Positions 1 through 64,000 of a DNA stretch of 64,000 bases are shown piece by piece; positions within the stretch are counted from its first letter, which is position 1, and each line of letters starts with the position of its first letter. The notes under the pieces are model-generated. The model had not been told where the DNA came from. It worked only from the letters and a program-made list of their open reading frames with translations, and did not search any database. The position numbers and the translations under genes are program-made. The stretch comes from Aestuariispira insulae (GTDB taxonomy: Bacteria; Pseudomonadota; Alphaproteobacteria; UBA8366; Aestuariispiraceae): assembly GCF_003385955.1 (NCBI RefSeq), contig NZ_QRDW01000001.1, positions 372,001-436,000 of the forward strand, written 5' to 3'.

Positions 1-1089
1 TTCGTCTTGGGCCAGAACACGCCCACCGGCGTCAACCACAACCTTTGCCCCGGCGCAACCATCAGCGCCCATCCCGGTCAAAATGATGGTCAGCACCTTG
101 TTGCCGCCATAAGCCGAAACGATGCTACGCAACATGGGATCAACTGCCGGACGGCAGAAATTTTCAGGCGGGTCTTGCGTCAGATGAATCTTTTTCTGAC
201 CACCTTCCGCTTTGACCAGCATGTGATAATCGCCAGGTGCAATGTAAACACGGCCGCTTTGCACCACTTCACCGTCAACGGCTTCCTTGGCAACCCGGCC
301 CGACGCCTTTGTTACATGTTCTGCCAGAATCGTCGTGAATGTTGGTGGCATATGTTGTGTTATGAAAATCGGCTGTTGGCTTTCCGTGCCAAGATCTTTC
401 AGCACCTGGAACAATGCCTGAGGGCCACCGGTGGAACTGCCAATCGCGATAACATCCGGCTGGACTTTACCAGCCGCCATAGACCGCAATTGCGGCGCTG
501 GTTTCGCAGCCTTAAAAGCTGCGGTTCCCGCTGACTGACCCGCGGACCGCTTGGCGGCAAGGGCCGCTGCACTGGTGCCAGCAGCTGGTGCCGTGCCGTT
601 CGCCATTTGCTGGCGACGCAGGCGGCGACGCCGTCCGATCCGGCCCAGCGTTCGAACTTTTTCGGTCAATTCACGTTTGAAATCTTCCCGTCCGCCGATT
701 TCGCTGCTGGTGGTGGGTTTTGGCACATAGTCAGCCGCCCCCAAAGACAGCGCTTTCAAGGAGATTTCCGCATTATGAAGCGTCAAGGTCGACGCCATGA
801 TGATCTGAATGCCGGGTGCCTTCTTCAACAGCTGCGGCAATGCCGTCAGGCCGTCCATGCGAGGCATCTCGATATCGAGCACAATCACATCGACATCATG
901 CCGCTCCAAAGCGGCCAGCGCGCGCTCTCCGTCCCCCACGGAAACCACAACCGAAAGATCATCACTCTCTTCCAGGAAGCGAGTCACCATCCCCCGGACA
1001 ACAAGGGCGTCATCGACGACCATTACATTTATTTGGTCAGTATTGGACATATTGGTCTCTTGCATACGGACTGGGGACGCGATCTGCAT
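1..1089 (-). CDS. cheB: CheB chemotaxis response regulator / protein-glutamate methylesterase (3' end beyond window)
   Basis: CheB removes methyl groups from chemoreceptor glutamates and is switched on by CheA phosphorylation. The minus-strand frame is open across positions 1-1089 (363 codons) and runs off the left edge, so roughly the last few dozen residues are missing. An N-terminal receiver domain is visible (acidic pair VVDDA, phospho-acceptor in VLDIEMPRMDG, Lys in VPKPT), then a linker rich in Ala/Gln/Lys, then the methylesterase domain with the active-site GSSTGGPQAL, ITQHMPP and TGMGADG motifs. The ATG at 1089 overlaps the cheY stop as TAATG, which suggests translational coupling; ATGs at 1065 and 1050 are alternative starts. 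Last visible member of the chemotaxis operon; cheR may follow outside the window. Confidence 0.95.
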   Translation of the reverse strand, partial: MQIASPVRMQETNMSNTDQINVMVVDDALVVRGMVTRFLEESDDLSVVVSVGDGERALAALERHDVDVIVLDIEMPRMDGLTALPQLLKKAPGIQIIMASTLTLHNAEISLKALSLGAADYVPKPTTSSEIGGREDFKRELTEKVRTLGRIGRRRRLRRQQMANGTAPAAGTSAAALAAKRSAGQSAGTAAFKAAKPAPQLRSMAAGKVQPDVIAIGSSTGGPQALFQVLKDLGTESQQPIFITQHMPPTFTTILAEHVTKASGRVAKEAVDGEVVQSGRVYIAPGDYHMLVKAEGGQKKIHLTQDPPENFCRPAVDPMLRSIVSAYGGNKVLTIILTGMGADGCAGAKVVVDAGGRVLAQDE

Positions 1090-1454
1090 TAAAGAAGGCC
1101 TACTTGAAGAAACTTGCTTTGTATGATCTCGCTATCAAACGGCTTCATGATATATTCGTTGGCACCGGCTGCGATGGCTTCTTGAATATGCGACAGGTCG
1201 TTTTCTGTCGTGCAGAAGACCACTTTCACTTCTTCACCGTCTGGCAGTGCCCGCATTGCCAGCAAGAACTCCATGCCATCCATGTTCGGCATGTTCCAGT
1301 CAAGCAAAACACCGTCGGGCATTTTTTCCTTACATTTGTCGAGAGCTTCTTTCCCGTCTTCCGCCTCAATGACCTCGAAGCTCAATTCCTCGAGAATTTT
1401 GCGGGCCACCATCCGGATTACCCGGGAGTCATCCACTACGAGACAGGACTTCAT
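1089..1454 (-). CDS. cheY: CheY single-domain response regulator
   Basis: Stand-alone receiver domain of 121 residues that carries the chemotaxis signal from CheA to the flagellar motor. Visible residues: acidic pair Asp8-Asp9, phospho-acceptor Asp52 in LLDWNMPN, Thr82/Thr83 switch position and Lys104 in YIMKPF. An in-frame ATG lies 18 bases upstream at 1472, but the ATG at 1454 has GGAG about 9 bases before it and starts the domain exactly (MKSCLVVDD), so I prefer it. It follows cheA after about 100 bases that hold no cheW, and its stop overlaps the cheB start. Confidence 0.93.
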   Translation of the reverse strand: MKSCLVVDDSRVIRMVARKILEELSFEVIEAEDGKEALDKCKEKMPDGVLLDWNMPNMDGMEFLLAMRALPDGEEVKVVFCTTENDLSHIQEAIAAGANEYIMKPFDSEIIQSKFLQVGLL

Positions 1455-1521
1455 ACTTTTGCTCCATTTCACACTGGTTCAAGACCAAGTTTCTGTGGTT
1501 GTTTATTATTATTTTCAGCAA

Positions 1522-1545
1522 CCGCCCGCCCTGGCGGGAGGGCGG
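1522..1545. repeat. GC-rich hairpin between cheA and cheY
   Basis: CCGCCC (1522-1527) pairs with GGGCGG (1540-1545); the interval holds a further GCC/GGC pairing possibility. No T-run follows on the minus strand, so it is more likely an RNA processing or stability element, or a leaky stop, than a full intrinsic terminator. It sits where many alphaproteobacterial che operons carry cheW. Confidence 0.5.
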
Positions 1546-1555
1546 CCCCATTCAA

Positions 1556-4393
1556 TCAATCATCTGTCCAGGCCGATTCCGCCAGCGCCTGCAACAGGCC
1601 GTCCCTGTCATGTTTCGCAACATAATCCGTAAAACCAACCTCACGTCCCTGCTCCAGATCACTGGGTGTGGTATGGGACGTCATCGCGACAATGGGAAGG
1701 TTGGACCAGCGGGAACCCGCCCGGATCGTCCGGCAGAATTCAAAGCCGTTCATGCCAGGCATTTCAATGTCGCTGACGATGGCATCCACCTTGAACCCTT
1801 TTTCACAGAGTTTCATCGCGTCACCGGCGCTTTCCACAGCCGTCACTTCATAGCCGGCCACAGACAGGATCGGCGTTAGCAGGTTCCTGAAGAAGGCACT
1901 GTCATCGACCAGCAGGACACGTTTACGCAGGGTGATCCCGCCGGATGTGCTGTCGGTTGCGGCACCGAACCAGTCGCTGAAGGCTTCCGTCAGGTAATAG
2001 CCAGCATCGATAATCTCAGTCGCATGACCAGAGATAATCGCACTGCCCACCAGACCGGTACGTTCCGTTCCAAGCTCGACCTTCATGCGATCTTCGACGA
2101 TGTCCAAGATCTCATCAACCACTAGGCCCATAGACCTGTCGCGGTCAGAAAAGACCAGGGTCGGCCGTTTACCGGTTTCCGGGAATTGATAATCCGCATT
2201 GATCGGCACCAGCGGCATCAAACTGCCGCGATACTGAACAAGCGCCTGACCATTGGTATATTCCACCTTGTCAAAATCAATTTCCTCAAGCCGCGCAACC
2301 AAAGCCAGCGGAACCGCCTTGGGCGTCTCACTGCCCGCCCGGAACAGCAACATCGCGACCTGTTCGTCATCGCCCTGGGCTTTGAGCGCCTGAGCCTCTT
2401 CCGCCGCCTGGGCGTCTTTCGCCGCGGTTGCCATATCGCCGATATTCTTCGCAATGCCGTTCAGATCGAGAATAAGGATAACACTACCGTCACCGAGAAT
2501 GGTGTTGCCGGAGAAGATATCGATATTGCGCAAAATGGACGATACCGGTTTCACCACGATCTCTTCAGAATCGAAGATCTTGTCGACAATGATCCCGAAA
2601 GATTGCGTGCCAACCTGTGCAACAACAATGAAATGTTCACGTGACACGTCGGCAGCCGGATCTTCCTGTACGCCCAAAAGCTTGCGCAGGCTGATCAGCG
2701 GCAAAAGAACCTCACGCAGCCTCAAGACCGGGGTTCCATGAATATTTTCAATGGTATGCTCGGAATCATCACTGCTTCGAACCAGTTCAACCACGCTGAT
2801 TTGCGGGATGGCGAAACGTTCATCCGCGCATTCCACAATCAGGGCGGAGACAATGGCCAGCGTCAGCGGGATCTTGATCAGGAAGGTGGAGCCTTTGCCC
2901 TCAACGGACTTCAATTCCACATTGCCACCGATCTTATCAATGTTGGTTTTCACCACATCCATGCCGACCCCGCGCCCGGAAACGCTGGTCACCTGGGCTG
3001 CGGTAGAAAAACCGGGCGCAAAGATGAACTGCTGGATCTGGTGATCCGTCATATTCTCAAGTTCGGATTCGGTTGCCAGGCCATTCTTGACGCATTTATC
3101 CCGGATACGCTCCATATTGAGGCCGGCACCGTCATCGGCAATCTCGATATGGATATGCCCGCCTTCATGATAGGCATTCAACGTAATCGTCCCGGTTTCC
3201 GGCTTACCCTTGCCAGCGCGAGCATCGGGCATCTCAATGCCATGATCCGCGGAGTTGCGCACCATATGGGTCAGCGGATCCTTGATGATGTCCAAGACCT
3301 GACGGTCCAGTTCGGTTTCCGCACCGATCATCTGCAGGTCGATTTTCTTATCCAATTCAATAGACAAGTCACGCACAATTCGCGGTAACTTCGCCCAGGC
3401 GTTGCCGATCGGCTGCATCCGGGTTTTCATCACCCCTTCCTGCAACTCGCTGGTCACATGGCTGAGGCGTTGCAACGGTGCGTTGAATTCGCTGTCGCCC
3501 TGGCCGCGTAAAATCTGCAGCAATTGGTTTCTGGTCAGAACCAGCTCTGACACCATGGTCATCAGGTTTTCCAGCAAGTCCACATTCACGCGGATTGTCT
3601 GCTGGATACCACCGCCACCACCGCCTTTTTTCTCGGCAGCCATGGTGGTCTTGCGTTCTCCGCCCGCATCTTCTTCCGCTGCAACCGGCGCTGTTTCCGG
3701 TGCGGCAACGGGAACCTGGGGCTCTGCTTCCGCAGGCTCGGCGGCATCGTCACTGCCGTCATCCCCGCCATCCTGCAGAGCAGCCATCGGAGCACCCGGT
3801 CCCTTATAAACGGCATTGTCAAATGCCGCCTGCAACTCCGGAGAATCTTCTGCCACCTCGTCGGAATTCAGCATGGCATCGAATGCCGCGGATCCTGTTA
3901 CCGGCTTGGCAGCTTCTTCTTCCATGGCGGCCGCAGCAGCGGCATCCTCTTCATCCGCGGACGCTCCAGCATCCGCCTCAGGCGCGGCGGCAGCTGCATC
4001 GGCACCTTCCACCGTCCCGGTTTCCGCCAGATGGTTCAGGCGCTTGATCAGCTCAACATCATCCCCGGCAGGCTCCGCTTCGGTATTTTCCAGGACATCC
4101 AGAATTTCCTTAATCTGGTCGAGAGATTCCAGAATCAATGTCACTGCCGCCGGCTCGACATTTACCTGCCCTTCACGAAACTGCCCCAGGACGTTCTCGG
4201 ATGCGTGCGCTACGGCCTCAAGTCGTGGCAGTCCCAGAAAGCCGCAAGTTCCCTTGATCGTATGCACGAGACGGAAAATATTACTGAGAATGGCTTCGTC
4301 ATTGGGATTTTGTTCGAGTTTGACGAGCTCAACATCAAGTGTCTCCATGCTCTCCGCGGTCTCCGTGAGGAATTCGCTAAGCAGATCATCCAT
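1556..4393 (-). CDS. cheA: CheA chemotaxis histidine kinase with duplicated CheW-like domain and C-terminal receiver (hybrid kinase)
   Basis: Autophosphorylating kinase of the chemoreceptor array, 945 aa. Order: Hpt/P1 domain with phospho-His44 (LVHTIKGTCG); a long acidic Ala/Glu/Pro linker (about 130-250) in place of a recognisable P2; dimerisation helices from about 260 (MVSELVLTRNQLL); an ATP-binding domain with N box (HMVRNSADHG), G1 (DDGAGL) and G2 (GRGVGMDVV); a CheW-like P5 domain; a second CheW-like domain (from about QVAMLLFRAG); and a receiver domain at about 824-945 with Asp875 (SDIEMPGMNG). Much longer than the 650-700 aa of E. coli CheA. GGGAC precedes the start. The fused receiver may act as a phosphate sink (inference). 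Confidence 0.96.
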   Translation of the reverse strand: MDDLLSEFLTETAESMETLDVELVKLEQNPNDEAILSNIFRLVHTIKGTCGFLGLPRLEAVAHASENVLGQFREGQVNVEPAAVTLILESLDQIKEILDVLENTEAEPAGDDVELIKRLNHLAETGTVEGADAAAAAPEADAGASADEEDAAAAAAMEEEAAKPVTGSAAFDAMLNSDEVAEDSPELQAAFDNAVYKGPGAPMAALQDGGDDGSDDAAEPAEAEPQVPVAAPETAPVAAEEDAGGERKTTMAAEKKGGGGGGIQQTIRVNVDLLENLMTMVSELVLTRNQLLQILRGQGDSEFNAPLQRLSHVTSELQEGVMKTRMQPIGNAWAKLPRIVRDLSIELDKKIDLQMIGAETELDRQVLDIIKDPLTHMVRNSADHGIEMPDARAGKGKPETGTITLNAYHEGGHIHIEIADDGAGLNMERIRDKCVKNGLATESELENMTDHQIQQFIFAPGFSTAAQVTSVSGRGVGMDVVKTNIDKIGGNVELKSVEGKGSTFLIKIPLTLAIVSALIVECADERFAIPQISVVELVRSSDDSEHTIENIHGTPVLRLREVLLPLISLRKLLGVQEDPAADVSREHFIVVAQVGTQSFGIIVDKIFDSEEIVVKPVSSILRNIDIFSGNTILGDGSVILILDLNGIAKNIGDMATAAKDAQAAEEAQALKAQGDDEQVAMLLFRAGSETPKAVPLALVARLEEIDFDKVEYTNGQALVQYRGSLMPLVPINADYQFPETGKRPTLVFSDRDRSMGLVVDEILDIVEDRMKVELGTERTGLVGSAIISGHATEIIDAGYYLTEAFSDWFGAATDSTSGGITLRKRVLLVDDSAFFRNLLTPILSVAGYEVTAVESAGDAMKLCEKGFKVDAIVSDIEMPGMNGFEFCRTIRAGSRWSNLPIVAMTSHTTPSDLEQGREVGFTDYVAKHDRDGLLQALAESAWTDD

Positions 4394-4603
4394 GTCTTAC
4401 GTCCCTATTTCATTCGTGCCAGGCAAGGCGGAGAAATCAAAAAACACAATGAACCTGCCGTTTCCCGCAACCCATCCGTCCCGTCTTTTCCTGACGGCCC
4501 CGGAAGAGCACCTGCCCCCGGCTGATTCATCTTTGACTATGCTACTCTATTGCCATTGATTTTCAAAGAAAAGTCCGGCTATCACAAGATTTTCATGGAA
4601 AGG

Positions 4604-4618
4604 TTAAGAAAGCTTTAG
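4604..4618. promoter_or_regulatory. Degenerate CtrA-like site upstream of cheA
   Basis: TTAA-N7-TTAG (4604-4607, 4615-4618), one base off the CtrA consensus TTAA-N7-TTAA, in the 282-base gap between chpT and cheA. It lies about 210 bases upstream of cheA. Chance occurrence is quite possible; it counts mainly because a perfect box lies next to chpT. Confidence 0.3.
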
Positions 4619-4675
4619 GAAAGCCGCTCTCTCCAACAATGTCCGACATCTCCTTTTCCAACGTTACACTCCCCC

Positions 4676-5341
4676 TCAATCAACCAGGCTTGCCTGGATC
4701 ACCAGCCGGTTGGCCGAAGGGGCACCAATTTCAATACGGCGGCCGGCCTTGTCTGCCAGCAGAGCCGTCCAGAAACCATGCACGGTACGCGCTGTCAGTG
4801 TATCCACCGGCGCAGCAATGTCTGTGGCCGCCTGAAGATCCTGATGCAAATTGCAATCGTCACCTGTCAGGGTCAAAATCAGTGCAGTTTCGTCCATGAC
4901 AACCTCGATCTCACCCCCGCGCGGCAAGCCCTCCACCGCCATGGCAATCAGATTTAGGACAAGCTTGCCATCGCCATCGCGCAGATCCGGTACAATCGGA
5001 GGCAATGGCCAGGAAAGCCTGACCTTACCATCGCCGACAAAGGATTGGGCGATTGATCGCAACTCGGCAATATTGCTCGCTTGATGCCCGGCAAAACCAT
5101 AGGCCATACGGTAAAATTTCAGACGGCTGATCACCTGCTGGGCGCTTTGCTCCACCAGCTTCAAGGCATCCAGCTGCATCTCGTCATCCGGGCCAATCGT
5201 GCCGTTTAGGCCTTCGCGATCCTCAAGGCTGTCCTGGATCAACTCAATCCCGTTGCCAATCGCGCCCGCAGATCCGACAAGTTCATGGCATAACCGTGAG
5301 GACAGCAATTCTGCGACCTTGAGATCTATGGCATGGGTCAA
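4676..5341 (-). CDS. chpT: ChpT-type histidine phosphotransferase
   Basis: In alphaproteobacteria ChpT passes phosphate from the hybrid kinase CckA to CtrA and CpdR, controlling cell cycle and motility. The 221-aa protein has the family layout: an N-terminal dimerising helix pair with phospho-His19 in SSRLCHELVGSAGAIGNG, then a degenerate HATPase-like domain without N or G boxes (about 90-221). It lies upstream of cheA on the same strand but 282 bases away, so it may be co-transcribed or have its own unit. A perfect CtrA box lies just upstream of its start (5400-5415), fitting feedback by CtrA. A generic histidine phosphotransferase of unknown partner is the alternative. Confidence 0.85.
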   Translation of the reverse strand: MTHAIDLKVAELLSSRLCHELVGSAGAIGNGIELIQDSLEDREGLNGTIGPDDEMQLDALKLVEQSAQQVISRLKFYRMAYGFAGHQASNIAELRSIAQSFVGDGKVRLSWPLPPIVPDLRDGDGKLVLNLIAMAVEGLPRGGEIEVVMDETALILTLTGDDCNLHQDLQAATDIAAPVDTLTARTVHGFWTALLADKAGRRIEIGAPSANRLVIQASLVD

Positions 5342-5399
5342 CGGACTTCACTCCCCCAGATGTGAAAAAATATTGTATTCTTACATAGGCATGAAGAAC

Positions 5400-5415
5400 T
5401 TAATGGGCCATTAAC
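5400..5415. promoter_or_regulatory. CtrA box, perfect TTAA-N7-TTAAC match
   Basis: TTAA (5400-5403), spacer TGGGCCA, TTAAC (5411-5415). This is the full consensus for the master cell-cycle regulator CtrA. It lies between the divergent chpT (start 5341) and DUF3553 (start 5428) genes and only 12 bases before the latter's ATG, so binding could control either or both. Confidence 0.7.
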
Positions 5416-5427
5416 AGATGAACAACA

Positions 5428-5643
5428 ATGACGGATAATATTTTCACCCCGGGCCAGTTTGTGGTTTTGCAAAACCGCCCGCATTGGGGCACCGGCCAGG
5501 TTCAATCGATGATCGACGGCCGGATCACGGTAAATTTCGAACATGCGGGCAAACAGGTGATCATGGCGGGGCAGACGATGCTGGTCGCGGTCAGCGCAGA
5601 GGATGGCGTTGAGACAGCAGAGATCCTGGCCCCGGATCGGTAA
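5428..5643 (+). CDS. DUF3553 domain protein
   Basis: Small soluble protein of 71 residues. The pattern PGQFV..P.WGTGQVQS followed by the strand-rich segment ITVNFEHAGKQVI is that of DUF3553, a short SH3-like beta-barrel found across alphaproteobacteria; related tails occur on UvrD/CarD-type proteins. Function is not known. It is divergent from chpT with 86 bases between the starts and shares the CtrA box there. No good ribosome binding site is evident (AACAACAATG before the ATG). It ends about 100 bases before the formate dehydrogenase gene. Confidence 0.75.
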   Translation: MTDNIFTPGQFVVLQNRPHWGTGQVQSMIDGRITVNFEHAGKQVIMAGQTMLVAVSAEDGVETAEILAPDR

Positions 5644-5743
5644 TGTCCAGATTAATCATTGCTTTGATTGTCACCATCCGACAAAAAGCAGCCACAAACA
5701 AATAAGACAAACCGCAAGGTTCAGGTAAGGAGCGTATCAGGTC

Positions 5744-7450
5744 ATGGGTCAACCTGCAGGAGAGGTAAAGCAGTTCCGCAATCCGGGTTTTGGCCGCCGC
5801 AAGGCCGTCCCCCACCCCAAAGGCCGTCAAACCGACGTAAAGGCCCAGGATGAGGTTCTCGAACTGCTTGGCGACAAACCGAGGGACAAGGATCTGCTGA
5901 TCGAGCATCTGCACCTGATCCAGGATAAATTTGGCCATCTTTCCGCCGGCCATATGCATGCCCTGGCCCAGGAAATGAGGTTGTCCCAGACCGAGGTCTA
6001 CGAAGTGGCTTCCTTTTACGCCCATTTCGATCTGGTCCTGGAAGGCGACACCCCGCCACCGCCGCTGACCATCCGTGTTTGCGACAGCATCGGTTGTGAA
6101 ATGGCCGGAGCCCAGCAACTTCTTAAAGATCTGCCGGAAGCCGTTGGCCGCGACGTGCGTGTCCTGCGCGCGCCCTGCATGGGCCGCTGCCATCAGGCCC
6201 CTGTGGCTGAGGTTGGCCACAAGCATATCGGCCATGCCACCGTTGAGAACCTGACAGAAGCCGCTACATCCGGAGACACCCACCCCGTGGCCCCGGATTA
6301 CCAGGATCTCGCCGCTTACCAGGCAGAAGGCGGTTATAAGCTTTTGAACGCCTGTCTGGATGGGTCCCGTTCAGTTGAAGAAATCATTGAGGCCCTTGAA
6401 GGCTCTGGCCTGCGCGGGCTCGGCGGGGCCGGTTTCCCAACCGGACGCAAATGGAAATTTGTCCGCATGGAGCCTAAGCCGCGCCTGATGGCGGTCAATG
6501 GTGACGAGGGTGAGCCCGGCACCATCAAGGATCATCACTACCTGATCCGCCGTCCGCATCAGTTCCTGGAAGGGATGCTGATCGGGGCCTGGGCTGTCGA
6601 AGCGGAAGCCGTCTATATCTATATCCGTGATGAATATCCCGACGTGATCAAGCTGTTGAAGGACGAGATCGCAAAGATCGAAGCGGCCGGCCTTTCGCCG
6701 CATACCAAGATTCATCTGCGCCGCGGCGCCGGTGCCTATATCTGTGGCGAGGAATCGGCAATGATCGAATCGATCGAGGGCAAGCGTGGCCTGCCGCGCC
6801 ACCGGCCGCCCTTCGTTGCGCAAAAAGGTATCTTCGACCGACCGACCCTGGTTAATAACGTGGAAAGCCTTTATTGGGTGCCGGAAATCGTGAATAAGGG
6901 TGACGAAGCCTTTGCCGATCACGGTGCTAACGGTCGCAAGGGCCTGCGCAGCTATTCCGTTTCTGGTCGTGTCAAAGAGCCCGGTGTCAAACTGGCCCCC
7001 GCCGGTGTTACCATCCGCGAGCTGATCGACGATTATTGCGGCGGCATGCAAGACGGCCAGAGCTTGAAAGCCTATTTGCCGGGCGGCGCGTCGGGCGGCA
7101 TCCTGCCCGCTTCCATGGATGATATCCCGCTGGATTTTGACACACTCCAACCCTTTGGTTGCTTCATTGGCTCAGCCGCGGTTGTTGTCCTCTCCGACCA
7201 GGATAATATTGCCGATGCCGCACTGAATCTGATGAAGTTTTTCGAGGATGAAAGCTGTGGCCAATGCACCCCCTGCCGGGTCGGTACCGAAAAAGCCGTC
7301 AAGCTGATGGAGCGGGACAGCTGGGACAAGGAACTGCTGGAGGAATTGTGCGACACCATGGCCGATGCCTCCATTTGTGGCCTGGGCCAGGCAGCGCCTA
7401 ACCCGATTCGCTGTGTGCTGAAATATTTCCCGGACGAAGTGCCGTCCTGA
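5744..7450 (+). CDS. NAD-dependent formate dehydrogenase, fused gamma-beta subunit (NuoE-NuoF type, FdsGB)
   Basis: 568-aa diaphorase module that takes electrons from the molybdenum subunit to NAD+. Residues about 35-170 form a NuoE/FdsG-like thioredoxin fold with a [2Fe-2S] site (Cys113, Cys118, Cys145, Cys149). Residues about 190-568 are NuoF/FdsB-like: FMN/NADH loop GLRGLGGAGFPTG (222-234), GDEGEPGTIKD, and a C-terminal [4Fe-4S] site (Cys505, Cys508, Cys511, Cys545). Wording such as VEAEAVYIYIRDEYP favours FdsB over respiratory NuoF. In Rhodobacter and Cupriavidus the subunits are separate genes in one fds operon; here they are fused and the alpha subunit is at 32567. A HoxF-like role is less likely. 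A strong terminator follows. Confidence 0.88.
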   Translation: MGQPAGEVKQFRNPGFGRRKAVPHPKGRQTDVKAQDEVLELLGDKPRDKDLLIEHLHLIQDKFGHLSAGHMHALAQEMRLSQTEVYEVASFYAHFDLVLEGDTPPPPLTIRVCDSIGCEMAGAQQLLKDLPEAVGRDVRVLRAPCMGRCHQAPVAEVGHKHIGHATVENLTEAATSGDTHPVAPDYQDLAAYQAEGGYKLLNACLDGSRSVEEIIEALEGSGLRGLGGAGFPTGRKWKFVRMEPKPRLMAVNGDEGEPGTIKDHHYLIRRPHQFLEGMLIGAWAVEAEAVYIYIRDEYPDVIKLLKDEIAKIEAAGLSPHTKIHLRRGAGAYICGEESAMIESIEGKRGLPRHRPPFVAQKGIFDRPTLVNNVESLYWVPEIVNKGDEAFADHGANGRKGLRSYSVSGRVKEPGVKLAPAGVTIRELIDDYCGGMQDGQSLKAYLPGGASGGILPASMDDIPLDFDTLQPFGCFIGSAAVVVLSDQDNIADAALNLMKFFEDESCGQCTPCRVGTEKAVKLMERDSWDKELLEELCDTMADASICGLGQAAPNPIRCVLKYFPDEVPS

Positions 7451-7472
7451 AGACAAAGCTATCGGTAAAGAA

Positions 7473-7504
7473 AAAGCCCCGGAAACCTTCCGGGGCTTTT
7501 TTTA
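7473..7504 (+). terminator. Intrinsic terminator after fdsGB
   Basis: 12-bp perfect stem (7473-7484 with 7488-7499), 3-base loop, followed by a run of T. Also usable as a stop for the convergent DUF4336 gene ending at 7511. Confidence 0.9.
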
Positions 7505-7510
7505 TTATAG

Positions 7511-8236
7511 CTAAATCCAAGAGAGGGATTTTTCCAGGAACGCCCGACCATTTTCCCGCTGCCAGGCACCATGTGCCATGATCACCTGGCGCGGTCCCCA
7601 GGAAAGAACCTTTTCGCGCGCCGCCCGTGCCTGTTTCTTGTTGAACCAACTGAGTCGCCATTCCAGAGGGGCCTTGCCCCCGCTCTCGACGGTGATACCC
7701 CAGAAATGAGCAAATTTGTGCGTCCATTTGGACCAGTTATTTTTTATAAATTCGCAATCAAAATTCTCCGACAGGTCAGCCAGGATCACGGTGTCGCTCT
7801 CCACATGGTGGAAAACCAACTCATCCATAAAGACCGATCCGGTGAAGCGGACAAGATCTAGCGCGCCCTGCCAGTCGACCGGAGCAGTTTGATCCAATGG
7901 TGCCATACCGGCGAAACTCCGCTCGAATTCCGCGTCGCCATGCATTTTACGCAATTTATCTAGGGTCGATTGAGGTCCCCATAGCTGCGCCTCCGGCCAA
8001 GCCGCCTTCCAGTCTTTCAGAAACAGGTAATGGATTTTGTTCGGGCTGATCAAATGCTTCACCGATCCCAGGCTTTCCACTTCGGCCTTCAACTCCGGGG
8101 TCAAAGCAATTGGGGACCAGATCCAGAGCCCGCCATCCGGCAGCCGTATGATCACCGACCGGGTCGGATAGGGAAAGCCGTAGAAATCGACATTGCCCCC
8201 TTCAACAATCCAGATATTTTCGCCAATCCGTTCCAT
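7511..8236 (-). CDS. DUF4336 domain protein (metallo-beta-lactamase-like fold)
   Basis: 241-aa protein beginning MERIGENIWIVEG and continuing YPTRSVIIRLPDGGLWIWSPI, the opening of DUF4336 proteins, distant relatives of the metallo-beta-lactamase fold that lack the full HxHxDH zinc motif. Later landmarks are HLISPNKIHYLF, VFHHVESDTVILADL and a C-terminal VIMAHGAWQREN. Substrate unknown; no signal peptide or membrane segment. The frame is open 21 codons further up (to 8299), but that would overlap the PAS gene; the ATG at 8236 has a GGGGG stretch before it and starts the domain. Likely co-transcribed with the PAS gene 35 bases upstream. Confidence 0.75.
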   Translation of the reverse strand: MERIGENIWIVEGGNVDFYGFPYPTRSVIIRLPDGGLWIWSPIALTPELKAEVESLGSVKHLISPNKIHYLFLKDWKAAWPEAQLWGPQSTLDKLRKMHGDAEFERSFAGMAPLDQTAPVDWQGALDLVRFTGSVFMDELVFHHVESDTVILADLSENFDCEFIKNNWSKWTHKFAHFWGITVESGGKAPLEWRLSWFNKKQARAAREKVLSWGPRQVIMAHGAWQRENGRAFLEKSLSWI

Positions 8237-8271
8237 TTTTTGCCCCCGCAATGAATGCCCGTTTGCCTCAG

Positions 8272-8802
8272 CTATTGCTCCGTTTGCAGATCCTTGCAAT
8301 CAAATACCTGAAGATCATGATCGTCTATATTATGCGGCCCATGCTCCGCATCCACTTCCGATTCAAAATCATAGATCGACATGCCCAGGATTTGGCGCAC
8401 CGCCCCTTCACTATCGCCCAACGGCAGCATCAGCCGCTCTGAGCGCAGAATCCGACCGCCGCCCGGACTGACCGCCGTGCCATAGATAACAGCGGGTTTG
8501 TCCCGGACCGTGTCCCAGTAACCTTTTACAAATGCCGCTATATCAGGGGTATATATTTCATCAATCAGCAGATCCGCGAGCCGCTTTCTGTGCGTATCCT
8601 GGATATGTTCTCCCGCGAGGCGGCAACGGTAATTGTCATCCACCGGCAGGTAATCATATAACCAGACATATTTAAGGTCCGGCCCGATCACAACGGGATC
8701 CAGCTGTGACCGCAAGGGAACCATCCGCTCCCCTTTTATTTCCATCCAATGATCAAAGAACCTACGCAGGCTCGGATGTTTTATTCTGCTGCCAAACGTC
8801 AC
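8272..8802 (-). CDS. PAS-fold sensor protein (PAS_5-like), no output domain
   Basis: About 176 residues resembling the single-domain PAS proteins common in Rhodospirillales (PF07310 type): LRRFFDHWMEIKGERMVP at the start, LKYVWLYDYL and YRCRLAGEHI for the core strands, ILRSERLMLPLGDSEG for the later part. There is no kinase, cyclase or DNA-binding output domain, so it probably binds a ligand or acts through a partner. The longest frame opens at a TTG (8823), but a GTG at 8802 has GGGGG 7 bases before it and is preferred. Function not known. Confidence 0.65.
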   Translation of the reverse strand: MTFGSRIKHPSLRRFFDHWMEIKGERMVPLRSQLDPVVIGPDLKYVWLYDYLPVDDNYRCRLAGEHIQDTHRKRLADLLIDEIYTPDIAAFVKGYWDTVRDKPAVIYGTAVSPGGGRILRSERLMLPLGDSEGAVRQILGMSIYDFESEVDAEHGPHNIDDHDLQVFDCKDLQTEQ

Positions 8803-8869
8803 TATTACCCCCGTGTGAGGCAACTACTCACATAACCGCTATAGCGCAAAAGTATTTGCTCTGAAAGAG

Positions 8870-8903
8870 AAAACGGGCGGCCTGTTTCCAGGCCGCCCGT
8901 TTT
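8870..8903 (-). terminator. Terminator after DUF1127 gene
   Basis: 15-bp perfect stem (8870-8884 with 8889-8903) with a 4-base loop and flanking A and T runs. It separates the DUF1127 gene from the PAS/DUF4336 pair downstream. Confidence 0.9.
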
Positions 8904-8936
8904 CGAACGGATTGATGAGATTTTTCTGGGCCGGGA

Positions 8937-9173
8937 TCAGCCGCGGCGGCCTTCAAAAACGCCACGTGCCACAGCCGGAATATCGGAACGGTAAATACCA
9001 ATGTCGCGGAGCTGCGCGTTAGTCAGCTGCTCCAGCTCATGGCGGGTTTTGCGCTCTTCATTCCATACACTCAGGCGCGCTGCCAGTTTTGCAAACAGGG
9101 AGCCGAATTGGGAAACAGCACCATCCTGATCTTTTGCATAACCGTTGATCGTTACATTCTGAACCGTCGCCAT
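8937..9173 (-). CDS. DUF1127 small protein
   Basis: 78-aa protein with the DUF1127 signature at its C-terminus: RKTRHELEQLTNAQLRDIG followed by IYRSDIPAVARGVF. Family members are short, Arg-rich and often stress- or nutrient-induced; some bind RNA and affect phosphate or C1 metabolism in Agrobacterium and Rhodobacter. The 5' leader carries a 17-bp near-perfect hairpin (9218-9276) some 45 bases before the start, and the gene ends at its own strong terminator, so it is a compact single-gene unit. Divergent from the padR-efflux operon. Confidence 0.9.
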   Translation of the reverse strand: MATVQNVTINGYAKDQDGAVSQFGSLFAKLAARLSVWNEERKTRHELEQLTNAQLRDIGIYRSDIPAVARGVFEGRRG

Positions 9174-9217
9174 CGTCTTGTTCTTTCCGTCTTTTTGCAG
9201 GTAACAGGGGTATAAAT

Positions 9218-9276
9218 ACGGCGGCTGTGACCATGTGGGAGTATGGGAGAGGGAGGGTTATGGTCACCGCCGCCGT
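9218..9276 (-). repeat. Long inverted repeat in the DUF1127 leader/promoter region
   Basis: 17-base arms (9218-9234 and 9260-9276) pair with one mismatch around a 25-base purine-rich loop. No T-run follows on either strand, so it is not a standard terminator. It could be an operator or a 5' mRNA structure. Confidence 0.7.
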
Positions 9277-9591
9277 CTGAAATAAAATTACTCACCGAGG
9301 CCGGATTTTTCACGCGGGAATATTGCATCGCAACATTGCATTTTTTGCATAGCTACCGCCCCCAATGCCACCCCTTAAAATCAAGTCATTGAAATATATA
9401 TAATTTTCCATTCAGGCTGCATTCAGATTCATATATTAGTTTAATAATACTGTAAGATATATTTCATTTCGATATATTAAAACTTGATATTTATCGAAAG
9501 TGAGTCATTTTGGAATGCAGGATGGAACAGCTGCAAATTGTTGCGCTTCGGGGGAAGGCAAAAAAACCCTACAGCGATAAAGGCCGATAGT
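9277..9591. other. AT-rich divergent control region between DUF1127 and padR
   Basis: No gene is supported here. From about 9390 to 9500 the sequence is strikingly AT-rich against its surroundings, with repeated ATATATT-like cores (for example near 9394, 9432, 9456 and 9472). This is a plausible place for the padR promoter and for PadR operators, but no exact dyad can be assigned by eye. The padR frame stays open upstream to 9484, but that part has no coding look. Confidence 0.5.
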
Positions 9592-10167
9592 ATGGACATT
9601 AAAACGTCATGCCTGGGCGTCCTCAGTATTTGCGACGCCAGTGGTTACGAAATTCGGAAAGCTTTTGAAGATGGCCCCTTCAGCCATTTTGCAGAAGGCG
9701 GATTCGGTTCCATTTACCCAGCTTTGAACAAGATGGAGGCCGATGGTCTTGTCACCTGCACCACCCAGGCGCAGGACAAGCGCCCCGCAAAGAAAGTCTA
9801 TTCCATCACGACCAAAGGGCGGCTGGCCCTGATGGATGCATTGGCCAAGGACCCGGCCGATGACAAGTATAAATCCGATTTCCTGTTTTCAATGTTCTTC
9901 GCCGATTTCCAGTCGGCGCGCCGAATTGAGCGCCTGATTGATGACCGGATCTCTCAGTTTGAAAAAGAGATCAGCCACCTTGGCGACCCGGACAATGAAT
10001 GCATGGGCGTTCCCAAAATGACCGAAGGTGCCGATTTTGTGCGCCGGTTCGGCCTGCATATGCATCAGGCCGCTGTGGAATTCCTAAAAGAAGAAAAATT
10101 TCGAGCTGTCAGCGCCGCCCTGAAAGGCGAGTCGCTGGTTAACCAATCATCAGAAGCAGCAGAGTAG
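9592..10167 (+). CDS. PadR family transcriptional regulator
   Basis: 191-aa winged-helix repressor. The N-terminal 80 residues show the PadR pattern: LGVLSICDASGYEIRKAF, then FGSIYPALNKMEADGLV and the wing segment KKVYSITTKGRLAL; the C-terminal half is the helical dimerisation region (PadR_C type). The ATG at 9592 starts the domain and follows AAGG; a further 36 codons upstream are open but give no recognisable protein. It ends 4 bases before the efflux adaptor gene, so it is the first gene of the operon and very likely controls the pump in response to one of its substrates (inference). Confidence 0.88.
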   Translation: MDIKTSCLGVLSICDASGYEIRKAFEDGPFSHFAEGGFGSIYPALNKMEADGLVTCTTQAQDKRPAKKVYSITTKGRLALMDALAKDPADDKYKSDFLFSMFFADFQSARRIERLIDDRISQFEKEISHLGDPDNECMGVPKMTEGADFVRRFGLHMHQAAVEFLKEEKFRAVSAALKGESLVNQSSEAAE

Positions 10168-10171
10168 CACC

Positions 10172-11290
10172 ATGAAAAAGCATCCTTTCGGATTTCGTCC
10201 GTCGATCTATATCTCCGCTGGAATGGCGGCGATAATCGGTGTCTGGCTATGGTCCGGGCAATGGTCCAATGCCGATGAAACCGGCATTGAGCCGGGCCAG
10301 GAACAGACTGTCGCCGCGATTGAACAGGCCGAAATAAAAGCGAAGGATGTAACGGTACAGACCACCCGGAGCCAGGCCGAGATGCATCAGGCCAAGCTGT
10401 CGGTGAACGGCCAGACTGATTTTGATCGCGAAGTGATTGTCCGATCCGAAGCCATTGGCCAGATCACGGCTGTGAAGATGGAAGAACATCATCCGGTCCA
10501 GAAAGGCGACATCATCGCCCGGATCGCCATTGATGACCGTCAGGCGAAATTGGAAGAGGCAAAGGCCCTGCTGGAACAGCGCAGAATAGAATATTCCGCC
10601 GCTCAAAAACTGGCCAAACGCGGGTTCCAGTCAGAAGTCAAACATGCCGAAGCCGCCGCCAATCTCAGTGCGGCGAAATCCTATCTGCGCCAAGCTGAAA
10701 TCAACCTGCGCAATACGGCGATCAAGGCACCTTTTGACGGTATCGTCCAGGTCAAGTCCGTGGAAATCGGCGATTATGTGGAAGCCAACACCGAGATCGC
10801 GACCATCATCGACATGGACCCAATCTATGTGAAAGGTCAGGTTTCAGAGCGTGAGATTGGCGCGGTCGAGCTCGGTGCGGTTTCCGAAGTTACCCTGATC
10901 AACGGACGGGTTGTCAACGGCATTGTCAGCCGGGTTGCCGCGGCCGCCAACACTGAAACCCGCACATTTGAAGTCGCAGTCGAAGTGCCCAATACCGACG
11001 GCCGGATCCCGGCGGGCATTACGGCCTCACTGCTGCTGCCGTCGAAACATATTATGGCGCACCGGCTGTCCCCTGCCCTGTTGACTTTGAATGACGAAGG
11101 CTTGGTCGGCGTGAAAATTGTCGATGCCACCGGCACGGTCCAGTTCCTGCCGGTCACCATCATCGAAGACACCAAACAGGGCATGTGGGTGTCCGGCCTG
11201 CCGCAGGAGGCCGATATCATTACGGTCGGGCAGGAATATGTTCAGCATGGCCAGCATGTAAAAACCTCTCAGGATGTCAGAACCAACTGA
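10172..11290 (+). CDS. RND efflux periplasmic adaptor subunit (HlyD/AcrA family)
   Basis: 372-aa membrane fusion protein linking the inner-membrane RND pump to an outer-membrane channel. An N-terminal anchor (about 8-27) precedes a lipoyl-like half motif (VIVRSEAIGQITAVKMEEHH), a short alpha-hairpin (about 125-175), the second lipoyl half (IKAPFDGIVQVKSVEIGDYV) and the beta-barrel/membrane-proximal domains. It is 4 bases after padR and 76 bases before the pump gene. No TolC-type outer-membrane gene is nearby, so a channel encoded elsewhere would be needed. Confidence 0.92.
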   Translation: MKKHPFGFRPSIYISAGMAAIIGVWLWSGQWSNADETGIEPGQEQTVAAIEQAEIKAKDVTVQTTRSQAEMHQAKLSVNGQTDFDREVIVRSEAIGQITAVKMEEHHPVQKGDIIARIAIDDRQAKLEEAKALLEQRRIEYSAAQKLAKRGFQSEVKHAEAAANLSAAKSYLRQAEINLRNTAIKAPFDGIVQVKSVEIGDYVEANTEIATIIDMDPIYVKGQVSEREIGAVELGAVSEVTLINGRVVNGIVSRVAAAANTETRTFEVAVEVPNTDGRIPAGITASLLLPSKHIMAHRLSPALLTLNDEGLVGVKIVDATGTVQFLPVTIIEDTKQGMWVSGLPQEADIITVGQEYVQHGQHVKTSQDVRTN

Positions 11291-11366
11291 CCCGGGACAT
11301 GAATACCGGCGGCAATTCCACCGCCGTTGAGCCAAAGCGATAGAGACAAGACTTTAGGGAACAGTC

Positions 11367-14300
11367 ATGAGTATCATCGACGCTTCATTAAACCGCTCCA
11401 GAACGGTGATCGCCCTTCTGGTATTCATCCTGATTTCCGGGGCGGTCGCTTACATCAGCATACCAAAAGAATCCGATCCGGATGTGAATATTCCGATCAT
11501 CTATGTCTCTATCAATCATGACGGGATATCGCCGGAAGATGCCGAACGTCTGCTGGTCAGGCCGGTCGAAAAGGAAGTGCGCACCATCGAAGGGGTGAAG
11601 GAGATGCGCTCCTCCGCCTATGAGGGCGGCGCCAATGTGCTGCTGGAATTTGAAGCGGGTTTCGATGTCGACAAGGCCATGGACGATGTCCGGGAAAAAG
11701 TGGACCTCGCCAAGCCGGAACTGCCCAACGACAGTGATGAACCCACCGTCAATGAGGTGAATCTGAGCCTGTTCCCGGTTCTGGTCGTCAATCTCTCTGG
11801 CAGCGTGCCGGAACGCAGCCTGTTGAAGATCGCCCGTTCCCTGCAGGATGATATCGAGGGTCTGCCCTCTGTACTGGAAGCAAAAATCCAGGGCGACCGG
11901 GAAGAAGTGGTGGAGATCATTATTGATCCGATGCGCGTGGATTCCTACGGCCTGCAGCCGTCGAAAATTTTCTCTGCTTTGGAAAACTCCAACATTCTGA
12001 TTGCCGCCGGTGCCATGGATACAGGCAAAGGCCGTTTCTCGATCAAGGTTCCCGGCCTGTTCGAGAATATCGATGACATCATGAGCATGCCGGTCAAGTC
12101 CGAAGGTGATGCGGTTGTCACCCTGGGCGACCTGGCCGAAGTCCGGAAAACCTTTAAAGACCCGGAAATATTTGCCCGCGTCAATGGCGAGCCCGCCATC
12201 ACGCTGGAAGTGTCGAAACGGACCGGCGAAAACATTATCGAGACTATTGAAAAGACCCGTGAAGTTGTCGCGGCCGCAGCCGAAGACTGGCCGGAAGGTG
12301 TACAAGTCAGCTTCAGTCAGGATAAATCCGGAGATATCCGGGTCATGCTGGTGGATCTGCAGAATAACGTGACCAGTGCCATCCTGCTGGTCATGGTGAT
12401 TGTCGTGGCCGCCCTTGGCCTGCGCGGCGGTCTGCTGGTCGGTGTTGCCATTCCCGGTTCCTTCCTGGCCGGTATCCTGGTTCTCTACACCGCCGGTTTC
12501 ACGGTGAATATCGTGGTGCTCTTCTCACTGATCCTGGCGGTTGGCATGCTGGTTGATGGCGCGATCGTGGTCACCGAATATGCGGACCGGAAACTGGCGG
12601 AAGGCGAAAGCAAGGAAGTGGCCTATGGGCTGGCGGCCAAGCGCATGGCCTGGCCGATCATTGCCTCCACCGCGACCACATTGGCCGCCTTCATGCCGCT
12701 TATCTTCTGGCCCGGCGTGGTTGGCGAATTCATGAAATATATGCCGATCACCCTGATTGCGACCCTGACGGCCTCACTGGCCATGGCACTGGTCTTCATC
12801 CCGGTTCTTGGGGCGAATCTGACTACCGTGATGCGGATTGTGTTCTTTGGCCTGATCGGCGCGATGGCCGGCGGCACCATCATGTCGCTGTTCGGTGAGA
12901 TGCTCGGCGGCTTTGCCATGCTCCTGGCCGTAATCCTCGGAATTGTCGGCGCACTCTTCGGCTGGCGCATTGGCGGCTGGATCGGGCGTATCCTCGATCA
13001 GACCAACGTGGATCCAGAAGACGCCAAGATGTTGGGCTCCAACCATGACGGCCATATCGAGGATAACGTCACCGGCCTGACCAAGGCCTATGTCAAAACG
13101 CTCAATTTCACCCTGAAGGCCCCCTTCACGATGATGATGGCCAGCCTGTCGATCATGATCATCACCTATTTCGTCTATATCTTCGGCTTTGGGAAGGGCG
13201 TGGAATTCTTCCCCGATATCGAACCGGAAGTCGCCTTCGTGAATGTTCATGCCCGCGGCAACCTGTCAGTGGAGGAAAAAGATTCTATCGTACGCCAAGT
13301 CGAGGAACAGGTCCTTGCCATCCAGCGTGAGCGCGGTGAATTCAAGACCATCTATACCACCAGCGGCATGATCGAACATCAAGATGGCGATGCGGAAGAT
13401 GTGATCGGCAAGGTTTTGCTGGAATTCAACGATTGGGACACGCGACGGCCTGCCAAGGAGATTCAGGTGGAGATCCGGGAACGGACCAGTGGCCTTGCCG
13501 GGATCTGGGTTGAGTTTCGCCAGGAAGAAGGCGGCCCGCCGGTTGGCAAGCCGATCCAACTGCAACTGGCATCGATCCATCCCGAACAGCTGCCGCCGCT
13601 GGTGGACCAGATCCGCGCTAAATTGGAAAATATGAACGGTCTTGTCGATGTGGAAGACAGCCGCCCTATCCCCGGCATTGAATGGGTCCTGACCGTGGAC
13701 CGTGCGCAAGCGGCCAAATTCGGAACCGATGTGGTTTCCATCGGTAATGTCATCCAGCTGGTGACAAAGGGGCTGAAAATCAGCGATTACCGCCCCAATG
13801 ACGCTGATGATGAGGTGGATATCGTTGCCCGATATCCGGTTCATGACCGCACCATCAACCAACTGGACAGCGTCAGAATCAACACAGATCTTGGCCTGGC
13901 GCCGCTGAGCAGCTTCGTTAAACGCGAAGCGGAGCAGAAAACCGGCACGATCAACCGTGTGGACGGCAAACGTGTCCTGACCGTGAAATCCGAGGTTTTG
14001 CCCGATGTCAATGTGGACGCCAAGGTTCAGGAAATCCAGGCCTGGCTCAAAACCATCGAAATCCCGGACGATGTCACCATCACTTTCAAGGGTGAGGATG
14101 AAGAACAGCAAAAGGCGCAGGCATTCCTGGTTCAGGCCTTTGGTGTGGCGCTCTTCCTGATGGCAGTGATCCTGGTGACCCAGTTCAACAGCTTCTATTC
14201 CGCCTTCCTGATCCTGTTTGCGGTGATCATGTCGACCGCGGGCGTACTGATCGGCCTGATGGTGATCCAACAGCCGTTCGGGATTGTGATGTCCGGTGTC

Positions 14301-14753
14301 GGGGTGATCGCCTTGGCCGGGATTGTGGTGAATAACAATATCGTCCTGATCGACACATTCGACCGGCTGAAGGAAACAGGGCTGGATGTGCGCCATGCGA
14401 TCCTGCAAACCGGGGCTCAGCGTATGCGTCCGGTGATGCTGACCACCATCACCACCATTCTGGGCCTGATCCCGATGGTGCTGCAGATCAACATCGACTT
14501 CGCGACCCGCGAAATCACTGTTGGCGCCCCCTCCACACAATGGTGGGTCCAGCTTTCCACGGCGATCGTGGCAGGCCTGGCTTTTGCGACCGTTCTGACC
14601 CTGATCCTGACGCCATGCGCGCTCATGGTACGGGCCAATTTTGCCGCCTGGCGGGAGCGCCGCCGGAACCGGAAGTCCGGTGGCGACCAGGCGGATAATG
14701 ACAGCAACAAGCCCGATCATATCGAGGCTGTAGCATTAAGCGCGGCGGACTGA
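11367..14753 (+). CDS. RND efflux transporter permease (AcrB/HAE1-like) with extra hydrophobic segment
   Basis: 1128-aa proton-driven exporter. The N-terminus (SRTVIALLVFILISGAVAY) and the split pattern of two transmembrane blocks flanking two periplasmic loops are typical of RND pumps; the TM4 proton-relay region reads LAVGMLVDGAIVVTE, with a single Asp where AcrB has two. After TM6, residues about 489-540 hold two further hydrophobic helices and a charged linker that canonical 12-TM pumps lack, which explains part of the extra length over 1030-1050 aa. Start ATG follows AGGGAACAGTC. Substrate unknown. Followed by a bidirectional terminator. Confidence 0.93.
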   Translation: MSIIDASLNRSRTVIALLVFILISGAVAYISIPKESDPDVNIPIIYVSINHDGISPEDAERLLVRPVEKEVRTIEGVKEMRSSAYEGGANVLLEFEAGFDVDKAMDDVREKVDLAKPELPNDSDEPTVNEVNLSLFPVLVVNLSGSVPERSLLKIARSLQDDIEGLPSVLEAKIQGDREEVVEIIIDPMRVDSYGLQPSKIFSALENSNILIAAGAMDTGKGRFSIKVPGLFENIDDIMSMPVKSEGDAVVTLGDLAEVRKTFKDPEIFARVNGEPAITLEVSKRTGENIIETIEKTREVVAAAAEDWPEGVQVSFSQDKSGDIRVMLVDLQNNVTSAILLVMVIVVAALGLRGGLLVGVAIPGSFLAGILVLYTAGFTVNIVVLFSLILAVGMLVDGAIVVTEYADRKLAEGESKEVAYGLAAKRMAWPIIASTATTLAAFMPLIFWPGVVGEFMKYMPITLIATLTASLAMALVFIPVLGANLTTVMRIVFFGLIGAMAGGTIMSLFGEMLGGFAMLLAVILGIVGALFGWRIGGWIGRILDQTNVDPEDAKMLGSNHDGHIEDNVTGLTKAYVKTLNFTLKAPFTMMMASLSIMIITYFVYIFGFGKGVEFFPDIEPEVAFVNVHARGNLSVEEKDSIVRQVEEQVLAIQRERGEFKTIYTTSGMIEHQDGDAEDVIGKVLLEFNDWDTRRPAKEIQVEIRERTSGLAGIWVEFRQEEGGPPVGKPIQLQLASIHPEQLPPLVDQIRAKLENMNGLVDVEDSRPIPGIEWVLTVDRAQAAKFGTDVVSIGNVIQLVTKGLKISDYRPNDADDEVDIVARYPVHDRTINQLDSVRINTDLGLAPLSSFVKREAEQKTGTINRVDGKRVLTVKSEVLPDVNVDAKVQEIQAWLKTIEIPDDVTITFKGEDEEQQKAQAFLVQAFGVALFLMAVILVTQFNSFYSAFLILFAVIMSTAGVLIGLMVIQQPFGIVMSGVGVIALAGIVVNNNIVLIDTFDRLKETGLDVRHAILQTGAQRMRPVMLTTITTILGLIPMVLQINIDFATREITVGAPSTQWWVQLSTAIVAGLAFATVLTLILTPCALMVRANFAAWRERRRNRKSGGDQADNDSNKPDHIEAVALSAAD

Positions 14754-14790
14754 CCTCCCTCACTCCCCAGACCTCCAGTCCCCGCGACTG

Positions 14791-14823
14791 AAAAAGGCGG
14801 CCCTTCCCCTGGGCCGCCTTTTT
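14791..14823 (+). terminator. Bidirectional terminator after the RND operon
   Basis: 13-bp perfect stem (14791-14803 with 14811-14823), 7-base loop, A-run before and T-run after; also stops the convergent phospholipid operon ending at 14869. Confidence 0.9.
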
Positions 14824-14868
14824 ACGCATCTCTTCCCCCTTTAAACCGGCGTAAGAGGGTTTATCACT

Positions 14869-15480
14869 TCAACTTTCCGCGCCAAAGGCAACTGTCGCCG
14901 CCCAGATCCGCGTTACCGTCGTGATCCAGCAAAGACTGCCGAAGACCCAGGCCAAGATATTGAAATGTTGCGGTAACAGGCAGAGCAGAATGAAAAAGGC
15001 GATGGTCTCGCCGCCTTCGGTCAGGCCACCCAGGTAATAAAAGCTTTTCAAGCCCCGGATGTCCGTCGTGATCTTGCGTTTCTCGGCAACAATGGCATAG
15101 GCCAGGAAACTGCTGCCGGTACCGATGAAGGAAAAAATGAGAAAAGCGGCACTGAGCGCAAATTCCGGCATCATCAGCGCAAAACCGAACGGCACCGCAC
15201 CATAGAACAGGAAATCCAGGACAATATCCAGATAGCCGCCGATATCCGTTGGTCCGGCCTGTCGGGCGATGGCACCATCCAATCCATCCATCAATCGATT
15301 CAGCAAAATACAGATCAACGCAATGTCTGGCCGCCCCAATGCCAGAGCCGGCAGTGCCCCCATCCCAACAAAGAAGCCCGCCACAGTAATGGTATTAGCA
15401 CTGATTCCCTGTCGATGAAAAAAAAGACCCGCCCTGTTCAAGGGCGGATCTATCAACCGTCTCAAAGCCGCATCAAACAA
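14869..15480 (-). CDS. CDP-alcohol phosphatidyltransferase family membrane protein
   Basis: 203-aa integral membrane enzyme with about six hydrophobic segments. The family signature D-x2-DG-x2-AR-x8-G-x3-D-x3-D is complete at about residues 64-88 (DGLDGAIAR, GGYLDIVLD), so it should be catalytically competent: it joins a CDP-activated lipid head or tail to an alcohol. The alcohol cannot be read from sequence. It starts 11 bases after pssA and is the third gene of a psd-pssA operon, so a role in the same membrane-lipid branch is likely. PgsA is less likely given weak resemblance outside the signature. Confidence 0.85.
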   Translation of the reverse strand: MFDAALRRLIDPPLNRAGLFFHRQGISANTITVAGFFVGMGALPALALGRPDIALICILLNRLMDGLDGAIARQAGPTDIGGYLDIVLDFLFYGAVPFGFALMMPEFALSAAFLIFSFIGTGSSFLAYAIVAEKRKITTDIRGLKSFYYLGGLTEGGETIAFFILLCLLPQHFNILAWVFGSLCWITTVTRIWAATVAFGAES

Positions 15481-15491
15481 GGATGAAGCTC

Positions 15492-16364
15492 CTAATCCAC
15501 AGAACGCAGTTGCACGGGATTGCCGTCCCCACCATCGGCATCTCCGGAATCCCCCGGTCCTTGGCCACCCTCTTCATCATCAAGCCCCTGAATATGCTCG
15601 GCTTCAGCCTTCAGGCGCATATAGCTGCGATAGGAGAATGGGAAGGTTGCCAGATAACCGATCAGAACAACCGACATGGTCGCCCAGGTCTTGCCCACCA
15701 GCAGGGCCAGGGCCAGCGCAAACAAAGCCAATCCCGGGATCATCATATGCGGCGGGATCTTCATTTTCTTGAAGGAATAGGTTGGCAGGGAACTGACCAG
15801 CAGCAGCGCCGCGCCCAACAGCCAGACCGCAATCAATTCCGGGGCCATATATTCCTTCACTTCCGGCAGGACAAAGGTCAGCAGCATCGGCAGAAGGGCA
15901 AGCCCCGCGCCAGCCGGAGCCGGAACACCCTGGAAATAGTTGTAGGCATAAGGCGGCAGCTTATCGAGGGAGCTGTTGAAGCGGGCCAGACGCAAGCCCA
16001 TGCAGATGGCAAAGAAAAGCGCCACGGCCCAACCAATGCCGCCCAGGCCGTTAAGCAGCCAATAATACATGATCATGGCCGGAGCCGCGCCGAATGACAC
16101 GAAATCCGAGAGCGAATCCAACTCCGCTCCAAATTCGCTGGAGGCTTTGAGCAGACGGGCCATCCGGCCGTCCAGCGCATCTAGGACTGCCGCAATCAAA
16201 ATTGCCGCCGCTGCATATTCCCAGCGCCCTTCAATGGCAAACCGTATCCCGGTTAACCCGGCACAGGTCGCGCTCACCGTAATCGCATTCGGGATCACCT
16301 TATTGATGGACAACCCTCGAAAACGGGGCTGCCTGCGGGTCCGGCGTTGCCTTCTGCGCAGCAT
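15492..16364 (-). CDS. pssA: CDP-diacylglycerol-serine O-phosphatidyltransferase
   Basis: Makes phosphatidylserine from CDP-diacylglycerol and serine at the inner membrane; Psd then converts it to phosphatidylethanolamine. 290 aa: an Arg-rich N-terminus, SINKVIPNAITVSATCAGL, the CDP-alcohol signature DALDGRMAR...GAELDSLSD, about eight membrane helices and an acidic Gly-rich tail. The size and the conserved LSDFVSFGAAPA segment mark the type II (Bacillus/alphaproteobacterial) enzyme. Its start directly abuts the psd stop, so the two genes are tightly coupled. Confidence 0.95.
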   Translation of the reverse strand: MLRRRQRRTRRQPRFRGLSINKVIPNAITVSATCAGLTGIRFAIEGRWEYAAAAILIAAVLDALDGRMARLLKASSEFGAELDSLSDFVSFGAAPAMIMYYWLLNGLGGIGWAVALFFAICMGLRLARFNSSLDKLPPYAYNYFQGVPAPAGAGLALLPMLLTFVLPEVKEYMAPELIAVWLLGAALLLVSSLPTYSFKKMKIPPHMMIPGLALFALALALLVGKTWATMSVVLIGYLATFPFSYRSYMRLKAEAEHIQGLDDEEGGQGPGDSGDADGGDGNPVQLRSVD

Positions 16365-17081
16365 CTAACGTACCTCTCCTTCGCGGGCGCCTTCCTTGCC
16401 GCCTTGACCGCGACCAAGATCGGCAATCACGGTTTCACCCGCTACCGTCAATTGGTTTTCACAGACCAAGGGTACCACGCCCTTGGGCAAATAGACATCA
16501 ACCCGGCTACCAAAACGGATCATGCCAAAACGTTCACCTGCTTTCAGTTCATCCCCCAACTCCACATTGCAAAGGATGCGGCGGGCAACAAGGCCGGCAA
16601 TCTGAACAAAAGCAATGCGTTTGTCCTTCGGACCATCCACAACCAGGGACATACGTTCGTTATGGATGCTGGCTTTATCCAGGGAAGCATTCAAGAAAGC
16701 GCCCTTGTGATACGCCATTTTGGTGATCGTACCATCAATCGGCATGCGGTTCACATGAACATTAAAAACATTCATGAAGATACTGATACGGGTCAGCGGG
16801 GTATCCCCCATCTCCAGTTCAGGCGGCGGCGCGCATTCGCGAATCATCTGGACCACGCCATCGGCAGGCGCGATCACAAGACCTGGCCGGGTTGGTGTCA
16901 CCCGATCCGGATCACGGAAGAAATAGGCACACCAGGCCGTCAGGACCAAACCGACAAAGAAAAGCGGCTCCCAGATAATGCCCAGGATCACCGTGCCAAT
17001 GGCAAAGATCGTGATAAAGGCATAGCCTTCTTTATTGATCGGCACCATGACCGGTTTGATGATGTCTCGAATGGATGACAT
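16365..17081 (-). CDS. psd: Phosphatidylserine decarboxylase proenzyme
   Basis: Converts phosphatidylserine to phosphatidylethanolamine. 238 aa with N-terminal membrane helices (about 20-52), the FFRDPDR segment and [16 protein letters not shown] motifs. The self-cleavage site that creates the pyruvoyl group is Gly191-Ser192 in IRFGSRVD, as in the short archaeal/alphaproteobacterial Psd group rather than the LGST of E. coli. First gene of the operon with pssA and a second CDP-alcohol phosphatidyltransferase. The start at 17081 has ATATGTCATCC context with AGGAT before it. Confidence 0.95.
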
Positions 17082-17224
17082 ATCCTAATAACTCCGAATA
17101 TTTGCGGGACCCCTGACGGTCCAGAAGATTTTCTTTTACCTTTCGCGTCCGGAAAAGAACAGCCCGCCTGAGGTGCATTTTTTTCAAAAACGGCAAGAGA
17201 TTACCGCTTCTTCGCCAAGCAAAA

Positions 17225-18250
17225 TCAGTTTGCGGGCATTTCAAAGACTTGTCCGGGATAAATCAAATTTGGATCCCGGATCTGGTCCTGATTGGCAAGA
17301 TAAATATCGGTATATTGAACTCCGGAACCAAGGGTCCTGCGGGCAATCCGCCACAGGCTGTTGCCGGGCTGGACAATCACAAAGGCTTCACCGACAAAAT
17401 CCTTCAAGGGTTCGGCCCGACTGAAGGGAATTTCCACCCGACCGATCATGGTGTCGTCTTTGACCTGATCAATACGCAGTTGATAAACACCGGGTTCCAC
17501 CTGTTCTTCCGGCTTGAGCTGCCAATTGCCCGATTCGACCACCGGTGCCCTGCCAATCACTTTATTATCCAGAAAGACCTGGACTTCGGCACCCGGCTGG
17601 CCGCGCCCTCCCAAAGTCACATTCCCGGCTTCATCATAATCAACGCTATCCAGCACCAAACCGCCGACTTTCGAAGAGACACCCTCTTCTTCCGTTGGCT
17701 TCTGCAATACCTTGCTGGCCCCCTGGCCGCTGCGCGGGACAAGAACCGCAAGCGGTTTACCGCCATCGGCCTGACCTGCCGCATCGCCCTCAGGCACTGA
17801 CAGGACAACCACATTCTCCGATTCAATGGTCTTCCCATCTACGGTTTCCGCGCTCAGTGACAATTCCCGATTGCCGGAAGTGAGCGGCTCACTGGGCAAC
17901 ACAACCCATTCACCACGCTCATCGGCAACCGCAGAGCCAATGGGCTTGTCCCCGTCCATGACAGTGACACGCGCGCCTTCGGGCGCGCGCCCGGCAATCA
18001 CCGTGTCGCCTTCTTCGGAAACCCGAACGACATCAAAGGCCGGAGATTTAGGATTTTGCTCAGTATCAACTGTCGCGCTGGGCGTTCCGGATACCGGGGG
18101 GGCCGCCTGTTCCGTCTTGGCATTGCCTGTCTCTGCAACTGCGGGCGTTTCCGGCACCGGATCGGTATTATCCGTCAGCCACACACTCAAGCCAACGGCC
18201 GCCACCGCTATGATGGCGCCTATACTGCCTATTGCCACCGACCGATTCAC
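17225..18250 (-). CDS. LysM domain envelope protein with Ig-like repeats
   Basis: 341-aa protein anchored by an N-terminal membrane helix (residues about 4-26, VAIGSIGAIIAVAAVGLSVW). A low-complexity Pro/Thr/Ala stretch follows, then two related Ig-like units (around VVRVSEEGDTVIAGRAPEGA and LDSVDYDEAGNVTLGGRGQP), and a C-terminal LysM domain (about 290-340: VIVQPGNSLWRIARR, LIYPGQVFEMP) that should bind peptidoglycan. Proteins of this layout are common in Rhodospirillales and often sit near lipid or envelope genes; no enzymatic domain is seen. Single gene, on the same strand as and 143 bases upstream of psd. Confidence 0.85.
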   Translation of the reverse strand: MNRSVAIGSIGAIIAVAAVGLSVWLTDNTDPVPETPAVAETGNAKTEQAAPPVSGTPSATVDTEQNPKSPAFDVVRVSEEGDTVIAGRAPEGARVTVMDGDKPIGSAVADERGEWVVLPSEPLTSGNRELSLSAETVDGKTIESENVVVLSVPEGDAAGQADGGKPLAVLVPRSGQGASKVLQKPTEEEGVSSKVGGLVLDSVDYDEAGNVTLGGRGQPGAEVQVFLDNKVIGRAPVVESGNWQLKPEEQVEPGVYQLRIDQVKDDTMIGRVEIPFSRAEPLKDFVGEAFVIVQPGNSLWRIARRTLGSGVQYTDIYLANQDQIRDPNLIYPGQVFEMPAN

Positions 18251-18598
18251 AACCGTCCTCGCTTTCCACAGAAGCCATTGAAGGACCTGTCACAATTATC
18301 CAACCCCGGACTTCAACTGCCATTTGACTTTATCTCGTTCAGGCTAATGTACTCCCTGCCCCCAATTCACGCAATGCGTTGTCGAGATCCCCGCCGCAAG
18401 CTGGGAAATAAAATGGCATAAAGGCATAAAAATACTCCAGCCACACCCATTTAGCAGGTAAAGTACAACTTGATTCTCATCCCTTGAGAAGACTTCACCC
18501 TCAGGTGCGAAAAACCACCTTGTCCGCCATTTGATCTTGCCTTAAGGCCATTCTCTGGTCCGGTTTCGGCCTTTTCTCCCAGCCAGGATACTACACGC
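18251..18598. other. Divergent intergenic region, no gene seen
   Basis: 348 bases between the LysM gene (minus) and the TauE/SafE gene (plus). It contains a short tandem repeat GGCATAAA (x2, about 18413-18429), otherwise nothing recognisable. It must hold promoters for both genes. Confidence 0.5.
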
Positions 18599-19333
18599 AT
18601 GTTTCTTCCGGATTTTGACTTCTCTTTCGCCATCGCGTTGATCTGCGTTTTTTTTGCCGGCATCATTCGTGGGTTTTCCGGCTTTGGTTCCGCCCTGGTC
18701 ATGGCCCCGGTGCTGGCCCTGCTCTATGGGCCGGTCACATCAGCCGTCTCAATCCTTGTGATCGATTTCAGTGCGGTTTTGCAATTGATGCGGACAGCCG
18801 TCAGGCATGCGGATCGCAAACTGGTCGTGACCTTGGGAGTTGGCGCTGTCGCCGGTATCCCGACAGGTGCCTATTTCCTGGTCAGTCTTGATCCCGATAT
18901 CGTCCGTGCCATCATCTCGATCATCATTCTCTTCTTTGTCATTATCCTGGCCACCGGCTGGCGTTATGGCGGTCCACGCCCGCTGCCAATGACCATGGCG
19001 ACGGGATTTACGTCCGGCGTCATGGGCGGCCTGGCGGGTTTTGCCGGGCCACCGGTTATTCTTTACTTCCTGTCTGGCGGAGCCAGTGCCCTGACCATCC
19101 GGGCCAGCATTGCCGGATTTTTTACCTTCACCAGCCTCTGCTCCATTCTCTCCTACCATTGGCTGGGCATTTTCACCGCCGATATTGTGGTGCGCGGGCT
19201 TTGGCTTATTCCCGGCTTCATGATCGGCGTCTGGCTGGGCGGGGAATTTTTCAAGAAAGCCTCGGAGAAGACCTTCCGCCATGTCGTGTTACTTGTGCTC
19301 GCCTGCGTCGCCGCCGTTGGTCTGTTGAAATAG
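18599..19333 (+). CDS. TauE/SafE family sulfite/sulfonate exporter-like membrane protein
   Basis: 244-aa membrane protein with about eight hydrophobic helices in two repeats. The first repeat carries the family hallmark FFAGIIRGFSGFGSALVMAP; the second GLAGFAGPPVILYFLSGG. Family members export sulfite, sulfoacetate or other organic anions and some act in taurine breakdown. No sulfonate genes are adjacent, so the substrate is open. A weak AGGA lies 11 bases before the ATG. It stands alone, ahead of the LOG gene by 122 bases. Confidence 0.88.
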   Translation: MFLPDFDFSFAIALICVFFAGIIRGFSGFGSALVMAPVLALLYGPVTSAVSILVIDFSAVLQLMRTAVRHADRKLVVTLGVGAVAGIPTGAYFLVSLDPDIVRAIISIIILFFVIILATGWRYGGPRPLPMTMATGFTSGVMGGLAGFAGPPVILYFLSGGASALTIRASIAGFFTFTSLCSILSYHWLGIFTADIVVRGLWLIPGFMIGVWLGGEFFKKASEKTFRHVVLLVLACVAAVGLLK

Positions 19334-19455
19334 CCGTTAAACCGGCTTTTTCTCACAATCCCGGTGTGGACAGGTCCGGTCGAACACGGTAAGGCGATAA
19401 ATTACGGGAGCCGGCAAAGGGCTGCCCCGGTCAGTGATGTAAGGAAAGTCAGTTC

Positions 19456-20040
19456 ATGCCCAATATCAAAAGTGTTTGTGTCTATTGCGGGTCCAGCAGC
19501 AATGTACGCGAAAGCTATCGCCAATGCGCCATTGATTTCGGCCGCCAACTTGCCGAAAGCGGGCGCTCACTGGTCTATGGCGGCGGCAAGGTCGGACTGA
19601 TGGGACTGGTCGCAGATTCCACCATCAACAATGGCGGCGAGGTCCTGGGCGTGATTCCCGAATTCCTGCGCGATCTTGAAGTTGGACATGGCGGCGTCAC
19701 CGAACTTGTCATCACAGAAAACATGCATGAACGCAAAATGATCATGGCGGAACGTGCCGATGCGTTTGTTGCCCTGCCCGGTGGGCTTGGCACCCTGGAT
19801 GAGACCTTTGAAATCCTCACCTGGAAACAGCTGAAGCTGCATGACAAACCGGTCATCATCCTCAATATCGACGGCTATTGGGACTCGCTGATTGAGCTGA
19901 TCCACAAACAAGTTGCCGAGAATTTCGCCAAGGAAGCCAACCTGGAGCTGTTTCAGGTGGTCACGTCGGTGGAGGAAGCAATCGAGGCATTGGAGAAAAG
20001 TCCGGCACCAACCCATGATATTGAAAGTAAATGGACTTGA
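19456..20040 (+). CDS. LOG family protein (nucleoside 5'-monophosphate phosphoribohydrolase)
   Basis: 194-aa Rossmann-fold protein of the TIGR00730/LOG family, which cleaves cytokinin riboside monophosphates or AMP to free base and ribose phosphate. Both signatures are visible: the nucleotide loop VYGGGKVGLMG and the catalytic PGGLGTLDE. N-terminal VCVYCGSSS is also typical. Ribosome binding site AAGGAAAG lies before the ATG. In non-plant bacteria the role is probably nucleotide salvage. Monocistronic by spacing. Confidence 0.92.
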   Translation: MPNIKSVCVYCGSSSNVRESYRQCAIDFGRQLAESGRSLVYGGGKVGLMGLVADSTINNGGEVLGVIPEFLRDLEVGHGGVTELVITENMHERKMIMAERADAFVALPGGLGTLDETFEILTWKQLKLHDKPVIILNIDGYWDSLIELIHKQVAENFAKEANLELFQVVTSVEEAIEALEKSPAPTHDIESKWT

Positions 20041-20084
20041 GCCGGTAATTCTTTCGCTGGCTGCGTATCCGGGGGGCATGAAAA

Positions 20085-20099
20085 TTAGCATATCTTTAA
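20085..20099. promoter_or_regulatory. Near-consensus CtrA-like site before the unknown gene at 20124
   Basis: TTAG-N7-TTAA (20085-20088, 20096-20099), one base off TTAA-N7-TTAA, located 25 bases before the start of the following gene. Weak alone. Confidence 0.3.
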
Positions 20100-20123
20100 A
20101 GGATATATTCTATAAAGAGTCTC

Positions 20124-20663
20124 ATGGGTCATACCGCAACACATACAAAAACCTACCGAAAGTTGGTCGAGGGGACGACGATCAACACCACGACTCTGCT
20201 GTCGACGGACTATCTGAATCATTTCAATGAGCTGGTGATGCTGTTGGAAATGGTGCCCGATATGCCGGATATGATGATGGAGGTGCGTGAGTGGCTGCCT
20301 AAGACTTATCAGGAACATTTTCATGACAGCGCCTTCACCCACAAGGATCTCGCGGTCATGGCTTATGAGCATGCCCCGCCGGAATTCAGGCAACCTTTTG
20401 ACAGCACAGTCAAATCCATCAATCTGAAAATTATCGAGGGGCTTAAATCCATCGAAGAAGTCCTGCCTGCCAACGACCCGGAGCAGATCCGGGCGGTGAC
20501 CCTTGGCGTCTCCAGCGAGCTTCAAGTCCTAATGGATCGGGCCAGCGGGATTATCAACGGTGTTGATCATCAGGCCAATATTGCTTCCGAAGATCTTGTG
20601 CATGAGGCCGATGCGGAGGAAAATGTCATGAACCAATCCGCGATCGACGACCTGTTTGGCTGA
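20124..20663 (+). CDS. Conserved-looking protein of unknown function with a C-terminal SAIDDLFG peptide
   Basis: 179-aa soluble, mostly helical protein that I do not recognise. It has no signal peptide or membrane segment. A Met-rich acidic region (LVMLLEMVPDMPDMMMEVRE) is followed by amphipathic helices. Its extreme C-terminus, NQSAIDDLFG, resembles the short SQxEIDxLFG-type peptides found on FliM and on several chemotaxis or flagellar proteins in alphaproteobacteria, where such peptides dock onto partners. A near-consensus CtrA site lies just upstream. A motility or signalling adaptor role is possible but only an inference. Good coding look; start follows AAGAG. Confidence 0.7.
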   Translation: MGHTATHTKTYRKLVEGTTINTTTLLSTDYLNHFNELVMLLEMVPDMPDMMMEVREWLPKTYQEHFHDSAFTHKDLAVMAYEHAPPEFRQPFDSTVKSINLKIIEGLKSIEEVLPANDPEQIRAVTLGVSSELQVLMDRASGIINGVDHQANIASEDLVHEADAEENVMNQSAIDDLFG

Positions 20664-20710
20664 ACGGCCGGGGCTTGGCGAATAAGTTCAAATTATTTGA
20701 CCGTATACAA

Positions 20711-20739
20711 TTGCATACTGTGGACAGTATGGTTATGTT
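20711..20739 (+). promoter_or_regulatory. Candidate icd promoter with operator-like dyad
   Basis: A perfect 8-2-8 dyad, CATACTGT-GG-ACAGTATG (20714-20731), sits between a possible -35 TTGCAT (20711-20716) and a possible -10 TATGTT (20734-20739), spaced 17 bases. The arrangement is typical of a repressor or activator site, about 120 bases before the icd start. Confidence 0.5.
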
Positions 20740-20855
20740 GCACGGCAACAATACCGGGAAGGATCCGGTCGGGCGCATCAAGACGCCAACATTAAGAATA
20801 TGCCGGATCCTGGCCGATTCCACCTGCCTATAAAAATCAAGGAGCGGTATCGACC

Positions 20856-22079
20856 ATGTCGAAAATTCAAGTGAAAAACCCCGTTGTCGAGCTGGACGGC
20901 GACGAAATGACCCGCATTATGTGGGATTTCATCAAAAACAAACTGATCCTGCCCTATCTGGATGTAGACCTGAAATATTACGATCTCAGCGTTCAGAAAC
21001 GTGATGAGACCGATGACCAGATCACCATCGATTCCGCCAATGCGATCAAGGAACATGGTGTGGGCGTGAAATGCGCCACCATCACCCCTGATGAAGATCG
21101 TGTTGAGGAGTTTGGCCTGAAACAGATGTGGCGTTCCCCGAACGGCACCATCCGTAACATCCTGGGCGGCACCGTTTTCCGCGAGCCGATTGTCTGCTCC
21201 AACGTGCCGCGCCTTGTGCCGGGCTGGAACAAGCCGATCATCATTGCCCGCCATGCGTTCGGTGATCAATATCGCGCCACCGATTTCACCGTGCCGGGCG
21301 CTGGTCTGCTCTCCATAACCTTTAGTCCGGAAGATCCGGAAGGCGAAACCATCCGCCACCAGGTCTTCAACTTTGAAGGTCCGGGTGTGGCCATGGCCAT
21401 GTATAACCTGGATGATTCCATCCGCGGTTTTGCCCGTGCCTGCATGAATTACGGCCTGATGCGCGGCATGCCCGTCTATCTCTCCACCAAAAACACCATC
21501 CTGAAAGCCTATGACGGCCGCTTCAAGGATCTGTTCCAGGAAACCTATGAAACTGAGTTTGAACAGAAGTTCAAGGATGCCGGTGTCTGGTACGAGCATC
21601 GCCTGATTGATGACATGGTTGCCTTCTCGCTTAAAGCCCATGGTGACTTCCTCTGGGCGTGCAAAAACTATGATGGTGACGTTCAGTCCGACACGGTTGC
21701 CCAGGGCTTTGGCTCCCTTGGCCTGATGACCTCCGTTCTGATGACCCCGGATGGGAAAACGGTGGAAGCCGAAGCCGCACATGGCACGGTGACCCGCCAT
21801 TACCGCCAGCATCAGGAAGGCAAGGAAACCTCCACCAACCCAATCGCGTCCATCTTTGCCTGGACGCAGGGCCTGAAATACCGCGGCAAGTTCGATGGTA
21901 CCCCGGATGTGGTGAAGTTCGCCGAAACCCTGGAAAAAGTCTGCGTCGATACCGTCGAAGGCGGCAAAATGACCAAAGACCTGGCGCTCTTGGTAGGTGC
22001 CAACCAGGAGTGGCTGACCACTAATCAGTTCCTCGACGAACTGGATGGCAACCTGAAGGATGCCATGAGCAAATGGTAA
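20856..22079 (+). CDS. icd: NADP-dependent isocitrate dehydrogenase (homodimeric, eukaryote-like type)
   Basis: TCA-cycle enzyme that turns isocitrate into 2-oxoglutarate with NADPH production. 407 aa; [17 protein letters not shown] at the N-terminus and [19 protein letters not shown] (substrate loop) mark the IDH subfamily shared with eukaryotic cytosolic enzymes and standard for alphaproteobacteria, unlike E. coli Icd. [14 protein letters not shown] is the NADP-binding region. Strong ribosome site AAGGAGCGG, and an upstream dyad promoter. Ends in a strong terminator, so it is a single-gene unit. Confidence 0.97.
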
Positions 22080-22104
22080 GCCCTCTGGACTGACCTGTTA
22101 TGAG

Positions 22105-22133
22105 AAGCCCGGCCTTTTTGGCCGGGCTTTTTT
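22105..22133 (+). terminator. Terminator after icd
   Basis: 10-bp perfect GC-rich stem (22105-22114 with 22120-22129), T5 loop, T-run tail. Confidence 0.9.
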
Positions 22134-22186
22134 CTTTTGTTGCGCTATCTTCGTCCAAATTCACGTTTCTGTAATTTGTCGTCTAT

Positions 22187-23539
22187 ATGGAAGTGATCGG
22201 AAAACCACCGGATAAAGAAATGCCAGAAAAACAAATTGCAGATGAAACAGCGCCTTCCCGTTCTTCCTGGACTGGATTATGGGAGATGGTCACTGTCTGG
22301 GCCCGGATCGGTTTTCTGTCCTTTGGCGGCCCTGCGGCACAGATCGCCTTGATGCATAAGATCATTGTCGAAGAACGCCGATGGCTGAGCGAGCGGCAAT
22401 ATCTTAATGCGCTTTCATTTTGCATGCTGTTGCCCGGACCAGAAGCCATGCAATTGGCAACCTATACCGGATGGCGGCATCGCGGCACATTGGGGGGATT
22501 AATTGCCGGCCTGCTGTTCGTATTGCCAGGCGCAGCCGTAATCCTCGGACTTGCGATGCTTTATGTGAGCTTTGGGGAAACCCCTGCTTTCACCACAATC
22601 TTCCTCGGCATCAAAGCCGCGGTTCTGGTCATCGTGCTTGAAGCCCTGTTGCGCGTCGCCCGCAAGGGACTGAAACGGCGCGACCACTGGATATTGGCTG
22701 GATTGGCCTTCATAGCGCTTTTCTTCTTCTCCCTGCCTTTTCCCCTGGTCATCCTGGCTGCCGCTGTTTACGGCTTTTCCTTCGGACGGTTGACAGACGA
22801 AGAGCCCCTCACCCCAGACAGCCGCTATCCAATAGGCAAGACCATACGCACGATTTGTCTCTGGCTGGCCATTTGGTGGGGGCCGATCGGTCTTATGGCT
22901 CTCTTTGACCCCGGTGGCATCCTGGGATCGGTCGGACTATTTTTCTCCAAACTGGCGACGGTCACTTTTGGCGGGGCCTATGCCGTGCTGGCCTATATGG
23001 CACAGGAGGCAGTACAGGATCTTGGCTGGTTGAGCGCTGCAGAAATGCTTGATGGCCTGGGCTTGGCGGAAACCACTCCTGGCCCCCTGATCCTGGTTAC
23101 GGAATTTGTCGGTTTCCTGGCCGGTGCCCGCGGGCCGGACGGAATTGATCTGACATATGGTTTTCTCGCGGCGCTGGTCACTCTATGGGCAACCTTTGCG
23201 CCCTGCTTCCTCTGGGTCTTTGCCGGCGCCCCCTATATCGAATGGCTCTCCACAAGACCAAGACTGAGCGGCGCACTCTCGGCCATATCTGCGGCTGTTG
23301 TTGGCGTCATCATGAATCTGTCCGTCTGGTTTTCAATGCAGGTCTTGTTCAATGAGGTAACCAGGTCCGATACAGGCCCTCTCACACTCTGGATACCAAC
23401 CTTGTCCAGCCTGGATGCCGTTGCCGCGCTGATTGCGGCCCTGGCCAGTTATCTGATTTTGGTGCGAAAATGGGGTATCATGCGCACCCTCACGATTTGC
23501 GCTTTGGGCGCGGTAGGCATGTCCGCTCTGGTTAGCTGA
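22187..23539 (+). CDS. chrA: Chromate transporter (ChrA family), two-domain form
   Basis: 450-aa membrane protein with two homologous CHR halves, each with about five or six helices. The first half has the family motif FLSFGGPAAQIALMH and LPGPEAMQLATYTGW; the second has KLATVTFGGAYAVLAYM and LAETTPGPLILVTEFVGFL. ChrA exports chromate and confers resistance; chromosomal members often have no proven substrate. No chrB regulator is adjacent. The start is uncertain: ATG 22187 lacks a clear ribosome site and the ATG at 22220 is an alternative. Confidence 0.9.
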   Translation: MEVIGKPPDKEMPEKQIADETAPSRSSWTGLWEMVTVWARIGFLSFGGPAAQIALMHKIIVEERRWLSERQYLNALSFCMLLPGPEAMQLATYTGWRHRGTLGGLIAGLLFVLPGAAVILGLAMLYVSFGETPAFTTIFLGIKAAVLVIVLEALLRVARKGLKRRDHWILAGLAFIALFFFSLPFPLVILAAAVYGFSFGRLTDEEPLTPDSRYPIGKTIRTICLWLAIWWGPIGLMALFDPGGILGSVGLFFSKLATVTFGGAYAVLAYMAQEAVQDLGWLSAAEMLDGLGLAETTPGPLILVTEFVGFLAGARGPDGIDLTYGFLAALVTLWATFAPCFLWVFAGAPYIEWLSTRPRLSGALSAISAAVVGVIMNLSVWFSMQVLFNEVTRSDTGPLTLWIPTLSSLDAVAALIAALASYLILVRKWGIMRTLTICALGAVGMSALVS

Positions 23540-23569
23540 AGTCTGGCCATAACTGACAGATTGTGAACA

Positions 23570-23872
23570 TCATTCCGCAGTTACTGGATAACCATGGCAT
23601 TCGAAAGTCACCCGGTTTTTCTTTGAGAGCGGGCATTGATTGAGCAAGGTATTATGACCGGCAACAGAAATGCCCGTTGTCCCGGCCGGACAGGATTTGG
23701 CGGCCAGGTTTTCGATCTCCTGACGCGTCGTATTGGTCGCCGAATAACAGACAGAAACCAAAAGATTGCCGCCAGGAGAGTCGACCCCGTAACTTTCCGT
23801 GATGCTGGGTTCATTCGCACAAGATGAGAGAATCAGTCCAAGCGATAGGGGCACAGCTAATCTAATTTTCAT
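23570..23872 (-). CDS. Small putative lipoprotein
   Basis: About 100 aa. The N-terminus MKIRLAVPLSLGLILSSC is a signal peptide ending in a lipobox (LSSC), so the mature protein should be lipid-anchored at Cys18. The rest is short and Cys-rich (Cys in LVSVCYSATN, AAKSCPAG, NQCPLSK, FECHG), suggesting disulfides in the periplasm. I do not recognise a named family; similar small lipoproteins occur in alphaproteobacteria. The frame opens at a GTG (23890), but the ATG at 23872 gives a proper signal peptide. Confidence 0.65.
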   Translation of the reverse strand: MKIRLAVPLSLGLILSSCANEPSITESYGVDSPGGNLLVSVCYSATNTTRQEIENLAAKSCPAGTTGISVAGHNTLLNQCPLSKKNRVTFECHGYPVTAE

Positions 23873-23929
23873 TACCGGTTCAATTCTCACATTATCTTTG
23901 ATTATTCTCTGTCGGCAGGTCGTGGCAGA

Positions 23930-25105
23930 TCATAGCAGCGCACGCATCGCCTCATCAATGCCCTGCAATGTCAGAGGGTACATCCGCCCTTCCATAAGAT
24001 TATTCATAATCCGGATGGATTCATGATAGTCCCAGACCACGGATAGTTGAGGATTGATCCAAACCGCCTTGGGATAATTATCCAACAGACGGCGCATCCA
24101 GACATCCCCCGCCTCTTCATTCCAATGTTCCACACTGCCACCGGGATACATGATTTCATAGGGGCCCATGGTCGCGTCACCAACAATGATCACTTTATAG
24201 TCATGGCCATAGGTGCGCAGCACCTCCATGGTCGGAATCTTGTTGCGCCAACGGTTGCGGCTGTCTTTCCAGACATGTTCGTACAAACAGTTATGGAAAT
24301 AGAAATATTCCATATGTTTGAACTCGGACCGGGCGGCGGAAAACAACTCCTCGCAAGTCTGGATATGATCATCCATTGAACCACCGACATCAAAAAACAG
24401 CAGGACCTTGATGCTATTATGCCGTTCCGGCACCATCTGCAGATCCAGCATGCCGCCCTTTTCAGCCGTTGAACGAATGGTTCCCCCCAGATCCAGCTCC
24501 GTAGCCGCGCCGGACCGGGCGAACCGCCGCAGCTTTCGCAATGCGATCTTTAGATTCCTTGTGCCCAGTTCCACATCGTCAGACAGGTTCTTAAAAGAGC
24601 GCTTGTCCCAGACCTTAACTGCCCTGCGGTGACGCGATTCATGCTGACCGATCCGCACCCCTTCGGGGTTATAGCCATAGGCGCCGAAAGGAGATGTTCC
24701 GGCGGTGCCGATCCATTTCGATCCTCCCTGATGGCGGCCTTCCTGCTCTTTCAGGCGCTGTTGTAGGGTCTCCAGAATTTTTTCAAACCCGCCAAGCGCC
24801 TCGATTTTTTCCTTTTCCTCCTCCGACAGGAATTTCTCCGCCAGCTTTTTCAGCCAGTCTTCCGGAACATCATGGGGGTCGCCATCTTCAATATGTTCCA
24901 ATCCCTTGAAGACCTCGCCAAAAACCTGATCAAAACGATCAAGATGGCGCTCATCTTTAACCAGGGCGGATCGGCCCAGATAATAAAACCCATCCACATC
25001 AAAGGCGCAGACACCTTTTTCCATTGCTTCCATGAGCGTCAGATACTCCCGAAGGGATACCGGGATTCCAGCAGCACGAAGTTGATAGAAGAGTGATTCA
25101 AACAT
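23930..25105 (-). CDS. VWA domain protein (CoxE-like)
   Basis: 391-aa soluble protein. N-terminal half is the helical CoxE-like region (LFYQLRAAGIPVSLREYLTL ... LGRSALVKDERHLDRFDQVF); the C-terminal half is a von Willebrand A domain (about 215-360) with the metal site written DVGGSMDDH, that is DxGxS instead of DxSxS. Such proteins usually pair with a MoxR AAA+ ATPase and act as co-chaperones for metal-enzyme or complex maturation. No MoxR gene is adjacent here, so its partner must be elsewhere. Divergent from the DUF2336 gene. Confidence 0.85.
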   Translation of the reverse strand: MFESLFYQLRAAGIPVSLREYLTLMEAMEKGVCAFDVDGFYYLGRSALVKDERHLDRFDQVFGEVFKGLEHIEDGDPHDVPEDWLKKLAEKFLSEEEKEKIEALGGFEKILETLQQRLKEQEGRHQGGSKWIGTAGTSPFGAYGYNPEGVRIGQHESRHRRAVKVWDKRSFKNLSDDVELGTRNLKIALRKLRRFARSGAATELDLGGTIRSTAEKGGMLDLQMVPERHNSIKVLLFFDVGGSMDDHIQTCEELFSAARSEFKHMEYFYFHNCLYEHVWKDSRNRWRNKIPTMEVLRTYGHDYKVIIVGDATMGPYEIMYPGGSVEHWNEEAGDVWMRRLLDNYPKAVWINPQLSVVWDYHESIRIMNNLMEGRMYPLTLQGIDEAMRALL

Positions 25106-25294
25106 GAATTGGATTTTATGTAATATTCGACAATTGTTTTATGAAATCACTTCCGGCACAATTACTTAACTGCACCTTCTCTTGTCATGATTCCAGAACA
25201 GTATTATTTTAGGGATCAGTATCGAGAGGGGCAATTCTAATTCACGGCTCCGGATCAACTGCATCGCTGCATCCGGCATCTAGGGAGCAATCCG

Positions 25295-26383
25295 TTGGCT
25301 GACACCGACGCCCTCAAGGATATGGTCCGCGTGGCCCGCGACGGCACACCCGAAGCACGCGCCAAGTTGATGGAAACCCTGAATGCGGTTTGCCTTTCCT
25401 CCTCCAAAACACTGACCGATCGGGAACGTGATCTGGTTTTCGAGATTTTGACCACCATCGTCAAGCAGGTGGAGGTCAATGTACGCCAGGCTTTGTCCAA
25501 AGAATTGGCCGAACGGGACAATGTTCCAAAAGAACTGATCCTGACCCTGGCCAGCGATGTCTTTGATGTCGCCCAGCCGGTCTTGATGAAAAGTCGGCTG
25601 CTGGAGGATTCCGATCTGATCCAGTTGGTCCTGGATCAGGCCGAACATCATCATATCGCGATTGCCCAGCGCAGGAACCTGACCGGGGATGTATCCGAAA
25701 GCCTGGTTGGCACCAGCAATCGCCGGGTGGTGACCAGCCTGCTGAAGAACAAATCCGCCGAAATCCACGAACAGACCATGCATAGCCTGGTTCGGGATGC
25801 TGAGAAGATAGAGGAATATCATGAGCCGCTGTTGGAACGGCATGAGCTGGATGCCGACATGGCGCGGAAAATGTACGGCTTCGTCGGCGAGGCTCTCCGG
25901 AATTACATCGTCGACCGGTTTGAGGAATTGGATCCTGAGTTGGATGATGCCGTCAGCCGGGCCGTCAATGACGCCCTGCAGGATGATATTTATGGTGGGG
26001 ACGAACTGGATTATGATCCGGATAATGTTCATGCCACCGGGTACCGGCCCCATCCCCGAACCCTGCTGAAAGCCCTGAAACTGGGCGATGTTTTCAGGTT
26101 TGAGGAATTATTCCGTGACCTGACCGACCTCACGGAAACATCCGTGACCCGGGTTCTTTATGATTCCGGGCCGGAAACCCTTGCCATTGTCTGCAAGGCA
26201 AGCGGCATCGACACATTCACTTTCGGCGATATGATTTGTTATCTTCATGGAGGCGGTGAGGCCGAATCCTATCGGAAATCATCGCAATATCTGAAGACCA
26301 TCGATTATTTTGAGCGAATCGACAGCGCAGGCGCGGAAAAGGTATTGAGGGCCTGGCGCGAGGCCCCCGCGGAATCCTGGTAA
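25295..26383 (+). CDS. DUF2336 domain protein
   Basis: 362-aa helical, HEAT-repeat-like protein of the alphaproteobacterial DUF2336 family, whose function is unknown. Features: LTDRERDLVFEILTTIVKQV, the ELAERDNVPKELILTLASD segment, and a C-terminal part resembling other DUF2336 proteins (TLLKALKLGDVFRFEELFRD). The start is TTG: AGGGAG at 25282-25287 lies 7 bases before the TTG at 25295, and no ATG near the N-terminus is suitable. The TTG start may limit expression. Convergent with pncA, only 9 bases apart. Confidence 0.85.
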   Translation: MADTDALKDMVRVARDGTPEARAKLMETLNAVCLSSSKTLTDRERDLVFEILTTIVKQVEVNVRQALSKELAERDNVPKELILTLASDVFDVAQPVLMKSRLLEDSDLIQLVLDQAEHHHIAIAQRRNLTGDVSESLVGTSNRRVVTSLLKNKSAEIHEQTMHSLVRDAEKIEEYHEPLLERHELDADMARKMYGFVGEALRNYIVDRFEELDPELDDAVSRAVNDALQDDIYGGDELDYDPDNVHATGYRPHPRTLLKALKLGDVFRFEELFRDLTDLTETSVTRVLYDSGPETLAIVCKASGIDTFTFGDMICYLHGGGEAESYRKSSQYLKTIDYFERIDSAGAEKVLRAWREAPAESW

Positions 26384-26392
26384 CAATAAATT

Positions 26393-27025
26393 CTAGATTT
26401 TGTCAGAATTCGCCCGTTTGATCCCGGCTGCCGCCATAGCCTCCCAGGCGGCATTCAAAGATCCTTCCAGATCAATCGCCCGGCAGGCATCTTCGATAAC
26501 GGTAACCTCCAGCCCCAATTTCCGCGCATCCATGGCGGAATAGAAGACACAGAAATCCGTCGCCAGTCCGGACAGGAAAACATGTTTCACCCCCCGGTCC
26601 CTTACATAGCCCGATAGCCCGGTCGGCGTCTTTTGATCATTTTCAAAAAATGCCGAATAGGAATCGATCCCGCGGCGATAGCCTTTCCGGATAATCATGT
26701 TGGCATGCACGGTCTCAAGGTCTGAATGGAAGGCCGCTCCGATACTGTCCTGCACACAATGATCCGGCCATAAAACCTGTGTCCCGTAGTCGAGATCAAC
26801 TGTTTCAAACGGACCTTTCCCTGAATGGCTGGAGGCAAATGACCGATGCCCGGCCGGATGCCAGTCCTGGGTCAACGCAATATGGGAAAATTCTCTCTGA
26901 AGCCCATTGATCACCGGCACCACCGCATTGCCATCCGGAACCGCCAACGCGCCGCCAGGACAGAAATCATTCTGCACATCAATCACCAGCAGCAGGTCTT
27001 CTTCACTTCGCGGCAATTGCGCCAT
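26393..27025 (-). CDS. pncA: Nicotinamidase / isochorismatase-family amidohydrolase
   Basis: Hydrolyses nicotinamide to nicotinate for NAD+ salvage; the enzyme also acts on pyrazinamide. 210 aa with the catalytic triad Asp16 (LVIDVQND), Lys114 (IIRKGYRRG) and Cys159 (ATDFCV) and the metal-binding set Asp54, His56, His60 (QDWHPAGH). The frame is open 13 codons further up with two other ATGs, but AAGGA lies 7-8 bases before the ATG at 27025, which starts the fold properly. Followed upstream by the penicillin-acylase-like gene on the same strand (61 bases), so perhaps co-transcribed. Confidence 0.92.
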   Translation of the reverse strand: MAQLPRSEEDLLLVIDVQNDFCPGGALAVPDGNAVVPVINGLQREFSHIALTQDWHPAGHRSFASSHSGKGPFETVDLDYGTQVLWPDHCVQDSIGAAFHSDLETVHANMIIRKGYRRGIDSYSAFFENDQKTPTGLSGYVRDRGVKHVFLSGLATDFCVFYSAMDARKLGLEVTVIEDACRAIDLEGSLNAAWEAMAAAGIKRANSDKI

Positions 27026-27086
27026 ATCACGATCCTTAAAACGCTCCATTCGATAGAAAGCCATTCTATTCAGTCACGGGGTCGGA

Positions 27087-29435
27087 TCAATTCCCAGCTT
27101 CCGGCAAAAGTGACAGTTTTTCCATCGCCCCTTGACCGAAGGTGACATAAAGCCCGTTATTCCACTCATCCAGAAGGCTCGCAAACCACGGTGATAACGG
27201 ATGACCGGACTGTCCCCCCGCCAGGGCATAGCGGCTGTTGGCCAGATTACTCAGATCATAAATCGCACGATAGCCGGCCCCATGGACGTGATCATAGGAC
27301 CGTCTTACACCGCCCCCGCCGGTTTGGCCCCGATCCACGGTTTCATCGCCACCGGCCGTCGCAATTCTCCGCCCGAAAACGCGGTCGGCCACGGGGATAT
27401 GTTTAAATATGTCGTGATCAAACCGCCCCTGATGCAGATCGCCCCAGCGCCAGTGACGCCAGTCTTCACCCAGCCAGTCCTCCAGATCATCCATTGCGGC
27501 CTCCAGCGCCAGATCCGACATGGCGGCGCAATCTTCCCGGTCGTCCGTGGATCCCTTGTCACACCAGGCGCTTTCTTCGCGCATCAGCCTCTCCAGCAGC
27601 CGGGGCCGACTGCGCCAGAAACGCCCGAACTCTTCCTCCAATTCATCCGCCAGAATGGTCTGGAGCAACCGCCGCTCCCAAACCGCATAAAGAGCGGCTT
27701 CCGGCCTGTCAGCCGCCATCCGGAAATCCCAACCATCCATCAGGCCAACCAGTTCTTCCCGGCCGGACCGGGCCAGGCTTGCCACCAAATGGCCATTCAG
27801 CGCCTTGGCCGGCAAAGCAACTACATCATTTTGCAGGGACGCCGAAAGCGCCAGATCTGCCCCCTCCCGCGCGCCTTCAAGAACGCCAACGATTCTGTCC
27901 GCCCGATAGGAGGCCGGCCAAACAGCCGTAATAAGATAGGGATAGTCCTTTGGAACCAATCGGTTATTGGCATTCACAATCAGGCCCGACGGCGGATTGA
28001 TCACCCGCGGCAGCTGATCCTGCGGGATATAGCCATTCCATTGGCTGGCGGGGTTCTCACCTTGAGCAGGATAGGTTCCGTCCCCATTTCTCACCGGAAT
28101 ACGCCCGGGCACAAAAAGCGCAATATTGCCGCGCCGATCCGCGTAGTGGATGTTTTGAATAGGGCTGTGAAACCGGCCCAAGGCCTGCTGAAAGGCAGAT
28201 AAATCTTTTGCCCGGTTCATGGCCAGCACTGCCGAAACCGTTTCATCATCTTCCAGAAAGCCGGGCCAAACCAGGCGGGCAATCTGATGATCCGGCAAAG
28301 CGGCTTTCAATTCATCCAACACATCTGAAATCACCACCGCCCCAGGCATAGACCAGACCGCGTGCCGGACCGGTGCTTCTCCCTTGATGTTGATCACCTC
28401 CTCGCGCCGTGTCAGGACCCCGCGTTCCCGTGTGAGCGTGATGCTGTTTGATCCGCGCTCCGGGACCTCTTCAAAAACGATATCCTGAGTATCCGCATGG
28501 GTTGTGGTCAAGCCCCAGGCCAAATGGCCATTATGCCCAAGAACATGGATCGGTACCCCCGGCACCGTCACGCCGGTCATTTCCCAATCCGGCGTCTCAA
28601 GTCGCGCCAAATACCAGAGAATCGGGGAAGAGAACCGCAAATGGGGATCATTGGCCAGCACCGGCAAGCCGCTCTCCGTGCGGCTGCCATCAAGGATCCA
28701 GGCATTGGATGCGCTATGGGATTGCAGGCTTTGCGGTAATTCATCCAACAACCGACGGGCAAAATCGATGGCCGAACGCGCCGCCCCTGTAATTACCGCC
28801 GGCTCATCCCGCCCCGGAAACAGGGATTGCAATTCCTGTACGGGCAATTTCCGTGACAGCGCCAGATTCAGCAGCTCTGAACGCCAGTTGTTGGACAATT
28901 GAAACGCCATCAATTTCGACCAGACAATGGAATCCGCCAGCTGCCAGGGTTCGGGTTCATGCCCCAGGATCAGAAATTCCGGTGGCAGCACCAACCCATC
29001 CTGATCCAGGTAGGCATTCACTCCGGAAGCATAAGCCGATAGTGCCAGTTTGGTCTCGCCACTGACACCGCTTGCCTGCCGTTCGGCCAAAGCATAGAAC
29101 CCCATGGTTCGCATAAAGCGATCCATGCCCAGCGTCTCACCGCCAATGATCTCGGAAAGCCGCCCGGCACCGACCCGCCGGGTCATTTCCATCTGCCACA
29201 ACCGATCCTGCGCATGAACGAATCCCAGCGCAAAATAGGCGTCCCGACTATTTCCCGACCGGATGGTTGGCACACCATTTTCATCCCGCGCAACCGTGAC
29301 CGGCCCCTGCAAACCGGCAAGGGTTATTTCACCTACCGACTTCGGCAAGCTCAGCCAGGCAACACCAAAGCCGGCACCGCCCGCCAGCAGGATGGCAAAA
29401 AGCAGGAAGAGAAAGAAACGTTTAACCCATTTCAT
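27087..29435 (-). CDS. Penicillin acylase family N-terminal-nucleophile hydrolase
   Basis: 782-aa proenzyme of the family that includes penicillin G acylase, cephalosporin acylase and acyl-homoserine-lactone acylases. A membrane anchor or signal helix lies at 5-29; the alpha segment contains DENGVPTIRS and FVHAQDRLWQMEMTRR; the predicted autocleavage site is before Ser243 in HSASNAWILDG, which becomes the beta-chain nucleophile; NDPHLRFSSP and VPGVPIHVLGHNGHLAWGLT follow. The substrate cannot be read; amide hydrolysis in the periplasm is the safe call. The divergent region to the agmatinase-like gene holds a TTGTGATCACAA palindrome (29476-29487). Confidence 0.92.
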   Translation of the reverse strand: MKWVKRFFLFLLFAILLAGGAGFGVAWLSLPKSVGEITLAGLQGPVTVARDENGVPTIRSGNSRDAYFALGFVHAQDRLWQMEMTRRVGAGRLSEIIGGETLGMDRFMRTMGFYALAERQASGVSGETKLALSAYASGVNAYLDQDGLVLPPEFLILGHEPEPWQLADSIVWSKLMAFQLSNNWRSELLNLALSRKLPVQELQSLFPGRDEPAVITGAARSAIDFARRLLDELPQSLQSHSASNAWILDGSRTESGLPVLANDPHLRFSSPILWYLARLETPDWEMTGVTVPGVPIHVLGHNGHLAWGLTTTHADTQDIVFEEVPERGSNSITLTRERGVLTRREEVINIKGEAPVRHAVWSMPGAVVISDVLDELKAALPDHQIARLVWPGFLEDDETVSAVLAMNRAKDLSAFQQALGRFHSPIQNIHYADRRGNIALFVPGRIPVRNGDGTYPAQGENPASQWNGYIPQDQLPRVINPPSGLIVNANNRLVPKDYPYLITAVWPASYRADRIVGVLEGAREGADLALSASLQNDVVALPAKALNGHLVASLARSGREELVGLMDGWDFRMAADRPEAALYAVWERRLLQTILADELEEEFGRFWRSRPRLLERLMREESAWCDKGSTDDREDCAAMSDLALEAAMDDLEDWLGEDWRHWRWGDLHQGRFDHDIFKHIPVADRVFGRRIATAGGDETVDRGQTGGGGVRRSYDHVHGAGYRAIYDLSNLANSRYALAGGQSGHPLSPWFASLLDEWNNGLYVTFGQGAMEKLSLLPEAGN

Positions 29436-29475
29436 GTCACACTGGCCCCTGTTGTGTTTTTCACCAGATCGGATA

Positions 29476-29487
29476 TTGTGATCACAA
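29476..29487. promoter_or_regulatory. Perfect 12-base palindrome TTGTGATCACAA in a divergent promoter region
   Basis: TTGTGATCACAA fits the TNGT-N4-ACNA pattern recognised by FCD/FadR-type GntR regulators. Its 10-base core recurs at 49304-49313 in front of a FCD-GntR gene. Position between the penicillin-acylase-like and agmatinase-like genes allows control of both. Confidence 0.55.
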
Positions 29488-29545
29488 AATACTACGGCTG
29501 TATGACAGCTTTCTGTTTCGGTGATGACTATAACGGATAAAGACC

Positions 29546-30511
29546 ATGAGTGTGGAAGACTATCTGAACCACGGTGACCAGGCCTTCCGGAAGGAAGAAC
29601 TATATGGGCGGGATCGGGAACTGACCTATGCTGGCGCGCAAAGTTTCTTGCGCCGCAAATACACCCGTGACCTCACCGGTGTGGATGTGGCCGTTACCGG
29701 CATTCCGCTGGATCTTGCCACCACCTACCGGCCCGGTGCCCGGCAGGGCCCGCAGGCGGTACGGGCCGGTTCCGTGCAATTGGCGGAACTGGATGCCTTC
29801 CCTTTTGGCTTTGATCCGTTCGATTATCTGGCCGTGGTGGATTACGGCGATTGTTATTTCGACCATGGTTTCCAGCATGAAATTCCCGATGCCATCACCA
29901 ACCATGTCCGCCAGATTTTGGACAGTGGCGCCAGCAGCCTTTGCATCGGGGGGGATCATTTTGTCACCTATCCGATCCTCCGGGCCTATGTTGAAAAACA
30001 CGGGCCACTGAGTCTCATTCATTTCGATGCCCATGCCGATACCTGGCCAGACGACGGCCAGCCAATGAATCACGGCACTATGTTCACGCGCGCCGTAAAG
30101 GAAGGGTTGGTGATTCCGGAAAATTCCGTGCAAATCGGCATCCGCACCATTGCCGATGATGTCGGATTCAACATCCTGCATGCCCCCTGGGTCCACGAAA
30201 ATGGGGTGCAGGCCGTCCTGGACCGGGTTTCCGAAATTGTTGGCGATCGCAAGGCCTATCTGACCTTTGATATTGATTGCCTGGACCCCGCCTATGCGCC
30301 CGGAACCGGCACACCGGTGGCGGGCGGTCTGACTTCGCATCAGGCGTTGAGCATTGTGCGCGGGTTCGGCGACCTAAATCTGGTCGGCATGGATATTGTC
30401 GAGGTTGCACCGGCCTATGACCATGCGGAAATCACCGCCATTGCCGCTGCAACACTGGCTCATGATTATCTCTGTTTGCAGGCTGATAAAAAGCGAAAGG
30501 AAAAAAGCTGA
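29546..30511 (+). CDS. speB: Agmatinase / ureohydrolase family protein
   Basis: 321-aa binuclear manganese hydrolase. All metal motifs are present: GGDHFVTYP, HFDAHADTW and the DIDCLDPAYAPGTGTP segment. Length and YRPGARQGPQAVRAGSV are those of agmatinases, which release urea from agmatine to give putrescine; guanidinobutyrase and guanidinopropionase look very similar and cannot be excluded. No arginine decarboxylase is nearby, so the physiological guanidine compound is uncertain. Starts 110 bases from the divergent acylase gene; followed by a PilZ gene after 36 bases. Confidence 0.88.
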   Translation: MSVEDYLNHGDQAFRKEELYGRDRELTYAGAQSFLRRKYTRDLTGVDVAVTGIPLDLATTYRPGARQGPQAVRAGSVQLAELDAFPFGFDPFDYLAVVDYGDCYFDHGFQHEIPDAITNHVRQILDSGASSLCIGGDHFVTYPILRAYVEKHGPLSLIHFDAHADTWPDDGQPMNHGTMFTRAVKEGLVIPENSVQIGIRTIADDVGFNILHAPWVHENGVQAVLDRVSEIVGDRKAYLTFDIDCLDPAYAPGTGTPVAGGLTSHQALSIVRGFGDLNLVGMDIVEVAPAYDHAEITAIAAATLAHDYLCLQADKKRKEKS

Positions 30512-30547
30512 GAGACAAATATTCCTTTTCAATCTACTGTTTTTGTC

Positions 30548-30895
30548 ATGACTGACAGGGACAACAGAAACACCCCGCCGCGGCGCGACACGCCGCGGCA
30601 TATGGCTTCTTTCCAAGCCATGGTGGAAACCGTGGATGGCGGCCATGTCTGCACAGTGGTCAATCTTTCCAGGGATGGCGCCATGGTAAAAGGTGCCATT
30701 GACAATGAAGCCGGCAGCCTCGTCATCATTGATATTCCCAAAATCGGACGCCTGAAGGCTATGGTGGCCTGGAATGACGGGGAAACATTCGGCCTGTCAT
30801 TTGATTTCAAACGGTCACCCAGCCCGATTGCACCAGAAAACGTTGAGGAAACCGTGCGCGAACTGCCTCCACAAAGCGACCGCAGAAAGAATTAG
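30548..30895 (+). CDS. PilZ domain protein (c-di-GMP binding)
   Basis: 115 aa, a single PilZ domain. The c-di-GMP ligands are visible: an Arg-rich RRDTPRH at the N-terminus (RxxxR pattern) and the N/DxSxxG motif as NLSRDGA, then RLKAMVAWNDGETFGLSFDF. Stand-alone PilZ proteins relay c-di-GMP to motors, pili or polysaccharide enzymes. Its stop overlaps the end of the convergent AraC gene by 4 bases. The start lacks a clear ribosome binding site. Confidence 0.88.
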   Translation: MTDRDNRNTPPRRDTPRHMASFQAMVETVDGGHVCTVVNLSRDGAMVKGAIDNEAGSLVIIDIPKIGRLKAMVAWNDGETFGLSFDFKRSPSPIAPENVEETVRELPPQSDRRKN

Positions 30896-31854
30896 CGCCA
30901 AAGGACGGAAAAATAGTCCCCGGGGCTCATCGCGCTCATCCGTTTGAAATCCCGCGCCATATGATGGCGATCACTAAAACCTGCCTCAAAAGCGATTTCT
31001 TCCTGGCATTCCATGCCGCCCGCCATGAAAGAGCATGCCGCACGAAACCGGAATCCTCTGGCAAGATCGCGCCACGTAACGCCCGATAACGACAATTCCC
31101 TTGAGAGGCTTCGCGCCGATCGCCCTGCCGCCGTGGCAATCTGCTCAAGGGAAATATGCCCACCCAAAGCGGCCTCGCTTTTCATCAGCGCGTACCAATG
31201 ATCTTCCAGACGCTTTACGAGACGTCCATTTTGAGCGAGATACCCCAGGCTCTGCCCGGTCACATGCTGGGCGATGCCGCGTGGGGCGGAATATTCAAAA
31301 CACCAGAGGCTGCCCGTATCCGCCATATCAATTTGATCCACAGCTCCTTCCCTGCGCCAAACAGCCATCCGCCCGCCTGTTTCCGGCATCTGCCAGACCG
31401 TTTCAATCGGCCAGCCATGGCGGTTCAGTAATCCCAACGTCGCCGCGGCAAGTATCGGCGGTCCCAGGGGGGAACCAGATGCCTGAACAGAGGCGGCCGG
31501 CAACAAATAGAAACAATTTTCCCCGCGCCGAATCAAGTCCCGGGGCAGCCGGCGGCCATGCATCTCCAGCATTCCGTGCCAGCGATTAATGAAGGCCTTG
31601 TCATCCGGCGCATGGAGAAGCGCAAAGGACATGGGTTCAAAGGCCGGCAATACCGCAAGCCTATATGCCTCGCGAAACAAACGGTCCGGTCCATGCACCT
31701 CACAAAAGCGCATAAGGCGAATGATCGGATCATCTGCTTGTTCGCCTTCCTCATCCCGAGGACTGGCCATACCACTCAGCCGTCCGCTCAGTTCCTCAAG
31801 CCAGACGGCCCAGAAGCGGGTATAAAGCTCTCCCAGCGGATATTCCTCGCCCAT
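30892..31854 (-). CDS. AraC-family transcriptional regulator
   Basis: 320 aa with a C-terminal double helix-turn-helix (about 235-320): SLEQIATAAGRSARSLSREL and the second helix pair EEIAFEAGFSDRHHMARDFK, ending SPGDYF. The N-terminal 220 residues resemble the Arabinose_bd-like sensor region of the OruR/ArgR-like AraC group, with no clear ligand. GGGGAGGGG precedes the ATG directly. Convergent with PilZ and divergent from the small secreted protein gene at 31954, which is a possible target. Confidence 0.88.
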   Translation of the reverse strand: MGEEYPLGELYTRFWAVWLEELSGRLSGMASPRDEEGEQADDPIIRLMRFCEVHGPDRLFREAYRLAVLPAFEPMSFALLHAPDDKAFINRWHGMLEMHGRRLPRDLIRRGENCFYLLPAASVQASGSPLGPPILAAATLGLLNRHGWPIETVWQMPETGGRMAVWRREGAVDQIDMADTGSLWCFEYSAPRGIAQHVTGQSLGYLAQNGRLVKRLEDHWYALMKSEAALGGHISLEQIATAAGRSARSLSRELSLSGVTWRDLARGFRFRAACSFMAGGMECQEEIAFEAGFSDRHHMARDFKRMSAMSPGDYFSVLWR

Positions 31855-31953
31855 CCCCCTCCCCTGTTGTTTTTGGCGTCAATATTCACAGGCCAACCGA
31901 GCTTAGCGCGATAGCATGCGCAAGCGAAGTGATAACAGGAGCTTGAATAAAAA

Positions 31954-32352
31954 ATGTCAAAACTGAAAACCGGTTTTCGGGCAGGGGCCATCGCGTTCGG
32001 TATGCTGGCCCTTTCCAGTGGCTTTGCCGCGGCAAATGACTTCATGAATGCCAAAGAGATCCAGACCCTGATGGCCGGAAATTCCATCTCCGGCGTGCAT
32101 AAAGGCACCCCTTATAAACAAAATAACCACGCCGATGGCATAGCGGTCGTCTGGATGAAGGGGGACAAGGTGCGCAACATTCCCTGGCATGTGAATGACA
32201 AGGATCAATATTGCGAGGATTGGGGCGAATGGGGCGTTATCTGCTTCAATTTCATGAAGCTGCCCGACGACAAAATCAAGTCGGTGCGCACTGACGGTGT
32301 CGAAGGTGTTGCCAACTGGCATAAAGGGTTCATTGACCTCAATCACGAATAA
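31954..32352 (+). CDS. Small secreted protein of unknown function
   Basis: 132 aa with a clear Sec signal peptide (FRAGAIAFGMLALSSGFAAA, cut after AAA about residue 27). The mature part begins NDFMNAKEIQTLMAGNSISG, a pattern seen in many small alphaproteobacterial exported proteins that otherwise have no assigned role; Trp residues and two Cys (QYCEDW, VICFNF) follow. Divergent from the AraC regulator (100 bases), so it may be regulated by it. A terminator-like hairpin follows at 32382. Confidence 0.7.
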   Translation: MSKLKTGFRAGAIAFGMLALSSGFAAANDFMNAKEIQTLMAGNSISGVHKGTPYKQNNHADGIAVVWMKGDKVRNIPWHVNDKDQYCEDWGEWGVICFNFMKLPDDKIKSVRTDGVEGVANWHKGFIDLNHE

Positions 32353-32381
32353 TAATCCCTTTGCTCGCGGTGCAGAGCAGT

Positions 32382-32416
32382 CCGGGTCGCCTTTGATGAA
32401 AGGGCGGCCCGGTTCT
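32382..32416 (+). terminator. Probable terminator after the small secreted protein gene
   Basis: Imperfect stem (32382-32394 with 32399-32412), 4-base loop, followed by TTCTTATT. Confidence 0.6.
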
Positions 32417-32566
32417 TATTCCCAGGTGCCGCAAAAAGGGGCGCATCCGACGCTTTTGAGGTATAGTGGGTTGGCCCGTCTCTATATGGTGCGAGGCTAA
32501 ATGGACCTATCTGTCCAACGGCACAAATCAAGAAGAAGCGTCAAAGCTTTAAGGGAATAGAGGATC

Positions 32567-35353
32567 ATGTCGGTCGCGCAGGAAAAAGCAGTCACTTTCA
32601 CCCTGGATGGCAAGCAGGTTGAGGCCCAGCCGGGCGAATCCATCTGGCAGGTCGCCACCCGCATTGGTACCGAGATCCCGCATCTCTGCCATTCGCCGGA
32701 ACCGGGCTATCGGTCCGACGGTAACTGCCGGGCCTGTATGGTCGAGGTGGAGGGTGAACGCACCCTGACCGCCTCATGCGTACGCACCCCGGCCGAGGGC
32801 ATGGTGGTCAATACAGCCTCCGAGCGCGCGAAAAAATCCCGCCAGATGGTGTTTGAGCTCCTAATGGCTGACCAGCCAAAACGAGAAGAAGCCCATGACG
32901 CCGATTCCCGTTTCTGGAAATGGTCCACCGATATTGGCATTGAAGACAGCCGTTTCCCGGCCAAGGAAACACCCCTACTGGATGCCAGCCATCCGGCCAT
33001 GCGGGTCAATCTCGATGCTTGTATCAACTGTAACCTCTGCGTGCGCGCCTGCCGCGAAGTCCAAGTTAATGACGTGATCGGCATGGCCGGACGCGGTGCC
33101 AATTCCAAGATTGTCTTCGACATGGACGATCCCATGGGCGAGAGCACCTGTGTCGCCTGCGGTGAATGTGTCCAGGCCTGCCCGACAGGAGCTTTGATGC
33201 CGACCACCATGGTTGACGAAGAACAGGTCTATAAAGGCAAGCCGGACAAGATCATCAATTCCAGTTGTCCGTTCTGTGGTGTCGGCTGCCTGACCGAGAT
33301 CCATGTCAAAGACAATAAGATCATGCAGGTCAAAGGCCGCAACGGCCCCGCCAACCAGAACCGGCTTTGTGTCAAAGGCCGCTTTGGTATGGATTACGCA
33401 ACCCATGAAGGCCGCCTGACCAAACCGCTGATCCGTAAGGAAGGCGTTGAAAAACGCTGGGATGACGAGGTTGATCCCAACAACCCCTTCACCCATTTCC
33501 GCGAAGCCACCTGGGAAGAGGCGCTTGAAAAAACCGCTGAGGGCTTCAAAAAAGCACTCGCGGAAAAAGGCCCGAAAGGGCTTAGTGGTTTCGGTTCCGC
33601 CAAAGGCTCCAACGAAGAAGCCTATCTGTTCCAGAAATTGGTGCGTGCCGGTTTCGGCACCAACAATGTGGATCACTGCACCCGTCTGTGTCACGCCTCA
33701 TCCGTGGCGGCCCTGATCGAGGGCATCAGCTCAGGTGCTGTTTCCGCACCGTTCCGTGCGGCGGAAGAATCCGATTGCATCATCATGATCGGCTGTCGCC
33801 CGAACTGGAACCACCCTGTTGCAGCTTCCTATTTCAAACAGGCGGCCAAACGCGGCGCAAAACTGATCATCATGGATCCGCGCGGCCAGAATATGGCGCG
33901 CCATGCCTGGAAGCATCTTCAGTTCAAGCCGGGCGCGGATGTCCCCATGCTCAATGCCATGATCCATACCATCATCGAAGAAGGCCTGACTGATGAGCAA
34001 TTCATCCAGGCCCGCGTAGATGATTACGAAGAGCTGAAAGCCAAGGTGAAGGAATTCAGCCCGGAGAAAATGGCCGATGCCTGCGGTATTGATGCACAAA
34101 CCCTGCGCGAGGTTGCAAGGGCCTATGCCAAGGCTGACAAATCCATCATTTTCTGGGGCATGGGTGTTTCCCAGCATGTTCACGGTACCGACAATGCACG
34201 TTGCCTGATTGCGCTGTCCCTGATCACCGGCCAGGTCGGCCGCACCGGCACCGGCCTGCATCCCCTGCGTGGCCAGAACAATGTCCAGGGCGCATCCGAT
34301 GTCGGCCTGATCCCAATGTTCTATCCGGACTATAAATCGGTCGAAAACCCGGAGATTCACGCGAAATACGAGGAATTTTGGGGTGCCAAGCTGGATAACA
34401 AGCGTGGCCTGACCGTCGTGGAGATCATGAATGCCATCATCGCCGACGAAATCCAAGCCATGTATATCATGGGTGAAAACCCTGCCATGTCTGACCCGGA
34501 TGTGCATCATGCCAGATCCGCGCTGGCCAAACTGGATCATCTGGTGGTCCAGGATATCTTCATGACCGAAACCGCCTTCCATGCGGATGTGGTGCTGCCC
34601 GCCAGCGCCTTCCAGGAAAAATGGGGCACCTTCTCCAACACCGACCGTAAGGTGCAGATGGTCCGTCCGGCCCTTGATATGCCGGGTGATGCCCGCCAGG
34701 ATTGGTGGATCATCCAGGAGATTGCCAAACGGATCGGCCTGGATTGGTCCTATAGCCATCCGAAAGATGTGTTTGGCGAAATGACCCAGGTAATGGATAG
34801 CATCAAAGGCATGACCTGGGAGCGGGTGGATCGCGAAGATTCCATCACCTATCCCTGCACCAGCCCGGAAGACCCCGGCCAGCCTTACGTCTTTATTGAC
34901 GACTTCCCGACCCCGACCGGCCGTGCCCGCCTGGTGCCGACCGACCTGGTGCCGCCGGCGGAAACCCCGGATGCGGAGTATCCGATGGTCTTGACCACCG
35001 GTCGCCTGCTGGAACATTGGCATACCGGTTCCATGACAAGACGTTCTGCGGTTCTCGATTCCATTGAGCCGGAAGCGGTTGCCCATCTGCATCCGAAATA
35101 CCTGGCGGAGCTTGGTATCCAGCCCGGCGAGTTTGTCGATGTGCATACCCGCCGTGGATCGATCCATGTGAAGGCGCGTGCGGACCGGGATGTATCGGAA
35201 GGCATGGTCTTCATCCCCTTCTGCTTTGCCGAAGGCCCGGCCAATATGCTGACCAACCCGCAGTTGGATCCTTTCGGGAAGATCCCGGAATTCAAATATT
35301 GCGCCGCCAAGGTGGAGAAATCCCCGAAACAGGCGCCGATGGCGGCGGAGTAA
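32567..35353 (+). CDS. Formate dehydrogenase alpha subunit, molybdenum/tungsten type (FdsA)
   Basis: 928-aa catalytic subunit oxidising formate to CO2. Order: N-terminal [2Fe-2S] ferredoxin domain (Cys41, Cys54, Cys57, Cys71), a His-Cys3-type cluster region, two [4Fe-4S] ferredoxin motifs (CINCNLCVRAC; CVACGECVQACPTGA), a further [4Fe-4S] next to the cofactor domain (CPFCGVGCLTEI), then the bis-MGD domains. The active-site residue is Cys375 with His376 in HCTRLCHASSV (codon TGT, so no selenocysteine). C-terminal molybdopterin-binding VLTTGRLLEHWHTGSMTRRS. The NAD-linked beta/gamma partner is not adjacent but encoded as a fusion at 5744. AGAGGATC precedes the start; a terminator follows. Confidence 0.94.
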   Translation: MSVAQEKAVTFTLDGKQVEAQPGESIWQVATRIGTEIPHLCHSPEPGYRSDGNCRACMVEVEGERTLTASCVRTPAEGMVVNTASERAKKSRQMVFELLMADQPKREEAHDADSRFWKWSTDIGIEDSRFPAKETPLLDASHPAMRVNLDACINCNLCVRACREVQVNDVIGMAGRGANSKIVFDMDDPMGESTCVACGECVQACPTGALMPTTMVDEEQVYKGKPDKIINSSCPFCGVGCLTEIHVKDNKIMQVKGRNGPANQNRLCVKGRFGMDYATHEGRLTKPLIRKEGVEKRWDDEVDPNNPFTHFREATWEEALEKTAEGFKKALAEKGPKGLSGFGSAKGSNEEAYLFQKLVRAGFGTNNVDHCTRLCHASSVAALIEGISSGAVSAPFRAAEESDCIIMIGCRPNWNHPVAASYFKQAAKRGAKLIIMDPRGQNMARHAWKHLQFKPGADVPMLNAMIHTIIEEGLTDEQFIQARVDDYEELKAKVKEFSPEKMADACGIDAQTLREVARAYAKADKSIIFWGMGVSQHVHGTDNARCLIALSLITGQVGRTGTGLHPLRGQNNVQGASDVGLIPMFYPDYKSVENPEIHAKYEEFWGAKLDNKRGLTVVEIMNAIIADEIQAMYIMGENPAMSDPDVHHARSALAKLDHLVVQDIFMTETAFHADVVLPASAFQEKWGTFSNTDRKVQMVRPALDMPGDARQDWWIIQEIAKRIGLDWSYSHPKDVFGEMTQVMDSIKGMTWERVDREDSITYPCTSPEDPGQPYVFIDDFPTPTGRARLVPTDLVPPAETPDAEYPMVLTTGRLLEHWHTGSMTRRSAVLDSIEPEAVAHLHPKYLAELGIQPGEFVDVHTRRGSIHVKARADRDVSEGMVFIPFCFAEGPANMLTNPQLDPFGKIPEFKYCAAKVEKSPKQAPMAAE

Positions 35354-35373
35354 GCCATCCCTAACAGATTGAA

Positions 35374-35405
35374 GAAGGCGGCCCGTTTAGCGGCCGCCTT
35401 CTTTG
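35374..35405 (+). terminator. Terminator after fdsA
   Basis: 10-bp perfect stem (35374-35383 with 35392-35401), 8-base loop, T-rich tail. Confidence 0.85.
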
Positions 35406-35518
35406 CTTTCAAACAATCGTTTTCACTTGCCGCCCGGTCAATCCTGGCAGTAAGGAATATATATGATGGGCCAAGGCCCGCTCTGTTTCAGTTACTTACT
35501 TTCTGGAAGGTTCCCTTG

Positions 35519-35872
35519 ATGAAACAAATCCTGTTTGCCGCCGCTTTCTTGGCCATGCCCCTTGGCATGATGCAGCCGGCCAGTGCCGAAAAATTGGCCT
35601 GTGATGAATTGTTGGAAGTGGTGGACGCGCTTGATGCGATTGCTGACGCGCTGGACGCCGGTGCCGATGTGGATGCCGGGGATGACGAGATGCTGCTGGA
35701 TCTGACCGTGATTCTGGAAGATATCGCCAATGCCGAAGGCGATAGCAGCCTGATCGGCGCTTCCAATGCCATGAATGAGGCCTGGGTCAATAATGACCGG
35801 GATGCCTTCATCAATGCCAGCGACCGGATCGCCAACACACTGGAAAATCTGCGGATCCGCGACTGCGAATAA
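35519..35872 (+). CDS. Small secreted acidic protein of unknown function
   Basis: 117 aa. MKQILFAAAFLAMPLGMMQPASA is a good signal peptide cut before EKLACDE. The mature protein is acidic and helical, Ala/Asp-rich (ALDAIADALDAGADVDAGDD), with two Cys near the two ends that could form a disulfide. No family recognised. The frame is open upstream to 35369, but the ATG at 35519 has GGAAGG 8 bases before it and gives the signal peptide; the upstream part overlaps the fdsA terminator. Confidence 0.7.
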   Translation: MKQILFAAAFLAMPLGMMQPASAEKLACDELLEVVDALDAIADALDAGADVDAGDDEMLLDLTVILEDIANAEGDSSLIGASNAMNEAWVNNDRDAFINASDRIANTLENLRIRDCE

Positions 35873-35893
35873 TCGGGATCAATCCGGATTAAG

Positions 35894-35922
35894 AAAGGGC
35901 GCCATGCGGTGCCCTTTTTTTT
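35894..35922 (+). terminator. Terminator after the small acidic protein gene
   Basis: 10-base stem (35894-35903 with 35908-35917, one G-T pair), 4-base loop, eight-T tail. It directly faces the end of the convergent cysteine desulfhydrase gene. Confidence 0.85.
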
Positions 35923-35927
35923 AAATC

Positions 35928-37013
35928 TCAATCGTCCCAGCCGCCATCGCGGTAAAAATGTTCCAGCCTGTCCAGATGCGGTTTCAAATCAAATCCGTTC
36001 CCGCTCAGCCATTCTTCATTGTAATATGTGTGCAGATAGCGGTCACCCGGATCACAGATCAGCGAAACCACCGACCCTGCCTGTCCCGCCGCTTTCATTT
36101 CCGCCATCAGCTTAAACGCCCCGATCAGGTTTGTGCCCGTCGAGCCGCCACATTTCCGCCCGATCAGCTTTTCCAGGAAATGGATCGCCGCATAGCTGGC
36201 CGCATCCTCCACCTGGATCATCCGGTCAATCACCTCCGGCTGGAATGAAGGTTCAACCCGGGGGCGCCCGATACCTTCAATCCGCGAGCCCTCGTCCCCG
36301 GTCAGGGTCTTATCCCCCGTGACATAAGCATCGAAAAAGACGGAATTTTCCGGATCAACCACACAAAGGCGGCTATCCAACTGGCAATAGCGGATATAGC
36401 GCCCGATCGTGGCCGAGGTACCGCCGGTGCCCGCCCCACAGACGATCCAATCCGGTACCGGATATTCTTCCGCTTCCATCTGATCAAACAGGGATTGCGC
36501 GATATTGTTATTGCCGCGCCAATCCGTGGCACGCTCGGCATAGGTGAACTGGTCCATGAAATGGCCGCCGGTTTCCTGGGCCAAGCGGTTGGAAACCTCG
36601 TAAATCGATTTCGGATCATCCACCAGATGACATTTGCCGTCGTAAAACTCGATCTGGGCGATCTTCTCCGGCGATGTGGTTTTCGGCATAACCGCAATGA
36701 ACGGCAGTTTCAAAAGCCTGGCGAAATAAGCCTCCGACACCGCAGTTGATCCGGAGGATGCTTCAATGACCGTGGTTTTGGGACCGATCCAGCCATTGCA
36801 GATCCCATAAAGAAACAGTGAGCGGGCCAGGCGATGTTTCAGGGAACCCGTCAGATGGGTTGATTCATCCTTGAGATAAAGCGAGATATCCGGCGTGCCC
36901 GGCACTTCCACACGCAGCAAATGGGTATCCGCCGAACGGTTGAAATCCGCCTCGATGCGCCGAACAGCCTCTTGAACCCAATCCCGGTTCACGCAAATGG
37001 TCTTATCCGTCAT
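35928..37013 (-). CDS. PLP-dependent L-cysteine desulfhydrase (Cds1-like; cysteine synthase family fold)
   Basis: 361-aa fold-type II PLP enzyme. PLP Lys in [14 protein letters not shown], substrate loop [17 protein letters not shown], phosphate loop [14 protein letters not shown]. The long insert and the ending ([17 protein letters not shown]) match Cds1, the mycobacterial enzyme that turns L-cysteine into H2S, pyruvate and ammonia, rather than CysK/CysM. A cysteine synthase role cannot be ruled out from motifs alone. GAGGGAAC precedes the ATG. Stand-alone gene; the YHS gene is 118 bases upstream on the same strand. Confidence 0.85.
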
Positions 37014-37131
37014 GTTCCCTCATCCCCGAAACAAGCCTATTTCACAGTTGGCAACTGGCTTATCTCATCAAGGCATCACGGGCAAGCCATTGAACATGTT
37101 TTGAGCGTGAATATGTCTCAAAATATTGTCT

Positions 37132-37623
37132 TCATTCAATTTTTCCGTTTTGAATGAAGGCTTTCCAATGTCGGTCTGCCGCCTGGATCTGGGCCTCAAT
37201 GCCGGTTTGTTCCCATCGGTTCCGGCCTGCCTCATGACCAAAGAGATAAAGCTTGCCATCTTGGATCAGCCAGACGTGAGGGTCTGTATCGCTCAAACGA
37301 CCCAAACTCATCTGGTTGGAACAATAGCCGCCATATTGCGGGGCAAAGGCTTCGGGATTAGCCGCAAACAGATTTCGATCCGCTTCTCTGGCAAAAAGCC
37401 AAACAGCACCTTTCCATTCGAATGAAATGCGCTCATCCCCGCTTTGCGCTTTTCCCTGACTGAAATAGGCGGTGCTGTCATAGCCTTTCAGCGCCAAATC
37501 GTTGAAATAGCCGGTATTGATTTCATCCGCTGCCATGAGCGGTTTCACCACGCAGAAATGCAGCGATGCTCCAATAAGCAGCATCCACAGCCTTTTACGC
37601 CAATCCTGCCCGATGAATTCCAT
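37132..37623 (-). CDS. Secreted YHS domain protein
   Basis: 163 aa. Signal peptide (LWMLLIGASLHFCVVKPLMA) followed by NTGYFNDLALKGYDSTAYFS, which is the standard opening of exported YHS-domain proteins; then FEWKGAVWLFAREADRNLFA, YGGYCSNQMSLGR and a Trp/Asn-rich tail. YHS domains are thought to bind metals; the Cys in YGGYC is the usual conserved one. Periplasmic metal handling is an inference. Divergent from the membrane protein at 37689. Confidence 0.85.
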   Translation of the reverse strand: MEFIGQDWRKRLWMLLIGASLHFCVVKPLMAADEINTGYFNDLALKGYDSTAYFSQGKAQSGDERISFEWKGAVWLFAREADRNLFAANPEAFAPQYGGYCSNQMSLGRLSDTDPHVWLIQDGKLYLFGHEAGRNRWEQTGIEAQIQAADRHWKAFIQNGKIE

Positions 37624-37688
37624 ATTTTCGACCCATTCTTCTTAGACTCTCTCCCTGCACTAGATGACAGCAAGAGAGGCATTCAACT

Positions 37689-38192
37689 GTGAAACAGGTT
37701 GCCGCCGCCGGCCAAACCAGGCAACCCATTCCCTGGGTCTACCTAATCATTTATTCGTTATTCCTGGCCGGTTTCTATAAGCTGCCAACCGTTGAAAGCA
37801 TGGCACAGGTCCATACCACCAGCCTGTTGCTGGATTTGTTCAAGTCGGGCTATCACTTCATTCACCTCGCTCCAGCCGGATATCTGTTGATACGTGCTGT
37901 TACATCCCTGACAGATCACAGCGCTGCCGGAAAATGCCTCGAGGCCATCCGCGGCCTGATCCTTCTGGCGACCGCCCTTCTCTTCCCCCTATTTCTCTTG
38001 TCCGAAACGTTTGCCGGCCCGGCGACAGATGTGATGTTGATCCAGTATTTCTGTGCCTTGTCGCTGGCGGCGGGACTGCCCCCTCAGGTCGGCAAGAACC
38101 ATTGGATGCGCGGCTATATTACCCTGTCCTTTCCCGTAATCGCCACAGGCTGGTCACTGGGTTCCCGGATTGTGATGATGATGCAGCCTTAG
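37689..38192 (+). CDS. Integral membrane protein of unknown function
   Basis: 167 aa with about four hydrophobic helices (roughly 15-32, 55-70, 85-108, 143-163) and short loops. I recognise no family. The start is GTG at 37689 with GAGAGG about 10 bases upstream. Divergent from the YHS gene by 65 bases, so the pair may be co-regulated. Confidence 0.65.
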   Translation: MKQVAAAGQTRQPIPWVYLIIYSLFLAGFYKLPTVESMAQVHTTSLLLDLFKSGYHFIHLAPAGYLLIRAVTSLTDHSAAGKCLEAIRGLILLATALLFPLFLLSETFAGPATDVMLIQYFCALSLAAGLPPQVGKNHWMRGYITLSFPVIATGWSLGSRIVMMMQP

Positions 38193-38205
38193 TCTGTCCC
38201 ATAGG

Positions 38206-38235
38206 AAAACGGGCCGCACAATCGTGCGGCCCGTT
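38206..38235 (-). terminator. Terminator after fhs
   Basis: 12-bp perfect stem (38208-38219 with 38224-38235), 4-base loop, T4 on the minus strand. Confidence 0.85.
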
Positions 38236-38265
38236 CCCTAACATGCTGTTGCCAGAGATCTGTTC

Positions 38266-39939
38266 TTAGAACAGGCCCTGGACCAGGCCTTCGTCATCCA
38301 GGTGGATGGAGTTGGCCGCCGGCACACGCGGCAGACCCGGCATGGTCATGATCTCGCCGCAGATTGCGACGATGAAACCAGCACCGGCAGAGAGGCGAAC
38401 CTCACGGACCGGAACCACATGACCGGTCGGCGCGCCACGCAGGTTCGGGTCGGTGGAGAAGCTGTACTGGGTTTTAGCCATGCAAACCGGCAGGTTGCCA
38501 TAGCCGTCTTTTTCCCACTGATGCAGCTGGTCACGAACCTTCTTGTCAGCGATCGCTTCGTCCGCACCATAGATGTTGCGGGCGATGGTGTTGATTTTGT
38601 CGAACAGCGGCATGTCGTCTTCGTAAAGGGTGCGGAACTGAGCGCCGCCGCCTTCAACGATTTCAACAACCTTGTTCGCCAGGTCGATGGTGCCTTTGGA
38701 CCCTTCGGCCCAGTGGTTGCACTCGATCGCCTCAACACCGAACTGCTCGGTATATTCCTTGACCGCTGCCAGCTCGGCATCGGTATCCAGGGTGAAGCGG
38801 TTGATACCAACAACAGCCGGAACGCCGAACTGGCCAACGTTGCGGATGTGACGGCCCAGGTTCTCGAGGCCCTTCTTAACAGCTTCGACATTTTCAGCAG
38901 CCAGGTCGTCTTTCGCGACACCGCCGTGCATTTTCAGCGCGCGCACGGTGGCGACGATAACAACGGCTTTCGGGTCGAGGCCAGCCTTGCGGCATTTGAT
39001 GTCGAAGAATTTCTCAGCACCCAGATCGGCACCGAAACCAGCTTCAGTCACGACATAGTCACCCAGTTTCAGGGCGGCACGGGTGGCGGAAACGGTGTTA
39101 CAGCCATGGGCGATGTTCGCGAACGGACCGCCATGGATGAAGGCCGGGTTGTTTTCCAGGGTCTGGACCAGGTTCGGCATCAGGGCGTCTTTGAGCAGAA
39201 CGGTCATCGGGCCCTGGGCCTTCAGGTCGCGAGCGTAAATGGCTTCACGGCTGCGGGTGTAACCAACAACGATGTTGCCCAGGCGCTCTTCCAGGTCTTT
39301 CAGATCCTTGGACAGGCAGAAGATCGCCATCACTTCGGAAGCAACGGTGATGTCAAAACCGGTCTGACGCGGGAAACCGTTGGAAACGCCGCCCAGAGAG
39401 CAGACAATGTCACGAAGCGCGCGGTCGTTCATGTCAACCACACGGCGCCATGCAACACGGCGCTCGTCAAAGCCCAGCTCGTTACCCCAGTAAATGTGGT
39501 TGTCGATCAGGGCGCTCAGCAGGTTATGAGCGGCACCGATCGCGTGGAAATCGCCGGTGAAATGCAGGTTGATGTCTTCCATCGGGACAACCTGGGCATA
39601 ACCGCCACCAGCAGCGCCGCCTTTAACACCAAAGCACGGACCCAGGCTCGGCTCACGCAGCGCCATAACGGCTTTTTTGCCGATGGCGTTAAGGCCGTCA
39701 CCCAGACCAACGGTGGTGGTGGTCTTGCCTTCACCAGCCGGGGTCGGAGACAGGGCGGTCACCAGGATCAGGTTGCCGTCTTTCCGGTCTTCCAGGGAAT
39801 CCAGATAATCAAAGCTAACCTTCGCTTTGTCCGGGCCGTACTGACGCAGCGCATCAGCCGGAATGTCCAGTTTGGCACCAACTTCGGTAATCGGCTTTAC
39901 GTCCGCTTCCCGCGCAATATCGATATCGGATTTTGCCAT
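38266..39939 (-). CDS. fhs: Formate-tetrahydrofolate ligase
   Basis: ATP-dependent activation of formate to 10-formyl-THF, feeding purine, Met and serine synthesis. 557 aa with the P-loop [37 protein letters not shown] (folate/ATP region), [20 protein letters not shown] and the C-terminal [16 protein letters not shown]. The frame continues 12 codons up to 39975, but GAGGAG lies 7 bases before the ATG at 39939 ([14 protein letters not shown]). The gene shows a marked preference for a few codons, which suggests high expression. Works with the formate dehydrogenase parts in this window on the same substrate. Confidence 0.97.
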
Positions 39940-39975
39940 TTTCGGCTCCTCTATGCTCTCCGACGCTTCACACAA

Positions 39976-40407
39976 TCCAGCCGTTTACCCCACGAAAACC
40001 CGCAGGCCTCAGCCGGTATTCTCATTTGGCTGCACGCTAACGGAAGAGACGGTAGAGGTGATCTTCCCACGCGACTTTTTCTGCTTGGATCACGACACAG
40101 GCAACATTTTTTCGTGCGCTAATGTTGCGCCAGCGCCCTCTCCGGGCCGGGTGGAAAATTTCCTGTCGCAATTAAACAAATATTGATTTGTGTCAGGGAC
40201 ATATGGATCAGGCCCCTCTTATATGCCTAGATGCTAGAACAGACATCAAAGGCGTTTACAATGGATCCACCAAAATTCGCTTTTGCTGCACTATCTGCAT
40301 GGCCGAATATATCACATCGATAAAAACGATAATATAGAAACTAAAACAGGTGGTTAGGAGATGTTGCTTTCCCGTGCTGTGGTTTTGCCACTTGCCGGAG
40401 TTATGAT
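39976..40407. other. Long divergent leader region between fhs and the MCP gene
   Basis: 432 bases with no supported gene. It should contain the fhs promoter and a leader that may exceed 150 nt, plus the MCP promoter. I looked for ZTP (pfl) and glycine riboswitch cores and could not find their conserved segments. A weak TTAA-N7-TTGA (40172-40186) was seen. A structured leader remains possible. Confidence 0.4.
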
Positions 40408-41793
40408 ATGTCCCCGCAAAAGACCGCCCCTTCCATGCGCCAGCCGGAAAGGGGACCCTCCCCACGTCCTCCTCTGCCGGAGGGACCGGTGACCAAAATG
40501 AACATGCATGGCAAATCACTGCTGTGCCTGCTTGCTGTAATCCTTTTGCTTGTTGGCATCGCGATCCAGTCCGCCGTTCAACAGGACTGGATGGCAATCG
40601 GGCTCTCCTCTGCCGCCCTATCCGTGCTTTCCCTTTACGGCTTCAGCAACCATCAAGCCTGCCATGCTCTGGAGAAACTCTCCGAGCCACTCAATCGCGC
40701 CACCCAAGGCGAATTGGGGGAACGGGTTCTCTTCACCAAGCGCGCGGGCCAATACCAATCGGTCTTGGATAACCTGAACAGTCTATTGGATACGATTGAA
40801 GCCTATGCCCGCGAATCCGCCGCAGCCCTGGAATATGCCAGCCGTGACCAGTATTTCCGCAAGATTCAACTGCGTGGCATGCCGGGTGATTTTGCCACCT
40901 ATTCCGAAATCGTCAATCACGGGCTTGAGAGTATGGACCGCAAATCCCGGGAATTTTCCCAGTCCGCCGCATCGGTCGGTGCCAATATTCTGAAATTGGT
41001 CGAATCGGTCTCCTCCACCGCCACACAGCTGCAAGCCTCCGCCGGGGAACTGACCGCGGTCGCCAGCCAGACAAGCAGCCAGTCATGCACGGTTTCCAAG
41101 GCCGCCAATTCCGCTTCAGGTAATGTCAATGATGTTGCCGATGCCGCCGAGGCCCTTTCCAACTCCATGGGAACAGTCACCACCAGCCTGGATGAGGCCG
41201 CCATGCGCGCCTCCCGCGCCGCCGACCAGGCCCGGCAGACCGAAGCCACCATCGACAGCCTGTCCGGCGCCTCGGCCAAGATCGGCGAGGTCGTCCAGAT
41301 GATCAATGATATTGCCGAACAAACCAATCTGCTGGCGCTCAATGCCACCATTGAGGCAGCGCGCGCCGGCGACGCGGGCAAGGGGTTTGCCGTGGTCGCC
41401 AGCGAGGTGAAGGGCCTTGCCGGGCAAACCGCCCGGGCGACAGAAGAGATCGTCACCCAGATCAGCAGCATGCAAACAGTCACGCGAGAAGCCATCAACG
41501 CCATGCATGCCATCGCCGAAACCATCCATGATGTCGACACCACCAATGCCCGGATCGCCCAAACTGTGCGAGAACAGCATGGCACCGTTACTGAAATCAG
41601 CCGCAATATCGGCCAGGTTGCCCGCGGGGTGAAAACAGTGGCCAATTCCATAAATGACGTGGCGGAAGGAACCGACAGCACTGGGTCGGCCGTGGAACAG
41701 ATCACCCAGGCCGCAGGAGAACTGTCACAACGCACATCCGGCCTGCAAAGTGATATCGGTGCTTTTGTGCGTCAATTCTCAGCTTCTGGCTGA
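40408..41793 (+). CDS. Methyl-accepting chemotaxis protein without a large sensory domain
   Basis: 461-aa chemoreceptor. Two transmembrane helices lie close together (about 37-54 and 60-80) with only a few residues between, so there is no periplasmic ligand domain; a HAMP-like/linker region follows, then the cytoplasmic signalling hairpin whose tip reads [20 protein letters not shown] with [15 protein letters not shown]. No C-terminal CheR-binding pentapeptide. Sensing is probably of membrane state or via an internal segment (about 85-165). Would feed the CheA at 1556. Confidence 0.9.
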
Positions 41794-41888
41794 TTATTGA
41801 GTTTTGTTCAAAAATTCTAAGCGATTATGCACCATTCCCGACGGTGTGGAACCAATCCTATAGTCTGCCTCCCTTGGACACAGACCGG

Positions 41889-42521
41889 ATGGCCCCCATG
41901 CCCGTTGAAAGTTGGTTATTATTTGTCGTGATAACTTTGGTTCCCGTGGTTAGCCCCGGCCCCGCGATCATGCTTGCCATTTCCAACGCGCTGCGCTTTG
42001 GCACCAAAGCCGCCCTGATCTCCGGTGCCGGAAACGCAACTGGTGTCTTCCTGTTGGGCTATGCGGTCACGTCCGGCCTTGGCGCACTTATGGCAACCTC
42101 CGCCATCGCCTTCACGGTGGTAAAGCTGATTGGGGCAGCTTACTTGCTGTATCTCGGTATCAAGGTTTTGCGGGACCGCTCCGCTTTCCGGATCGAGGAT
42201 AATCCCGTGGCCGCCCGAAATTCCGGTATCCGCCTGTTTGGCACCGCCTTGATTGTCTCCCTAACCAATCCGAAAGCCGTCTTCCTGATCGCAGCCCTGT
42301 TCCCGCAATTCATCAACACGCAAGCGTCCGTCTTCCTGCAGATCAGCATCCTGAGCGCCACTTTTGCCGGGCTCTGTTTCCTCAACCATGCCTTCCTGGC
42401 GGTGTTCGGCGGGCGCATGCGCCGTTATCTGCAATCGGAAAAGATCATGAACCGGGTGCGGCGCGGCCTTGGCGGCACCTTCATCGCCTTTGGCGCGGCG
42501 CTCGCGGGTTTCACCCGTTAG
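41889..42521 (+). CDS. LysE/RhtB family amino-acid exporter
   Basis: 210-aa membrane protein with about six helices. ITLVPVVSPGPAIMLAISNA and GTKAALISGAGNATGV are the LysE-family signature; SLTNPKAVFLIAALFPQF is the second conserved block. Exports amino acids such as homoserine, threonine or lysine; specificity is not readable. The longest frame opens with a GTG at 41844; the ATG at 41889 (or 41898) puts the first helix at the proper place. The true start is uncertain because no ribosome site is clear. Confidence 0.9.
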   Translation: MAPMPVESWLLFVVITLVPVVSPGPAIMLAISNALRFGTKAALISGAGNATGVFLLGYAVTSGLGALMATSAIAFTVVKLIGAAYLLYLGIKVLRDRSAFRIEDNPVAARNSGIRLFGTALIVSLTNPKAVFLIAALFPQFINTQASVFLQISILSATFAGLCFLNHAFLAVFGGRMRRYLQSEKIMNRVRRGLGGTFIAFGAALAGFTR

Positions 42522-42573
42522 TCCATACAGGCACTTTACCGGTCGCGATTATCATCTGACGAAAAACCTTGCT

Positions 42574-44085
42574 TCAGCTGGAAATCAAGATCAGCTCAAC
42601 ATCGTCAAACCGGCCCTGCTCCAGATCATCGGCGGCAATCCAGAATTGCAGCACACAATCCCCCAGTTCATCGCTCAAAAAACTATCCCGCCCTGCCAGT
42701 TGCAACAAAAGGATTTTCTCTAGAATGGCTGAGTCTTGACCACTGGTGCCATAACCGCCGAACTGAAGAGTGTAATCTGACACCCCAACCTCTGCATAAT
42801 GAGCTTCCGTCTGCTGCCGAAGCGCCTGATTAAGATCATCAGTCCTTTCTGCCGACCAGGGCGCCCAAAGATCTTTTCCCGGCACCATCGAGATCCCGGC
42901 TTTCGGCAAGCACTGCTCCGCTACAGGCAGAGATTTCAATGCCGCAATTTCATGCCACATCAGGTCTGTATTGACCGCAACCATCGGATCACGCTCAACC
43001 GCGTCTGCCAGATATGCTGATTGCGGTGTAAACAGGACACTCGCCGCCAGATATTTTTCGGTATCCGCACGATAAAATTCCGGCTTGGCTTCATTGAGGT
43101 CATGCGGAATCATTCCCGCATCAAAGACAATATTGTCGAGAAAAAAGAACAGGACACCATCTCGTGGAACATTCAGGCCCGCAACAGTTGGAAAACCGGT
43201 TAAATCCAGTTGGGCCAGAAAGGGTTTCGCCTTACCGCTTTGCACATCTATAGGCCACTCCATCCCTTCCGGCAGTTGTGGCTTGCCACCGAGATAGGAG
43301 GTTTCTTTAGATCCCTCACCCTTTTCCAGAAAATAGATGCAATCACGTGTAAACTTCGCCGTGTACTCCTGAACCTGTTGCTTCAAGAGTTGGGGGGCGA
43401 CGGGCTTGGATCTCTCTTCCAGATATTTTTTCTCGTCAAAAAGCTCCCTTGTTTCGGGCACCAACTGATAGCGGGATGCAAAAACCCATGTGCCCATTTC
43501 CTGACGGTATTTTTTCACAGAGAAATAAAGAGCAGCCCCTGTTATCGCCAGGAATACATTCACTCCCAGTTGCAAATAAGCATAGAGCTGATAAGAGCCA
43601 GCCGTGAGAATGCCCTGAGAATCAACACCGGATAATGCTGCCATATTTTCCCGCCATTCCATGACGTAGACTGCAATAACAGCGAGTGGCATCAAGGCGA
43701 AGCTGGTGGCGAACCGGCGATTGTTTTCAAGCATCCGCAACCAGGCATAACGATAGGGAAACGAATGGCGTTTTTTTTTCATCGGCCCGAGGGCATTTCG
43801 CGTTATCCGGAAATTATGCCAATCAATTCCAACAATCAGCATCACACACAATGCTGCAGATAAAATCATAATCGCAACCAATAGGTGGGGCCGGCTCCCC
43901 CCGATCACAAATGCTCCGAAAAAACAGGTTATAGCCAGTGACAAAAGGCTTTTTCGAGCGCCAGAGAAACTGTTTTGCACTTTCTGGCCTTCTTGACCAT
44001 TGAGCGCATAGCCCTGAGCGAGAAAACCGAAGGGATAATAGGCAAATCCGGCATATCGATAGCTCATCATCTTGGGCGTGCGCAT
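42574..44085 (-). CDS. Membrane protein with C-terminal DUF1963 (YwqG-like) domain
   Basis: 503 aa. Residues about 45-210 hold four or five hydrophobic helices (LLSLAITCFFGAFVIGG; LLVAIMILSAALCVMLIVG; LMPLAVIAVYVME; LGVNVFLAITGAALYF). From about 270 the protein reads like DUF1963: SYLGGKPQLPEGMEWP, KPFLAQLDLTGFP, RDGVLFFFLDN, and GDCVLQFWIAADDLEQGRF at the end. DUF1963 proteins are usually soluble and have no firm function; the membrane fusion is unusual. By eye this gene is AT-richer than its neighbours, hinting at separate origin. Single gene. Confidence 0.75.
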   Translation of the reverse strand: MRTPKMMSYRYAGFAYYPFGFLAQGYALNGQEGQKVQNSFSGARKSLLSLAITCFFGAFVIGGSRPHLLVAIMILSAALCVMLIVGIDWHNFRITRNALGPMKKKRHSFPYRYAWLRMLENNRRFATSFALMPLAVIAVYVMEWRENMAALSGVDSQGILTAGSYQLYAYLQLGVNVFLAITGAALYFSVKKYRQEMGTWVFASRYQLVPETRELFDEKKYLEERSKPVAPQLLKQQVQEYTAKFTRDCIYFLEKGEGSKETSYLGGKPQLPEGMEWPIDVQSGKAKPFLAQLDLTGFPTVAGLNVPRDGVLFFFLDNIVFDAGMIPHDLNEAKPEFYRADTEKYLAASVLFTPQSAYLADAVERDPMVAVNTDLMWHEIAALKSLPVAEQCLPKAGISMVPGKDLWAPWSAERTDDLNQALRQQTEAHYAEVGVSDYTLQFGGYGTSGQDSAILEKILLLQLAGRDSFLSDELGDCVLQFWIAADDLEQGRFDDVELILISS

Positions 44086-44124
44086 AAGGTCACTTTCTTA
44101 GCAATGTCCGTTTTGGAAGAAGGT

Positions 44125-44934
44125 TCAGCGCCCTTCAAATTGCCCAGGCCGCTTATCAAAAAATGCCCGGATCGCCTCGTCATGATCCCTTGTGTGGTGG
44201 GCGATGGCCTGATAGGCGGCGCACATTTCCAGATGCGGCTCCAGCCTTGTGAACTGGCCCTCGCGCATCAGTTTCTTGGTGAGCTTCACTGCGACCGGCG
44301 CGTTGGCGGCGATCTTGGCGGCTACCGATTTTGCTTCCGTGAGCAGGTCCTCCGACGGCACGATCCGGCCGATCAGGCCGGTTTCCACAGCCTTTTCCGC
44401 ATTGACCGACTCACCCGTCAGCAGCATTTCCGCCGCATTGGCCTGGCCGATGATCCGGGGCAGGAACCAGGCTGCACCGTCACCCGGCGCGATGCCGATC
44501 TTCACGAAAGGCGCGCCAAAGGTGGCTTCCGGCGATCCGATCCGGATATCGCACATGCAGACCAGATCTAGCGCCGCACCAAAGGCAGGGCCGTTGACGG
44601 CGGCAATGGTCGGTACATCAAGATGATAGAAGGCGGGCGGCACGCGCAAAATGCCATGGCGGTAGGCCTCGCGGATCTCCGCCGGGGTGCCGGCAAACAT
44701 ATCGGTTTTATCCCGCATATGTTTGACATTGCCGCCAGCGGAAAAGGCGCGCCCCGCCCCGGTCAAGATCACGGCGCGCACCTCCGGGTTTTCCCGGATC
44801 TCATCAATCCGGGCCAAAAAGGCCTCGATCATGTCCGGTTCGGAAAAGGCATTCAGCTCTTCCGGGCGGTTAAGCGTCAGGGTGGCGACGCCTTCTTCAA
44901 TCTCACAAAGAACCAGGTCGGAACCATCTGACAT
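44125..44934 (-). CDS. Enoyl-CoA hydratase/isomerase (crotonase) family protein
   Basis: 269 aa, crotonase fold. VATLTLNRPEELNAFSE, the oxyanion loop AGRAFSAGGNVKHM, and AAVNGPAFGAALDLVCMCD with APFVKIGIAPGDGAAWFL. The usual first catalytic Glu of mitochondrial-type hydratase (Glu144) lies where this protein has AALDLV, while an Asp is in PGDGAAW, so isomerase or other acyl-CoA activity is as likely as hydration. GGAGG 9 bases before the ATG at 44934 decides the start over a TTG two codons upstream. Second gene after arsC, 17 bases apart. Confidence 0.88.
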   Translation of the reverse strand: MSDGSDLVLCEIEEGVATLTLNRPEELNAFSEPDMIEAFLARIDEIRENPEVRAVILTGAGRAFSAGGNVKHMRDKTDMFAGTPAEIREAYRHGILRVPPAFYHLDVPTIAAVNGPAFGAALDLVCMCDIRIGSPEATFGAPFVKIGIAPGDGAAWFLPRIIGQANAAEMLLTGESVNAEKAVETGLIGRIVPSEDLLTEAKSVAAKIAANAPVAVKLTKKLMREGQFTRLEPHLEMCAAYQAIAHHTRDHDEAIRAFFDKRPGQFEGR

Positions 44935-44951
44935 GATCAAGATCCTCCCGC

Positions 44952-45296
44952 TTACAGAATTTCGAGGACCGATTCCGGCGGGCGGCCAATTTTCGCCTTG
45001 CCGTTGGCCAGGACAATCGGACGTTCGATCAGGATCGGATTGTCGGCCATGGCCTGGATGAGCGCCTGATCATCATCCACATCCTTGAGCCCCATTTCCT
45101 TGTAGACCGCTTCGCCCTTGCGCATCATCTCACGCGGGGCAACGCCCAGCTTAGCGGCAATATCTTTAATCTCGGCCATGCTCGGCGCGGCTTTCAGATA
45201 TTCGACAATCTCGGGAGTGACGCCTTTTTCCACCAACAGCGCCAGGGTCTGGCGAGATTTGGAACAGCGCGGATTATGCAGGATTTTGACGGACAT
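44952..45296 (-). CDS. arsC: Arsenate reductase, glutaredoxin-dependent (ArsC family)
   Basis: 114 aa, thioredoxin-like ArsC/Spx fold. The catalytic Cys11 sits in HNPRCSKSRQTL; PILIERPIVLANGKAKIGRP is the family's conserved Arg-containing segment that binds oxyanion. This fits reduction of arsenate to arsenite with glutathione/glutaredoxin. No arsB/acr3 or arsR is adjacent; the neighbouring crotonase gene suggests a housekeeping position rather than an ars operon. Confidence 0.9.
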   Translation of the reverse strand: MSVKILHNPRCSKSRQTLALLVEKGVTPEIVEYLKAAPSMAEIKDIAAKLGVAPREMMRKGEAVYKEMGLKDVDDDQALIQAMADNPILIERPIVLANGKAKIGRPPESVLEIL

Positions 45297-45393
45297 GGAC
45301 GGCCCCTGTTTCTGAAATGATCGTTCAGAAAGATTTAGCCGCCCTGCCCCATGACTTCAATATGCCAATCGCCGATATCCCCATCTGTGATGG

Positions 45394-46800
45394 TCAATCG
45401 CTGCCCAGCGGCGGCATCCGATTCCAGGCATCCAAGGCGGCCACCTTGTAAGCTTCCGCCAGGGTCGGATAGTTGAAGGTATTTTCCACAAAGTATTCCA
45501 TGGTGCCTTTCAGGTTCAATACCGCCTGGCCGATATGGATCAGTTCGGTCGCACCCTCACCCACAATATGACAGCCCAGCAGACGCCTGGTCTTCATGGA
45601 AAAGATCAGCTTCATCATGCCATCTTCCAGGCCCATGATCTGGCCCCTGGAGGTTTCGCGGAACCGGCAGATCCCACATTCATAAGCGATACCGCGTTCC
45701 TGGACCTCTTCCTCGCTCATGCCGCAGGTGGACATTTCCGGCACGCTGTAGATGCCATAGGGGAAATATTCCGGCGCGTCATAGACATCGTCGCGCTCAA
45801 AAGCGTGGAAAGCGGCGATGCGCCCCTGCTCCATGGAGGTGGAGGCCAGGCTTGGGAAGCCGATCACATCGCCCGCGGCATAGATATGGTCCACCTCTGT
45901 CTGGAAAGTATCCTTGTCCCGGATGGTCAACCGACCGCGATGATCGCTGGACAGGCCCGCCTTATCCAAGTTCAGGCTGCCGGTATTGCCCATGCGCCCG
46001 GCCGCAAACAGCACCATGTCACATCGGATGACCCGCTTGTTTTCCAACTCGACAAAACAGGTATTCCCCTCGCGGGAGACTTTGGTCACTTTCTGGCCAA
46101 AGCGCAGGTTCATGCCCCGGTCCCGCAATTGATGGGTAAAATCCTCGATCAATTCCCGGTCGACAAAATCCAGCATGGAATTGCGCGGTTCCACCAGGGT
46201 GACATTCACATCGAGCGCACTGAAAATTGTGGCATATTCGACCCCGATCACGCCCGCACCAATGACACAAAGCGACTTCGGCACGTCATCGATATCCAGG
46301 ATCTCATCGCTATCCAACACGCGCTCACCGTCAAACGGGATATATTCCGGGCGGAACGGATGCGTTCCGGTCGCGATCAGGACGCGATGGGCCTTATATT
46401 GCTGTTTTTCACCATCAGAGGCCTCAACTTCCACCACATGGGGATCAACAAAACTGGCGCAGCCATAGGTGATATGCACCTTGTTGCGGTTAAACTGATG
46501 CTCCAGCGTGTCCACTTCCTGACTGAGCGTAAGGTCCATCCGCTGTTTCAGATCAGCGGCGGTGATCTCTTCCTTCACCCGGTAGGACCGACCGTAAAAA
46601 GCACGTTCCCGCCAGCCGGAAAGGTTCAATACGGTCTCGCGCAAAGTCTTGGACGGGATGGTGCCGGTATGAACCGTGACACCGCCAACGGCCTTGTGTT
46701 TTTCCACCACATAGACGTTTTTGCCCCATTTGGCGGCCTGGATTGCCGCCCGTTTTCCGGCCGGCCCGCTGCCAATCACAAGCAGATCGCACTCAATCAT
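45394..46800 (-). CDS. sthA: Soluble (Si-specific) NAD(P)+ transhydrogenase
   Basis: 468-aa flavoprotein that reoxidises NADPH with NAD+. Fold of the pyridine nucleotide-disulfide reductases: FAD site IGSGPAGKRAAIQAAKWG, NAD site CVIGAGVIGVEYATIFSAL, second FAD site GRMGNTGSLNLD/YAAGDVIGFPSLAS. The redox Cys pair is absent: VHTGTIPSKTL replaces CxxxxC, which is the mark of SthA versus lipoamide dehydrogenase or mercuric reductase. 468 aa matches E. coli SthA (466). Together with NADP-type Icd it can balance NADPH. Confidence 0.95.
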   Translation of the reverse strand: MIECDLLVIGSGPAGKRAAIQAAKWGKNVYVVEKHKAVGGVTVHTGTIPSKTLRETVLNLSGWRERAFYGRSYRVKEEITAADLKQRMDLTLSQEVDTLEHQFNRNKVHITYGCASFVDPHVVEVEASDGEKQQYKAHRVLIATGTHPFRPEYIPFDGERVLDSDEILDIDDVPKSLCVIGAGVIGVEYATIFSALDVNVTLVEPRNSMLDFVDRELIEDFTHQLRDRGMNLRFGQKVTKVSREGNTCFVELENKRVIRCDMVLFAAGRMGNTGSLNLDKAGLSSDHRGRLTIRDKDTFQTEVDHIYAAGDVIGFPSLASTSMEQGRIAAFHAFERDDVYDAPEYFPYGIYSVPEMSTCGMSEEEVQERGIAYECGICRFRETSRGQIMGLEDGMMKLIFSMKTRRLLGCHIVGEGATELIHIGQAVLNLKGTMEYFVENTFNYPTLAEAYKVAALDAWNRMPPLGSD

Positions 46801-46943
46801 CTGACTTTATCCCTAAGCACCTTATGCCGGTACGACATCCCGCCCGGCAATTCCGCAGTTTCCCACAGGATACCTGCCAAGACCTTAACAGGCCTTTTTC
46901 TTTTTTTGATGAGCCGGTATCCAACTGCATACAACCTAACGAA

Positions 46944-46968
46944 AACGGCCCCCTTTTGGGAGGCCGTT
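46944..46968 (-). terminator. Terminator after the ThDP enzyme gene
   Basis: AACGGCC/GGCCGTT stem (46944-46950 with 46962-46968) extended by an inner CCC/GGG, T-rich on the minus strand (TTTTCGTT). It lies beyond the gene's stop, before sthA. Confidence 0.7.
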
Positions 46969-47021
46969 ATAAGGCGAATGCATGTCTATTTGCGACATTC
47001 GATATATCAAACAGAAATAGA

Positions 47022-48707
47022 TTACCGTCCCTTCGCAACCGCCCTGATTTCGCTCAGACTCGCATTCGGTGTTAGCGCCTCCGGATCCACCCGGATCTCG
47101 ATCAGAGCCGGTTTTCCAGAAGCCTGGGCACGCTCGAAAGCGAGAGCAAACTGATCGGTGGCAGTGACCAGTTCGCCATGGGCGCCATAGGCCTTGGCCA
47201 GCGCGCAGAAATCAGGGTTTTTCAGCTGGGTACCGCTTATCCGTTCGGGATATTCCCGTTCCTGATGCATGCGGATCGTGCCGAACATGCCATTATTCAC
47301 CACGATGAAAATAACCGGCAGGTCATATTGCACAGCCGTCGCCAGTTCCTGGCCATGCATCATATAGCAACCGTCACCGGCCAGCGCGACCACGGTGCGG
47401 TCAGGATGCACATGCTTGGCCGCGATGGCCGCCGGCACACCATAACCCATGGAACCGCTGGTCGGGGCCAACTGGGTCCGGTAGCTGCGATATTGATAAA
47501 AGCGGTGCAGCCAGATGGCATAATTTCCAGCCCCGTTACACAGGATCGAATCCTCGTCCAGATGGGCGCGCAGCCAGAGCATCACCTCGCCCATCTGGAC
47601 ATCACCCGGCACCTTGGCCGGGACACAATGATCCTGATAATCCCGGTGGCCCTCGGCCGTGCTATCGGACCAGGCATCGCTGGCCACCCGCTCGAGGGCT
47701 GCCGCCGCCTTCGCAAAAGACCTGGGATCCGCATGGATCGCCAAACTTGCCGCATAGACCCTGTTCAGCTCGGACGCATCCGCGTGTATATGCACCAGTT
47801 TCTGTTGCGGCACCGGGATATCCAGCAAGCTGTAGCCGCTGGTGGTCATTTCGCCCAGCCTGGCCCCCGCGACGATCAGGAGATCCGCCTCCTTCACCCG
47901 CTGAGCCAGTTTCGGATTCACGCCGATCCCCACATGGCCGACATAACAGGGATGGAGATTGTCAAAATAATCCTGGCAGCGGAAAGAAGCACCGGTCGCA
48001 AGATGGTTGGCTTGTGCAAAGGCCATAATGTCGCGGCAGGCATCCGCGTTCCAACCGCCACCGCCGACAATCATCATCGGCCGCCTAGCTTGGGAGAGCA
48101 TCTCGCGCAATTCCGCCATCCGTTCCATCGGCGGCGCGCTATCGATCCGGCGGTAACCCGGTGCATCCATACAGGTCGCATAATCAGTCAGCATGTCTTC
48201 CGGCAGGGCCAGCACCACCGGTCCCGGTCGCCCCGAGGTCGCGGTATGGAAGGCCCGGTTCAGATATTCCGGAATACGCGCGGCATCATCGATCTGGGCG
48301 ATCCATTTGGCCATCTGGCCGAACATACGCCGGTAATCGATCTCCTGAAAGGCCTCGCGCTCGACCATATCGCGCCCGACCTGCCCGATCAGCAGGATCA
48401 TCGGCGTGGAATCCTGATAGGCGATATGCACGCCCGCGCTGGCATTGGTGGCGCCTGGTCCTCTGGTCACCATACAAATGCCGGGTTCCCCGGTCAGTTT
48501 GCCATAGGCATCGGCCATCATCGCAGCCCCACCTTCCTGGCGGCAGATCACATAATCAATGTCGGTGTCATGCAGCGCATCCAGCACCGCCAGATAGCTT
48601 TCCCCCGGCACGCCAAATGCCGTTTTCACCCCATTTGCCTTCAACGCATCGACAAGAATTTCCCCGCCGGCACGACGCTGCAGATTTGCTGACATGCTGA
48701 TCGCCAT
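47022..48707 (-). CDS. ThDP-dependent enzyme of the acetolactate synthase/decarboxylase family
   Basis: 561 aa. Catalytic Glu in VICRQEGGAAMMADAYGKL, the family loop MVTRGPGATNASAGVHIAYQ, a central FAD/regulatory-type domain, and the ThDP-Mg motif GDGCYMMHGQEL...NNGMFGTI. Members include acetolactate synthase large subunits, oxalyl-CoA decarboxylase and sulfoacetaldehyde acetyltransferase. No ilvN small subunit is near, so it is probably not the anabolic acetolactate synthase; the substrate (a 2-keto acid or related acyl donor) is unknown. The start at 48707 is chosen by length; ATG 48695 is equal. Confidence 0.88.
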   Translation of the reverse strand: MAISMSANLQRRAGGEILVDALKANGVKTAFGVPGESYLAVLDALHDTDIDYVICRQEGGAAMMADAYGKLTGEPGICMVTRGPGATNASAGVHIAYQDSTPMILLIGQVGRDMVEREAFQEIDYRRMFGQMAKWIAQIDDAARIPEYLNRAFHTATSGRPGPVVLALPEDMLTDYATCMDAPGYRRIDSAPPMERMAELREMLSQARRPMMIVGGGGWNADACRDIMAFAQANHLATGASFRCQDYFDNLHPCYVGHVGIGVNPKLAQRVKEADLLIVAGARLGEMTTSGYSLLDIPVPQQKLVHIHADASELNRVYAASLAIHADPRSFAKAAAALERVASDAWSDSTAEGHRDYQDHCVPAKVPGDVQMGEVMLWLRAHLDEDSILCNGAGNYAIWLHRFYQYRSYRTQLAPTSGSMGYGVPAAIAAKHVHPDRTVVALAGDGCYMMHGQELATAVQYDLPVIFIVVNNGMFGTIRMHQEREYPERISGTQLKNPDFCALAKAYGAHGELVTATDQFALAFERAQASGKPALIEIRVDPEALTPNASLSEIRAVAKGR

Positions 48708-48854
48708 TCGTTGTTTTTATCCAGTTTTCAGGGGGTTATTTTTTAAGTTTTACCACACCCCAGCCTGGATTATGAACGGCTCCACCGCCACTTCAAGTGC
48801 GGTTTGCGCATGAAGTCACAACGAAGCGTTCCAGATACAATCCGTGAAACCGGA

Positions 48855-49190
48855 TCAGGCGACCTCGGCATCCGGGGTCATATTCTGCTTTTCCAGCAGC
48901 AGAATATCGGGAACACCAAGGCGTTCCGCCATTTCATTATATTCGTCAATCTTAGCCTGCGCATCCCGATGCAGCGATTTCAAATAGGCCATGGGACTGC
49001 GTAATTCCCAATGTTCTGGCGACCAGATCAACCGGCCTTTTTCATGCATATGGCGCAGATACTTCGGCGAGGCCCAAACCTCACCCGCATCTTTGGATTC
49101 ATGATAGAACCACAGACCTTCTTCATCCGCTTTTTGAAACATCGGCTCAAGGGCGGCGAGAATCGCTTGATTCTGGACGAGTTTGCTCAT
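48855..49190 (-). CDS. Conserved small protein of unknown function
   Basis: 111 aa, soluble and charged, with Trp-rich core (GLWFYHESKDAGEVWASP, GRLIWSPEHWELRSPM) and an amphipathic helix toward the C-terminus (DAQAKIDEYNEMAERLG). I do not recognise a named family. GGGAGG about 9 bases before the ATG supports expression. It lies between the ThDP enzyme (same strand) and the divergent GntR gene, so the three may form a functional unit. Confidence 0.65.
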   Translation of the reverse strand: MSKLVQNQAILAALEPMFQKADEEGLWFYHESKDAGEVWASPKYLRHMHEKGRLIWSPEHWELRSPMAYLKSLHRDAQAKIDEYNEMAERLGVPDILLLEKQNMTPDAEVA

Positions 49191-49289
49191 GAAGGCGGCC
49201 TCCCGTTATTTGGTTATCGTCAAATGGGATTATCCGCCGAAAATGTTCGCCCGTAAATGAATCTCACGTTTTTTCTTGATGCAAAGCGG

Positions 49290-49319
49290 TTTACGCACCC
49301 CTTTGTGATCACATAATAT
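49290..49319 (+). promoter_or_regulatory. Candidate gntR promoter overlapped by a palindrome
   Basis: -35 TTTACG (49290-49295), 18-base spacer, -10 TAATAT (49314-49319). The 10-base perfect palindrome TGTGATCACA (49304-49313) abuts the -10, an arrangement expected for autorepression by the downstream FCD-GntR protein. The same core lies at 29477-29486. Confidence 0.55.
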
Positions 49320-49377
49320 AAAGGCTCGCGTTCCCGGTGCTTAGGGTGGGACGCCTATCAAAGTAGGGAGACAGCGG

Positions 49378-50070
49378 ATGCCATCATTGGCGGAATCCAT
49401 TTCATTGATCAGTGGGGACAGACCTGACCATCTAACCTTGCAGGAACAGGTTTACCAAAGGATCCGCCTGGACATCATGACCGGGAAATTTATTCCCGGG
49501 AAATCCGTTACCATACGCGGCCTGGCGGAAACGCTGGGCACCAGCCCGATGCCGGTGCGTGAGGCGCTGCGCCGTCTGGTGGCGGAACGCGCGCTGCAAC
49601 TGCTGCCCAACCGCCGGGTCTCAGTGCCAGCCATGACCATTGAGAAATACAGCGAACTAACCGCCGCGCGCGTGGCGTTGGAACCGCTGGCCGCGGAGCG
49701 TGCCCTTCCCCACATGGATGACGCGATGGTGGCCAAGCTCACCCGGCTGGATGCAGAAGTGGATGAAGGCATCCGCCTGGGCGATGTGGAACTGTATCTT
49801 TCCAAGAACCTGGAATTTCATTTCACCATGTATCGATGCGGGGAATCCCAGGTCATCATGCCAATGATTGAAAGCCTGTGGCTGCAGATGGTGCCGTTCC
49901 TCTATCTCGCCATGAAACGCAAGGGGCTTGGTGCGATCGTCGACCAGCATCAAGAGGCCCTAAGCGCGATCCGCAACCGCGATGCCGCCGCCCTGGCACA
50001 AAGCATCCGGCTCGATATTCTTGACGGCGTCAACCGCATGCCCGAGTCCGAATTCGTCGAAGAGTCTTAA
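49378..50070 (+). CDS. GntR family regulator, FCD subfamily
   Basis: 230 aa. N-terminal winged helix (about 20-85): DHLTLQEQVYQRIRLDIMTG, GLAETLGTSPMPVREALRRL; C-terminal all-helical FCD ligand domain (about 95-225) with a likely metal/ligand set in NLEFHFTMYRCG and DQHQEALSAI. FCD regulators usually respond to organic acids and repress nearby catabolic genes. The palindrome in its own promoter fits autoregulation. GGGAGACAGCGG precedes the ATG. The neighbouring ThDP gene is a plausible target. Confidence 0.9.
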   Translation: MPSLAESISLISGDRPDHLTLQEQVYQRIRLDIMTGKFIPGKSVTIRGLAETLGTSPMPVREALRRLVAERALQLLPNRRVSVPAMTIEKYSELTAARVALEPLAAERALPHMDDAMVAKLTRLDAEVDEGIRLGDVELYLSKNLEFHFTMYRCGESQVIMPMIESLWLQMVPFLYLAMKRKGLGAIVDQHQEALSAIRNRDAAALAQSIRLDILDGVNRMPESEFVEES

Positions 50071-50132
50071 ACATGCTTTTCAAGAGGCTGGCCGGTCTGG
50101 CAAAAGCCACCGGCCACGCGATATTTGGACAC

Positions 50133-50163
50133 AAAAAAACCGCCTTGCGGCGGTTTCTTTTTT
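50133..50163. terminator. Bidirectional terminator between gntR and tRNA-Glu
   Basis: 8-bp perfect stem (50137-50144 with 50149-50156), TTGC loop, A-run before and T-run after. It ends gntR transcription on the plus strand and follows the tRNA on the minus strand. Confidence 0.85.
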
Positions 50164-50183
50164 GGGTTCCAGTCAGACTGGAA

Positions 50184-50259
50184 TGGCGTCCCCTACGGGA
50201 TTCGAACCCGTGTTGCCGCCGTGAAAGGGCGGTGTCCTAGGCCTCTAGACGAAGGGGAC
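50184..50259 (-). tRNA. tRNA-Glu (anticodon TTC), CCA encoded
   Basis: The minus-strand sequence folds as a cloverleaf: acceptor GTCCCCT/AGGGGAC, anticodon stem CCGCC/GGCGG around loop CTTTCAC with anticodon TTC (Glu), T arm GGGTTCGAATCCC, discriminator G and encoded CCA (76 nt). No intron. Only tRNA seen in the window. It stands between a terminator and the ltaE gene, so it has its own promoter or is read with ltaE. Confidence 0.97.
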
Positions 50260-50330
50260 GCAGTGCCCTTCAGGCAGGCGGGTTTGTACTGGCTCCCCCG
50301 CCCCCTTGCAAGTCCTATTTTTCAATTTTT

Positions 50331-51362
50331 TTACTTTTTTCCGACCGCTGCGGCCAGAAGGGCGGAAACATGGGATTTTTCCGTGCTCCAGGCTGTGACA
50401 AAGCGGTAGCAGTCCGGCCCGCCCAGCGGCCAGTCATAAAATTCAAAGCCTTGCGCGCGGAGATTTTTGAAAATTGATTCCGGCAGACGGACAAAAACTT
50501 CGTTCGCCTGGACCTGATGAACAAGATCCACGCCATCCAACTGCGCCAGGCCGTTTCCAAGCTCACTCGCCATCTGATTGGCGTGACCGGCATTGCGCAG
50601 CCACAAATCATCACTCAGATAAGCCTCCAGTTGAGCGGAAAGAAAACGCATTTTGGAAAAAAGATGCCCGCCGCGTTTACGCCGGAAATGCATTTCCTGC
50701 TCGCGACTGCGGTCAAACAGAATCACCGCTTCCGCGCCCAGCGCCCCATTCTTGGTCGCCCCGAAAGACAGAATATCTACGCCTGCACGCCAGGTGATGT
50801 CGGCCGGTGCACAGTCAAGCCCGACCAGCGCATTGGCAAAACGCGCGCCATCCATATGAAGCGAGAGCTCAAATCGGTCGCAAACAGCCTTCATCGCTTT
50901 GACCTCATCAACCGTGTAGGCCAGCCCATATTCAGTTGCCTGCGTCAGGGACATACAAGCGGGCTGCACATGGTGGGCAACACCGCGCCAGTCCCAGTCC
51001 AGTGCCGCTGTCACGGCATCGGGTGTCAGCTTGGCCCCAGCCCCTGCCAGACCAATCAGCTTGGCCCCGTGGGTGAAAAATTCCGGCGCGCCGCATTCAT
51101 CCACATTAATATGGCTTTCCTCGTGACAGATCACCGCCCCATGGGGCGGGGTCAGCAGGGACAGCGAGAGCACATTGGCAGCCGTACCGGTGGCAACGGG
51201 AAAAATCGCCAGATCCGTCTCAAAGATCTCGCAGAGTTTTAAGCGCACCCTTTCAGTGACATCGTCGGCACCGTAGGGCATTTGCAGCCCCTGGTTAACC
51301 TTGGCCAGATGTTCGATGACTTCCGGATTGGCCGGCGTGGCATTGTCTGAACAGAAATTCAT
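50331..51362 (-). CDS. ltaE: Low-specificity L-threonine aldolase
   Basis: Cleaves L-threonine or L-allo-threonine to glycine and acetaldehyde; also works toward serine. 343 aa, fold-type I PLP enzyme of the beta-eliminating lyase family. PLP Lys204 in SFGATKNGALGAEAV; the PLP-Asp in LHMDGARFANAL; VATGTAANVLSL for the phosphate. Length and the C-terminal substrate residues fit threonine aldolase rather than tryptophanase. It sits directly upstream of the tRNA-Glu gene on the same strand. Confidence 0.92.
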   Translation of the reverse strand: MNFCSDNATPANPEVIEHLAKVNQGLQMPYGADDVTERVRLKLCEIFETDLAIFPVATGTAANVLSLSLLTPPHGAVICHEESHINVDECGAPEFFTHGAKLIGLAGAGAKLTPDAVTAALDWDWRGVAHHVQPACMSLTQATEYGLAYTVDEVKAMKAVCDRFELSLHMDGARFANALVGLDCAPADITWRAGVDILSFGATKNGALGAEAVILFDRSREQEMHFRRKRGGHLFSKMRFLSAQLEAYLSDDLWLRNAGHANQMASELGNGLAQLDGVDLVHQVQANEVFVRLPESIFKNLRAQGFEFYDWPLGGPDCYRFVTAWSTEKSHVSALLAAAVGKK

Positions 51363-51413
51363 TCTCGGCTATTCCCTTGAAACTAACCTGGCAACATTGG
51401 TTGCCCGAAAACC

Positions 51414-51770
51414 TTATGGCTGGGCCTGCAATGTCAGCACACCGCGCTTTTTCCCGGCTTCCATATCAAAGACCAAGATGGCTTCGCCATCCGCGGACTG
51501 ATACCGGACCAGCAAAAGCGCACCAGACACATGGGTGGACAGGACCCTGCTGCCCGCCGGCAATTTTTCCGTCACATCTCCGAAATGGCCGCCTGGCCCG
51601 GAAACCTGAACTGACGGCGTGGGAATATCGCCCGCTTCCTGCATCACCACGGCAGGGGTCTCTTCCTCCCCCATCCGGTTGAATTTCTTGACCATCAAAA
51701 TGGCGAGCGCCGTGGTCCCGGCCACGATCAGAACCCCCATGAAGATAACCAGCGCCTTAAGTCCTTGCAT
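51414..51770 (-). CDS. DUF6476-type small membrane-anchored protein
   Basis: 118 aa with an N-terminal membrane helix (LKALVIFMGVLIVAGTTALAI) followed by a KKF.R linker and a short periplasmic beta-rich domain (GGHFGDVTEKLPAGSRVLST; ILVFDMEAGKKRGVL). It looks like the alphaproteobacterial DUF6476 family that is often encoded beside RluA-type genes; function unknown. Divergent from rluD with 33 bases between starts. Confidence 0.65.
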   Translation of the reverse strand: MQGLKALVIFMGVLIVAGTTALAILMVKKFNRMGEEETPAVVMQEAGDIPTPSVQVSGPGGHFGDVTEKLPAGSRVLSTHVSGALLLVRYQSADGEAILVFDMEAGKKRGVLTLQAQP

Positions 51771-51803
51771 TGCTTACACCTGACTTGTATAGCCCATGCC
51801 ACC

Positions 51804-52781
51804 ATGGATGAGATCGAAACATACGAAATCGCGGTATTGCCGGAACATAAGGGCAAACGGCTGGACAAGGTCCTGGCCGATGCCCTGCCCGATTTTTCAC
51901 GCAATCGTCTCAAATCCCTGATCATTGATGGCGGGGCAGTGGTAGAAGGCCGGACGATAGCCGACCCGTCCCACCGGGTCAAACCCGGCAAGACCGTGAT
52001 CTTGTCTGTGCCGCATGCCGAAGAATTGGACCTGGTGCCGCAGGATATTCCCCTCACCATCGCCTATGAAGACGAACATCTGATCGTCGTCGACAAACCC
52101 GCCGGCATGGTGGTTCATCCGGCCCCGGGCAATGAAGACGGCACCCTGGTCAATGCGATCCTGCATCATTGCGGTGACAGCCTGCTGGGCATTGGCGGGG
52201 TCAAGCGCCCCGGTATCGTTCACCGGATCGACAAAGATACCAGTGGCCTGATCGTGATCGCCAAGGATGACCAGACTCACACGGCGCTCTCTGCCAAATT
52301 CAAGGCCAAGGATATGGAACGGCGCTATCAGGCGGTTGTCTGGGGCCTGCCCAATCCCACGTCCGGTCGGATTGAGGGCAATATCGGCCGCCATCCGGTT
52401 CACAGGAAACTGATGGCTGTGGTCAAAGCCGCCCAGGGTAAGCATGCGGTTACCCATTACAAGACATTGGAGGCTTTCGGCACCGGGGCCGCCCTGGTTG
52501 AATGCCAGCTGGAAACTGGTCGGACCCATCAGATTCGCGTTCATATGACCCATATCGGCCACCCTTTGATGGGGGATCCGGTCTATGGCCGGAGCTCAAA
52601 AACCCGGCGTGGCGGCATATCCACGGCGGCACAAGACTATCTCAGCACCTTTAATCGACAGGCATTGCACGCGAAAATTCTTGGCTTTGATCATCCGATC
52701 AGCGGTGAAAAACTCTCCTTTGAGAGCGATTTACCTAATGATATCAAAGATTTAATGATATCGTTGCGCCACAGTTCATAG
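51804..52781 (+). CDS. rluD: RluA/RluD family 23S rRNA pseudouridine synthase
   Basis: Converts uridines to pseudouridine in 23S rRNA helix 69, needed for ribosome function. 325 aa: N-terminal S4 RNA-binding domain (RLDKVLADALPDFSRNRLKS) and a catalytic domain with Asp143 in GIVHRIDKDTSGL, then YLALV-type strands written RRYQAVVWG and TGRTHQIRVHMTHIGHP. The frame is open 13 codons up to 51765, but the ATG at 51804 starts the S4 domain. Upstream of rpoH on the same strand, an arrangement common in alphaproteobacteria. Confidence 0.92.
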   Translation: MDEIETYEIAVLPEHKGKRLDKVLADALPDFSRNRLKSLIIDGGAVVEGRTIADPSHRVKPGKTVILSVPHAEELDLVPQDIPLTIAYEDEHLIVVDKPAGMVVHPAPGNEDGTLVNAILHHCGDSLLGIGGVKRPGIVHRIDKDTSGLIVIAKDDQTHTALSAKFKAKDMERRYQAVVWGLPNPTSGRIEGNIGRHPVHRKLMAVVKAAQGKHAVTHYKTLEAFGTGAALVECQLETGRTHQIRVHMTHIGHPLMGDPVYGRSSKTRRGGISTAAQDYLSTFNRQALHAKILGFDHPISGEKLSFESDLPNDIKDLMISLRHSS

Positions 52782-52908
52782 TCTTGTGACTGGCCAGTGC
52801 CCCAAAAATACCTTATTTTAGAATGATCATTCAGGTATTGAAAAGTGATCTGCGGATCCCAATCTATCGTAATGTAAAACAGGCTGTTCGTCTTAGGGGA
52901 GAAATTTA

Positions 52909-53799
52909 ATGGCTGGCATTGCCAACGTACCCGTGCTTACCCCCGAGGGTAATTTGCAGAGATATCTTGATGATATCCGCAAGTTTCCCATGCTGGAACC
53001 GGATGAGGAATTCATGCTGGCCAAGAGCTGGCGTGAACATGAGGATCGCGAAGCGGCTCAGAAACTGGTGACCAGCCATCTGCGTCTCGTGGCGAAAATT
53101 GCCATGGGATATCGCGGATATGGCCTGCCGGTGGCAGAACTGATTTCCGAGGGCAATGTCGGCATGATGCAAGCGGTCAAACGCTTTGATCCCGATCGCG
53201 GCTTCCGCCTGGCCACCTATGCAATGTGGTGGATCCGCGCATCGATCCAGGAATATATCCTGCATTCCTGGTCCTTGGTGAAGATGGGCACCACCGCCGC
53301 ACAAAAGAAACTTTTCTTCAATCTGCGCAAAATCAAAGGTCGCCTCCAGGCCTTTGATGAAGGCGACCTGTCGCCCGAGCATGTCAAACAGATTGCTGAG
53401 GAATTGAGCGTGCCGGAACAGGATGTGGTCAACATGAACCGCCGCCTGGCCGGGTCCGACAACTCCCTGAATGCTCCGTTGAAAGCAGATGGCGATGGCG
53501 AATGGCAGGACTGGCTGGAAGATGATACCGACAACCAGGAAACCATGCTGGCTGAATCGGAGGAGTTGACCCTGCGCCGTGAAATGCTGCAGGACGCGAT
53601 CAAACATCTCAACCCGCGCGAACAGGCGATTTTGACCGAGCGCCGCCTGAGTGAGCCGGCCAAGACGCTTGAGGAGTTGAGCCAGGAATACAATATCAGC
53701 CGCGAGCGTGTGCGTCAGATTGAGGTTCGCGCGTTCGAAAAACTGCAAAAAGCCATGAAGAATGCCGCTGTAGAACGCAAACTGGCATTACCGAGTTAA
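52909..53799 (+). CDS. rpoH: RNA polymerase sigma-32 factor (heat shock)
   Basis: Directs RNA polymerase to heat-shock promoters. 296 aa. Sigma region 2 contains LVTSHLRLVAKIAMGYRGYG and the RpoH hallmark KRFDPDRGFRLATYAMWWI; the RpoH box region is QKKLFFNLRKIKGRL; region 4 helix-turn-helix is LEELSQEYNISRERVRQIE. AGGGGAG precedes the ATG. The 127-base upstream region contains TTGAAA and CCAATCTAT elements that could be an RpoH-like promoter, not firmly assignable. Terminator follows at 53830. Confidence 0.97.
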   Translation: MAGIANVPVLTPEGNLQRYLDDIRKFPMLEPDEEFMLAKSWREHEDREAAQKLVTSHLRLVAKIAMGYRGYGLPVAELISEGNVGMMQAVKRFDPDRGFRLATYAMWWIRASIQEYILHSWSLVKMGTTAAQKKLFFNLRKIKGRLQAFDEGDLSPEHVKQIAEELSVPEQDVVNMNRRLAGSDNSLNAPLKADGDGEWQDWLEDDTDNQETMLAESEELTLRREMLQDAIKHLNPREQAILTERRLSEPAKTLEELSQEYNISRERVRQIEVRAFEKLQKAMKNAAVERKLALPS

Positions 53800-53829
53800 T
53801 TCGGCCGGGCAACCAGCGCGGAATAACAA

Positions 53830-53861
53830 AAAAGGGGGAGCTTCACTAAGCTCCCCCTTTT
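53830..53861 (+). terminator. Bidirectional terminator after rpoH
   Basis: 14-bp perfect stem (53830-53843 with 53848-53861), 4-base loop, A and T runs on the two sides. Also stops the convergent membrane protein gene. Confidence 0.9.
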
Positions 53862-53886
53862 CCGTTCCATTCGCCAGGATCCGGCG

Positions 53887-54486
53887 TTAACTCTCGGCAA
53901 CCTGGTCCTTATCCTTGTCTTCTTCAGTCCGCTTCCGTTGTTCTCCCGGTGCTTTCATCGCCTCTTCAGCGTCAGCAATAAGATCTTCCGGGATCAGCGG
54001 CGCGGTATCGGCCACTTCCAAGCCCCATTCCTTGGTCAATTCAAGCTGGCGCTGCTTCAATTTTTTCATCTGCACGTCGTTGGAAATGGTTTTCACCGAG
54101 AGGACCAATGGCGGCAATGTGTAATAAATCGCCCAACCAAGCCCCGCCAGGCCAAACATGATTCCCCAGTTGATCGGATCCCCAAGCATCTCGGCAGCCC
54201 GTTGGAGGCTGTCATCGCCGCTTTGCCACATATCCATGGCAACTATGAAGGTTCCCGCCATATTCAGATAGGCAACAGTTCTTGTCGCATGTCGGCGTGG
54301 GTGGTTATCGACAATGAATGCCACCAGTGTCGGCACCATGCCGCTGACGATCAACAGCATCGTCGCCGGAAACAGGACGCCTGCGACAATGATAATCAGC
54401 AGCCAGACCAATGGCGAGCGCATCGGGGATTTCTTGGCCACCGCCGGTTTTGCTTTTGCTGATTTTTTAGCTGGCTTCTTTGCCAT
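53887..54486 (-). CDS. Membrane protein with Lys-rich N-terminal tail, partner gene of the pseudokinase
   Basis: 199 aa. Residues 1-22 are a basic, Ala/Pro/Lys-rich tail (KKPAKKSAKAKPAVAKK). Hydrophobic segments lie at about 25-59 (one long helix or a hairpin) and 106-131; the C-terminal 65 residues form a charged coiled-coil-like helix with a very acidic/basic end. No family recognised. GGAGAGGCA before the ATG. It starts 18 bases after the pseudokinase stop, so both are surely co-transcribed. The conserved-looking block is FIVDNHPRRHATRTVAYLNM. Confidence 0.7.
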   Translation of the reverse strand: MAKKPAKKSAKAKPAVAKKSPMRSPLVWLLIIIVAGVLFPATMLLIVSGMVPTLVAFIVDNHPRRHATRTVAYLNMAGTFIVAMDMWQSGDDSLQRAAEMLGDPINWGIMFGLAGLGWAIYYTLPPLVLSVKTISNDVQMKKLKQRQLELTKEWGLEVADTAPLIPEDLIADAEEAMKAPGEQRKRTEEDKDKDQVAES

Positions 54487-54504
54487 TGCCTCTCCGATTA
54501 CCGA

Positions 54505-56544
54505 CTAGAAAAACTTGAAGATGGATGTGATTGAGACAATCAACCCCGCCAGGATCCCGGCAATCGCGGCGGCGATCTGTCCACCTATCTGCTGTGCAAT
54601 GGCCCGGCGGTTCACAATATCACGATAGAGCTGGATCTGATTGGAAACGCTATTGAAATACTCATGCGTCGCCGCCATAAAAGACCGCTTGTCCATCTCG
54701 ACATCTTCCTTGCGGTCAATCACCTCCAGCAGATCCTTGAGCTTGCCCGAAGCACTGGCTTTCATCAGCTTCGAGAGCACCTCCTGACGGTGACTGTGGG
54801 AATGAAACCGTTCAATAGCGGGCGTCAGCAGGGTTACGGCGGCCACCGCCAGTTCCGGCAGCGGCACTTTCGGCGCAATTAGCTCCTGCACCTTTGCCAG
54901 CACGGACACTTGAGCAATGCGGCCGATATAGGGCGGATCAGCCGCGTCCATATCCCGAAACTCATCCCCAAGGCTGCGTTTGAAATGAACTGACAGGAAT
55001 GCAGCGATCTGGCGGTCAACTAAATATTCCACTTCATTGCCCATACGGGCCGCCGCGCGGTTCATGGCCGGTAGGAAATAATCAATATCCGGTACAAAAT
55101 CCTTTTCAAACAGGGAAGATTGGCAGGGAAGATGCTGATTGAACTGATAGATGATGGCATTTAGCCCGGCACCGATCCGGGTTTGACCCAGGATATGTTT
55201 CAATTTCTCCAGCTTTGCCAGAATCCGCAAATGCTCGGGATCCGTCTTCGATTGCATTTCCAGCCAAAATGGCATCAGGCCCATTGCGACCACCTGTTCA
55301 AAGGCGGATCGCATTTCAGGATCCTGAGAATGCACCCCGACAAGCTGGAAAATGCCATCCACGGTACCGGCAAATTCCTTCAACTGAATGGGCCGATCGG
55401 GAGATAGTGCAATCAGGGTACGGGCCATCATGCGATCACTGCCTTCCGCATTGGATTCCGCATCCACCCCTTTGGCAACATTGACCGCCTCCGTACGATC
55501 CTCGTCGGAAAGGGACCGGCGCAACCAGGTATCCAAGGTGCCATCCTGCACCAGTGTCTTGGCCTGCTCCCAATTCCTGGCAAAGCAATAGGCCACCTCG
55601 CGAGCCATATTCAGATCCTCGCCGGCAAATTTGAGCGCCCGGGACCCTTTGTCCGGCAAAGAATGCTGTTTGGGGGACAGACGCCGCCCGTCCAGCCAGA
55701 GCGCCACATCATCCAGCACCCAGCGTTCGTCCGGATCGTCAGACAACAAGCCGCGAAGGGGCTCCATCAACCCTGTGGACACCCGGTGCGAGCCAACCAA
55801 TGCCGAATAAGTACCGTAACTCAGTTTCGCCTGGATCGCTGCTTCTTCCGTTTCAAATTTCGCTGCCGGATCCATGCCCGTTGAGGCGGCCAGAATGGTC
55901 ACGCCCAAAGCATAGAAATCATCCAGCGCCGACCCGCTTCCCCGGCCTGCCGGGCTGCATTGGCAGGCTGGAATGGTCAGGTATGTGGCGGACTGGAACA
56001 TAGCTTGCGGGGCGGTGCAACATTCGCCCAACAGGAATTCATCCCCCGCTTCATTATCAAAATAGATATTCTCCGGCCGAATCCGGCCATGGAAAACACC
56101 CTGATTGTGAATATCCCGCAGGACATTCACAATCGGTTGAATGAAGGCGCGGATCAAAACCTCTTCACTGAGCGGCTGGCCGGTCTCAAAAATCGAGGAA
56201 AGCGGTTTGCCCTTGGGCCGCTCACAGATGATCGCCGGATAACGACGCCCCTCGGCACCTGGCCATTCAACAATATCCCAGTCGACCACCCGCATATAAT
56301 TGCGATGGTCAACCCGGTGCAGGGCACTGACCGCGCCAAGCCTGGGTGGATAGCGCGGATCACAGATGAAAGCGATCAGATTGCGGGTTTTGTCCCGCAC
56401 ATGGACAGTCTTGTAGGCTCGCGCCGTCGGTGCATCATAAGCCGCGTCCGGATTGCTGCATTGAATGACATAGCGGTTCTTGACCAGAATCTCCCCGGAT
56501 CCCACCTGCTGCTCATCACCACCACTGGAAAACTTAACCGCCAT
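54505..56544 (-). CDS. Protein kinase-like protein with degenerate active site (pseudokinase), C-terminal membrane anchor
   Basis: 679 aa. Residues about 20-290 have the Ser/Thr kinase fold: the catalytic loop region is FHGRIRPENI (151-160), where HRD Asp is replaced by Arg154 while Asn159 remains; DFG is replaced by GEC (173-175); the DxWxxG helix is DDFYALGV (209-216 region) and LLSDDPDERW ends the domain. The Gly-rich loop and VAIK Lys are not evident. So phosphotransfer is unlikely. Residues about 300-640 are a long helical region of unknown type, and the end (about 648-679, GGQIAAAIAGILAGLIVSI) is a single membrane anchor, leaving the kinase fold in the cytoplasm. Confidence 0.8.
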   Translation of the reverse strand: MAVKFSSGGDEQQVGSGEILVKNRYVIQCSNPDAAYDAPTARAYKTVHVRDKTRNLIAFICDPRYPPRLGAVSALHRVDHRNYMRVVDWDIVEWPGAEGRRYPAIICERPKGKPLSSIFETGQPLSEEVLIRAFIQPIVNVLRDIHNQGVFHGRIRPENIYFDNEAGDEFLLGECCTAPQAMFQSATYLTIPACQCSPAGRGSGSALDDFYALGVTILAASTGMDPAAKFETEEAAIQAKLSYGTYSALVGSHRVSTGLMEPLRGLLSDDPDERWVLDDVALWLDGRRLSPKQHSLPDKGSRALKFAGEDLNMAREVAYCFARNWEQAKTLVQDGTLDTWLRRSLSDEDRTEAVNVAKGVDAESNAEGSDRMMARTLIALSPDRPIQLKEFAGTVDGIFQLVGVHSQDPEMRSAFEQVVAMGLMPFWLEMQSKTDPEHLRILAKLEKLKHILGQTRIGAGLNAIIYQFNQHLPCQSSLFEKDFVPDIDYFLPAMNRAAARMGNEVEYLVDRQIAAFLSVHFKRSLGDEFRDMDAADPPYIGRIAQVSVLAKVQELIAPKVPLPELAVAAVTLLTPAIERFHSHSHRQEVLSKLMKASASGKLKDLLEVIDRKEDVEMDKRSFMAATHEYFNSVSNQIQLYRDIVNRRAIAQQIGGQIAAAIAGILAGLIVSITSIFKFF

Positions 56545-56591
56545 CAGCCTTTTGCCCCGGCCCCGGAAAACCGGGTTAACCCATTAAAATA

Positions 56592-56624
56592 AAAAGGATC
56601 CAGTCGATTGAACTAGATCCTTTT
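56592..56624 (-). terminator. Terminator after purA
   Basis: AAAAGGATC(C)AGT pairs with ACT(A)GATCCTTTT across a short loop; the minus strand continues TTTTTATTTT. It separates purA from the pseudokinase operon. Confidence 0.75.
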
Positions 56625-56666
56625 CAATGTAACATGATTCCTGTTTGCACAAGAATGCTTTTATGG

Positions 56667-57959
56667 TCAGCCTTCGAAGGGATCGCGCACCAGAATGGTG
56701 TCTTCCCGTTCCGGACTGGTGGACAGCAAAGCCACCGGCGTTTCGATTAATTCTTCGATCCGGCGCACATATTTGATCATATTGGCCGGCAGTTCTGCCC
56801 AGGAACGCGCACCGGCGGTGCTTTCCGACCAGCCTTCCAGGGTTTCATAAATCGGCTCTACCTTGTCCTGCAGGCCGGTGGCTGCCGGCAGATGGTCAAA
56901 GGTTTTATCACCAACTTTATAGCCAACACAGATTTTCAACTCATCCATGCCATCCAGCACATCCACTTTGGTCAACGCAATACCGTCCATGCCGCTGACC
57001 TTGGCGGCCTGGCGGACCATGACGGCATCAAACCAGCCACAACGGCGTTTCCGGCCCGTGGTAGTACCAAACTCATGGCCACGCTGACCAAGGCCCTCAC
57101 CAACCTCATCATGCAATTCTGTCGGGAACGGGCCAGAACCCACACGTGTGGTGTAGGCTTTGGTGATCCCAAGCACATATCCGGTGGATTTCGGACCGCA
57201 ACCGGCACCACTGCCGGCTTGGCCCGCTGCAGTGTTGGAAGAGGTAACATAGGGATAGGTGCCATGATCGATATCCAGCATCACACCCTGAGCACCTTCA
57301 AACAAGACCCACTGGCCTTCATGGCGGGCTTCATCCAGAACCTTCCAGACCACGCCTGCATAAGGCAGGATCTTTGGCGCGATTTCCAGCAAGGTTTCAA
57401 TCAGTTCTTCCCGGTCAACCGGCTCTTCGCCAAGGCCTTTCAGTAGGGCATTGTGATGTTCCAGGAGCGCATCGACCCGGCCTTCAAGCAGGCTGCGGTC
57501 GGCGAGATCACAAACCCGGACCGCACGGCGTGCGACTTTATCCTCATAGGCCGGGCCGATGCCGCGGCCTGTGGTGCCGATCTTGGCATCGCCACGGGCT
57601 TTTTCACGCACTTTGTCCAAACGCTGGTGAACCGGCAGGATCAGCGGCGCATTTTCCGCGATCAACAGATTTTCCGGGGTGATGGCAACTCCCTGTGCCT
57701 TCACGGTTTCGATCTCGTTCATCAACGCCCAGGGATCAATGACCACACCGTTGCCGATAACGGATTTCTTGCCCTCGCGCACAATGCCGGACGGCAGCAG
57801 GTGAAGCTTATAGACCTTGCCATCGATCACCAGGGTATGGCCGGCATTATGACCGCCCTGGAAGCGGACAACCACATCGGCACGTTCAGACAACCAGTCG
57901 ACAATCTTGCCTTTTCCTTCATCTCCCCACTGGGAGCCAATGACAACTACGTTGGTCAT
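56667..57959 (-). CDS. purA: Adenylosuccinate synthetase
   Basis: First step from IMP to AMP, using GTP and aspartate. 430 aa with [20 protein letters not shown] (P-loop and catalytic Asp13), NAGHTLV (catalytic His), [37 protein letters not shown] and SGPFPTEL. Length matches the family. It follows hisZ by 4 bases; AAGGAATG at the end of hisZ provides the ribosome site, so translation is coupled. Confidence 0.97.
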
Positions 57960-57963
57960 CCGT

Positions 57964-59112
57964 TCATTCCTTTTCTACAGCGACGATACCGTCAAGCGTC
58001 AATACATGGCTGCATCGCAGACGCGCAGCCTCCGTCAAAACATCCTTTTCCGGCGCCAATCCGCTGACTGTGATCCAGCCTGCAGTCCGTTCGCGTCGGG
58101 CAATATCCAAATCCGTGCCGTGCGGCAGATAGAGCCTGGACCGGCGTTCCCGCTTAGGTACCGCCCGCAGGACCGTATCCATATAGAGTGAGAACCCGGT
58201 GGCCGCTTCATCAGCGGCACCGGCCAAATAACGGCCGCCCCGGCCCAATTCGCCGCGCACATCACGGTCAAAAAGAGTGAAGCTGAGGCCAGTTTGATAT
58301 TCAAATCCACGATGTTCCACCGGATCAACGGTGACCATCAGGCCCAGCGCCATATCGGAAAGGCGCTCCACAACCAGTATCAACCGGTCCCGTTCCGCGG
58401 CCGCGGCTTCCGGCAGGGTTAATTCATTAAGGGCAGCGATCGCCTTGTCCGCCAGGCCGCTTGCCTGCAACAGACCGCCAAAAATTCCGGCAACCGGTCC
58501 AGCCATCGCGGCAATTGCGGCGGCATCTTTACGATCAAGGGCAGAGCGCACATCTTCCTTGGCATCCCGGTCCAGCCCCAGATCATCACAAATGGCCCGG
58601 ACAATGGTCGGCAGAGAGATATCAACGGAGAGATTTTCAACACCAAGCGTTTGAAGCGCCTCGTAAGCCAGCGCGATCACCTCGGCATCCGCCTCAGGGC
58701 TGTCCGCGCCAATCAATTCGACCCCGGCCTGCGCCACCTGTCGTTCGGGGCGCAGCTGGCTGCCTTTCACACGCAGAACCTGACCGCCATAGAACAAACG
58801 CAGCGGCCGTTCCATCGCCGCCAGGCGCGAGGTCGCAATCCGGGCAACCTGAGGGGTCATATCCGCGCGCACACCCATCATGCGCTGGCTGACAGGATCC
58901 ATCAGGCGGAAGGTATGCGGGGCCATTGCCTCGCCCGCCCCATCCAGCAGGTTTTCCTCAAACTCCACCAGCGGCGGCTCGACACGCTCATAGCCATGAA
59001 TGGAAAAGGCTTCCAGCAGGCCGTCCATCACGGACGCTTCATGGATCGCCTCGGGCGGCAAAAGGTCTCTGAGCCCCTGCGGCAGCAGGGATTTCTTCAC
59101 GCCACTATTCAT
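57964..59112 (-). CDS. hisZ: ATP phosphoribosyltransferase regulatory subunit
   Basis: HisZ is a histidyl-tRNA synthetase paralogue that binds short-form HisG and gives histidine feedback in the first step of histidine synthesis. 382 aa with class II synthetase motifs: [14 protein letters not shown], motif 2 region [13 protein letters not shown], and HisZ-type [15 protein letters not shown]; it lacks the C-terminal anticodon domain of HisS and key ATP residues. hisG is not in the window. First gene of an operon with purA. No clear ribosome site at the ATG (59112). Confidence 0.92.
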
Positions 59113-59259
59113 GGAAATTGCGCGCTTTCCTAAAGTCGTTGGAAACTTCGGTTTTTACGGTCAGCTTGATAGAGGTTTTTAACCTCTCCGGCAAGCCCGC
59201 ACGCGCCGAAAACCCTGATTTTTAGCGGCTTGCTTGTCTATACAGGCAACGGGCTCGAC

Positions 59260-59290
59260 AAAAAACAAAGGGCCGGCAACCGCCAGCCCT
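59260..59290 (-). terminator. Terminator after the ferredoxin gene
   Basis: 9-bp stem (59269-59277 with 59282-59290; one G-T pair on the minus strand), 4-base loop, then TTGTTTTTTG. Confidence 0.7.
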
Positions 59291-59317
59291 CTTCCAAACC
59301 CGACCAATCATCTCTGA

Positions 59318-59632
59318 TCAGATATCTTCAGGAACCGAGAATGTGATCCCGTCCATGTCATCGGTCACGGAAATCTGGCAGGACAGGCGCGAGGTCGGAG
59401 TCAGGCCAAATGCCAGGTCCAGCATATCGGTTTCATCTTCACCGGCCGGTTCGATCTTGCCGAACCAGTCGGGATCTACCACCAGGTGACAGGTTGCGCA
59501 GGCAAGCGAGCCTTCGCAGGCGGATTCGATGTCGATCTCGTTATCCATGGCGACTTCCATGACCGATTTGCCGACTTCGGCCTCTACCTCGGTTCTGCTG
59601 CCATCGCGATTGACAAAATTGATTTTTGGCAT
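59318..59632 (-). CDS. fdx: [2Fe-2S] ferredoxin, adrenodoxin type
   Basis: Electron carrier in iron-sulfur cluster assembly. 104 aa with the vertebrate/ISC-type cluster pattern Cys39-x5-Cys45-x2-Cys48 ... Cys85 (ACEGSLACATCH; RLSCQISV). Length and the acidic MLDLAFGLTPTSRL fit ISC-Fdx rather than plant-type ferredoxin. GGTGAGAG before the ATG. Third gene after two cysteine desulfurases on the same strand. Confidence 0.93.
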   Translation of the reverse strand: MPKINFVNRDGSRTEVEAEVGKSVMEVAMDNEIDIESACEGSLACATCHLVVDPDWFGKIEPAGEDETDMLDLAFGLTPTSRLSCQISVTDDMDGITFSVPEDI

Positions 59633-59753
59633 CTCTCACCTAGCCTATGTTCACAATCCTAACCATGCCGGGGCAATTCGCTTCTGAGCCCTCTTAGCCC
59701 GGCTTTCTGTCAAAGCCAACCGCAAAAGTCAAAGAAGATCTAAGCCAGACACG

Positions 59754-60923
59754 TCATTTTCCACCCCTGATGCGTCCTAGCGCCTCCAGCAGCATGGTGG
59801 CCGCAGCCGTCACCTCCTCTTCCGTGGTGAAACGGCCAAACCCGATCCGGATTGAGGCCGAAACTACCGACGGAGACTGGCCAAGGGCTTCCAGTACATG
59901 GGAATAATTGCCACCACCGGACGAACAGGCCGAGCCGGTTGAAACCGAAAGACCATCCAGGGCCGCCAGCAATTCTGTCCCTTCAACCCCTTCAAAGGTA
60001 AGATTAAGATTGCCGGCAATCCGCTTATCCAAATCACCATTGACGATCACATCAGGCCGCCCGGCCCTGATTTTTTCCAGGAAACTCTCGCGGTAGCGCA
60101 GCAGCCGGGCCCCTTCATCCGCCATTTCCAGGGATGCGATACGGCAGGCCTCACCAAAGCCAACACAAAGCGGCGGTGCCAACGTGCCGGATCGCAGTCC
60201 CTTTTCCTGCCCCCCGCCATCCATCATGGGCTCGACCGCAACTTTGGGCCGCCGCCGGACATAAAGCGCACCAATCCCCTTGGGTCCATAAATCTTATGG
60301 GCGCTGATACTCATCAAATCAATCTGCATGGCCTGGACATCCAGCGGGACTTTGCCCACCGCCTGGGCGCAGTCGGAATGAAACAGCGCTCCTTTTTCAT
60401 GGGCTATCCGCCCAATGTCCGCCAGGGGGTGGATAACGCCAATCTCGTTATTCACCGCCATCACCGAAACCAGGGCGGTCTGCTGCGTCACCGCTGCTTC
60501 CAACCGAGCAAGATCTAAGCTGCCATCCGGTTCAACGGGCAGGATCGTCAGGTCAAACCCTTCTTCCGCCAGCCGGGCAACGCTTTCCAAGACACATTTA
60601 TGCTCCGTGGCTACCGTCACAACATGGCTGCGCTCCATGCGTTTCCGGGTCGCGCGGGCCGCTCCTTTGATCGCAAGGTTATTGGACTCGGTTGCGCCGG
60701 AAGTGAAGGTGATTTCCTTGCCTTTGGCCCCGATTAGCCGGGCAATCCGTTCCCGAGCATGATCCACCGCCTCGGCCGCTTCCCAGCCATGACGGTGATC
60801 GGCGGAATGGGGATTGCCGAATTTTTCCGTGAACCAGGGCAGCATCGCATCAACAGCCCGGGGATCGGTAGGCGTGGTCGCCTGATAATCAAGATAGATC
60901 GGATTGCTCTGCCGGTTGCGCAT
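59754..60923 (-). CDS. iscS: Cysteine desulfurase, IscS-like
   Basis: PLP enzyme that takes sulfur from cysteine for Fe-S clusters and tRNA thiolation. 389 aa: N-terminal IYLDYQATTPTDP, TSGATESNNLAIKG, PLP Lys in ISAHKIYGPKGIGAL, and the persulfide Cys in STGSACSSGGG. Close to the IscS group (FGNPHSADHRHGWEAAEAVD). The frame is open 110 codons further upstream into the neighbouring gene's region without any protein pattern; the ATG at 60923 matches family starts. Second of two tandem desulfurases; 34 bases separate them. No iscU in the window. Confidence 0.93.
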   Translation of the reverse strand: MRNRQSNPIYLDYQATTPTDPRAVDAMLPWFTEKFGNPHSADHRHGWEAAEAVDHARERIARLIGAKGKEITFTSGATESNNLAIKGAARATRKRMERSHVVTVATEHKCVLESVARLAEEGFDLTILPVEPDGSLDLARLEAAVTQQTALVSVMAVNNEIGVIHPLADIGRIAHEKGALFHSDCAQAVGKVPLDVQAMQIDLMSISAHKIYGPKGIGALYVRRRPKVAVEPMMDGGGQEKGLRSGTLAPPLCVGFGEACRIASLEMADEGARLLRYRESFLEKIRAGRPDVIVNGDLDKRIAGNLNLTFEGVEGTELLAALDGLSVSTGSACSSGGGNYSHVLEALGQSPSVVSASIRIGFGRFTTEEEVTAAATMLLEALGRIRGGK

Positions 60924-60957
60924 GGTCTCTGCCGGAAAATTCTTAATGGACAATGAT

Positions 60958-62070
60958 TTAGTTGTTAATGCGTTGTTTTTCAATAAAGGCGCAGTAAGCT
61001 TCGAAAAAGGCATCGATATCCGAAACTTCCGTTGCCCATCCCAGGCTGACCCGTATGGCGGAACCGGCCACCTCCGGCGGATAACCCATGGCCGAAAGAA
61101 CATGGCTCTGCCGGACTTTGCCCGAAGAGCAGGCCGAGCCTGCACTGACCGCAATCCCTGCCAGATCCATCGCCATGACCTGTTTTTCCGCCCCAATTCC
61201 CGGGCTGGCGATGCAGGTGACATGGCCTGCCCGCGGGGCCTCAGCGCCAGCAATAACCAGATCGGGCAGCCGTTCGGTCAAACGCGTTTCCAGGCGATCA
61301 CGCAACACGCTGATCCGGTCCAATTCCCCGGCATCTTCCGTCACCGCCCGACAGGCAGCACCAAAACCGGCCGCTCCGGCGACATTCTCAGTCCCCGCCC
61401 GGCGGCCTTTTTCCTGGCCACCGCCCTTGATTTCAGCCATCAAATGATTACGCGGGTTAACGATTAAGGCGCCGACCCCTTTCGGCCCACCGAATTTATG
61501 AGCGCTGATGCTCATCAGGTCGATCTGCATGTCGTCAAAAGAAAGCGGCAGTTTTCCCGCTGCCTGAACCGCATCCACATGGATCAGCGCCCCATGTTTC
61601 TTGGCAAGATCATTGATTTCTGCCAATGGCTGGATCACGCCGGTTTCGTTATTGACCAGAATAATGGAGAGCAATTGCCGCCCTTCTCCACCAGCGGCCA
61701 AAATATCCTCCAGTGCTCCAAGATCAATCAGACCGGCCCGGCCCACCGGCACGCGCGAGCCCTCCACCGCCTCCAGGACAGATGGATGCTCAGCCGCACT
61801 GGTGATGACCTTAACATCCGGGCCAAAGCCCTTTAGCGCAAGATTGTTGGACTCAGTTGCCCCGCCGGTGAAAACAACATTGGCCGGGACTGTGCCACAG
61901 AGCCGTGCAACATCCCGACGTGCATCTTCCAGCACCCGTCTGGCGGCCCGGCCCGATGTGTGGACGGAGGAGGGATTGCCCGCAACCGCCATGGCCTCAA
62001 TGACCGCGTGGCGCGCGTCGGGGCGCATCGGCGCGGTTGCGTTATAATCCAGATAAATCTGATCAGCCAT
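60958..62070 (-). CDS. Cysteine desulfurase, NifS-like
   Basis: 370 aa paralogue of the next gene: IYLDYNATAPMRPDARHAV, TGGATESNNLALKG, PLP Lys in ISAHKFGGPKGVGAL, persulfide Cys in SAGSACSSGKV. The set NPSSVHTSGRAARRVLEDAR is typical of NifS/NIF-type or alphaproteobacterial SufS-neighbour desulfurases rather than IscS. The ATG at 62070 is preferred to 62082 because it starts the conserved core. It sits 28 bases downstream of the cysE terminator hairpin. Confidence 0.92.
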   Translation of the reverse strand: MADQIYLDYNATAPMRPDARHAVIEAMAVAGNPSSVHTSGRAARRVLEDARRDVARLCGTVPANVVFTGGATESNNLALKGFGPDVKVITSAAEHPSVLEAVEGSRVPVGRAGLIDLGALEDILAAGGEGRQLLSIILVNNETGVIQPLAEINDLAKKHGALIHVDAVQAAGKLPLSFDDMQIDLMSISAHKFGGPKGVGALIVNPRNHLMAEIKGGGQEKGRRAGTENVAGAAGFGAACRAVTEDAGELDRISVLRDRLETRLTERLPDLVIAGAEAPRAGHVTCIASPGIGAEKQVMAMDLAGIAVSAGSACSSGKVRQSHVLSAMGYPPEVAGSAIRVSLGWATEVSDIDAFFEAYCAFIEKQRINN

Positions 62071-62097
62071 CACACGGCCCAACTTGGTTCATAAATC

Positions 62098-62136
62098 AAA
62101 AACGGTCCCAAAGGCATATCCTTTGCGACCGTTTTT
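62098..62136 (-). terminator. Terminator-like hairpin between cysE and the NifS-like gene
   Basis: Left arm 62098-62114 pairs with 62120-62136 with one internal mismatch; A5 and T5 flanks make it bidirectional. Its end is only 28 bases before the next start, so read-through here would be needed to co-express both genes, or the downstream gene has its promoter inside it. Confidence 0.8.
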
Positions 62137-62169
62137 CTAGAACGTTGCCTAAAGGCATTCAACCGCAAT

Positions 62170-62925
62170 TCAGGCCTGTTTCTGTTTCTTGCCCTCGGCT
62201 TTATCGATCGCCGGCTTGTAAGGCAACGACCCGGAAGTTTTAGTCGCCTCATCCAATCGGCTTTCCAGGTCCTTGATCCGGGCATTGAGGGTGGAGACAT
62301 GCTCCATCAAACCGTCCATGGCACGCGCCACGGGATCCGGCAGTTCGCCAAGCGGTGTGCCATATGGTGCAAATTCACCATCGGCCGATTTGGCCCGCGC
62401 AATCACCCTGGCCGGAATGCCGACCACGGTCGCCCGTTCCGGCACATCCTTGATCACCACGGCATTTGCGCCGACCCGGGCGCAAGCGCCCACCGTGATG
62501 GGGCCGAGAATCTGCGCCCCCGATCCGACAATCACATTGTCATTCAAGGTGGGGTGACGTTTGGTGCAGCGCTGCTGGTCGGAATCTTCCGACGGTGAAA
62601 CGCCGCCCAGCGTCACATCATGATACAGGGTCACATTATTGCCGATTTCAGCCGTCTCCCCGATCACCACGCCCATGCCATGGTCAATGAAGAAACCTTC
62701 ACCGATCGTGGCCCCGGGGTGAATTTCAATGCCGGTGATGAACCGTGCGGTCTGGGATAAGAAGCGCGGGGCCAGACGCCAGCCGCGTTTCCACATCCAG
62801 TTGGTCCCACGATACATCAAGATCGCATGGAAGGCCGGGTAACAAAGAGCGATTTCAATCCGTGAACGCGCCGCCGGGTCGCGTTTGATCATGCCATCTA
62901 TTTCACGGATGATTTTGTTCAACAT
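62170..62925 (-). CDS. cysE: Serine O-acetyltransferase
   Basis: First dedicated step of cysteine synthesis: serine plus acetyl-CoA. 251 aa: N-terminal helical part ([21 protein letters not shown]), then left-handed beta-helix repeats ([60 protein letters not shown]) with the catalytic His in IDHGMG and HDVTLGG. The C-terminus carries a coiled-coil-like tail ending Lys/Gln-rich. AGGAGG 8 bases before the ATG at 62925 decides the start; the frame is open up to 62988. Upstream member of the cysteine/Fe-S gene group. Confidence 0.95.
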
Positions 62926-63173
62926 TCCTTCGCCCTCCTGATTGTCAGTCGCGGCCCTGGCATCCTGTCTCGCCTGCGATATTGACATATAGGCTGATTT
63001 GCCTCTTATGTCAGTGCAGTCTCACAAGGACCCTTAAACTATTCAATTATCGCTTAGATATAGGGGATATGCGAATCGCGTCAAGGTATAGCCAAGGAAT
63101 ACAGTTGTTCCAAAGCGTAACAGACCTTTGATCGATTCCGCCACATGCCACAGCCTAGGTTCAAGGAAACACC

Positions 63174-63833
63174 ATGCCAGAAGTGATCATCAACGGACCG
63201 GAAGGCCGCCTGGAAGCACGCTACACAAAGGGTAAGTCGGACACTGCGCCGATCGCTCTTTTCCTGCATCCGCATCCGCAACATGGCGGCACCATGAACA
63301 ACAAAGTGGTCTATGCCATGTACCACAGTTTCATGCAGCGCGGCTTTTCCTGCCTTCGGTTCAATTTCCGCGGCGTCGGCCGCTCCCAGGGCGTCTATGA
63401 CAAAGGCGAAGGCGAGCTTTCCGATGCGGCATCCGCGCTTGATTGGCTGCAGGCCCAGAACGAAAATGCCAGCCAATGCTGGATCGCAGGTTTCTCCTTT
63501 GGTGCCTGGATCGGTATGCAGCTTTTGATGCGCCGCCCGGAAATCAACGGTTTCATCTCCATTGCGCCTCCGGCCAACATGTATGATTTCAGCTTCCTAG
63601 CCCCCTGCCCGTCTTCCGGCCTCGTGCTGCATGGCGACAAGGATGAAATTGTCACCGGCGATTCCATCGAGAAACTGGTGAACAAGGTCAATCAGCAAAC
63701 CAATATCGACGTCGACTTGCGCAATATTGCGGGTGCCGATCATTTCTTCACCGGTCTTCTCGACCAAGTGACGGACAATGTTCACGACTATCTGGACCAG
63801 CACGGTCCGGATCGTCTTTCCGGCGCGGAATAA
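63174..63833 (+). CDS. Alpha/beta hydrolase
   Basis: 219 aa single-domain hydrolase of the dienelactone-hydrolase/COG2945 type. Nucleophile Ser in AGFSFGAW, acid in HGDKDEIV, His in GADHFFTG; oxyanion part HPHPQHGGTMNNKVV. Related proteins hydrolyse unknown esters and are often next to ISC/cys genes in alphaproteobacteria; the real substrate is not known. AAGGAAAC before the ATG. Divergent from cysE by 248 bases (start to start). Confidence 0.85.
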   Translation: MPEVIINGPEGRLEARYTKGKSDTAPIALFLHPHPQHGGTMNNKVVYAMYHSFMQRGFSCLRFNFRGVGRSQGVYDKGEGELSDAASALDWLQAQNENASQCWIAGFSFGAWIGMQLLMRRPEINGFISIAPPANMYDFSFLAPCPSSGLVLHGDKDEIVTGDSIEKLVNKVNQQTNIDVDLRNIAGADHFFTGLLDQVTDNVHDYLDQHGPDRLSGAE

Positions 63834-63840
63834 GTCGAAC

Positions 63841-64000
63841 TCAAATCCAATCGGGTTTGACCAAATGCCCTCCAGCCAGTGGCCGGGGGGCATTTGTCGT
63901 CTTGGGGAAGCTGATAGGCAGACCACGCGCCGAACGGACTGCCATCAGGGCAAAGGCCTGTGCTTCGATCATGTCGCCATCCAGACCCAGCAGATCCACC
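63841..64000 (-). CDS. anmK: Anhydro-N-acetylmuramic acid kinase, C-terminal fragment (5' end beyond window)
   Basis: The last 52 codons and the stop of a gene that continues past position 64000. The translated end reads [20 protein letters not shown] followed by [14 protein letters not shown], which is the conserved C-terminus of AnmK; this enzyme phosphorylates 1,6-anhydro-MurNAc in cell-wall recycling. It converges with the alpha/beta hydrolase gene, 7 bases apart. Identity rests on the short fragment only. Confidence 0.8.

Follow-up and report, generated by a model that had tools for sequence, protein, structure and literature searches.

In the window analyzed here, a stretch of 64,000 nucleotides from the genome of Aestuariispira insulae, the minus strand between purA and rpoH encodes two proteins, denoted here PSK and MEM, in neighboring genes (Table 1). 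The initial annotation recognized a two-gene membrane module at this place; both open reading frames lie where they were originally positioned, and the identity of the neighboring genes was checked with Pfam. Given the hairpin terminators on both sides, PSK and MEM probably constitute a transcription unit of their own, separate from the purA operon, as judged from the folding of the flanking DNA; a search for promoters around the pair produced no candidate above chance. On the far side of the locus, beside rluD, there is a gene for a small membrane protein (51414-51770, minus strand) with weak, sub-threshold similarity to DUF6476, and the cluster of this protein recurs in 15 of the 81 examined loci.

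Table 1. Features of the PSK-MEM locus and its neighborhood, in positions of the window
Feature	Position	Strand	Basis or remark
hisZ	57964-59112	-	Pfam; beyond purA
purA	56667-57959	-	Pfam; upstream of PSK
Candidate intrinsic terminator 3' of purA, upstream of PSK	56590..56626	-	Folding z -4.84
PSK, pseudokinase of 679 aa; helical domain and C-terminal membrane anchor predicted	54505..56544	-	ORF list
Predicted protein-kinase-fold domain, PSK residues 18-288	55681..56493	-	AF2 pLDDT >90 nearly throughout; Foldseek
HRD-equivalent HGR, residues 152-154, lacking the catalytic Asp	56083..56091	-	Asp in 1/83 sequences
DFG-equivalent GEC, residues 173-175, lacking the metal-binding Asp	56020..56028	-	G 80/83, D 1/83
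Predicted helical domain, PSK residues 300-645, with invariant Tyr466 and Cys474	54610..55647	-	Model, alignment, hhalign
Predicted single C-terminal transmembrane helix, PSK residues 657-675	54520..54576	-	Mean Kyte-Doolittle 2.35
18-base spacer between PSK and MEM, with GGAGAGG ribosome-binding site for MEM	54487..54504	.	Sequence
MEM, 199-aa membrane protein	53887..54486	-	ORF list, structure model
Candidate strong intrinsic terminator 3' of MEM, common to convergent rpoH	53820..53872	-	-31.6 kcal/mol, z -6.78
rpoH	52909-53799	+	Pfam; convergent, downstream of MEM
rluD	51765-52781	+	Pfam; beyond rpoH

Kinase fold and active site of PSK

The structure predicted for PSK with AF2 (pLDDT 93.6) comprises a kinase fold, a helical domain and a C-terminal membrane helix. 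In Foldseek searches, the modeled kinase domain matches the kinases PknA (4x3f) and Stk1 (9ymt) with target-normalized TM scores of 0.73-0.76. The match to PF00069 falls below the Pfam cut-off, and a profile search with PSK recognizes kinases, with an E-value of 1e-14 for MK2. The model, the structural matches and the profile search all point to a bilobal protein kinase fold.

The VAIK Lys, the HRD Asp and the DFG Asp (equivalents of Lys60, Asp154 and Asp173) are all absent in 80 of the 83 family sequences; the other three retain one catalytic residue each, the beta3 Lys, the HRD Asp and the DFG Asp once apiece. The motifs of the window protein are as initially described, with HGRIRPEN present, Arg154 in place of the HRD Asp and GEC in place of DFG. 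The loss of the Asp holds family-wide, with no Asp anywhere among residues 151-156 in 82 of the 83 sequences, so that no alternative alignment restores it, whereas Arg154 itself turns out to be a local variant of a position at which the family consensus is HR-Ala (40/83). The consensus motifs of the family are HR-A-IRPxN and LGEC, with His152 in 78/83 sequences and Arg or Gly at position 153; the beta3 strand has the consensus A-L-V-C, and a PLPxxxxPxGxAY-like stretch takes the place of the glycine-rich loop. In contrast, the Asp of helix alpha-F (Asp209) and Arg274, the roles of which we take, from PKA, to be structural, are each kept in 82/83 sequences. The disappearance of the catalytic residues along with the retention of those that maintain the fold suggests that selection preserved the fold and gave up phosphotransfer, as had been suspected for the window protein. 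Judging from the alignment, the dead active site is a trait of the PSK family. A conventional, catalytically active Ser/Thr kinase accompanied by a membrane protein, in keeping with public annotation (the PGAP label on the Azospirillum homologue is 'serine/threonine protein kinase'), is barely conceivable in the face of these losses, and we reject a kinase of the Hanks type on sequence grounds.

Apart from the structural residues, the catalytic-loop Asn159 is conserved in 81/83, Arg156 in 69/83 and Arg68 in 78/83 sequences. Such conservation would fit a nucleotide- or phosphate-sensing switch, in which PSK would bind a nucleotide or an alarmone in a metal-free manner, through a positive pocket, and alter the state of MEM. 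The DLHK proteins are the nearest relatives of PSK. We regard a switch as the main rival explanation because these proteins have been proposed to bind ATP independently of metal by means of arginines, including one of the catalytic loop (PMC12599244), and PSK has both a catalytic-loop Arg and Arg68. A switch of this kind is nevertheless unlikely: PSK has lost the beta3 Lys, both Asp residues and the glycine-rich loop, and Arg is not consistently conserved at any position of the beta2-strand region (residues 41-48). The conserved Asn159 and Arg156, along with the invariant Tyr466 and Cys474 of the helical domain, might also be taken as marks of an enzyme with a new chemistry on the kinase fold, such as the SelO AMPylase or the SidJ glutamylase. 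However, SelO and SidJ retain the Lys and Asp residues that act as ATP ligands (PMC12599244), PSK has none of the three, and its conservation otherwise follows the fold, making an activity of this type very unlikely.

Helical domain, membrane anchor and MEM

The long helical middle and the single C-terminal anchor attributed to PSK from the start are borne out by the model and by the family alignment. Residues 300-645 are almost wholly helical in the AF2 model, and the C-terminal hydrophobic helix, with a Kyte-Doolittle value of at least 1.4, is present in 81 of the 83 family members. The family-invariant Tyr466 and Cys474 are located within the motif GxGxERxLYELNPxxPCxSP. Residues 300-645 correspond to no Pfam family, and searches of the PDB yielded relatives only at chance level or among designed repeats. 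The first ~120 residues of the helical domain are homologous to the region that follows the kinase domain in kinase-DUF4011 proteins (hhalign E 1e-7), and this post-kinase domain, partial and about 95-120 residues long, is common to PSK and two proteins of our set, L146 and L147 (hmmsearch, hhalign). The latter appear to belong to the DLHK group, given their HRDLRP and GFG motifs and the DUF4011 domain, and the shared domain suggests common ancestry of PSK with that group. An internal repeat in the helical domain, considered on account of two modeled beta-beta-helix units, was discarded, the sequence support for it being weak (E 0.012).

MEM, encoded 18 bases downstream of PSK, also conforms to its first description: the basic Lys/Ala/Pro tail, the hydrophobic segments and the long C-terminal helix are all found in the sequence or the structure model (pLDDT 89). 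In this model, a basic N-terminal tail (residues 1-20, low confidence) is followed by a hydrophobic hairpin (25-59), a helix (66-88) and a long helix (104-154). The 35-residue hydrophobic stretch holds an invariant Pro52, and the following helix an invariant Asn75; the ~50-residue helix 104-154 leaves the membrane in the model and has a conserved EWG at its end. The distribution of charges suggests an N-in/C-in topology. A Foldseek search with the MEM model retrieved no resembling structure from the PDB (best match E 1.9). Apparent fusions of MEM to large domains were dismissed as artefacts, since GC-rich DNA contains long frames with no stop codon.

Distribution and linkage of the two genes

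Each of the 13 further genomes from the family to which the host belongs contains PSK, which is fragmented in G011. A full-length homologue in a sister genus is 52% identical to PSK, and the identity across the class drops to about 20-35%, a conservation well above what chance would produce. A contig search with the PSK sequence of the window alone produced no match, and the same search with a six-sequence alignment as the query identified 80 named loci. With whole PSK as the query, 139 of the 385 genomes sampled across the class were matched, a few of them by weak kinase-only similarity; the C-terminal domain alone, which sidesteps generic kinases, was matched in 131 of the 385 genomes, representing 70 families. 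The carriers include Azospirillum, Skermanella, Niveispirillum, Nitrospirillum and Magnetospirillum, as well as Thalassobaculum, Thalassospira, Curvivirga, Pelagibius and Micavibrio, and the pair is retained in reduced genomes of 1.2-1.9 Mb. MEM was matched in 136 of the 385 genomes, and all 131 in which the PSK C-terminal domain was matched are among them (Fisher p 5e-98, uncorrected for shared ancestry). Of the five genomes with MEM only, G045 and G059 are incomplete assemblies, and the matches in G017, G104 and G351 are borderline. Among 299 genomes sampled across the phylum, MEM is confined to Alphaproteobacteria; the only other matches to the PSK C-terminal profile in this sample are two weak ones to proteins of the kinase-helicase type, of which one comes from an alphaproteobacterium and the other from a different class.

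The two genes are not only found in the same genomes but also nearly always adjacent, the contrary of homologues that are never together, an outcome contemplated in the initial annotation. For 81 of the 84 PSK genes in the 80 loci and the window, the gene immediately downstream, in the same orientation, is MEM (80 scored as such, plus L059, where the two genes overlap). The exceptions are two second copies of PSK (L076, L102) and L118, where MEM lies on another contig. The median spacing is 10 bases, and in many homologues the genes touch or overlap, often by 4 bases, an arrangement typical of coupled translation. The pair has been duplicated in tandem as a unit, PSK-MEM-PSK-MEM, at L077, L084 and L093. 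A 2.0 Mb genome (G145; L093, L094) contains three PSK-MEM pairs in all. In G314 (100% complete) and apparently also in G230, the genes are unlinked, on different contigs, but both are retained.

The distances in the PSK and MEM trees are correlated (0.74 across 31 loci), and a correlation of 0.54 remains once the contribution of purA, rpoH and hisZ is regressed out, a value reached in 0 of 2000 permutations, with the caveat that PSK and MEM both evolve faster than the control genes. In an analysis of residue coupling, underpowered at 157 unique pairs (effective number 114), the top scores were no higher than with shuffled pairing, and therefore we do not claim a PSK-MEM interface. Two genomes of one genus (G027 and G159) each encode three extra MEM paralogues (L229-L234) with no PSK nearby, so that MEM can work alone, at least in these bacteria. 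At L231, the gene preceding such a paralogue encodes a hybrid histidine kinase that has receiver and Hpt domains; at L231 and L234, the extra paralogue is located beside a gene for a beta-helix protein.

The gene purA lies upstream of the pair in 49 of the 81 loci and rpoH convergently downstream in 48, with at least one of the two in 61, which points to the ancestral position of the pair. Beyond housekeeping genes, nothing is recurrent in the 81 neighborhoods, and no consistent functional hint comes from them. Neighbors resembling pyrBC, histidine ammonia-lyase and ilvD, named by eye from the sequence, as well as ychF, atpH and a pyridine-nucleotide oxidoreductase, were set aside as functional hints because they are inconsistent between lineages.

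Comparison with known systems and a possible role

Searches with PSK and MEM against Pfam, NCBIfam, PADLOC and PHROGs returned only sub-threshold or generic kinase matches. A 2025 review of bacterial pseudokinases (PMC12599244) includes no group like PSK, the comparison of motifs and domains covering the DLHK, GLW and EssB/YukC groups; the CP1 pseudokinases have no transmembrane regions (PMC12599244). A search of the openly accessible literature retrieved no work on the PSK-MEM pair, although the family could correspond to an unnamed cluster of the bacterial serine-threonine kinase atlas. Thus, the view that no system of this design had been described stands in these sources: the PSK family, its partner and their class-wide conservation appear to be undescribed in the open literature, Pfam, NCBIfam, PADLOC and PHROGs, although membrane-anchored bacterial pseudokinase scaffolds are already known as a kind.

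The best PADLOC matches of PSK are MkoA (E 2e-13) and PD-T4-6, and PSK has its post-kinase domain in common with kinase-DUF4011-helicase proteins, which raises the possibility of an anti-phage defense system related to the Mokosh, MADS or PD-T4-6 kinases. The likeness to Mokosh MkoA, PD-T4-6 and MADS Mad6 is that of the generic kinase fold; the alignment with MkoA covers residues 72-356 of PSK only, and PSK has no helicase domain. The MkoB partner of Mokosh type I is missing as well, MEM having no match in PADLOC, and neither does the locus contain a helicase, nuclease or second defense gene. Because the chromosomal locus is fixed, unlike mobile islands, the pair is retained in reduced genomes and helicase or nuclease parts are missing, we consider a role in defense highly improbable.

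Three groups of pseudokinases are also among the systems most similar to PSK. The DLHK proteins, the nearest sequence relatives, are cytosolic kinase-DUF4011-helicase proteins that, similarly to PSK, combine a kinase domain with a homologous helical region and have a catalytic-loop arginine (HRxxRP) and a degraded VAIK Lys and DFG. They differ from PSK in keeping the HRD Asp, which PSK has in a single sequence of 83, and in possessing helicase and DUF4011 domains and no transmembrane helix, whereas PSK has no such Pfam domains and does have the helix. The proteobacterial GLW pseudokinases (PMC12599244) share with PSK the loss of all three motifs and a C-terminal transmembrane region, but carry GLW instead of HRD, along with a Leu/Trp poly-leucine motif at the beta3 strand, in contrast to HR[A/N/S/G/R] and LGEC in PSK. 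EssB/YukC of type VIIb secretion, the precedent for a scaffold pseudokinase (PMC12599244), resembles PSK in the degradation of the three motifs, in the one transmembrane helix that lies C-terminal to the kinase domain and in being a scaffold in a membrane complex, the role that we propose for PSK. The differences are the 350-residue helical domain between the kinase domain and the membrane and the polytopic partner MEM. EssB is absent among the best 50 of ~1,950 Foldseek matches to PSK. No type VII secretion context was found either among the neighbors in the window (purA, hisZ, rpoH, rluD) or among the recurrent genes of the 81 neighborhoods; hence the comparison with EssB/YukC is an analogy that concerns the mode of action, not membership.

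Taken together, these observations make it fairly probable that PSK and MEM are the two obligate partners of an inner-membrane complex in which PSK is a non-catalytic scaffold. Under this model, PSK would be held at the cytoplasmic face of the inner membrane by its C-terminal helix, with the kinase fold and the large helical domain serving as a protein-docking platform that transfers no phosphate. MEM, with both termini inside, would embed the complex, and the long helix at its C-terminus, which bears the EWG motif, would reach into the cytoplasm and meet PSK. The complex might then recruit or organize another factor of the envelope or the cytoplasm, much as EssB/YukC does, in a process specific to a part of Alphaproteobacteria. 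The conserved Asn159 and Arg156 count against this model because they would be superfluous for pure scaffolding, and so do the coupling scores no higher than with shuffled pairing, the three PSK genes with no MEM beside them and the extra MEM paralogues that have no PSK. Between the two functions initially suggested, an envelope scaffold and a nucleotide-sensing device, the scaffold is favored. A broader reading, which we find possible but more doubtful than not, is that the pair is an ancient alphaproteobacterial inner-membrane complex with a core role of its own, neither defense nor type VII secretion, where the kinase-like fold would control MEM, possibly through metal-free nucleotide sensing; were this the case, the pair would have been overlooked behind the label 'serine/threonine protein kinase'.

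Bacterial pseudokinases are largely unexplored experimentally (PMC12599244), and few of them have a known job. The PSK family is broadly distributed, its partner is nearly invariant and its position in the genome is conserved, and some of the carrier genera are genetically tractable, so that the function of a bacterial pseudokinase becomes directly testable. Public annotation would need correction as well: on a chromid of Azospirillum ramasamyi (L228), the PSK homologue is annotated as a serine/threonine protein kinase and MEM as a 'hypothetical protein'.
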